The translations under genes were made by a program, and so were the position numbers. Below are positions 1-32,761 of a stretch of DNA of 32,761 bases, one piece after another. Within the stretch, counting starts at the first letter, position 1, and each line of letters starts with the position of its first letter. The stretch comes from an uncultured Terriglobales bacterium (GTDB lineage Bacteria > Acidobacteriota > Terriglobia > Terriglobales > Acidobacteriaceae), in assembly GCA_955652395.1 (NCBI GenBank), contig CATPBJ010000148.1, positions 1-32,761 of the forward strand. Reading direction: 5' to 3'. The notes below the pieces were generated by a model. The model was given only the letters and a program-made list of their open reading frames with translations. It made no database searches and was not told where the DNA came from.

Positions 1-8
1 GCATGCGG

Positions 9-674
9 CTATTGTTCCACCGTTTGTAGCTCTTCCGAGGGAGCTTGCTCCGAGCCTTTTTCCCCGCCGTACAGTATCTCCGACACGGCCTGCTGGTTCT
101 GCCGAGTTCGTGCGACCAGGGACCGTCCGCTGTCTCCGAGCGTCGCGACTTTCTGCGTCGCGGCCAGAGCTCGTCCGTACAGTGCGTGCGCCGCCAGGTA
201 ATTGTGGTTCTCGCATTGACGATTGGCTAAGGTGTACAAGTTTCCCGCAAAGGCCAGCCACTGTCGGCGGCGAAGCCGGTCCATCGTCTTTGAGGACAGC
301 GCAACGCCGGGAGTAACGCCGTGCTGTTCGATCTCACGGATTTGTTTGCGCAACCAGCCGGCGAGGAATTCTTCCAATTCCATCTGCGTGCCATACCGGT
401 AGAAATAATCGATGGTCTCACCCTTGTCCGTGAGTGGGATGAGCCGGCACGGTGATTGCTGATTCTGCAACTCGCGAGGGACAAACCTCATCAGTAGACA
501 TTCACTGCACGGATGGGGCCGGGCCGAATCGCGGAAGTTGGGACAGGTTGGCGAGTCTTCGAACGCCAACTGAGGAAGCCACGGGGTGTGGGGAGAGCGT
601 CCATAGCCGCCGTCTTCCAGGAATTTCAGCTCGAACTTGAGCAGATCCAGCAGCTCCTGATCTTCTTGCTTCAT
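9..674 (-). CDS. Four-cysteine conserved protein of unknown function (paralogue of 7665-8123)
   Basis: I do not recognise a named family. The 221-residue product has four cysteines spaced C-x11-C-x2-C-x16-C (C44, C56, C59, C76), inside a block reading FEDSPTC...PCSEC...VP.EL...PCR, followed by ETI..(Y)..GT and LA.WL...I..(E). Exactly this spacing recurs in the protein at 7665-8123, so the cysteines probably bind a metal or Fe-S centre (inference). About 100 extra C-terminal residues here look helical, with an A/L/Y-rich stretch resembling a single TPR-like repeat. The ATG at 674 is preferred over an upstream GTG at 740: it follows a GAGGTGAGGTGG purine-rich stretch, and homology with the paralogue begins at this methionine. 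The gene is divergent from the broken PFOR gene, with two GTGA-N6-TCAC palindromes between them. Confidence 0.75.
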   Translation of the reverse strand: MKQEDQELLDLLKFELKFLEDGGYGRSPHTPWLPQLAFEDSPTCPNFRDSARPHPCSECLLMRFVPRELQNQQSPCRLIPLTDKGETIDYFYRYGTQMELEEFLAGWLRKQIREIEQHGVTPGVALSSKTMDRLRRRQWLAFAGNLYTLANRQCENHNYLAAHALYGRALAATQKVATLGDSGRSLVARTRQNQQAVSEILYGGEKGSEQAPSEELQTVEQ

Positions 675-748
675 AGGCCACCTCACCTCAACGACATCAG
701 GGTCGCAGAATCGGCCTTTGGCTGCCGTGGTCAAGGTCACGGGTCCGC

Positions 749-762
749 GTGATCAGGATCAC
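749..762. promoter_or_regulatory. CRP/FNR-type palindrome, site A
   Basis: GTGATCAGGATCAC is a perfect GTGATC/GATCAC dyad. The same 14-mer occurs at 6924-6937. It lies 75 bp upstream of the 674 start (minus strand) and about 106 bp upstream of the 868 start (plus strand), so it could serve either. The half-site matches what the recognition helix of the regulator at 12043 should read. Confidence 0.6.
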
Positions 763-796
763 AGGGGCCGCTATCTGTAGGCAACGCAAGGTGGCA

Positions 797-810
797 GTGA
801 TGTCTATCAC
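797..810. promoter_or_regulatory. CRP/FNR-type palindrome, site B
   Basis: GTGATGTCTATCAC sits inside a longer dyad (793-814) with perfect 9-bp arms GGCAGTGAT/ATCACTGCC around GTCT. Its centre is about 64 bp upstream of the PFOR start at 868, a usual distance for activation by CRP/FNR proteins. Confidence 0.65.
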
Positions 811-822
811 TGCCATCGGTGA

Positions 823-1586
<764 letters not shown>

Positions 1587-1630
1587 CCTCCTGCCTGACA
1601 CTGTTATAGGGATTTCCGCAGAGCCGGGCA

Positions 1631-1644
1631 GTGATGGCAATCAC
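1631..1644. promoter_or_regulatory. CRP/FNR-type palindrome, site C
   Basis: GTGATGGCAATCAC is a GTGAT/ATCAC dyad, extended to AGTGAT/ATCACT at 1630-1645. It lies 65 bp upstream of the small ORF at 1709, almost the same offset as site B from its gene. Confidence 0.55.
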
Positions 1645-1708
1645 TCTGGCCTGTGAGTCTGACGACTGTGAAGTCATCGCCAATCGGCGAAATATAAGGT
1701 GGAGCTGA

Positions 1709-1828
1709 ATGGCAATGAATAAAATTCAAACCATCGGTCAGAGCAAGACGCAACGCAAACGCCGGAAAGCCGAGGTGGCATTGCCACAGGTCGCCGCATC
1801 GAAAAATCCCGCATTTGAAGGGCTCTAA
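1709..1828 (+). CDS. Possible small basic protein, 39 aa
   Basis: A 39-residue frame starts at ATG 1709 behind a good purine-rich ribosome site (AAGGTGGAG), 65 bp downstream of palindrome site C. The product has a central cluster of basic residues (KTQRKRRK) and ends in NPAFEGL. No family is recognised and no membrane segment is present. Support is only the start signals and the upstream regulatory site; it could be non-coding. Confidence 0.35.
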   Translation: MAMNKIQTIGQSKTQRKRRKAEVALPQVAASKNPAFEGL

Positions 1829-1871
1829 TTCCCAATCCAGATCGACGCTGCGCCGGGCCGCAGCCAAAACG

Positions 1872-1888
1872 GAGGGTGACGCACCCTC
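1872..1888 (-). terminator. Rho-independent terminator of the cytochrome operon
   Basis: On the minus strand GAGGGTG-CGT-CACCCTC forms a 7-bp stem with a triloop, followed by CGTTTTGG. It begins about 33 bases after the stop of the 1921-3303 gene, the last in the minus-strand operon. A second small dyad (GCTGCG/CGCAGC, 1847-1864) lies just beyond. Confidence 0.6.
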
Positions 1889-1920
1889 AGAAAGTAACCG
1901 AATTCAAAGTTCCAGCCGTT

Positions 1921-3303
1921 TCAGCGGCCTGGGCTGCCCTCAGAAACTTGCAGGTCCAGGGCTACGCGTTCTCCATTGATCAACACCGCTCCAGTATCGA
2001 TGAGTTGTTGACCAGTGCAGTCGTATTTCTCATAGCAGCGCAAAGCCGCGAAAGGGAAGAAGAACTCCACAGCTTCGGTCTTGCCGGTCGCTGGCGATCG
2101 GCCGCCCACGTGGACCGTAGTGCTGAAACTGATGCCATCGAACTTCGGTTCTTCCGTGAAGTAGGCTAGGGTGGGACGGATGAGGTGCGCCACGTGGTCA
2201 TCAAATGCCATAGCGGCGAGTTTGTAGCGCGATCCCCCGGCGGACTCGGGCAGAATCGTATTCAGCGAGAGTTCAAGGTAGATGCCCTGTCGGAAAGCCA
2301 CAAAACTCTGCGCCGCGTAGGAGACAAAGCGCGCCTGCGGGTCTAACTCTTTCACAAGTTTGGCGAGCAGCTCCTGACTGGAGGCTTGCAATGCGGCCAG
2401 CGCTTGGGGTGATGCGTCCCGAACCGGAGTCAGCGCAACCACACTCGGTTTTGCTACGGGAGCGACGGGGACACTCACTGGTACTTGCGTGCTGCTACCC
2501 TCACGGGCCTCGGCGATTTCGTTTTCGGGCGGCGCCCGGCGGTCGGTGGCATTGGCATTCGGGTCGGTGCCAGGCGCAGGCTGGGGTCCTTCTCCATTGA
2601 GCCAGATATTGATGGGCTGGGCGTTCAGAAAAATCTGACCCTGCATCAACCCCGCCTGTTGGACATTCTCATTCTTGGAGCCCAGAAGTTGGAGGGCACC
2701 GCTTTGCGGCAAAAACACCATTAGGTTTTCCGGCCTTTCCACCATCACCCCCATCACATTTCCGAGAACGTGATGGGAAATTTCGAGGGCGTAGCCTTGT
2801 ACCTGCTGATTTGCCTGGAAGCGCGGAACTTCCGACTTCAAAATCGGCATGACTACGCTCAGAAAAGTGCTTCGCGCCCGCTGGTCCGCTCCGATTTTTT
2901 CCGAGTAAGCAGCGTAGTAGTTGCCCGTGACTGCCAGTACGGTCTGGCCGTTGTAGCGCTCAAATCGAATCGAACGCCGATCAGCCTGCTGTTGTTGGGA
3001 TTCGTCGAGATCCAACTTGCGATTCAGATAGAAGTGATACTTAAGCTGAAGCCCTTGAATGTCCTGGCCCACGACCTTCAAATCGTTGATGTACTGTTGC
3101 TGCAACGAGCGCAGGTCTGGATCTCGTATCTCCGCGGGAGTAAGAACTTGTGCCGAGGCGGCGCTGCTGGCGGCCACAATACTAAAAATACTAATAAGCA
3201 TAAGTACGAGAAGCCGACATTTGCACATAAGCCATTCTTTACCCAGGCCGCGGCGAATCGTCGTCGCTGCAATTGCCTTCCGATCGAGGGACATACTGCT
3301 CAT
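1921..3303 (-). CDS. Secreted protein of unknown function, last gene of the cytochrome operon
   Basis: The 460-residue product has a long basic N-terminal region, then a hydrophobic segment (LLVLMLISIFSIVAASSAASAQ) ending in an AxA-type cleavage site near residue 52, so export is likely. The mature part has a Q/R-rich stretch (about residues 60-115), a region around 145-245 with mixed strands, a P/A-rich linker (about 245-300) and a C-terminal domain with two cysteines (LRCYEKYDC, about 425) that could form a disulfide. No haem or copper motif is present and I do not recognise the family. The ATG at 3303 has AGGAG six bases upstream; an inner ATG at 3228 lacks a comparable site. It starts 10 bp after the dihaem cytochrome stop, so the two are surely co-transcribed. 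A structural or assembly role for the electron-transfer proteins is only a guess from context. Confidence 0.8.
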   Translation of the reverse strand: MSSMSLDRKAIAATTIRRGLGKEWLMCKCRLLVLMLISIFSIVAASSAASAQVLTPAEIRDPDLRSLQQQYINDLKVVGQDIQGLQLKYHFYLNRKLDLDESQQQQADRRSIRFERYNGQTVLAVTGNYYAAYSEKIGADQRARSTFLSVVMPILKSEVPRFQANQQVQGYALEISHHVLGNVMGVMVERPENLMVFLPQSGALQLLGSKNENVQQAGLMQGQIFLNAQPINIWLNGEGPQPAPGTDPNANATDRRAPPENEIAEAREGSSTQVPVSVPVAPVAKPSVVALTPVRDASPQALAALQASSQELLAKLVKELDPQARFVSYAAQSFVAFRQGIYLELSLNTILPESAGGSRYKLAAMAFDDHVAHLIRPTLAYFTEEPKFDGISFSTTVHVGGRSPATGKTEAVEFFFPFAALRCYEKYDCTGQQLIDTGAVLINGERVALDLQVSEGSPGR

Positions 3304-3312
3304 GCATCTCTC

Positions 3313-4203
3313 CTATTTCTGCGGAGGGTAAAGCGTAAGGTACAAGTACGCATTCGCCACTTCGTCTTCGCTCAAGTAGTCAAACACTGGCATTCTCCCG
3401 CGAAATGGCTCTGATGGCGCGCCCATGCTGATCGGGTTACCGGCGGTAACCTTTCGAACAAACTCAGGCAGGCTCGTCCGAGTGGTGAGGGTACTGAGCG
3501 GTGGTATTGCGCCTTCGAGAATTTGCTGCGGGTTGGGGTTCGGTCCCGCCGCATTGTGACAGATGTGGCATGTGGATTTCACGATTTGCTCGCCCACGTG
3601 AGAGGGCGACTCGGTGATCGCGATTTGTTGCTTTTCCGCCCCCGGGACGCCAGCCAGCTGTCTCAAATAGGCGATCATAGACCGGACCTCCGTTTCGCTT
3701 AATTGCGGGAACGGGGGCATGTCCTGCCCGCCCTTGTGAAAGCGGTCCAGTATCGCAGCATTGGCCTGCTTGGCAAGCACTGCCGCGTTGGCCCGGCTCA
3801 TGTCCATGCCAGCCTTTTTCATTCTTTCCATGATGATCTCGACAGACGTCGAGCGGACCGGGTCGACGACGGAGTTGATTTCCGGAGGGGCACCGTGCCC
3901 GGACCCTGTGTGACATCCCCGGCAATTCAGGCGGTAAACATCAGCACCGTGAAGAGTCATGCTTCGCGCCGCAAAGCCCTGCGATAGTTTCTCTTGCCAG
4001 GCAGCGGAGTCCTGTCCAGGCATCGGCGCCGCTGGCCCTGCGTGCCAGGTCTTGCCCATGCTGGTATCGCTGAACTTACGATGCAGATGGTTGAGCCAGC
4101 TTTCGCCTTCGACGGGCGTAACGGGAATGTCTTTGCTCCCAACCGATTGACCCAGCAGCGATGACAGGAGTGCGAAAATCACCGCCAAGTTTTTCATCGG
4201 CAT
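3313..4203 (-). CDS. Periplasmic dihaem cytochrome c
   Basis: The 296-residue protein has a signal peptide (residues 1 to about 22) and two c-type haem motifs, CRGCH (94-98) and CHICH (212-216). Each is followed by a Met-Pro segment that could supply the axial methionine: M162 in DMPPFPQLSETEVRSMIAYL and M271 in RMPVFDYLSEDEVANAYLYL. These are two tandem class I cytochrome c folds, built like cytochrome c4 and other dihaem shuttle proteins. Its likely job is to carry electrons across the periplasm between the outer-membrane cytochrome-porin and an inner-membrane complex. I chose ATG 4203 (AGGA eight bases upstream) over an in-frame start at 4254. It lies 111 bp downstream of the cupredoxin gene and 10 bp upstream of the next gene. 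Confidence 0.88.
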   Translation of the reverse strand: MPMKNLAVIFALLSSLLGQSVGSKDIPVTPVEGESWLNHLHRKFSDTSMGKTWHAGPAAPMPGQDSAAWQEKLSQGFAARSMTLHGADVYRLNCRGCHTGSGHGAPPEINSVVDPVRSTSVEIIMERMKKAGMDMSRANAAVLAKQANAAILDRFHKGGQDMPPFPQLSETEVRSMIAYLRQLAGVPGAEKQQIAITESPSHVGEQIVKSTCHICHNAAGPNPNPQQILEGAIPPLSTLTTRTSLPEFVRKVTAGNPISMGAPSEPFRGRMPVFDYLSEDEVANAYLYLTLYPPQK

Positions 4204-4313
4204 GATGAACTTCCTGGGAGACCTTGCTGAATCGAAAATCAAGGCCTTTTTCATGCTCTTTTTCTCGAGGGAGCGAAGGCCCAGTAAGCTTCCGCTCCCG
4301 TACTCTCTTTTCC

Positions 4314-4895
4314 TTACTTGCTCAGAGTGAAATCCGCCTTGCTATCGCCAGACACGGTCACCGGCTTGGACTGGTTCTTCGCCCCTTCATGCCAAGCGGT
4401 CACAGTGTAGCTTCCATCCGGAACGTTCTCAATCTTGTAATTGCCGGTCTGGTCCGAAGTGGCGAAGTAGGGAGTGGGAACGACGACGAGATAAGCCGAC
4501 ATCTCCGGATGGACATTGCAAAGCACCGGCACCGCACCGGGCGTGTCGAACTTGAACGACTTCTTTTCGCCCTTCGGCCAGGTACCGAGGTTGTGGGCGA
4601 GTTTTTTGTTACCGCCGATGGAAGTCCAAAAGACGTTGTGAGCGACGCTGTCGCTGTTGAGGAAGTCGACGGTAGTTCCTATCTGGACCGCCATGACGTG
4701 AGGCTGGAAGACCAGACCTTTCTGGTCGATTACCGGAGGCTGAGTGGGCGCAGGAAACGTTTTACCCGAAATAGTGTCAACGTAAACTACGGACTGTCCG
4801 GTGACTCCGGAAACCTGTCCGCTGATGGTGCCAGCTTTGGCGGCCAGAGTAAGTCCAGTTACGACTGCGAGTAGAACCAGAACATTGCGCTTCAT
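4314..4895 (-). CDS. Cupredoxin (blue copper protein) with C-terminal carboxypeptidase-regulatory-like domain
   Basis: The 193-residue exported protein has a signal peptide (1 to about 21), a plastocyanin/azurin-type domain (about 60-138) with a complete type-1 copper site, H86 (SVAHNVF) and C126-H129-M132 (CNVHPEM), and a small beta-sandwich tail (about 146-192) of the kind seen in carboxypeptidase regulatory domains (GNYKIENVPDGSYTVTAWHEG). It should carry single electrons in the periplasm or at the outer face. ATG 4895 follows AAGGAG; an extended frame to 4964 would overlap the porin gene and lacks a site. It sits 44 bp after the cytochrome-porin and before the dihaem cytochrome. That order recalls the Acidithiobacillus rus region, where the copper protein is rusticyanin, but sequence similarity to rusticyanin was not tested. 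Confidence 0.88.
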   Translation of the reverse strand: MKRNVLVLLAVVTGLTLAAKAGTISGQVSGVTGQSVVYVDTISGKTFPAPTQPPVIDQKGLVFQPHVMAVQIGTTVDFLNSDSVAHNVFWTSIGGNKKLAHNLGTWPKGEKKSFKFDTPGAVPVLCNVHPEMSAYLVVVPTPYFATSDQTGNYKIENVPDGSYTVTAWHEGAKNQSKPVTVSGDSKADFTLSK

Positions 4896-4938
4896 GATTT
4901 CTCCTTGATTTAAAGTTAGGGAGGCTTGGCTCCCCGAT

Positions 4939-6549
4939 CTAATAAACGAACTCCAGCCCTGCAATCGCCGAGTTAGTACGGAACGGTGCGGTAAGAGGCA
5001 ACCCTGTGGCCGGGTCGTAGACGACCTGCTGCGGCCGGATCTGGTACTCGAAGGACGCCTTTATGTTGGCGTGAACCAGAAACTGCACGCCGGGGGTAAA
5101 CCGATTTCGCGTGGCGTGGAAAGGCGACACGAACTTACCGATGTCGTTGTCGGGAGTGGCCCCGATGCCGTTAATCAGGTCGGCCGTGGAGTGCACCGCG
5201 TCCCAGCGCATGATGGTCATCAGCCAGGGCAGCGCCAGGTAGTCTGCCTCCAGGAAGCCGCCGCTGAAGCTGGCCGGACTTCCCCGGAGAAGTCCGGTCG
5301 GCAGCGGGAGGCCGGCTGGAAGCAACGGCAACAGGTTCTGGTCGCGTCCATACATGTACTGTCCAAACAGATTGAGGGCGTGATAGTTGAAGCTGAAGTC
5401 CCCCCCGACCCGATAGAACGGCTCGCGCGCCGTCAACACAGTCAAAACTCCCGTGCTGTCCTGGCCTTTAAACCGCTGCACAGAACGTCCGTAGAAATAG
5501 AGCGTCCCCAGGTTGAGATAGGTATGATCGCGAGGCCCAGCGGCTCCGGCCGCCTGGATTTCGTTGCGGCTGGCTGGGTCGCGCTCCAGGTTAAAGCGGT
5601 AAGAGAGACGACCATAGAGGTCTTTGAAGTTGGAGTCCGAGGTATAGGACACTTGAGGTGGAACATTGTTTCCGGCGCCAGGCGTGCCGCCGGTATTCTG
5701 GTTCACGATAGCCAGAGAATAGTGATAGCCGCGATAGGTGTGACCGCCGCTGAACTCCACTCCCTGTGCCGGGGCCGACATGAAAGAGTGGTTGTTGACG
5801 CTGGGCGTCGTCAGGACGGAATTCACCGTGCCAAGGTTGGTCTGGGCATAAATGTCCCAACCGCTCAGATTCCAACTGCGCGCTTGACTGAAGGGCAGGT
5901 CCAGTTCGAACTGCCCGATCCGCAGGCTGAACGAATCGGTCGGCAGTTTCAGGTGGCGGCCCATGTTCACGAACTTCAGATAACCATCCCCCAGACCACC
6001 ATTGGAGTTGGCGCCGCCGACGCTGATGTCGTCATCTACCCAGAAGGCGATGTCATCCCCAAAGTTACCGGCCATGAAGATGCTTAAAAAGCCGGACTGA
6101 AAGTCCGTGCGCGGAATAAAGGGAGCGGTCGGATCTCCTGGAGCTTGCAGATTGAAGTTGTTCCGGTTTCTGCCGACCACCTGGAAGAACGTATTGAAAC
6201 GCAGTCCGATCGGCGGCAATCCGGGAATGGTTCCTGGCCATATGGTATGAGGCCACAATTCTTTCTGAGCCGGAGACCCCAACATCACCGGCGGAGTCTT
6301 GATGAAGGTCTCGTCATCTTTGGGGAACTTGAATCCGGCATCCTTGAAGGCCCGACCGAAATCGTTGAGCTTAGGAAAGTCCACATGGCAAGTGCTGCAG
6401 GACGTGCCGTACTGGCGCGAGAATGCGGGAATGGCATAGATCTGGTGGCCAAGGTTCGCTCCTCCTGCGACCCGCGGTGGAAGGCTGGCGAATAGTGCGA
6501 ATATCAGAATCGCGAAGAGAGGTACCGTTATCTGATGGCGCTTGGGCAT
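4939..6549 (-). CDS. Cyc2-like fused outer-membrane monohaem cytochrome-porin
   Basis: The 536-residue protein has a signal peptide (to about residue 29). A short cytochrome segment follows with one haem motif, C51-S-T-C54-H55, in the context IPAFSRQYGTSCSTCHVDFP plus KLNDFGRAFKDAGFKFP. The remainder is a long alternating beta-rich region typical of an outer-membrane barrel, ending in an aromatic residue (LEFVY). The PAF.RQ....C..CH..P.L..FGR.FK..G signature is that of Cyc2-type proteins, which pass electrons through the outer membrane, for example from Fe(II). The same signature also occurs in barrel cytochromes of unknown role, so substrate and direction are not settled. The start ATG 6549 has GGAGG eight bases upstream. 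It is the first gene of a four-gene operon, with CRP/FNR-type palindromes 375-490 bp upstream. Confidence 0.82.
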   Translation of the reverse strand: MPKRHQITVPLFAILIFALFASLPPRVAGGANLGHQIYAIPAFSRQYGTSCSTCHVDFPKLNDFGRAFKDAGFKFPKDDETFIKTPPVMLGSPAQKELWPHTIWPGTIPGLPPIGLRFNTFFQVVGRNRNNFNLQAPGDPTAPFIPRTDFQSGFLSIFMAGNFGDDIAFWVDDDISVGGANSNGGLGDGYLKFVNMGRHLKLPTDSFSLRIGQFELDLPFSQARSWNLSGWDIYAQTNLGTVNSVLTTPSVNNHSFMSAPAQGVEFSGGHTYRGYHYSLAIVNQNTGGTPGAGNNVPPQVSYTSDSNFKDLYGRLSYRFNLERDPASRNEIQAAGAAGPRDHTYLNLGTLYFYGRSVQRFKGQDSTGVLTVLTAREPFYRVGGDFSFNYHALNLFGQYMYGRDQNLLPLLPAGLPLPTGLLRGSPASFSGGFLEADYLALPWLMTIMRWDAVHSTADLINGIGATPDNDIGKFVSPFHATRNRFTPGVQFLVHANIKASFEYQIRPQQVVYDPATGLPLTAPFRTNSAIAGLEFVY

Positions 6550-6923
6550 CGGACTGCCTCCGAGAATAAGGTGTTAAAGGTGTTACCGAAAAAGGTCGCT
6601 GCATTGTCGCCTAAGGGTAGTAGTGAAATCCGGTCAAAATTGATCAGGTTATCGTTGGCGTTGGCTGAGGTTAGTGGTGCCATCGAAGAAAATAGCTTTC
6701 CATTCCACCTCGGTTTATTACCGTCGCTGTTCGCCGGTCTCGGCATATATCGCAGACTCTCGCAGCCCTTGCGGTACAACCGCAGTGAGGCCTCACGCCC
6801 GACATTCCTGAACCCTTTGGTACGAATAAACAAGGTGTTCGTCCCACGCCCGCGGTATAACGACGCGATCTCGATTCTGGCCGATGAGGTGGTTCGTTGC
6901 AGCGGTGGCGGTCACTCAGTTCT

Positions 6924-6937
6924 GTGATCAGGATCAC
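6924..6937. promoter_or_regulatory. CRP/FNR-type palindrome, site D
   Basis: GTGATCAGGATCAC, flanked to give TGTGATCAGGATCACA (6923-6938), is a perfect match to the classical TGTGA-N6-TCACA CRP operator. It is identical in its core to site A. It lies about 157 bp upstream of the 7088 operon. Confidence 0.65.
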
Positions 6938-7022
6938 AATTGGGGAGATCCAGCAGCAGACGGCTGCTTCAGTACGCACTGGGGTGAGCCCTGGCGACGC
7001 GCCATCTGGATCACAACATAGG

Positions 7023-7036
7023 GTGAGCCGCATCAC
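7023..7036. promoter_or_regulatory. CRP/FNR-type palindrome, site E
   Basis: GTGAGCCGCATCAC, extended to GGTGA/TCACC (7022-7037), is centred about 58 bp upstream of the 7088 start, near enough for direct activation of that operon. The inner bases are not palindromic, so it is weaker than sites A, B and D. Confidence 0.5.
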
Positions 7037-7087
7037 CGCCTGCAGCACAGCCTTTGGGCGATCCTGCCTCTTGGCAGAGGTGCAAAT

Positions 7088-7411
7088 ATGTCACCAAGCA
7101 AGCAAGTTCTTATCGTCGACAATAACGAAGAAGAGTCGCGAACGCTGGCGTCTATGTTGGAGCGCGCGGGTCACACTCCCACGACCACGTGGAGTGGGCT
7201 GGAGGCCCTTGAGCTTCTGAAGGCGCGAGAATTCGACCTGGTCTTGGTCAGCAGCTATCTCCCGGATCTTTATGTTGGAGATTTCTTCGAAAGGTTCAAT
7301 CGTTTGCCGGTGCAGCCCTGTGCGATTGTCCTGCAGGAAGGCCAGGGCCGGGCTGTTTCGCTGACGAAAGTAAGAAGCATGATTGAAGAGGAAATTCATT
7401 CAGAAAAGTGA
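7088..7411 (+). CDS. Degenerate receiver-domain protein (phospho-acceptor Asp replaced by Ser)
   Basis: The 107-residue protein has the CheY-like fold pattern: VLIVDNNEEESRTLASMLERAGH at the N-terminus, GLEALELLKAREFDLVLVSSYLPD in the middle, and a basic/acidic C-terminal helix. In a working receiver the segment FDLVLV-S-SYLP would carry Asp at the first Ser (S55), and position 83 would be Thr/Ser but is Gln. The acidic pair at the N-terminus is D11-N12, and K94 (LTKV) may be the conserved lysine. It therefore probably does not take a phosphate and acts as a protein-interaction module. There is no output domain. It is first in the 7088-8423 operon, with palindrome site E just upstream. Confidence 0.8.
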   Translation: MSPSKQVLIVDNNEEESRTLASMLERAGHTPTTTWSGLEALELLKAREFDLVLVSSYLPDLYVGDFFERFNRLPVQPCAIVLQEGQGRAVSLTKVRSMIEEEIHSEK

Positions 7412-7455
7412 AGGCTCAAGTAATCGCAACATACTGGCGAAATCAGAGGTGCGAC

Positions 7456-7668
7456 ATGAAACGAGATTCTCTATTAAGCCGACTAGAAAATGAAGATGAG
7501 CTGCGTCCGATCGAAGCGGCAAAGCATGTTGCCAGCGCTCGTCATTTGCTGACATGCTTGGGCGATAAGTTGGGAGGCCGCCGCCAGTGGCCAGAGCTGG
7601 ATGAGGCGATTACCAAACTGGAGATCGCACTGAGCATTCTGACGACCGAAACCGGCGGAATGTTATGA
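7456..7668 (+). CDS. Small helical protein of unknown function, 70 aa
   Basis: No family is recognised. The product is predicted largely helical, with a central segment PIEAAKHVASARHLLTCLG and a C-terminal helix ELDEAITKLEIALSILTTE. I chose ATG 7456 because AGAGGTG lies six bases upstream; an alternative GTG at 7408 would overlap the preceding stop codon (GTGA) and add 16 residues. The end overlaps the next frame by four bases (ATGA), so the genes are likely translationally coupled. Confidence 0.6.
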   Translation: MKRDSLLSRLENEDELRPIEAAKHVASARHLLTCLGDKLGGRRQWPELDEAITKLEIALSILTTETGGML

Positions 7669-8123
7669 CCACCGAGATTCCGGTCAGTGTGGAGTATGGA
7701 CGGAGGCAGGCCATGGCCAGAGAGAAACGGGATCTCTTAGAAGTGCTAAAGCTCGAACTCGAATTCGTCAAAAATGGCGGCTATCGGCAGGCATCCTCGT
7801 GGAGGCCAAAGTTGACGTTTGAGGATTCCCCGACTTGCCTGAATTACAGCCATCCCGAGCAGCCGAGGCCCTGCAGCGAGTGCGTCATGATGCAGCTTGT
7901 TCCAGAAGAACTTCGCGGTGAGAAAGTTCCGTGCAGGCATATACGGATCAATGAACACAAGGAGACCATTCAGTCCTTGTATGCCACTGGAACTCCCGAG
8001 GAGATCGAGACGCAATTGGCCGAATGGCTGATGAATACGATCCAGAGGTTGGAGCTTGAAAGAGCAGCAAGTCAGTCCGGTCCAGTGAACGGAACATCGA
8101 AAGCCAGTGCCGGCAGAGCGTAA
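7665..8123 (+). CDS. Four-cysteine conserved protein of unknown function (paralogue of 9-674)
   Basis: The 152-residue protein shares the FEDSPTC...PRPCSEC...VPEEL...VPCR core with the product of 9-674, including the identical spacing C-x11-C-x2-C-x16-C, followed by KETIQSLYATGT and the LAEWLMNTIQRLE helix. It lacks the long C-terminal helical part of the paralogue. ATG 7665 overlaps the previous stop as ATGA; a second start, ATG 7713, has a stronger ribosome site (GGAGG) and is where homology with the paralogue begins, so the true start may be 7713 (136 aa). Metal or Fe-S binding is inferred from the invariant cysteines. No enzyme motif is visible. Confidence 0.75.
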   Translation: MTTEIPVSVEYGRRQAMAREKRDLLEVLKLELEFVKNGGYRQASSWRPKLTFEDSPTCLNYSHPEQPRPCSECVMMQLVPEELRGEKVPCRHIRINEHKETIQSLYATGTPEEIETQLAEWLMNTIQRLELERAASQSGPVNGTSKASAGRA

Positions 8124-8150
8124 ACACCAGAGCGCGACAGATGGGAAACG

Positions 8151-8423
8151 ATGACTTCTAAATGCGCCAATCCGGATTGCACGCAGGGCTTCGATTATCG
8201 CCTCGGGCGCGTGATTCGTTTTCACAACGATGAGCATCCGGTGGGCCCATGCGTACGGCATTTTTGGCTTTGCAAAAATTGCTCCCATACTCACCTTCTC
8301 GAATATGAAAGCGGTATAGGTGTAGTGATCAGGCTGCGCTCAGGCAATTCGGCCGCGGAACCGGCGCCACGTCCCGTATGTGAGTGCGCGCTGAGCAGAA
8401 AAAGCGGCTGTTGCCTGGGATAA
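8151..8423 (+). CDS. Small zinc-ribbon-like protein, 90 aa
   Basis: Two cysteine knuckles, C5-x4-C10 (CANPDC) and C41-x2-C44 (CKNC), flank a beta-type segment (FDYRLGRVIRFH...HFWLCKNC), as in zinc ribbons. A short beta strand (GIGVVIRLR) and a Cys-rich tail (CEC, CC) follow. It may bind zinc and act as a small regulatory or adaptor protein; no DNA-binding motif is evident. It is the last gene of the 7088 operon, 27 bp after the four-cysteine gene. Its stop codon lies inside the hairpin at 8412-8450. Confidence 0.65.
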   Translation: MTSKCANPDCTQGFDYRLGRVIRFHNDEHPVGPCVRHFWLCKNCSHTHLLEYESGIGVVIRLRSGNSAAEPAPRPVCECALSRKSGCCLG

Positions 8424-8450
8424 CTTGATCCGATAACTTGATCCCAGGCA
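8412..8450 (+). terminator. Hairpin built on a tandem 13-bp duplication, at the operon end
   Basis: Perfect 10-bp arms TGCCTGGGAT (8412-8421) and ATCCCAGGCA (8441-8450) enclose 19 bases. Inside, GATAACTTGATCC is repeated directly in tandem (8419-8431 and 8432-8444). The hairpin overlaps the zinc-ribbon stop codon and ends 25 bases before the sigma-54 activator start. There is no U-run, so termination is uncertain. Confidence 0.4.
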
Positions 8451-8475
8451 GCACGAGTGTTAGGGTTCCCCTTGA

Positions 8476-10788
8476 ATGGGGCCAGCACGACCGAACCCGG
8501 AGGATGAACTCATCTCCAGCCGAGACGACAAGTTCCGACGCCTGCTGGAGGCAGCACCCGATGCCCTGGTTTTGGTGGATCGAACCGGGCGAATTCTCCT
8601 AGCCAACTCCCAAAGCGAGAAACTCTTCGGATATCCCAAGGAAGAATTGCTTCTCCAGCCTATCGAGATTCTGATTCCAGAACACTCTCGCTCGGGGCAT
8701 GCGCAGCACCGGGCTGCGTATCATGCCGCCCCATCCTACCGTCCCATGGGAACCGGGCTCGATCTGTACGGGCGGCGCAAGGATGGAAGCGCCTTTCCGG
8801 CCGAAATCAGCCTCAGCCCATGGGAGGATGAGAGCGAAGTGCGAGTCATGGCTTCGATCCGGGACGTTACAGAAAGGAAGCAGACCGAAGAAAAGCTGCG
8901 ACAGAGTGAGGAACGTTTTCGGGCGCTAGTGCAAGAGATTATCGATTACGGCATTTTCATGCTCGATCCCGTGGGCAGAGTCATAAGTTGGAATGAGGGG
9001 GCTCAGAAGATAAAGGGATATGGGGCTGACGAAATCATCGGACAGCATTTTTCACGCTTCTATACCTCCGAAGACATCGAACGGGGCAAGCCCGAAGAAG
9101 GGTTGAGGATCGCCGCTGCCGAAGGACGATGGGAGGAAGAAGGCTGGCGAATTCGCAAAGACGGTTCGCGCTTCTGGGCTAATGTGGTGATCACGGCGCG
9201 TCATGATAAGGACGGCAATCTCCTAGGTTTTACCAAGGTAACGCGCGACATCACCGAAGGAAAACGAGCCCGGGAAGCGTTTCTCCTCGAGGTAACAAAT
9301 GCGCTGGTTTCAAACCTGGATGTACGCCAACTGCTTTCGGCGATCGCGGCCTGTCTCCGGCGGGTGAAAGCGTTTGACTATGCGAGTCTCGCGCTCTACG
9401 ACGAACCAACGAAAATGTTGCGCCTTCAGGTGCTGGAATCCACGCCTGGATCGGGCGCCAGTGCAGGCATTCCGGATGAAGCACTGGTGCCTGTGGAAAG
9501 CTCACCCGCCGGGTGGGCCTACACCACCCGGAAGCCTCTCCTGCTGAAAGGACTGCCCAATGAGAAGTGGCCGTTCCAGATGCCGACCAACCTTGCCCCT
9601 CTGGCGCTGAAGTCCGGTTGCTGGATACCGCTGGTGGGCCGAGATAGTGTGCTGGGGACCTTGAACATATTCAGCCGGCGGGCAGAGAATTTTACCCACC
9701 ACGATCTGAACCTGCTGATGCAGATTGCCAGCCAGGTGGCGGTGGCCCTAGATAATGCCCTGGCGTACCGCCGCATTTCCGAGCTGAATGAAAGACTGGC
9801 CACGCAGAAACTCTATCTCGAGGACGAGCTCAAGACGGAATTCAATTTCGAGGAGATCATCGGTCAGAGCAAGGCGATCAAGCGGGTCTTGAATCAGATC
9901 GAAACTGTCGCCCCCACCGATTCTACCGTCCTCATTCTCGGAGAAACCGGCACCGGAAAAGAATTGCTTGCCCGGGCCATTCACGACTTGAGTCCGCGCA
10001 AGAGCCAGACATTCGTTCGAGTCAATTGCGCTTCGATTCCAACTGGCTTGCTCGAAAGCGAACTTTTCGGCCACGAAAAAGGTGCGTTTACGGGCGCTAT
10101 TGGGCCTCGAGTCGGGCGGCTGGAACTGGCTCATCAAGGCACGATTTTTCTCGACGAGGTGGGGGACATCCCGCCCGAATTGCAGCCCAAGCTTTTGCGG
10201 GTTCTGCAGGAGAGAGAGTTCGAGCGTCTGGGCAGCAACCGAACTATCACATCCGATGTGCGGATCGTCGCCGCCACCAACCGCGATCTGGCGAAGCTGG
10301 TGGCGGCTGGCCAGTTCCGCAGCGACTTGTTCTATCGCCTGGATGTATTTCCGATTGTCGTGCCGCCGTTGCGCGAACGGCGCGAGGACATTCCGTTGTT
10401 GGTGCAATATTTCCTGGCAAAATTTGCCCAGAAGATGAAAAAGAACATCGAAACGGTGCCACCCGAAAGGATGCAGGCCTTGATCCGGTATTCCTGGCCG
10501 GGAAACATCCGGGAACTCGAGCATCTCATTGAACGCGCCGTCATTCTCTCCCGCGGAACTGCGTTGAATGTTCCGCCATTCGAAAGCATGCCCGCAGAGG
10601 AAACTGTGACCTCCTCTTCCGCGAAGCTGGAAGACATTGAGCGCGAACACATCATTTGTGTGTTGCGTGAAAGCAGGGGAAAAATCGGCGGTCCGGGTGG
10701 CGCGGCCGAGCGCCTGGGGATGAACCGTACAACCCTGAACTCGCGGATGCAGAAGCTGAAAATCTCCCGCCACGATCTGAAATCCTAA
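8476..10788 (+). CDS. Sigma-54-dependent transcriptional activator with PAS-PAS-GAF sensor
   Basis: The 770-residue bacterial enhancer-binding protein has two PAS domains (about 16-130 and 140-265; ending in RDVTERK and RDITEGK), a GAF domain (about 270-420), an AAA+ domain (about 455-690) and a Fis-type helix-turn-helix (about 725-765, [24 protein letters not shown]). The AAA+ part is complete: Walker A GETGTGKE (489-496), GAFTGA loop (536-541) that contacts sigma-54, Walker B GTIFLDE (555-561), and the arginine-finger region [13 protein letters not shown]. There is no receiver domain, so it should respond to small molecules or redox state through PAS/GAF, as FhlA- and NorR-type proteins do. 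An in-frame TGA directly precedes ATG 8476 and no good ribosome site is visible. A candidate target promoter lies at 11710. Confidence 0.92.
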
Positions 10789-10841
10789 AGATCTCTGAAG
10801 TTTTGCACATTTCCTGCGCGTGTTCCGGGTCACGTCGGTTT

Positions 10842-10855
10842 GTGACTCTTATCAC
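10842..10855. promoter_or_regulatory. CRP/FNR-type palindrome, site F
   Basis: GTGACTCTTATCAC fits GTGA-N6-TCAC. It lies in the 256-bp gap between the sigma-54 activator and hsp20, about 190 bp upstream of the hsp20 start. The rest of this gap shows no gene. Confidence 0.45.
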
Positions 10856-11044
10856 TGCGTGCTTTCCTACCCTCTGCGACTCTACAGATGCACCGCTGGC
10901 CTTTGAGGTTCCTAGCTGGACCATAAGGACGGGACTCGGGCGGCCAATCCGCCGCGGCCAGCGCCGACATGAAAGTGAGGTAGAACCGTGACAACAAGTA
11001 CAGTCCTACAGCGCACGTAAGAGACGCCTGCGGCAATACATCCC

Positions 11045-11512
11045 GTGAAATTCGAAAACCTGGCCGAGCAAGTGAATAAAATGTTTATGACGGTGGCCGA
11101 GCGGGCATACGAGATCTTCGAGGGCAATGGCCGAGCCTTTGGCCATGATGTCGAGGACTGGTTCAAGGCTGAGATGGAGTTGCTCCATCCGGTTCATGTG
11201 GAAATCACACAATCGGGAGAGGAACTTGAAGTCAAAGCCGAAGTGCCCGGCTTCAACGAGAAGGAAATCGAAGTCAGCGTCGAACCGCGGCGCCTGACCA
11301 TCACCGGCAAGCGGGAAAACAACCGGAAAGAAAAGAAGGGCCAGACGGTCTATCAGGAGTCCTGCTCCGACCAGATTTTGCGGATCGTGGCCCTGCCGTC
11401 GGCGGTTGACGCCGACAAGGTCACGGCAACTCTGAAGAATGGCACTCTGCAGATGACGATGCCCAAGGCCGCGACGGGCAAGACCATTGAAATTAAGCCC
11501 AAGGCCGCATAG
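11045..11512 (+). CDS. Hsp20-family small heat-shock protein with N-terminal DUF2934 segment
   Basis: The 155-residue protein has an alpha-crystallin domain (about 50-150): VHVEITQSGEELEVKAEVPGF, EVSVEPRRLTITGKRE, and the conserved ATLKNGTLQMTMPKA near the end. Such proteins are ATP-independent holdases. Residues 18-46 (AERAYEIFEGNGRAFGHDVEDWFKAEMEL) match the DUF2934 pattern, A-Y-E...G-R..G-H-D..D-W..A-E, which is normally a free-standing short protein. The GTG at 11045 has no clear ribosome site; ATG 11081 is an alternative that would keep the DUF2934 part. The promoter region contains palindrome site F. Confidence 0.88.
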   Translation: MKFENLAEQVNKMFMTVAERAYEIFEGNGRAFGHDVEDWFKAEMELLHPVHVEITQSGEELEVKAEVPGFNEKEIEVSVEPRRLTITGKRENNRKEKKGQTVYQESCSDQILRIVALPSAVDADKVTATLKNGTLQMTMPKAATGKTIEIKPKAA

Positions 11513-11551
11513 TTTTACTGGCCGTGGCTCAATGGGATCGTTCTTCTGTCG

Positions 11552-11612
11552 GCGCAGTCAGGTGACGGAATATCGTCGTTCGATGATATCTCGTCTCGTC
11601 ACTTGACTGCGC
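11552..11612. repeat. 61-bp imperfect inverted repeat between hsp20 and the sigma-54 promoter
   Basis: GCGCAGTCAGGTGACG (11552-11567) and CGTCACTTGACTGCGC (11597-11612) are inverted copies with one mismatch that would still pair as G-U in RNA. An inner dyad ATATC/GATAT (11570-11574, 11585-11589) extends the symmetry. It starts 40 bases after the hsp20 stop and ends about 98 bp before the -24 element at 11710. It could be a terminator for hsp20 (no T-run follows) or the enhancer site for a sigma-54 activator. Confidence 0.6.
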
Positions 11613-11709
11613 TGATGTTTGCCCGCAGGTCTAGTTTCTCCATCCGAACTATCAAATAAGTATCATCCTATCAATAATTTGTACAACAATGCCATTCCGG
11701 TGACCCGGC

Positions 11710-11725
11710 TGGCACGCGTCGTGCA
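11710..11725 (+). promoter_or_regulatory. Candidate sigma-54 (-24/-12) promoter
   Basis: TGGCACG-CGTC-GTGCA matches the TGGCACG-N4-TTGCA consensus with one mismatch and has the obligatory GG-N10-GC spacing (GG 11711-11712, GC 11723-11724). It is just upstream of the STAS-FNR gene pair. A sigma-54 activator is encoded 0.9 kb upstream. Confidence 0.6.
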
Positions 11726-11761
11726 CTTGGAAGCAGCGTGCTAAGGACAACTACTCAGTCG

Positions 11762-12031
11762 ATGACCGATTCTCTCGCCCTAAAGCTCGAAGGCAGCATA
11801 AAGCGGCCATGGGTGGACGAGCTCCAAAAAGCGTGGTCCGCGTCGGCCGGTACATCGCCGAGGAAACCGGTGGAAGTTGATTTGGCGGGAGTCAGTTTCA
11901 TAGATGCCACGGGCCGCGACCTTCTTCTGCAGATGCAGCAAGCAAGCACAGTCTTGGTGGGAGCTTCACCTTTTCTCCGGTACGTCCTGGATGGCAACGC
12001 CGGAAAACCACGGAAGTCCAACAGGAATTAG
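11762..12031 (+). CDS. STAS-domain protein
   Basis: The product, 89 residues from ATG 11762, has the strand-helix pattern of STAS / anti-sigma-factor antagonist domains: ALKLEGSIKRPWVDELQKAW, then VEVDLAGVSFIDATGRDLLLQM, then a strand with LVGASPFLRYVL. The usual phosphorylatable Ser of SpoIIAA-type proteins would fall in FIDATGRD, where Thr takes that place. Such proteins usually switch partner proteins by phosphorylation. An upstream GTG at 11738 would add eight residues but falls only 12 bp after the promoter -12 element. It ends 11 bp before the FNR-like gene and should be co-transcribed with it. Confidence 0.75.
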   Translation: MTDSLALKLEGSIKRPWVDELQKAWSASAGTSPRKPVEVDLAGVSFIDATGRDLLLQMQQASTVLVGASPFLRYVLDGNAGKPRKSNRN

Positions 12032-12042
12032 GAGAGACGAAA

Positions 12043-12765
12043 ATGAAAACGAATGCGCCGTACGGGATGGAGATGGTAGACGATTGCACCAAGTGCCCAC
12101 TGCGAAAAGAAGGATTCTTCTGCCAAATGGGCAACGATTCTCTCGGAGCTTTCGAGAAGGTAAAGTTCACAAGTTCGTATCCCGCCGGCGCCGTACTCTT
12201 TGTCCAGGGACAGGTACCGCGCGGCGTGTACATGCTTTGCACGGGCCGGGTCAAGCTAACCATGGCCTCTCCTGAGGGCAAGACAATCATCGTGCGGGTC
12301 GCGGAACCCGGCGAGTTGTTGGGTTTGCATTCCTCCATTTCCGGCGATGCTCACGAACTCACGGCGGAAACCCTCCAACCCTGCCAGGTGGACTTCATCC
12401 GGCGCGACGACTTTTCCAAGCTGTTGCGCGACCATCGCGAGGTTGCGGTCAACGCCATGCAGCAATTCGGCAACTACTATCGCGGCGCCTGCCAGCAGAT
12501 TCGCTATCTGGGCCTGAGCGCTTCAGCCAGCGAAAAGCTGGCGTGCTTCCTGCTCGAGGCGGCCCTACGGGGGCTGGAGACACAGCAGGGTGTGCGCTTC
12601 AATTTAAGCCTGACTCACGAGGAAATCGCTCAAGTCGTCGGGTTGACGCGCGAAAGCGTTACCCGCGGCCTCGCCGAGTTCAGAAATCGGAGCTTAATCT
12701 CCACCAAAGGTCCGACCATCTTGATCCGGAACAAGCCGGCACTGGAAGCCATCGCAGTCGTCTAG
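12043..12765 (+). CDS. CRP/FNR-family regulator with four FNR-type cysteines
   Basis: The 240-residue protein has a cyclic-nucleotide-type sensor barrel (about 33-125), a long dimerisation helix (about 128-160) and a winged helix-turn-helix (about 186-225). N-terminal C15, C18 and C27 (C-x2-C-x8-C) plus C114 (LQPCQVDFIRRDDF, aligned by eye with C122 of E. coli FNR, SMVCEIPFETLDDL) would be four ligands for a [4Fe-4S] cluster, suggesting oxygen or NO sensing. The recognition helix L-T-R203-E204-S-V-T-R208 keeps the Arg-Glu..Arg set of CRP (RETVGR) rather than the FNR set (VETISR), so it should read GTGA half-sites. Such sites occur six times in this window. The start has GGAGA upstream. Confidence 0.88.
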   Translation: MKTNAPYGMEMVDDCTKCPLRKEGFFCQMGNDSLGAFEKVKFTSSYPAGAVLFVQGQVPRGVYMLCTGRVKLTMASPEGKTIIVRVAEPGELLGLHSSISGDAHELTAETLQPCQVDFIRRDDFSKLLRDHREVAVNAMQQFGNYYRGACQQIRYLGLSASASEKLACFLLEAALRGLETQQGVRFNLSLTHEEIAQVVGLTRESVTRGLAEFRNRSLISTKGPTILIRNKPALEAIAVV

Positions 12766-12792
12766 ATTATTCCGAACCAAAATGGACTGTGA

Positions 12793-12816
12793 GGCCCTGG
12801 CGTTGGACGCCGGGCC
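12793..12816 (+). terminator. Hairpin after the FNR-like gene
   Basis: GGCCC-T-GGCGT (12793-12803), a TGG loop and ACGCC-GGGCC (12807-12816) form a 10-bp GC-rich stem with one bulge, 28 bases after the stop codon. Only a weak T-containing tail (CTAATTGTTCATT) follows. Confidence 0.5.
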
Positions 12817-12824
12817 CTAATTGT

Positions 12825-13094
12825 TCATTCCGCTGCCCGAGTGGTCAGGACCGGGCAATGGGCCTCCAAGAGGACCCGGTACGGAACCGTATTGCGAAAG
12901 TGGGTCGTGATCTCGGCGGCTCTACGTACTCCCAGTCCAATCAGGTCCGCCCTTCCACTTTCAGCGTGACCCAGAATCCTTTCGGCAGTATCCCCAAGAT
13001 GGATCACGAACTCGACCGGGGGCCGCCTGTTTGCGACATCGACGAAGCTTCTGCGATAGGCAATGGTCCGAAACCCCTCAAACAGCGCAGGCAA
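12825..13094 (-). pseudogene. Universal stress protein (UspA) C-terminal remnant
   Basis: The frame ends with a recognisable UspA C-terminus: AERILGHAESGRADLIGLGVRR, a variable part, then PYRVLLEAHCPVLTTR. A working Usp domain needs about 140 residues. Here only about 89 are open, there is an in-frame stop just upstream, and no ATG or ribosome site. The N-terminal half with the beta-1 strand and Asp is missing. The convergent FNR-like gene and its hairpin end 9 bases away. Confidence 0.6.
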
Positions 13095-13272
13095 GCGCTA
13101 CTGCACGGTTGCAGGGCGGGCGCGGCATTCCCCTGTGGCCGTGGTCGGTTCCATGTTCAATTCCACTCCTCTTGTTCGCTGTTGCTTATGGCTAGTATTC
13201 TCACGAAAGGAATGAGTTGCCGCCCCAGCTGCCTGAGGCCTGCTCAATCGAACGTGACCAAGGAGTTTTGTT

Positions 13273-13473
13273 GTGAAGAAAAATGTCTGGAGAGCGGTGA
13301 TCGAGGCAGGTTTTATCATCTTCCTGTTTTATTCCAATCTATTGATGGGAGAATTTGAGCGCTCAGGCATGGGGCAGAAGAGGGGCTTGGCTTGGGCAAT
13401 TGAAGATGTTTTTACCACTGCCAATTTTGAAATCGCGACAATAGCCGCGCTCATCGGTTATATCCTTTTTTAA
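13273..13473 (+). CDS. Small membrane protein, 66 aa
   Basis: Two hydrophobic segments are visible, VIEAGFIIFLFYSNLLMG (about 9-26) and FEIATIAALIGYILF (about 52-66), separated by a polar stretch with charged residues (EFERSGMGQKRGLAWAIEDVF). The GTG start at 13273 has AAGGAG seven bases upstream. No function is known to me. It sits alone between the Usp remnant and rmlB. Confidence 0.65.
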   Translation: MKKNVWRAVIEAGFIIFLFYSNLLMGEFERSGMGQKRGLAWAIEDVFTTANFEIATIAALIGYILF

Positions 13474-13779
13474 TTTCTTAGAAAGAGATTCTAGGCAAAT
13501 ACAGCCGTAGTCCGAGTTTTTCAGCATTCTGCCTGAGGGAGCAGCGTGCCTAAGCCCGCCGCGCCGGCACAAGCCACAGGGCATCGTCATCGCGCCACGT
13601 AATTCACCCGCCCCGATGCTTGGCACCCGGTTAGCCAGCAGCGACGCGCGGTCGGCCGTCACCAGTCCTGGAAATTAACCCAAAAATCACTTCCACAACG
13701 GGAGTTCTGTCCTTTCTTTATTTACAATCACAGCAGCGCTGTCGACTTACATCGAATCAACCTGGCGCGACTTGCTCAC
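13474..13779. promoter_or_regulatory. 306-bp gap upstream of rmlB with a weak sigma-54-like element
   Basis: I see no gene here. TGGCACC-CGGT-TAGCC (13621-13637) has a perfect TGGCAC and the right GG-N10-GC spacing but an imperfect -12 (TAGC for TTGC). It lies about 145 bp upstream of rmlB. It is a low-confidence promoter candidate only. Confidence 0.3.
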
Positions 13780-14847
13780 ATGGAAAAGACAATTCTGGTG
13801 ACCGGAGGGGCGGGATTCATCGGTTCCAACTTCATCCTGCAATGGACCGAGCAGGAAGGGACTCCGGTGGTCAATCTCGACAAGCTGACTTATGCGGGCA
13901 ATCCGCGTAACTTGCTTCGGGTCGCTTCCGATCCGAGATATTGCTTTGTCCAGGGAGACGTGTGCGACCGCGAACTCCTCCATGGATTGATCAAGAAGCA
14001 TAAACCGCGCGCCATCGTGCATTTTGCGGCGGAGAGTCATGTGGATCGCTCGATCCATGGCCCGGATGATTTCATCCGGACCAACGTTTACGGAACATTT
14101 TGTTTGCTGGAAGAAGCGCGGGCCTATTGCGCGGAACTGGCGGAACCGGATCGTACCTCGTTTCGTTTTCTTCACGTATCCACCGATGAAGTGTATGGGT
14201 CGCTCGGCCCGAATGATACGCCGTTTCGCGAGACCACGGCGTACGCCCCCAACAGTCCGTATTCAGCGTCCAAGGCGGCGGCGGACCACCTGCTGCGTGC
14301 CTATCACCATACTTATGGGCTTCCAACTCTGACTACCAATTGCTCCAATAACTACGGTCCTTACCAGTTCCCGGAAAAACTGATTCCACTCGTAATCCTG
14401 AACGCCCGAACGGGCAAGCCATTGTCGGTATACGGAGACGGCCAGAATGTGCGCGACTGGCTGTTCGTGGAAGATCACTGCGACGCGATACGTCGGGTCC
14501 TGGCCCGAGGCAGGGTCGGGGAGACCTACAACATCGGCGGATGCAGCGAAAGGCGAAACCTGGAAATCGTGGAAACCATCTGCGCCATCCTGGACCAGTC
14601 GTGTCCAGACGATCCCATCGTGCCCCATCAAAAGTTGATCGCTTTTGTAAAAGACCGTCCCGGTCACGACCGCCGCTATGCCATTGACGCTCGCAAAATC
14701 GAGCGGGAAATCGGATGGAAACCACGTGAAAGCTTCGAAAGCGGCATTCGCAAGACCGTCCAATGGTACTTGCAAAACGAGGATTGGGTGAAAGGGGTCA
14801 CCAACGGCAGCTATCGAAAGTGGATTGCTACCCAGTACTCATCATAG
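13780..14847 (+). CDS. rmlB: dTDP-glucose 4,6-dehydratase
   Basis: RmlB converts dTDP-glucose to dTDP-4-keto-6-deoxyglucose, the second step of dTDP-L-rhamnose synthesis. The 355-residue protein is an extended short-chain dehydrogenase: the NAD-binding glycine motif [10 protein letters not shown] is near the N-terminus, [12 protein letters not shown] follows, the catalytic STDEVYG (Thr-Asp-Glu) is at about 131-137, and YSASK with the catalytic Tyr-x3-Lys is at about 166-170. [18 protein letters not shown] and [11 protein letters not shown] are strongly conserved in the family. Length is normal. rmlD follows 37 bp downstream in the same direction; rmlA and rmlC are not in the window. Confidence 0.95.
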
Positions 14848-14884
14848 GGTTGCGCGGCTTGCGTCGGCGAAGCAGAGAACGGAC

Positions 14885-15718
14885 ATGCGAATCACTATCT
14901 TCGGCGCAACCGGCTTACTGGGAAAGGTGCTGATGCGTGAGTGGAGAGAAGACGAGGTCACGGGACTCGGCTCGGCGGACGGAGATATCCGGGACGGAGA
15001 ACAGGTACTACACCTGGTACAGCGTAGCCGGCCCGATTGGATTGTCCTGGCAACGGCTTACACCGATGTCGACGGCTGCGAAACCCATCGTGACCTGGCC
15101 TTCGATGTAAATTGCGTCGGAGCTGTCAATGTCGCGCGAGCGGCGAAGCAGCAAGGCGCTCGCCTGCTCTTTCTCAGTACAGACTATGTCTTCGATGGCA
15201 CAAAGACGACTCCCTATTCTACCGATGATCCCCGCTCACCCCGCAGCGTTTATGGTCAGTCGAAAGCCCGGGCGGAAATACGGATTGGAGAGATTCTGCC
15301 GGACGGCTGCATAGTCCGGACTTCGTGGCTCTTCGGCACGGGCGGAAAATGTTTCCCAGACACCATTCTCAAACTGGCCGCGAGCCGGCCACAGGTGGAA
15401 GTAGTGGGTGACCAGCGCGGATCGCCGACGTACTCGGTAGATCTGGCCCGCGCTCTAATTCAACTTTGCCGGCAAGGGGCACGTGGCGTGGTGCACGCCA
15501 CCAACCGCGGTGAGTGCTCGTGGTACGAGTTTGCCCGCGAAATCATTGCCCGGGCAGGACTCGACACAATCGTGCGCCAGACCACGAGTGACAAGTTCAT
15601 ACGCCCGGCAGAACGTCCGAAGTATTCCGTGCTGTCCCCGGAAAGTTTGCAGAATCGCAATATTGTTATGCCGGACTGGCCGGACGCGCTGCAAAGATAT
15701 CTGGCAGAGAGGACGTAG
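14885..15718 (+). CDS. rmlD: dTDP-4-dehydrorhamnose reductase
   Basis: RmlD performs the last step of dTDP-L-rhamnose synthesis, NAD(P)H-dependent reduction of dTDP-4-keto-rhamnose. The 277-residue protein begins MRITIFGATGLLGKVL with the glycine-rich nucleotide site. It has the conserved AYTDVDGCE and STDYVFDG segments, YGQSKARAE (Tyr-x3-Lys) and RTSWLFG. I chose ATG 14885 because homology starts there; the ribosome site is weak. An in-frame upstream TTG at 14825 would overlap rmlB. It supplies rhamnose for surface polysaccharide together with rmlB. Confidence 0.93.
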   Translation: MRITIFGATGLLGKVLMREWREDEVTGLGSADGDIRDGEQVLHLVQRSRPDWIVLATAYTDVDGCETHRDLAFDVNCVGAVNVARAAKQQGARLLFLSTDYVFDGTKTTPYSTDDPRSPRSVYGQSKARAEIRIGEILPDGCIVRTSWLFGTGGKCFPDTILKLAASRPQVEVVGDQRGSPTYSVDLARALIQLCRQGARGVVHATNRGECSWYEFAREIIARAGLDTIVRQTTSDKFIRPAERPKYSVLSPESLQNRNIVMPDWPDALQRYLAERT

Positions 15719-15726
15719 AGGTTAGC

Positions 15727-15820
15727 TTACAGTTAGCTCAGAAGAGCCGTTCGTACCTTTTCCCGGTGTCGACAGTCCCGTCTAGTGCCGGCACACGTCA
15801 CATGAAACACGTCGGTTGCA
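15727..15820 (-). pseudogene. Remnant of a second glnD 3' end
   Basis: On the minus strand this reads ATDVFHVTCAGTRRDC, then a short variable run and EKVRTALLS-stop. The corresponding end of the intact GlnD (17378-19960) is ATDVFHVTCAGTKLDL...KMRTALLGQL-stop. DNA similarity runs over about 95 bp, and the differences largely preserve the frame. It is therefore a diverged glnD-type C-terminus, not a fresh copy. No upstream glnD sequence accompanies it. Confidence 0.75.
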
Positions 15821-15843
15821 TTGTCCCGAGCCGAGCAAAAAGA

Positions 15844-15893
15844 TGGGAGCAACCTTCTTAAAGGTGTGAACCGCACGTTCAAGGAAGCTCCCA
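15844..15893. repeat. Compact three-stem dyad element
   Basis: Outer arms TGGGAGC (15844-15850) and GCTCCCA (15887-15893) enclose two small hairpins, ACCTT-CTTA-AAGGT (15852-15865) and TGAAC-CGCAC-GTTCA (15867-15881). Together these could fold as a three-way junction. It lies between the glnD remnant and the chimeric response regulator. It may be a REP-type repeat, a terminator for the minus-strand gene ending at 15936, or a structured RNA; there is no T-run. Confidence 0.4.
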
Positions 15894-15935
15894 GCTTACA
15901 TAGGCTGATTCCGTCTTCCTGCCGGCACGGAATCG

Positions 15936-16466
15936 TCAGACCGCTATAGCTCCACGTTGCAGGTTACGGATGCGAATAACTTCATCCACCTTGGACAGAA
16001 AGATCCAGTCCATCACTTCTCGCTCCCGCGAGGTGAGCTGCTCAACTCGGTATTGCAGAACTGAGACCGTGGCCTGCTCATCGCGCCGAATGCGGTCGCG
16101 ATCGAGACCGCTATGAACCGCAGCCGGAAGTTCTTCCTTTTGGAATGGTTTTATCAAAAAGTCGATCGCGCCCGCCTTTATCGCCCGTGAAGTCATGGGA
16201 ACGTCGCCGTGCGCCGTAATGAAGATAATCGGTATGCACACGCCGTTTTTTGCGAGGACTTCCTGAAATTCGAGGCCGTTGACTCCGGGAAGCCTCACAT
16301 CCAGCACGAGGCAAGCGGGGGTATCGGGCCTTGGCGACTTCCAGAACTCTTCCGTAGATCCAAACAGCAGGGCGCGCAGTCCTGCCGATTCGAGTAAGTT
16401 GCTGATGGCATCGCGAACGGACGCATCGTCATCCACAACGAAAATTGTCGGACGCTGATCAGTCAT
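15936..16466 (-). CDS. Chimeric response regulator: FixJ-type receiver with a PII (GlnB) C-terminal tail in place of its HTH
   Basis: The 176-residue frame has an intact receiver domain (about 6-120): V-D12-D13-D14, phospho-acceptor D56 in LVLDVRLPG, T84 in FITAHGD, K106 in IKPF. A linker and the beginning of a LuxR-type HTH follow (LTSREREVMDW, 144-154), exactly as in FixJ-like regulators. The HTH then stops and residues 157-176 read LSKVDEVIRIRNLQRGAIAV, which matches the last 20 residues of the GlnB encoded at 19988 (ISRVDEVIRIRNQERGVAAL). DNA binding is lost. The ATG at 16466 overlaps the kinase stop region (ATGACTGA), the normal kinase-regulator arrangement. It may be a recombination product on the way to decay, or a receiver-only protein. 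Confidence 0.8.
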   Translation of the reverse strand: MTDQRPTIFVVDDDASVRDAISNLLESAGLRALLFGSTEEFWKSPRPDTPACLVLDVRLPGVNGLEFQEVLAKNGVCIPIIFITAHGDVPMTSRAIKAGAIDFLIKPFQKEELPAAVHSGLDRDRIRRDEQATVSVLQYRVEQLTSREREVMDWIFLSKVDEVIRIRNLQRGAIAV

Positions 16467-17355
16467 CGGAATCTCTCGAATGAATTGGAAGTGTAAATTG
16501 GAAGATGGCGCCGCCGGGGGGACGCCCACAAGCGGCCTTCATGAGCCTCGATAATCGAGCGGCTGATCGACAGACCCATGCCTATGCCATGGGGCTTGGT
16601 GGTGCAGAACGGATTGAAGATCTTCTCTGCGGTTTCAGCGTCCAGTCCAACGCCGGAATCCTCGACCCGGACCACCCAGTTCTGACTCATTCCCGCGCAC
16701 GCTGATGAGCAGTTCCCTGGGGCGATCCATCGTCTCCGCCGTCGCATCCATTCCGTTCATCATGAGGTTAAGCACAACCTGCTGCAACTGGACCCGGTCC
16801 GCCTTGACTTTGGGCCGGCTGGGGACAAGGTCTGTCCGGATCAAGATCCGGCACCGGATGGCTTCGTCCCGCAGAAGGGTCGTCAGCTCGTGAATCAACT
16901 CGTTAGTATCGAGCCAGTCCTTCGCAGGTGATTCTTTTCTTTTTTGAACAGAGCGCGAATGCGGCTAAGTACGGCACCGGCACGCGTGCCATCCTGAATA
17001 ATCCCCTCAATGGTCTGGCGCCGCCTTCTCCAGGTTGGGAGGACTCGCAGAAAGCCACTCGACACAGGCGTGGCCATGCGTTACTACCGCCGTAAGGGGC
17101 TGATTGATCTCGTGGGCAATCGAGGCCGTTAGTTCGCCCATGCTCAGCACCTGCGATAGGCGAGTGAGTTCTGCTTGGGTATTCAAGAGCTCGGCGGTTC
17201 GTTCCGACACCCGGACCTCCCAAAGGTCAAGGGCCTCCTTGAGCGCTTCCTCGCTCTTCTTCTTCCCGGAACTCACCCAGCTTGCCACCAGAGCGCAGAC
17301 AACAAATGCGGCAAAATAGGCCGAATTGGCAGGATCCCCCCCAAAGATACTTGGG
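16459..17355 (-). pseudogene. FixL/NtrB-type sensor histidine kinase, frameshifted and 5'-truncated
   Basis: Pieces of one kinase appear in order across several frames. First comes the end of a hydrophobic sensor region (AYFAAFVVCALVASWVSSGKKK) and a coiled segment. The H-box is GELTASIAHEINQPLTAVVTHGHACVEWL. Then come GAVLSRIRALFKKE, an N-box region (DRVQLQQVVLNLMMNGMDA), a G1-box (VRVEDSGVGLD) and a G2 region (GIGMGLSISRSIIEAHEGRLWA). Breaks lie near 17025, 16925, 16690 and 16510. Sensor membrane segments that normally precede this are missing: the frame begins about 20 bp after the glnD stop. It was the partner of the response regulator immediately downstream. Several indels argue for a true pseudogene, though sequence errors could explain one or two. 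Confidence 0.8.
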
Positions 17356-17377
17356 TGAGAGGATGTAGAGACACGGC

Positions 17378-19960
17378 TTACAGCTGCCCCAGCAGAGCGG
17401 TTCGCATCTTGTCTTGGTGCTGAAGGTCCAGCTTGGTGCCGGCACAGGTCACATGGAAAACGTCGGTTGCAGCCTGACCTTGCGTGTCGATGATCGCGAC
17501 CTCGATATTGCAGCCGAGTTCGGCCATGGCGGAACTGATGTCGTAGAGGAGTCCGGGACGGTCCGGGGCAATGATCTCGATCAGCGTGCTGTTTTGTGAG
17601 CAGTTGTTGTCAATCTGCACGCTGGGCTCGATGGTTATTTTCGGGCTCTGCAATCCCGGTTTGAATTTAGTTTCCATGAGTTCCACAACATCGATTTCAC
17701 CCGAAACGGCTTCAGCGAGTTTCCGTTTCAGACGGTCGATTTCAGACGGATTGAGCTCCAGGGTCCGGAAACGGTCAGAAAACCGAATGGTGTCCAGAAC
17801 AACGCCGGCCTTGTTGGAAAACGCTTCCGCTTTCAGAATGTTCATTCCCCAGGACGAAAGCGTCCCCACCACGTGGGAAAATAAAGCCGGGCAGTCCAGC
17901 GTTAACAGAACCAGTTCGAAGTAGCCATCGCGACGGAGTATATCGATCTGTGGTTCGTCATCTTTCTGTTTGAGGCGATCGTACATGCGGCAGTGGGCTA
18001 CGATCTCGCTCGAAGTGTGAGTCAGCAGATACCGCTTGGGGAAACCTTCCAGGAACGAAGTGATGTGCTTCGTATGCGGCTCGCCCGCTGCGGCCACGAC
18101 TTCCTCGATTCGTCCGCTGTTGGAAGCGCTCAGGGTGAGACGCTGGTCGTCCACGCTCCGGCTGAGATGGTTGAACGCGGCCGCGTACAACTGCCAAAGC
18201 ATCTCCGCCTTCCAGGGGGTCAGAGCTTCCGGGTTGACCGATTTAATGTCGGTGTAGGTAAGCAGCGTAAGCATCTTCAGCCGTTCCGTCGTGCAGACGG
18301 ATTCGCTGAACTCAGCTACCACCTTGGGGTTGAAGATGTCCTGGCGCATGGTTGTCGACGACATTCGCAAATGGTTCGCAATCAGAAACACTACGGTCTC
18401 GCGGTCAACCGGTTCAAGGCGAAGGCGCTCGAGGGCGCTGGCTGACGCCTGCAGGCTTCCGGTCACGTGGTCATCCTCGGGCATACCCTTCCCGACATCG
18501 TGAAGCAAGAGAGCCAAGAAGAGCAGGTCGGGCCGTTCGAGCCCGTCCAGAATGTCGCGGAAGCGCCGTTCCAATTCGCTGTCGGGAGTTCGCAGCGCGT
18601 GTATGTTCTCAATCGCCACCAACGAATGTTCGTCCACCGTGTAGCGGTGGTAGTAGTCGCGAATCACAAGCGAATCGACGGCCTGAAATTCAGGAAACAG
18701 CAGAACCAGCACGCCCAGCCGGTGCATGGCGCGCAGGGCGGTTCCGGCATGAGGCGATACCAGGACTCTTCTGAAGTACGACCACACTTCCGGAGACTCG
18801 TGTGCCCATTGCCGAAGCTTGGGAACCGACGCTTCGACGCATCGTTCGGTTTCGGAAGTCAACTTAAGTCCGTGACGGCCGACGAATTCGAAAAGGCCGA
18901 GCAGTACTGATGGATCCTGGACGGAAGAGAGCTGGCGCAAAAAGACCCGGCCCTCGACCACGGAAAAATCCGCATTGGACAGGCGCGATTTGTGGTTTTC
19001 AAACAGGCGGTACAGACCGGAGCGCGACGGCGGCACTTCGTCGAAGAGGACGGTCAGCCGGTAAATCGATCTTACGTGCCGGAAATAAGTTCGCATCCAG
19101 GCAGCGGCCGCGACCGGCGCTCGGGCCGGCAGCCCGATTCCCGCCGCCGCAGCCTCGGATTGCAGCTCGTAGGTCAGTTGATTCAGGTCCCGGCCTTGCC
19201 GATAGTGCAGGAAGCATCGCACGGCTGAAAGAAAATCCAGGGCGGCGCCGCACTCCGCGCGAAATGCCTCTGGCAGCAAACTCTCGGGTGCGGGCCAGAC
19301 ACCCACCTTCTCCAACTGGGAAATCAGGCCGAGCCAGCCTGCGACCTGGTAGTCCCGCAAGCCGCCAGGACAGTCCTTGATGTTGGGTTCCAGATGAAAG
19401 ATGGTGTGACCGTACTTGTTGTGGCGCGCAGAGGTCAGATCGATCAGCCTCTGCTGCAACTCAAGAGCCTCGCGAGCCACCATTTTCGGAATCACCTGCG
19501 AGCGAAGCTGCTCAAACAGCCCCACGTCGCCGCATATGTAGCGGCAATCCAGCAGGGAAATGTTGAACTCCAGATTGTCGCGGTGCAGTTTGCCACACTC
19601 CGCCAGGGAACGGGTGGTGGGGCTGACGCGAAGGTGCAGGTCCCACAGGGCCTGGGAAATTCGCGGGATCACCCGCCTCTGTGAATCTTCAGACAAGGCC
19701 GATTCATGGAAGAAGAGCACATCCACATCGGAGCAGGGAAACAGCGCACGACGGCCGTAGCCGCCCAGAGCAGCGACGCAGATCCTCTCCGGCGAGGCTG
19801 GAGAAAATTGATTCCACAACTCGCTGATGAGGCCATCGGTTAGATTCGAGCGTTCGAGTATTGCGGTTTGTCCGTCGTGCGACCGCTCGAATCTCTCGCG
19901 TATCTTTTCCGACTCGGCCTGATATGCGTGTGATGTTGAGCTATTCGCTAGCAGTGGCAT
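17378..19960 (-). CDS. glnD: [Protein-PII] uridylyltransferase / uridylyl-removing enzyme
   Basis: GlnD senses glutamine and adds or removes UMP on PII. The 860-residue protein has the usual four parts. The nucleotidyltransferase carries the G66-G-Y-G-R motif followed by metal-binding D78 and D80 (CSDVDVLFFHE). The HD hydrolase domain has H487-D488 (LLHDVGKG). Two C-terminal ACT domains follow (about 675-740, LLTLDCPALFSHVVGTL; and about 785-855, EIIAPDRPGLLYDISSAMAELG), which bind glutamine in the family. Length is normal. The ATG at 19960 has GGAG four bases upstream. It lies 27 bp downstream of glnB, so the modifying enzyme and its substrate form an operon. Confidence 0.95.
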   Translation of the reverse strand: MPLLANSSTSHAYQAESEKIRERFERSHDGQTAILERSNLTDGLISELWNQFSPASPERICVAALGGYGRRALFPCSDVDVLFFHESALSEDSQRRVIPRISQALWDLHLRVSPTTRSLAECGKLHRDNLEFNISLLDCRYICGDVGLFEQLRSQVIPKMVAREALELQQRLIDLTSARHNKYGHTIFHLEPNIKDCPGGLRDYQVAGWLGLISQLEKVGVWPAPESLLPEAFRAECGAALDFLSAVRCFLHYRQGRDLNQLTYELQSEAAAAGIGLPARAPVAAAAWMRTYFRHVRSIYRLTVLFDEVPPSRSGLYRLFENHKSRLSNADFSVVEGRVFLRQLSSVQDPSVLLGLFEFVGRHGLKLTSETERCVEASVPKLRQWAHESPEVWSYFRRVLVSPHAGTALRAMHRLGVLVLLFPEFQAVDSLVIRDYYHRYTVDEHSLVAIENIHALRTPDSELERRFRDILDGLERPDLLFLALLLHDVGKGMPEDDHVTGSLQASASALERLRLEPVDRETVVFLIANHLRMSSTTMRQDIFNPKVVAEFSESVCTTERLKMLTLLTYTDIKSVNPEALTPWKAEMLWQLYAAAFNHLSRSVDDQRLTLSASNSGRIEEVVAAAGEPHTKHITSFLEGFPKRYLLTHTSSEIVAHCRMYDRLKQKDDEPQIDILRRDGYFELVLLTLDCPALFSHVVGTLSSWGMNILKAEAFSNKAGVVLDTIRFSDRFRTLELNPSEIDRLKRKLAEAVSGEIDVVELMETKFKPGLQSPKITIEPSVQIDNNCSQNSTLIEIIAPDRPGLLYDISSAMAELGCNIEVAIIDTQGQAATDVFHVTCAGTKLDLQHQDKMRTALLGQL

Positions 19961-19987
19961 GGGACTCCGGGAGCCTGATGTGATGGG

Positions 19988-20326
19988 CTAGAGTGCTGCC
20001 ACTCCCCGCTCCTGATTACGAATCCGGATCACTTCATCGACTCTTGAAATGAAGATTTTTCCATCGCCGATCTTTCCCGTGGAGGCTGTTTTTACGATGG
20101 CGTCAACGACTGAATCCACGAGATTATCAGCCAGAACGAGCTCAAGCTTGATCTTGGGCAGAAGGTCTACGCTATATTCCCGGCCTCGGTATATTTCCGT
20201 GTGACCCTTCTGCCTGCCGTGCCCGCGCACGTCAGAGATCGTCATGCCCTCGACGCCCAAGTCGGTCAGAGCTTCCTTGACACCCTCGAACTTGGACGGC
20301 TGAATAATCGCTTCGACTTTAGTCAT
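19988..20326 (-). CDS. glnB: Nitrogen regulatory protein PII
   Basis: The 112-residue protein matches PII throughout. VEAIIQPSKFEGVKEAL is at the N-terminus, and the T-loop is GHGRQKGHTEIYRGREYSVD with the uridylylation tyrosine Y51. LPKIKLELVLAD follows, then the B-loop (TGKIGDGKIF) and the C-terminal VDEVIRIRNQERG. PII trimers integrate 2-oxoglutarate, ATP/ADP and glutamine (through GlnD) and control transporters and enzymes of nitrogen assimilation. glnD follows 27 bp downstream. An Amt-type transporter gene lies on the other strand just upstream, the usual PII partner; whether this pair interacts cannot be read from the sequence. Confidence 0.96.
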   Translation of the reverse strand: MTKVEAIIQPSKFEGVKEALTDLGVEGMTISDVRGHGRQKGHTEIYRGREYSVDLLPKIKLELVLADNLVDSVVDAIVKTASTGKIGDGKIFISRVDEVIRIRNQERGVAAL

Positions 20327-20401
20327 CTTCGATCCGTCCTCAGCCTTCCGCCGCTCGCATCCTAAGACAAGATTCCAATTGGGCCAAGCAGAAATTTTCT
20401 A

Positions 20402-20430
20402 TTGCGGGAATAAGAATTTTGTATTGTTAT
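20402..20430 (+). promoter_or_regulatory. Candidate sigma-70-type promoter for the Amt operon
   Basis: TTGCGG (20402-20407), a 17-bp spacer and TGTTAT (20425-20430) lie in an AT-rich part of the glnB/amt divergent gap, about 57 bp upstream of the 20488 start. No sigma-54 element was found here. Confidence 0.35.
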
Positions 20431-20487
20431 GCTTCCAGGCTGGGATCGATGTCCTGGGTTACACTTGCCATGTCCGAGGGTTATTCC

Positions 20488-20670
20488 ATGAAGCTTGCAG
20501 GGTTTCTGCTGCTGTTGGCAGGGTGGGGAATCGTCCTCTCCACAATAATGCTGATCGCGCCAACCCCGGCGCGGACTGGCTTCGTGCTGGCTGGCATCGC
20601 GGTGGAGGCGCTGGGGCTGATTCTTGTAGCCCGCTCCCATCTGGAGCCGAAAGGGGAACGACAAGGGTGA
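20488..20670 (+). CDS. Small two-helix membrane protein coupled to the Amt gene, 60 aa
   Basis: The product has two hydrophobic stretches, LAGFLLLLAGWGIVLSTIMLI (about 3-23) and GFVLAGIAVEALGLILVA (about 31-48), and a charged tail (RSHLEPKGERQG). The ATG at 20488 has GAGG eight bases upstream. Its stop overlaps the GTG start of the transporter (GTGA), so translation is coupled. A role as a small subunit or stabiliser of the transporter is inferred from this coupling alone; I know no such family. Confidence 0.6.
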   Translation: MKLAGFLLLLAGWGIVLSTIMLIAPTPARTGFVLAGIAVEALGLILVARSHLEPKGERQG

Positions 20671-21974
20671 CGCCGCTGCCTGCTCCTGTACTCTCCCAAA
20701 TTGCGGTTGCACTCTGCATCCTCTTCATTCTTCTCGTTCCTCTTGCCGCTGCGGGACTTGCGCTCATCAATGCCGGCTTGGGCCGTGCGCACAGCGCTGC
20801 CCACTCCATGCTGGCCTCGCTGAGCGTGATCGCTGTGGCGGCAACCGTGTACTTCGTCTGTGGTTTTTCCTGGCAGGGGTTCATCGGCCAGCCCGCACAC
20901 GTGTTTACTGTTGGCGGAAGAGCATGGAGCTGGATCGCGGCCGAACCGCCGTTCTTTCGTGGGCTGCGGCTGGACGGCTCGACCGCCTCGCTGGCGGCGT
21001 GGCTACAGATGCTCAGCGTCGGCCTGGCGGCGCTCATCCCACTGGGCGCTGGAGCCGATCGCTGGCGGTTAGGCGCAAGCTGCGCTTCCACTGCCCTCCT
21101 GGCAGGGTGGACCTATCCATTATTCGCGCATTGGGTTTGGGGCGGCGGATGGCTGGCGCAACTCGGCGTCAATTATGGACTCGGCCGGGGCTTTGTAGAT
21201 GCCGGAGGTTCCAGCTCGATTCAGGTTGTCGGTGGACTTACGGCGCTGGCTATGGCATGGATTCTCGGCCCTCGGAGGGGGAAGTACGGATCGAACGGCT
21301 TGCCCAATGCCATCCCCGGGCATAGTGCCGTCTTGGTTCTAGCTGGATGCATGCTGGCCTGGCTGGGATGGCTGGGCTTGAATTCCGCGGGCGCAATTTT
21401 GTTCACGGGCGCTGAAACCGGGCGCGTTGTCCTGGTGGCGGTCAATACCACGCTGTCGGCAGCTTCGGCCGCGCTGGCGGGGACTGTGGTTACGAGCATG
21501 CGGTTCGGCAAACCGGACGCCTCGCTCATCGCCAACGGATGGACCGGCGGGCTGGCCGCCAGCAGTGCCGGCTGCGCGGTCCTCGATCCGGCGGAGGCGG
21601 TTATTGTCGGAATGGTGGCGGGCGGTCTGACCGCCTGGGCGGCTGATTGGCTCGAATTTGGACTCAAGGTGGATGATCCGGGCGGCGCGATTTCTGTGCA
21701 CGCGCTCGGAGGTATTTGGGGCGTGCTGGCGCTCGGAGTTCTCGCCCAGTTTTCCGGCCAAACATCGGGCCAGTTTCTGGCGCAGCTCGTGGGTGTCGCG
21801 ACATTGATCGGCTTCGTGCTGCCGCTGACTTACGGATTGAATTTGCTTCTGAATCGGTTCTACCCACAACGGGTATCGGTCGACGGCGAGCGCCAAGGAA
21901 TGGATTTGCATGAATTGGGCGCCGACGCCTATCCGGAGTTTGTGTCCCACAGCGAGGAGTTTATCCAGCGCTAA
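20667..21974 (+). CDS. Amt-family ammonium transporter with Gln at the first pore-histidine position
   Basis: The 435-residue protein is a hydrophobic channel of about eleven membrane segments. Family marks include D178 and the following segment DAGGSSSIQVVGGLTALAMAWILGPRRG, GHSAVLVLAGCMLAWLGWLGLNSAGAI, GWTGGLAASSAGCAVLDPAEAVIVG, and VDDPGGAISVHALGGIWGVLA. In E. coli AmtB two histidines (H168 and H318) line the pore; here H318 corresponds to H345 but H168 aligns with Q186. The GTG at 20667 is chosen because family similarity starts there, the upstream frame overlaps the small membrane gene, and AAGGGG lies upstream. It is divergent from glnB. It is probably a transporter or sensor of ammonium; the altered pore makes activity uncertain. 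Confidence 0.85.
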   Translation: MTPLPAPVLSQIAVALCILFILLVPLAAAGLALINAGLGRAHSAAHSMLASLSVIAVAATVYFVCGFSWQGFIGQPAHVFTVGGRAWSWIAAEPPFFRGLRLDGSTASLAAWLQMLSVGLAALIPLGAGADRWRLGASCASTALLAGWTYPLFAHWVWGGGWLAQLGVNYGLGRGFVDAGGSSSIQVVGGLTALAMAWILGPRRGKYGSNGLPNAIPGHSAVLVLAGCMLAWLGWLGLNSAGAILFTGAETGRVVLVAVNTTLSAASAALAGTVVTSMRFGKPDASLIANGWTGGLAASSAGCAVLDPAEAVIVGMVAGGLTAWAADWLEFGLKVDDPGGAISVHALGGIWGVLALGVLAQFSGQTSGQFLAQLVGVATLIGFVLPLTYGLNLLLNRFYPQRVSVDGERQGMDLHELGADAYPEFVSHSEEFIQR

Positions 21975-22008
21975 GCCTGACCCTGGGGTGAGCCGACAAA
22001 GCTCGTCA

Positions 22009-22974
22009 TTAGTGCCGCGCCACGTAAAGCAGCAGCCCGAAAATGACAACCGGAATCAGCGCCAGCATCACATAGAACAGGATTCTTCTGGTCATGGGCT
22101 CGCGCCGTATTTTCCAGTCCCCCAGTTCGGGGCGCTCGGCCACTCCAACTCGATCCGGGTGCTCGAGGTCCCAGATAAGCTGATGAGCGTTGGGGTAACG
22201 CTTCTTGGGGTCGCGTTCCATCGCGCGATAAATAATCTCCTGCAGCTGAGGGGAGATCTCCGGATCGATCTCTCGCGGCGGGATTGGATTGTTCAGCAGC
22301 CGGTCATTCATGATGACGAAGGCATTGGGGCCCGAAAACGGGACCTTCCCGGTCAGCATTTCATACAGCATGACTCCTAGTGCATATAAATCGCTGCGGG
22401 CATCGCCACGCTTGCCTTTGACCTGTTCGGGGGAGATGTAGTCCGGCGTTCCGATGGTTTTGGAAAACTTGGTAAAGGTAAGCCGGCGCGAACCGACGTT
22501 AGCAGCGATACCGAAATCAATGAGCTTGATGCGGTCTTCCGCGTCGACCATGATATTTTCTGGTTTGAGGTCGCGATGAACCACGCCGTGGGCGTGAATG
22601 TAGTCCAGCGCGTTGGCGATACCCAGTGAGATCCGGACAGCACGATCGGGGGGAAGCTTCTTCTCCTCGTTGAGGATCTGGCGCAGCAGCCGGCCCTCCA
22701 CCCACTCCATGACCATGTACAGCTGGCTGTGGCCATTCTCGGATATCACCTTGACCACGCCGGGGTGGTCGAGTTTCTGGCCGATCTCCTGCTCGCGCTG
22801 GAAGCGATCGAAGAAGACAGGGTCCCCTTCCATCTCGGTGTGCGGAACTTTAATTGCAACCTGGCGTCCGGTGCGCAAGTCCGTTGCCCGAAAGATCGAG
22901 GCCATACCACTGCGCGCGGCCACGCCTTCGATCCGGTAGTGGTCGAGTTGGCCGCCAGTATGAAGTGGGCTCAT
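22009..22974 (-). CDS. Membrane-anchored Hanks-type serine/threonine protein kinase
   Basis: The 321-residue protein has a kinase domain (about 12-275) and one C-terminal transmembrane helix (about 294-319, RRILFYVMLALIPVVIFGLLLYVAR) with almost nothing beyond it, so it lacks an extracellular sensor. Catalytic residues are present: K42 (VAIKV), HRDLKPEN with D135, and DFG at 153-155. TFSKTIGTPDYISPEQ is a normal activation-loop end. The glycine loop is atypical (GVAARSGMASIF instead of GxGxxG). A basic-to-acidic juxtamembrane region precedes the helix. It is on the same strand as, and 170 bp downstream of, the PP2C phosphatase, a common kinase/phosphatase pairing. It converges with the Amt gene, leaving 34 bp between stops. 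Confidence 0.93.
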   Translation of the reverse strand: MSPLHTGGQLDHYRIEGVAARSGMASIFRATDLRTGRQVAIKVPHTEMEGDPVFFDRFQREQEIGQKLDHPGVVKVISENGHSQLYMVMEWVEGRLLRQILNEEKKLPPDRAVRISLGIANALDYIHAHGVVHRDLKPENIMVDAEDRIKLIDFGIAANVGSRRLTFTKFSKTIGTPDYISPEQVKGKRGDARSDLYALGVMLYEMLTGKVPFSGPNAFVIMNDRLLNNPIPPREIDPEISPQLQEIIYRAMERDPKKRYPNAHQLIWDLEHPDRVGVAERPELGDWKIRREPMTRRILFYVMLALIPVVIFGLLLYVARH

Positions 22975-23144
22975 CGTGAGCGCGGGTCAACGCGCAAGTC
23001 AATGATGCCAGAATACGCACGGGTAAAGACATAAATAACGCATAAAAAGTTCGTAAGTTTTTACCTATTCGACTCCGCCTTGGAGTGAACTCGGCGCGAG
23101 TGTTTGGGGCGCGGCCCACGGTGGAAAATGCGGAAATAATAATG

Positions 23145-23993
23145 TCAGCGGAGTCTGTAGGGTCGGCCGCGATACATGCCTACGCGCTCAACGGCCCGGA
23201 CGCGGACGAGCTGCAGGCTAATGTTATCGCTGCCGTCTCGTTGGTTGGCGAGCGTCACCAGCTTGCGCGTTGCCGCATCCAGGTCGGCATCGTGGGTGAC
23301 GACACTGGCGATCTCTGGCGCGCTCAACGGGCCGTGCAGTCCATCAGAGCAAAGCACTAGGACATCGCCTACCAGCACCTGGATCTCCTCAGTATCGACG
23401 TTGACGAACATATCGTTTCCTAGCGAGCGGCTGAGCAAGTGGCGGGTCGGCGCTTTGGCGGCTTCTCTCCTGGATAGCAGGCCCAGGCGCGCTTGTTCGC
23501 TGGCGACGGTGTGGTCTTTTGTCAGTACGGTGGCATGGCCACGACGGACGAGATAACAACGCGAATCCCCTACATGGGCCACGACGGCGCGGTCGAAGCG
23601 CAGCGCGCAAGCCACCAACGTAGTCGCCATTCCTCCGCCGCCAGGTCGGGCCGCGAGTCCGGCCTCGAACACCCTGGTATTGGCGGCCTGCACTAAACGC
23701 GGCAATAACGCGGAGTGCGGTTCGCCGCTGGCGGCGGCGCAAAAACCGGCGATCACACACTCAACCGCGGTGCGCGAAGCAACTTCGCCCTTCTCTTGAC
23801 CGCCCACTCCGTCGGCGAGCACAAATAACCAGCCATGGGTGTGGACGAGCGCCGGGGTAGCGGGAACGACGTGACCAACGTAGTCCTCATTGTGCTCGCG
23901 GACCCTTCCCGTATCGGAAAGTTGTGCGAACTCAACATCCAGCATAGGAGGCTGTAGCGAACGGTGATCGGGGAGTATTGGCCGATGGTTCAC
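23145..23993 (-). CDS. PP2C-type serine/threonine protein phosphatase
   Basis: The 282-residue protein carries the metal-binding motifs of bacterial PP2C (Stp/PrpC type): SDTGRVREHNED at about 26-37, LADGVGG with D61, GGGGMATTLVA, VAHVGDSRCYLVR, LCSDGL and DGSDNIS near the end. It would remove phosphate from proteins modified by the neighbouring kinase. The GTG start at 23993 has a strong ribosome site (AGGGAGAG) a few bases upstream; homology would equally allow M17 at 23945. It has no membrane segment, so it is cytoplasmic. Length is slightly above the usual 240-250. Confidence 0.93.
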   Translation of the reverse strand: MNHRPILPDHRSLQPPMLDVEFAQLSDTGRVREHNEDYVGHVVPATPALVHTHGWLFVLADGVGGQEKGEVASRTAVECVIAGFCAAASGEPHSALLPRLVQAANTRVFEAGLAARPGGGGMATTLVACALRFDRAVVAHVGDSRCYLVRRGHATVLTKDHTVASEQARLGLLSRREAAKAPTRHLLSRSLGNDMFVNVDTEEIQVLVGDVLVLCSDGLHGPLSAPEIASVVTHDADLDAATRKLVTLANQRDGSDNISLQLVRVRAVERVGMYRGRPYRLR

Positions 23994-24019
23994 GGACTCT
24001 CCCTTTTAGCCAAGACAAC

Positions 24020-24039
24020 GGGCGGGCTTGCGCCCGCCC
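24020..24039 (-). terminator. GC-rich hairpin after the APC permease
   Basis: GGGCGGGC (24020-24027), four-base loop and GCCCGCCC (24032-24039) form a perfect 8-bp stem 31 bases after the permease stop on the minus strand. The tail there is GTTGTCTTGG, only weakly T-rich. It separates the permease from the PP2C gene. Confidence 0.6.
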
Positions 24040-24069
24040 AAGACTTCATCGTTAGAGTTCGCCAAAAGC

Positions 24070-25869
24070 TCAAGCCGCGGGGGCGCGGCCCTCGACCAGC
24101 GTCGTCTTCCCCATCTTTCTGCTGGCACGGGTGAAGTAGATCCCACCGTAGATGCCCCAGACCAAGGCCACGCCCAAGGCCAGCAGCGGCTCCAACTTAG
24201 TGCCGTACCCCATGAATGGACCGACCAGGTAGAAAGCCATGCAAGCTAAATTGGCCACAAGGCCGAATACCGGGATCACGAGGTGACGCACAACCTTAAA
24301 ATTCGGGTGATTGTGGTAGCAAACGATGCAAGTTATGCAACTGAGCATATACAGCAAGAACGTGCCGAAATTCGAAGCCAGGGTCGTCGTCAGGAAGGTA
24401 TTCGGCAGCGCCGCCATCTTGTCGTGCGTGGTGTACCCGAAACTGGACCAGAATCCGTGAGGCAATGCTGCGATGGCCGAATCCGTTGGAGCGGCACCAT
24501 CGCCGAAGAAAACCACCACGGTGAGGCAACCGACCACTGCGGAAATGACGGCCAGCGTCCAGATGGCGCGATGCGGAGTCAGGTTCCTCGAGTGTAGCGC
24601 CCCCATGGAATCCGGCAGTTCCTGGTCTTTCCCCATGGCGTAGGTTACGCGCGCCCCGGTATTGATACAGGAGAGCGTGGTGCCGATCAGCGCCAGAAAC
24701 ACGGTCGCCGCCTCCACCAGCATGAAGATTCGTCCGCGCCCAGCGCCGAACAGGGCATCCCCAACCATGGTCATCATGTCGCCGATGGGTGCAGCCGAAC
24801 CTGCCGCATTCGCCATGGAATAACCGCTATTGAGAAAATAGTTCGCGGCAAAATACTCAAACAGATAACAGAAACAGCCTTGAACCAGCAGTGACGTGAT
24901 CACAGCGATGGGCACGTCACGTTTGGCATTCTTGGCTTCGCCTCCCATCGAGGTGACTGACTCAAATCCCACCAGAATCAGGATCGCGATAGTGGCTTGA
25001 ACAAACATCCAGCCAAAGTTATGCATTCGGATCACAGAACTCGCTGTGGGGTGAGAGACGAAAGCGCCGCTGGAATCTTTCTCGGGATAATCAATGTGAA
25101 AAGGCACTGGCTTGCCGGCGGCATCGAGCTTGGGCTGAGGCACGCCGTTGGTATCGCGCACAACCGTGTCGGTGGATTGTCCGTTGACCACCGTGGTAGT
25201 TGTGGCGAACTCATAGCTGTAAGCTGCGCTGCTCTGGGCGTCGAACTGAAAAGCCGCGCTGCCCGGCGGATGGTTCATGCGATAGCCCAGAGCCACGACG
25301 GCGAACACAAGCAGAGCGCTAATCTGGATGACATTGATGGCGATGTTCACCGCGGTGGAACCGGTGACGCCCCGATGGGCTATATATGCCACGGCAAACG
25401 AGAACACAATGGCAATCGCCATCATGAACATAGGACCGGGGTTGGAAGCGCTCATGAAATTTGGCCACAGGGTCCCCACCAAGTAACCGGAGATGACTCC
25501 GATGACCCCTACCATCACGCCGGGATAAATCCAATAGTAGAGATGCGAGCCCCAGCCAACAATGAATTTGGCCAGCCGTGCATACGGCCACGCCTTTTCG
25601 TGATTGAGGAACGACTGTTCGGCGAAGTAATACGAACTGCCTGTCCCGGGATACAGCTTCGCCATCTCGGCATAACACACGGCTGTGGCAAGGCACAGCA
25701 AGGTTGCAAACACGATGCCAATCCACATTGCCGGCGCCGTCGCGCCAGCGGCTGCCTGTCCAGCAAAAGTGAGCCAAAGAAAGGCGCCGGGTGCAATCAG
25801 CGCCATGGCGTTCATCGTCAAACCGGTCAAGCCCAACGTTTGTTTCATCTCAACTGAGTTATCAGCCAT
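24070..25869 (-). CDS. APC-superfamily amino-acid permease
   Basis: The 599-residue membrane protein begins with the APC signature: LGLTGLTMNAMALIAPGAFLWLTFAGQAA (first helix with the unwound G-containing segment), then AEMAKLYPGTGSSYYFAEQSF. About twelve membrane helices follow. FESVTSMGGEAKNAKRDVPIAVI is the conserved loop after helix 6, and ARVTYAMGKDQELPDSMGALHSRNLTPHRAIW is the helix 8-9 loop. It would import an amino acid or polyamine by cation symport; the substrate cannot be told. An unusual hydrophilic insert of about 75 residues (about 215-290, rich in T, V, D, P) lies before helix 6. ATG 25869 follows GGAG. Confidence 0.9.
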   Translation of the reverse strand: MADNSVEMKQTLGLTGLTMNAMALIAPGAFLWLTFAGQAAAGATAPAMWIGIVFATLLCLATAVCYAEMAKLYPGTGSSYYFAEQSFLNHEKAWPYARLAKFIVGWGSHLYYWIYPGVMVGVIGVISGYLVGTLWPNFMSASNPGPMFMMAIAIVFSFAVAYIAHRGVTGSTAVNIAINVIQISALLVFAVVALGYRMNHPPGSAAFQFDAQSSAAYSYEFATTTTVVNGQSTDTVVRDTNGVPQPKLDAAGKPVPFHIDYPEKDSSGAFVSHPTASSVIRMHNFGWMFVQATIAILILVGFESVTSMGGEAKNAKRDVPIAVITSLLVQGCFCYLFEYFAANYFLNSGYSMANAAGSAAPIGDMMTMVGDALFGAGRGRIFMLVEAATVFLALIGTTLSCINTGARVTYAMGKDQELPDSMGALHSRNLTPHRAIWTLAVISAVVGCLTVVVFFGDGAAPTDSAIAALPHGFWSSFGYTTHDKMAALPNTFLTTTLASNFGTFLLYMLSCITCIVCYHNHPNFKVVRHLVIPVFGLVANLACMAFYLVGPFMGYGTKLEPLLALGVALVWGIYGGIYFTRASRKMGKTTLVEGRAPAA

Positions 25870-26066
25870 GCTTCGTCTCCTTCGAACTGACCTTCTGAGG
25901 ACCTCGTCGTAACTTTAGACTTCAGCTCTGCTGGCGCGGGCACGACTTGGGCGCTGGTACTAGGGGTGGTTTGAGTTGAGCCCAAGCCGTTGCCCACATA
26001 ACAGCGGCATCACTGCCACTGACCAACAATCGTTCTTCTCTAGGCAATTGCTTTCGGTCACTTGTT
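25870..26066. other. Gap upstream of the permease
   Basis: No gene is seen. Arms CTTGGGC and GCCCAAG (roughly 25947-25988) form a widely spaced dyad. The permease promoter must lie here, but no clear -35/-10 pair was identified on the minus strand. Confidence 0.3.
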
Positions 26067-26297
26067 TCAAGTCGATTGCCTCCCGGCTTGCTTGGCATCG
26101 GCGCTGCTAAACGCATACACCATGCCGAGGGTCACGGTATTCTGCGCATCCCGGAAGACCCCTACCTGGTGGTATGGGAAAACATCCTGGTCCGACATGT
26201 CACGGCGGAATTCCAGCCAGGTGATGATCTTGCTCGCCAGCATGGGCTCGAGTGTCAGCGTAAACTCGCCCAGGTTCAGCGCTCCGGCGGAAGGCAC
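26067..26297 (-). pseudogene. C-terminal remnant of an outer-membrane beta-barrel porin
   Basis: The fragment reads FTLTLEPMLASKIITWLEFRRDMSDQDVF, then a segment with QNTVTLGMVYAFSS. Alternating strands ending in aromatic residues, LE.R.D.S, and QNT.TLG..Y.F resemble the last strands of OmpL/bbp2-type putative porins. Only about 76 residues are open, an in-frame stop lies just upstream, and there is no start signal. The bulk of the gene (normally 350 or more residues) is gone. Following bases up to 26550 show no gene; 26411-26480 is an AT-rich patch containing GGAGGAG. Confidence 0.55.
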
Positions 26298-26550
26298 GAT
26301 TCATCTAGACAGCTCTCTTTCTCCCCTAGCGATGTTGTGGAGTGAACCACTGCACGCCCCGAAACCAGCGTGGTGCACAGTACCGCCCCTGCAATGCCAG
26401 AGTCCAATGCATAATTCTTTTTGCCCTTATCACAAATACTTTTAAAAACATTAATTTATGGAGGAGATAAGAGAAATCTATTGAGTACTCGCGGAACTGG
26501 GTTTGTGACCTTCAGAAAGGGAAAGCGCAAGCCGAAAGCGACGGGCATTT

Positions 26551-26795
26551 TTGTCTGTCAGATATGAGATCAACTGCTATGAGGTTCGCAGAGACCTTGT
26601 GAACTACATGGAAGAAGACATGAGCAGCAACTGCGAGCGCGAATCGACGTTCACCTGCGGAACTGCCACCACTGCAGGGCGGTCTACGACGGCGTGCGGA
26701 ATGTGGTTCAGCTGCTGGGCAGCGAGGAGTCCATCGAGCTGCCTGCGGGTTTCAGCCAGCGCCTGTATAAACGCCTGCTCTTTCGTGCCCAGTGA
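26551..26795 (+). pseudogene. Zinc-finger (zf-HC2 / anti-sigma-like) protein with a one-base frameshift
   Basis: The first frame gives EINCYEVRRDLVNYMEEDMSS. Near 26625 one base appears to be missing (AGC-AAC-TGC where AGC-GAA-CTG would restore the frame). Reading on in the shifted frame gives LRARIDVHLRNCHHC (the H-x3-C-x2-C zinc site), AVYDGVRNVVQLLG, ESIELPAGFSQRLYKRLL and a stop at 26793-26795. An intact protein would have about 80 residues with the zinc site completed by the N-terminal Cys. Such proteins usually bind an ECF sigma factor, but none is adjacent. The TTG start is tentative. The frameshift is either real or a sequencing error. Confidence 0.7.
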
Positions 26796-26882
26796 GCATC
26801 CCTCACCGTCCCCGCGGCTTTGCAGTTTGACTCGGCAAACCCGTCACTTTCGCAGCGTCAATCTCTGTGATCCGGTCAGCCC

Positions 26883-26911
26883 TTGCGAACCCGTAAACTT
26901 GCCTCATTAAT
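26883..26911 (+). promoter_or_regulatory. Candidate promoter of the RHH-like gene
   Basis: TTGCGA (26883-26888), a 17-bp spacer and ATTAAT (26906-26911) would place the start of transcription inside the operator repeats, about 15 bases before the ATG, giving a nearly leaderless mRNA. Confidence 0.4.
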
Positions 26912-26934
26912 GTACCATGGTACATTGGTACCAT
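26909..26934 (+). promoter_or_regulatory. Three-unit 8-bp operator abutting the start codon
   Basis: AATGTACCATGGTACATT (26909-26926) is a perfect 18-bp palindrome. It can also be read as three adjacent 8-bp units: TGTACCAT, GGTACATT, GGTACCAT (26911-26934), the last including the ATG of the downstream gene. Ribbon-helix-helix dimers typically bind such closely phased short repeats. The unit replaces a ribosome-binding site, so binding would block both RNA polymerase and the start. Confidence 0.6.
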
Positions 26935-27214
26935 GAAAGAAGACGGGGGAATCCTGGTTGAGCGTGTGCAAACCGGTGTTCGAATGGAAAAGCGGCTGCT
27001 CAAAGTGCTCAAGGCGTTCGCCGAGTACAACGATTTGACGCTGGGCGATCTGCTGGAAGGAATTGTCTTGCATGCCTTTGACGGCAAGACCCCTTTTAGT
27101 CAGGGCTCCCTCAACCGGATCAAAGAGCTGAAGAGATTCTACGGCTTGGAGCTGGACTCCAGGGCCAGCCACCGACTAAAGGAGAATGAGACCAAGCGCC
27201 GGACATCGCGATGA
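26933..27214 (+). CDS. Ribbon-helix-helix-like small regulator, 93 aa
   Basis: The product fits a beta-helix-helix plan: a short strand with basic residues (ERVQTGVRM), a helix (EKRLLKVLKAFAEYND), a turn and second helix (TLGDLLEGIVLHAF), then a charged extension (SLNRIKELKRFYGLELDS...HRLKENETKRRTSR). This resembles CopG/MetJ-type DNA-binding proteins, although the family is not certain. The start ATG 26933 has no ribosome site; instead a repeated operator-like sequence touches it, suggesting autoregulation. Its stop overlaps the next gene's ATG by four bases (ATGA). Confidence 0.65.
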   Translation: MKEDGGILVERVQTGVRMEKRLLKVLKAFAEYNDLTLGDLLEGIVLHAFDGKTPFSQGSLNRIKELKRFYGLELDSRASHRLKENETKRRTSR

Positions 27215-27648
27215 CTGATCACGAATTGATTGAGCAATTTGAGAACGGCATGCTTCCGAACGACTGTTTTCATCATCGGGAGCACGTTCGAGCAGCGTTT
27301 CTGTACTTGACCAAGTTCCCCGTTCTTGAGGCCTTGCAGGCGTTTTCCAAAGCGTTGCGGAGATTCGCTGAAGCCCACGGAAAGCCGAAGCTCTACCACG
27401 AGACTGTGACTTGGGCGTATGTCTTCCTTATTCAGGAGCGCATGGTGCGGGCTGGAAAGAAGCAGAGCTGGGACGAGTTTGCCCGGAACAACACCGACCT
27501 GCTGACATGGAAGGAGGGCATCCTTACCCGATACTATCGAGTGGAGACCCTCGCGTCCGATTTGGCGAGAACGATCTTCGTCTTCCCCGACCTACCGACC
27601 GGAAGAACTGAACCCGATGGTCACGCGATCGAGATTGAGGAAGAATAG
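27211..27648 (+). CDS. Conserved protein of unknown function coupled to the RHH-like gene, 145 aa
   Basis: The protein has a striking pattern: LIEQFENGMLPNDCFHHREHVRAAFLYL, then ALRRFAEAHGKPKLYHETVTWAYVFLIQERM, then WDEFARNNTDLLTWKEGILTRYYRVETLASDLARTIFVFPD. The invariant-looking HHREH and YHET histidines and acids suggest a metal or active site, but I know no function for this helical family. There is no signal peptide or membrane segment. The ATGA overlap with the RHH-like gene and the shared operator mean the two are made together, an arrangement shared with toxin-antitoxin pairs, though this protein does not look like a known toxin. Confidence 0.7.
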   Translation: MTDHELIEQFENGMLPNDCFHHREHVRAAFLYLTKFPVLEALQAFSKALRRFAEAHGKPKLYHETVTWAYVFLIQERMVRAGKKQSWDEFARNNTDLLTWKEGILTRYYRVETLASDLARTIFVFPDLPTGRTEPDGHAIEIEEE

Positions 27649-27661
27649 GGAGGAGCATCCC

Positions 27662-27811
27662 ATGTACACCGGCATTATCCAAACCGCGATCAGCACGAGG
27701 TTACCTCTCGATCTTGACTATCGGAGACCCGCCGAATCGAGAACGCGAGTGTTGTTCCTGGAGTCGGCGTCCCGGCAACATGGAATGCTGCGATCGCACG
27801 GATTCCCATGA
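27662..27811 (+). CDS. Possible small protein, 49 aa
   Basis: ATG 27662 follows an excellent ribosome site (GGAGGAG, about six bases upstream), 13 bp after the preceding stop. The 49-residue product starts MYTGIIQTAIS and is otherwise basic and unremarkable (RRPAESRTRVLFLESASRQHG). The MYTGII start recalls riboflavin synthase, but the rest does not. It may be a remnant of a larger gene or non-coding. Confidence 0.3.
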   Translation: MYTGIIQTAISTRLPLDLDYRRPAESRTRVLFLESASRQHGMLRSHGFP

Positions 27812-27862
27812 AATGGAGTTTGACCGGCTGTTAAGCCTGATCTGACGACAGGAGAAGTTTCG

Positions 27863-30556
27863 ATGACACAGGAAGCAATCCGGCTGTCTGAATCCGAGGC
27901 GCACAAGAAACACTGGAAGCGCTGGGGGCCCTATCTCAGCGAGCGCGCCTGGGGCACGGTCCGCGAAGATTACAGCCCCTACGGAAACGCCTGGGAGAGC
28001 CTGCCTCACGATCACGCACGCTCGCGTGCTTACCGCTGGAATGAAGACGGTTTGGCGGGAATCAGCGACCGCAGGCAGACGGTTTGTTTTGCCCTGGCCC
28101 TGTGGAACGAACGCGACCCCATCCTCAAAGAGCGGACGTTCGGACTTACTGGCAACGAGGGCAATCATGGCGAGGACGTGAAGGAATACTACTTCTACCT
28201 CGACAGCACGCCCACCCATTCCTACATGAAGTACCTCTACAAATATCCACAGGCGGAATTTCCCTATGGAAAGTTGGTGGAGGAGAATCAGCGGCGCGGT
28301 AAGAACCAGCCGGAATTCGAACTCATGGATACTGGCGTGTTCCACGATGATCGCTACTTCGACGTCTTCGTGGAATACGCCAAAGCCGACGTAGAAGACA
28401 TTCTGATCAAGATCACGATTTCAAACCGCGGCCCGGAAGCGGCCAACCTCCGCCTGTTGCCCACGATCTGGTTCCGTAACACCTGGTCCTGGGGCGAGGG
28501 CAACGCTGAGCCCCGGCTCAAACAGGCAAGCTATTCGCCTAACCCTGCGCTTGTCCTGGACCATCCTGAGAGCGGCAAGCGCTGGCTACACTGCGAGGGC
28601 TCGCCCGAATTGCTGTTTACCGAGAATGAAACCAACGCCCGACGTCTCTTTGGATCCGAGAACCGTACGCCTTACGTCAAAGACGGCATCAACGATTACA
28701 TTGTGCACGGCGCCAAAGAGGCAGTGAATCCGGAACTTTTCGGCACTAAGGCATCTGCAAATTACAAACTTACTGTAGGCGCTGGCGAAACCGTTGTGGA
28801 GCGATTGCGCCTGACCAACGCTGACATGAAGACCAAGAGTGCGTTCGACGATTTCGACCGGACCTTCGCGTTGCGCCAGAGCGAGGCCGATGAATTTTAT
28901 GCGACCGTCATTCCCCAGGACCTGACCCCGGACGCTCAGAATGTAATGCGCCAGGGCTTCGGCGGCATGCTGTGGTCCAAGCAGTTCTATCACTACGTAG
29001 TGAAACAATGGCTGGAAGGCGATCCGGGCTACCCTCCCCCGCCTCCGGAGCGCCGCAACGGCCGCAATCACGAGTGGCCGCACGTCTACAACGCCGATGT
29101 TATCTCCATGCCGGATAAGTGGGAGTACCCGTGGTATGCGGCATGGGACCTGGCATTCCACTGCATTCCGCTGGCCCTGGTGGATTCGGATTTTGCCAAG
29201 GAGCAGCTCGTTCTGATGTTGCGTGAGTGGTACATGCATCCCAACGGACAGATGCCCGCCTACGAGTGGGCACTCGGCGATGTGAATCCTCCCGTCCACG
29301 CCTGGTCGGCGTGGCGCGTGTACAAGATCGACAAGAAGCGCAAGGGTAAAGGCGACCGCGAATTCCTGCAGCGCGTCTTTCATAAGCTGATGCTGAATTT
29401 CACCTGGTGGGTGAACCGCAAAGATGCCAACGGCATGAACATTTTCCAGGGCGGATTTCTGGGACTGGACAACATCGGCGTGTTCGATCGCAGCGCGCCC
29501 CTTCCCACCGGAGGCTACATCGAGCAATCCGACGGGACCAGTTGGATGGCAATGTACACGCTGAATCTGGCGGCCATCGCTCTCGAACTGGCGCAGGAAG
29601 ACGAGGCTTATGAGGATGTGGCCAGTAAATTCTGGGAGCACTTCATCTATATCGCCCGCGCCATGAGCCATCGCGGATACGATGGCATGGGACTGTGGGA
29701 CAAGGAAGACGGATTCTTCTACGACGTTCTGCGGCTGCCCGACGGCACAAAGTTCCCCATGAAGATTCGTTCCATGGTGGGGTTGATTCCTCTGTTTGCC
29801 GTGGAAACCCTGGAACAAGAAGTGCTGGACCGACACCCTGGCTTCAAACGAAGGATGGAATGGTTCGTGCAGAATCGTCCCGACCTTACCGACAACATAG
29901 CTTGCATGACCACGGAAGGGAAGGGCGCACGCCGTTTGCTGGCGATCGCCGATCCGGACCAACTCCGCGACATTCTCAAATACATGCTGGATGAGCGAGA
30001 GTTTCTGTCTCCGTACGGCATTCGCGCGTTGTCCCAGGTTCACCGCGACCATCCCTATACGCTCAACGTCAACGGGATGGAGCATCGTGTGGACTACGAG
30101 CCGGGAGAATCGACAACCGGTCTGTTCGGAGGAAACTCCAATTGGCGCGGTCCCATCTGGTTCCCGGTGAACTTTCTGCTAGTTGAGTCGCTACAAAAGT
30201 TCCATCACTACCTGGGCGAAGATTTCAAAGTAGAGTTTCCGACCGGCTCGGGAAAGATGATGACCCTGTGGGAGGTGGCGGGTGAATTGTCGCGCCGCAT
30301 GACCAACATATTCCTGCGCGACGAAAAGGGGCGGCGTCCGGTGTTCGGCAATCTGGAGAAGTTCCAGACCGATCCGCACTGGCGCGACCTGGTGCTGTTT
30401 CACGAGTACTTCCACGGCGACTCCGGCGCTGGAGTGGGTGCCAGCCATCAGACGGGCTGGACCGGAGTGGTCACCAAGTTAATGCAGCAGAGCGGAGAAT
30501 CGGGCACCCGCAAGAAGCCCAGAACTGAGCCGCCACAAACCGTAGCCGCAGATTGA
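27863..30556 (+). CDS. GH63-type glucosidase (MGH1-like glycoside hydrolase)
   Basis: The 897-residue protein has no signal peptide and is probably cytoplasmic. An N-terminal beta-sandwich region (about 20-330: [41 protein letters not shown]) is followed by an (alpha/alpha)6 barrel (about 360-880). Two acids fit the GH63/GH15-type inverting mechanism: D429 in [13 protein letters not shown] (general acid) and E848 in [10 protein letters not shown]...GWTG (general base). [25 protein letters not shown] is a conserved barrel segment. The substrate is likely an alpha-glucoside, perhaps glucosylglycerate- or glycogen-derived, but cannot be fixed from sequence. ATG 27863 has AGGAG nine bases upstream. 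The neighbouring debranching enzyme suggests alpha-glucan turnover. Confidence 0.88.
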
Positions 30557-30576
30557 TTTCAGACAGGAGAAATGCA

Positions 30577-30879
30577 GTGAAAGCCATCAGCGTATTCCCA
30601 GGAAAATCCGACAGTCCTGGCGGGTTGACCAAGCTGCTCACCGATCCGGTCAAAGGCCTGGAGAACTTCACCGAATTGTTCAAAAAGTTGACTTCGCCAA
30701 ACGGGGCGATCAGAGTGTTCTGCCAGGGCGGACCTGTAAGTAGCACTGGCCACGTAGGGGGCAGATGTCCTCATCTGCCCGTCGGAGCGAAGCTCCGCGA
30801 GTTTCGGCGAGCCACCGCCCAGCCAGACGATGGACCTCTCGGCCTACGTGAACCTTCAACGGGCACGGAGTCCCTATGA
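30577..30879 (+). pseudogene. Glucose 1-dehydrogenase-like remnant with an internal deletion
   Basis: The frame starts with VKAISVFPGKSDS, the usual N-terminus of medium-chain glucose dehydrogenases (MKAI.VFPGKP.S), behind a clear AGGAG site. It passes without a break into PVKGLENFTELFKKLTSPNGAIRVFC, which is the C-terminus of the same family. Roughly 300 residues holding the zinc sites and the NAD(P) fold are missing in frame. After about 30730 the frame runs into a hairpin repeat and ends at a stop that overlaps the next gene's ATG (ATGA). It cannot be an active dehydrogenase. Confidence 0.65.
30759..30797. repeat. REP-like double hairpin
   Basis: GGGCAGATG-TCCT-CATCTGCCC (30759-30780) is a perfect 9-bp stem with a tetraloop, followed after two bases by CGGAGC-GAA-GCTCCG (30783-30797), a perfect 6-bp stem with a triloop. 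It looks like the palindromic repeats often found between genes in acidobacterial genomes. Copy number cannot be judged from one window. Confidence 0.6.
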
Positions 30880-32761
30880 TTCAGTTCAACAAAGAAACCT
30901 GCGGCAACCTGGAGGCGGCACTACGCCGTGAGTGGCTGGAAACCAACGGCCTGGGCGGTTTTGCCTCCTCCACCATCACGGGTCTGAACACACGCCGCTA
31001 TCATGGACTGCTGGTCGCCGCCACCAAGCCTCCTGTAAGACGAGATGTTCTCCTTTCCAAGCTGGAGGAGACGCTGTCGATTGATGGCCAGTCGTTCGAC
31101 TTCTCTGCCAACCGCTATACCGGCGTCGTCCATCCCCAGGGCTTTCGCTATCTGACAAACTTTCGTCTCCATCCGTTCCCTATCTTCACCTATGAACTTG
31201 AGGGCATAGTGATCGAGAAGACAGTGTTCATGGTTTACGGTGAAAACACGACAGTCGTGCAGTATGAACTCAAGAGCACCCATCGATCGCAGATGCCAAA
31301 GAGCCTCCGCCTCGAGATTCGGCCTTTGATCGCCTTCCGCGACTATCACAGCACGACTCACGCAAATAGCGCCCTGAATGCCGGTGTTGAAGAGGGTCCG
31401 GAACTGGCAGCCGTGGCTCCTTACCGGGGACTGCCCACTTTGTATCTGGCCCACAACGCCATCGAATTGCGAAAGACTGGCGACTGGTACAGAAATTTTG
31501 AGTACGATGTCGAGCGCGAGCGTGGCCTGGATTTCACCGAGGATCTTTTCAACTATTTCATCTTGCGTTTCGATCTGCTTGCCAACCGCCCGGCCTCGAT
31601 CGTCGCATCTACGGAACACCGCGATGTTGCGCGGGCAAGCCAGTATCGTCAAGCCGAGATCAATCGCCGCCAGGTTGCGGCGCAGGCTTCCCCCCTGAAA
31701 GACGAATTTGCCCAGGCCCTCACCGCCGCGAGCGACCAATACATCGTTGCGCGAGGTGACAAGAAGACCATCATCGCCGGCTATCACTGGTTCAGCGATT
31801 GGGGCCGCGACACCATGATTTCTCTGCCGGGCCTCACGCTAACTACCGGAAAGCGCGAGGTGGCCCGCAGCATCCTGAGCACGTGTGCCCGGCACGTGGA
31901 CCAGGGCATGCTTCCCAACCGGTTCCCCGATGCGGGCGAGACCCCGGAATACAACACCGTCGATGCAACGCTCTGGTTCTTTGAAGCCGCACGTGCGTAC
32001 CTTGCCTACCGTGGGGATGAAGATTTTGTCCGCACCGAACTCTATCCCGTATTCGCCGACATTATTTCCTGGCACGCCCGTGGCACGCGCTACGGAATCA
32101 AGGTGGATCCGAGCGGCTTGCTCGCTTCCGGCGAGACCGGAGTCCAGCTAACCTGGATGGACGCCAAAGTCGGCGACTGGGTTGTGACTCCACGCCGCGG
32201 CAAGCCCGTGGAGATCCAGGCGCTCTGGTACAACGCGCTTTGCATCATGGAAGAATTGGCGCGCCGGTTCGGAGATGATGCCGCCCAGAAGCGTTACCGT
32301 AACATGGCCGCAATGGCGAACTGGGCGTTTAACCGCCGGTTCTGGAATGAGAAGGACAATTGTCTGTATGACTTGGTCAACGGCGGACCTCCCGATGCTT
32401 CCATCCGTCCCAATCAGATTCTTGCCGTTAGCCTGCCTTACACCATGCTGTCGCCAGAACGGGCCCGGATCGTAGTGGAGAAGGTTCGCGAACATCTGCT
32501 CACCCCGTACGGTCTGCGTAGTCTCGCAACCAGCGATCCGCAATATCGCGGCCGATACATGGGTGGTCCCGTGGAGCGTGATGCCGCATACCATCAGGGA
32601 ACTGTATGGCCGTGGCTGATCGGGCCGTTCATCACTGCGTATGTGAAAGTGAACGAAGCGAGCGAGGCCGCCCGCAGACAGGCGTCCGACTGGCTCCTGC
32701 CGCTGCAGGATCATCTCACCGACGCTGCCCTGGGGCACATCTCGGAAATTTTCGATGGCGA
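30876..32761 (+). CDS. Glycogen-debranching-type enzyme (amylo-alpha-1,6-glucosidase family), 3' end outside the window
   Basis: At least 628 codons are present and the frame is still open at the window end. An N-terminal beta-rich domain (about 1-280) begins EWLETNGLGGFASSTITGLNTRRYHGLLVAA, the hallmark of bacterial/archaeal debranching enzymes. The (alpha/alpha)6 GH133 domain follows: GYHWFSDWGRDTMISLPGL (about 304-322), MLPNRFPDAGETPEYNTVDATLWFF, ASGETGVQLTWMDAKVGDWVVTPRRGKPVEIQALWYNAL, and RDAAYHQGTVWPWLIGPF. It removes alpha-1,6 branches from glycogen-like glucans. ATG 30876 has GGAG seven bases upstream. It is probably co-transcribed with the GH63 gene, although a remnant and hairpins intervene. 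Confidence 0.93.
   Translation, partial: MIQFNKETCGNLEAALRREWLETNGLGGFASSTITGLNTRRYHGLLVAATKPPVRRDVLLSKLEETLSIDGQSFDFSANRYTGVVHPQGFRYLTNFRLHPFPIFTYELEGIVIEKTVFMVYGENTTVVQYELKSTHRSQMPKSLRLEIRPLIAFRDYHSTTHANSALNAGVEEGPELAAVAPYRGLPTLYLAHNAIELRKTGDWYRNFEYDVERERGLDFTEDLFNYFILRFDLLANRPASIVASTEHRDVARASQYRQAEINRRQVAAQASPLKDEFAQALTAASDQYIVARGDKKTIIAGYHWFSDWGRDTMISLPGLTLTTGKREVARSILSTCARHVDQGMLPNRFPDAGETPEYNTVDATLWFFEAARAYLAYRGDEDFVRTELYPVFADIISWHARGTRYGIKVDPSGLLASGETGVQLTWMDAKVGDWVVTPRRGKPVEIQALWYNALCIMEELARRFGDDAAQKRYRNMAAMANWAFNRRFWNEKDNCLYDLVNGGPPDASIRPNQILAVSLPYTMLSPERARIVVEKVREHLLTPYGLRSLATSDPQYRGRYMGGPVERDAAYHQGTVWPWLIGPFITAYVKVNEASEAARRQASDWLLPLQDHLTDAALGHISEIFDG

Follow-up and report, generated by a model that had tools for sequence, protein, structure and literature searches.

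Does an uncultured acidobacterium that encodes a cytochrome-porin, a blue copper protein and a dihaem cytochrome side by side exchange electrons with the outside of the cell, and if so, in which direction? Acidobacteriota are among the commonest bacteria of soil and peat and are mostly treated as heterotrophs. The genes in question lie in a stretch of 32,761 nt from an uncultured Terriglobales bacterium (Acidobacteriota; Terriglobia; Acidobacteriaceae), comprising positions 1 to 32,761 of the forward strand of contig CATPBJ010000148.1 (assembly GCA_955652395.1), and this whole stretch is called the window here. Four genes follow each other head to tail on the minus strand, with short gaps and purine-rich stretches before the start codons: a Cyc2-type fused cytochrome-porin of 536 aa (4939-6549, ATG at 6549) with signal peptide, haem segment and predicted 16-strand beta barrel; a secreted cupredoxin of 193 aa (4314-4895, true start ATG 4895 with GGAGAA upstream); a secreted dihaem cytochrome c (3313-4254, alternative start ATG 4203) with the haem motifs CRGCH and CHICH; and a secreted 460-aa protein with no cofactor motif (1921-3303, alternative start ATG 3228). 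An earlier note on this DNA had described the four frames, the CSTCH of the porin, the copper ligands and the two haem motifs, and all of them were confirmed, positions and strand included. Judged by eye, the N-termini of all four proteins resemble Sec signals. The common strand, the short gaps and the adjacency conserved in relatives suggest that the four genes form one operon. No cox genes were found within or adjoining it, and an Rfam search of the window gave no match.

The operon is flanked by two ORFs (9-740, minus strand, and 7665-8123, plus strand) that are 45% identical to each other and match no Pfam family; the first has relatives close to the porin gene at some other loci (e.g. L047, L051, L054, L094-L097). 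The plus-strand frame at 835-1586 looks by eye like the start of a pyruvate:ferredoxin oxidoreductase, with a frameshift near 1164 and a stop after about 250 aa, and is a pseudogene or fragment.

According to the published criteria, Cyc2 proteins possess a signal peptide, one CxxCH preceded by AxPxFAR[Q/K][T/Y] and followed by PxL, at least 365 aa, and a 16-strand porin (PMC8406198). The window porin has its sole CxxCH at residues 51-55 (CSTCH), behind an N-terminus that by eye is hydrophobic and signal-like, and its haem segment reads AIPAFSRQY-GTS-CSTCH-VDF-PKL. Its length and the PKL at +4 after the CxxCH agree with Cyc2, whereas the strict motif before the haem is missed by one residue (AIPAFSRQY) and is present if A or S is allowed. 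The published strict filter, PxFAR[Q/K][T/Y], would reject the protein because of its S for A, and the operon would provide a marker gene set that strict-motif Cyc2 searches overlook. Since exact FARKY or FARQY occurs in 36 of the 88 copies of this porin family, and three Cyc2-type proteins of Chlorobia (L170, L173, L174) also have S at this place, the change from A to S is no argument against kinship with Cyc2.

In the AlphaFold2 model (pTM 0.67, low confidence over residues 22-49) the porin has 16 long strands, and Foldseek searches with this model returned porins on top (E 2e-11), the closest being general trimeric porins such as OmpF. The 16-strand barrel of Cyc2 is thereby predicted for the porin with moderate confidence. 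Neither the porin nor its profile matched any PDB sequence, and no NCBIfam model matched the window porin except for a weak MauG-like match below the cut-off. The protein shares with Cyc2 of Acidithiobacillus, Mariprofundus and Chlorobium and with Cyt572 of Leptospirillum the single N-terminal CxxCH, the motif AxPxF[A/S]R[Q/K][T/Y] three residues before it, the PxL after it, the length of at least 365 aa and the modelled barrel.

To place the porin, we calculated a maximum likelihood tree of 87 porins, including 12 Cyc2 proteins of Chlorobia, which were recognised by their FMO protein (PF02327) and served as the cluster 1-type comparison, the one Cyc2 cluster covered by the tree. The window porin fell into an Acidobacteriota clade (support 100/99), and a long branch with 100/100 support separates it from the Chlorobia proteins. 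In this set, which contains no haem-less porins, it grouped with other haem-bearing, cupredoxin-linked porins, and the grouping with non-electron-transfer porins that the earlier note had named as a refutation was not seen. Its description as Cyc2-like thus held for motif and architecture, but in the tree the porin belongs to a lineage separate from cluster-1-type Cyc2, the cluster compared. Its family also differs from Cyc2 in being encoded together with a cupredoxin and interchangeable redox modules.

Another porin with a Cyc2 motif (FARKYHTACSTCH..FP.RNGFG.AFRNNGYRFP) was met in multiple copies in Bacteroidota-side genomes (L139-L160), several of which are FMO-bearing Chlorobia; some copies lie beside a cupredoxin. 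These porins are a second family beside canonical Cyc2.

The type-1 copper site of the cupredoxin (H86/C126/H129/M132) is complete, and its ligands are invariant in 131 of 131 aligned homologous copies. The protein matches Pfam Copper-bind over the cut-off (E 1.9e-7) and has a C-terminal carboxypeptidase-regulatory-like domain, which is common in binding proteins. The dihaem protein matches Pfam Cytochrome_CBB3 (E 3.8e-14) and Cytochrom_C, and its closest solved relatives are, weakly, the cytochrome c subunits of bc1 complexes.

In acidophilic iron oxidisers, Cyc2, rusticyanin and the dihaem cytochrome Cyc1 form a path from the outer to the inner membrane, and the earlier note had drawn the analogy to this path. 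The rus operon of Acidithiobacillus has the order cyc2-cyc1-cup-cox-rus (PMC10654088) and, like the window operon, encodes a porin-cytochrome, a blue copper protein and a dihaem cytochrome together; the window operon differs from it in the lack of oxidase genes, the extra 460-aa protein, the gene order and the weak bc1-type relationship of its dihaem protein. The proposal that an outer-membrane electron-transfer unit was assembled here separately from the rus operon is supported by the Cyc2 motif with one substitution, the single haem, the PxL, the modelled barrel and the conserved linkage. The window operon would work like the rus pathway at most.

How constant this gene set is was studied by a scan of 84,980 genomes for relatives of the porin, which gave 79 loci, nearly all from Acidobacteriota, 74 of them with enough sequence to test. 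The cupredoxin gene directly follows the porin gene in all 74 (median gap 43 bp). The porin-cupredoxin pair is the constant unit, and the dihaem gene is not. In 60 of the 74 loci a Rieske/b-octahaem module follows the pair, starting with an NAD(P)-type flavoprotein in 59; a few are cut by contig ends. These 59 loci, some of them cut in this way, were classified as Type I and encode a GltD-like NAD(P)/FeS flavoprotein, a Rieske protein, cytochrome b6, subunit IV, an octahaem and a monohaem cytochrome (subunits identified by Pfam and NCBIfam), and the 460-aa gene ends the operon in most loci that reach far enough. One further locus lacks only the flavoprotein of Type I. Seven loci (Type II) have the octahaem gene, plus monohaem and 460-aa genes where the sequence reaches, without Rieske/b. 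The window and six other loci (Type III) have a dihaem cytochrome and the 460-aa gene in variable order. At L071 the dihaem gene lies upstream without the other partners, and at L076 and L078 it precedes a complete Type I operon. The short-form genomes of L043, L051, L054 and L074 have no octahaem; those of L071 and L119 carry one elsewhere.

The Type I order porin-cupredoxin-GltD-Rieske-b6(-subunit IV)-octahaem-monohaem is kept in distant families of Acidobacteriota (L192-L197, L202), where the porins are only 26-30% identical and the loci have no recognisable 460-aa gene. Two distant families (L198, L199) have the combination porin-cupredoxin-dihaem as well, and in Bacteroidota-side genomes a porin lies beside a cupredoxin. 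An Ignavibacteria record (L087) was considered as a case of spread to another phylum and rejected: to judge from the 68-91% identity of its porin pieces and from a sampling site shared with acidobacterial MAGs, the contig is probably acidobacterial and misbinned.

In the window, a short variant, the dihaem cytochrome takes the place of the Rieske/b-octahaem module of most relatives; between relatives, the inner-membrane module is exchanged. Conservation of gene order across Acidobacteriota, a check that the earlier note had proposed, holds for the porin-cupredoxin pair, with which the 460-aa gene co-occurs, and not for the dihaem gene. Since the dihaem cytochrome is not the usual partner, the comparison with Cyc2, rusticyanin and Cyc1 fits only the minority variant, that is, the window and the six other dihaem loci, and not the majority with the Rieske/b-octahaem module. 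Our literature searches, which covered open-access papers only, returned no description of this operon; for the acidobacterial genus Terracidiphilus, counts of Cyc2-type (oxiEET) genes are given (PMC12285243). The modular operon around the porin-cupredoxin pair is apparently undescribed, and one of its protein families is new.

The best PDB matches of the Type I Rieske protein are 9rk4 and 9rk3, the Rieske proteins of the Kuenenia complexes Kuste4569-4574 and Kustd1480-1485. In these complexes, for which NAD(P)H production has been proposed (PMC12954380), b6, subunit IV and Rieske are combined with multihaem c and an FeS cluster-containing NAD(P) oxidoreductase. The Type I relatives share with them a b6-like cytochrome b, subunit IV, a Rieske protein, a multihaem c and an NAD(P)/FeS flavoprotein, but their octahaem protein is built of cytochrome-c (CBB3-type) domains, and the genes of their complex are joined in a single operon by those of the outer-membrane cytochrome-porin and the cupredoxin. 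The Rieske relationship and the common subunit set suggest that the outer-membrane pair is connected, in the majority of relatives, to a complex of this sort; its anammox-type gene set occurs in Type I loci and is absent from the window. A link between the outer membrane and a Rieske/b-NAD(P) complex, encoded in one conserved operon, would offer a way of exchanging electrons with iron or humics that can be put to the test, and also a possible setting for the Kuenenia-type complexes; for one of these, no driving reaction is known. The Geobacter ext cluster (extHIJKLMNOPQS) likewise combines a porin, a Rieske protein, cytochrome b and c-type cytochromes, and the relatives' cytochrome b and subunit IV gave matches to ExtP (258 bits) and ExtQ that stay below the cut-off; its description names no cupredoxin (PMC5877670), whereas the window operon has one. 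A plausible if tentative reading for the whole phylum is a modular conduit of Acidobacteriota, in which the cytochrome-porin and cupredoxin would be wired straight to a Rieske/b complex of the NAD(P)-linked anammox type, with extracellular partners driving or driven by NAD(P)H chemistry; the window lineage would have swapped this module for the dihaem cytochrome, and the 460-aa protein would be a new dedicated component.

The 460-aa protein matches no Pfam family and has no PDB sequence match, and no haem or copper motif was found in it. Pfam S4 was rejected as an assignment of its family (E 0.03 for the window protein; at best E 0.0013, in one of 24 members). Its model is confident (mean pLDDT 82.7, pTM 0.52) and has two similar, repeated alpha/beta domains, and Foldseek gave only weak matches with low TM-score, none of them convincing. 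The protein represents a new family. Independent searches with this protein and with the close porin retrieved exactly the same ten of 297 Acidobacteriota genomes; these ten sit in two families and are therefore not independent events. Among the genomes of the window's own family, however, 20 that were listed carry neither the porin nor this protein, and within the window's clade the 460-aa gene is usually the last of the operon. Because the cupredoxin gene directly follows the porin gene in every testable locus and the 460-aa protein tracks the porin across the 297 genomes, the gene set is not due to chance, and the suggestion that this protein is a new component is supported. Most likely, it would be a non-redox accessory, acting in the periplasm or at the outer membrane as an assembly or docking factor for the porin-cupredoxin pair.

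The window genome is 88% complete, and a search for a close octahaem in it was negative; at this completeness, the Rieske/b-octahaem module is probably but not certainly absent. Its sole related cytochrome b (51% identity) belongs to a bc-type cluster on contig 17. The genome also encodes three haem-copper oxidases (COX1), one of them beside a cluster that by eye is ACIII-like.

We consider it reasonably likely that the four genes encode a short electron wire from the outer membrane to the periplasm, and electron exchange with an extracellular partner is the most likely function. An extracellular donor would reduce the c-haem, which is fused at the porin N-terminus to the 16-strand barrel, at the outer membrane; the electron would then pass to the blue copper protein, to the dihaem cytochrome and further into the respiratory chain (bc-type complex of contig 17, ACIII-like cluster, three haem-copper oxidases), with the secreted 460-aa protein assisting assembly or docking of the pair. 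Copper, monohaem and dihaem carriers are usually high-potential, and since the carriers are of these kinds and the genome has oxidases, inward flow is favoured. By analogy with the characterised Cyc2 proteins, whose activity is Fe(II) oxidation (PMC8406198), the electron donor would probably be Fe(II) or a reduced humic substance.

The main rival to inward flow is the same wire running outward and passing electrons from respiration to Fe(III) or oxidised humics outside the cell, with the copper protein and the haem-porin as the last steps. The quinol-type Rieske/b complex beside the porin-cupredoxin pair of relatives could feed electrons out in this way; the copper and single-haem carriers, usually high-potential, speak against it, as does the fact that known outward conduits (MtrCAB, OmcB) use many low-potential haems. 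The Geobacter porin-Rieske-cytochrome b cluster, related in its b subunits, is tied to selenite/tellurite reduction (PMC5877670), but for Cyc2 itself the characterised reaction is Fe(II) oxidation (PMC8406198), and we regard the outward direction as unlikely. It is more doubtful still that the operon is a relic left by loss of the Rieske/b-octahaem module, in which the remaining porin, cupredoxin and 460-aa protein do little or serve another function. Indeed, the window porin nests among the full-operon relatives L041 and L044 in the tree, and a further set of the same genome, on contig 219, has a broken porin; but none of the four window genes is damaged, no copper or haem ligand is lost, six other loci of several clades also show the short form with its dihaem gene, and porin-cupredoxin-dihaem is found in the two distant families. 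Least probable, and improbable in itself, is the import of a small molecule or metal (e.g. copper) by the porin, with haem and cupredoxin as a sensing or detoxifying redox step: the OmpF-like barrel and the regulatory-like domain of the cupredoxin would suit it, but within the porin conservation is highest in the haem segment, and the phylum-wide linkage to Rieske/b, octahaem, monohaem and dihaem cytochromes points to electron transfer.

Two further sets were seen in the window's own genome. On contig 219 (L218, 5352-7846), a cupredoxin gene is followed by a porin frame broken by stops and frameshifts, and by a cytochrome c fragment. Contig 10 (L219, 4635-7819) carries a second intact set, consisting of a Cyc2-like porin with exact FARKY, a dihaem cytochrome c and a cupredoxin.
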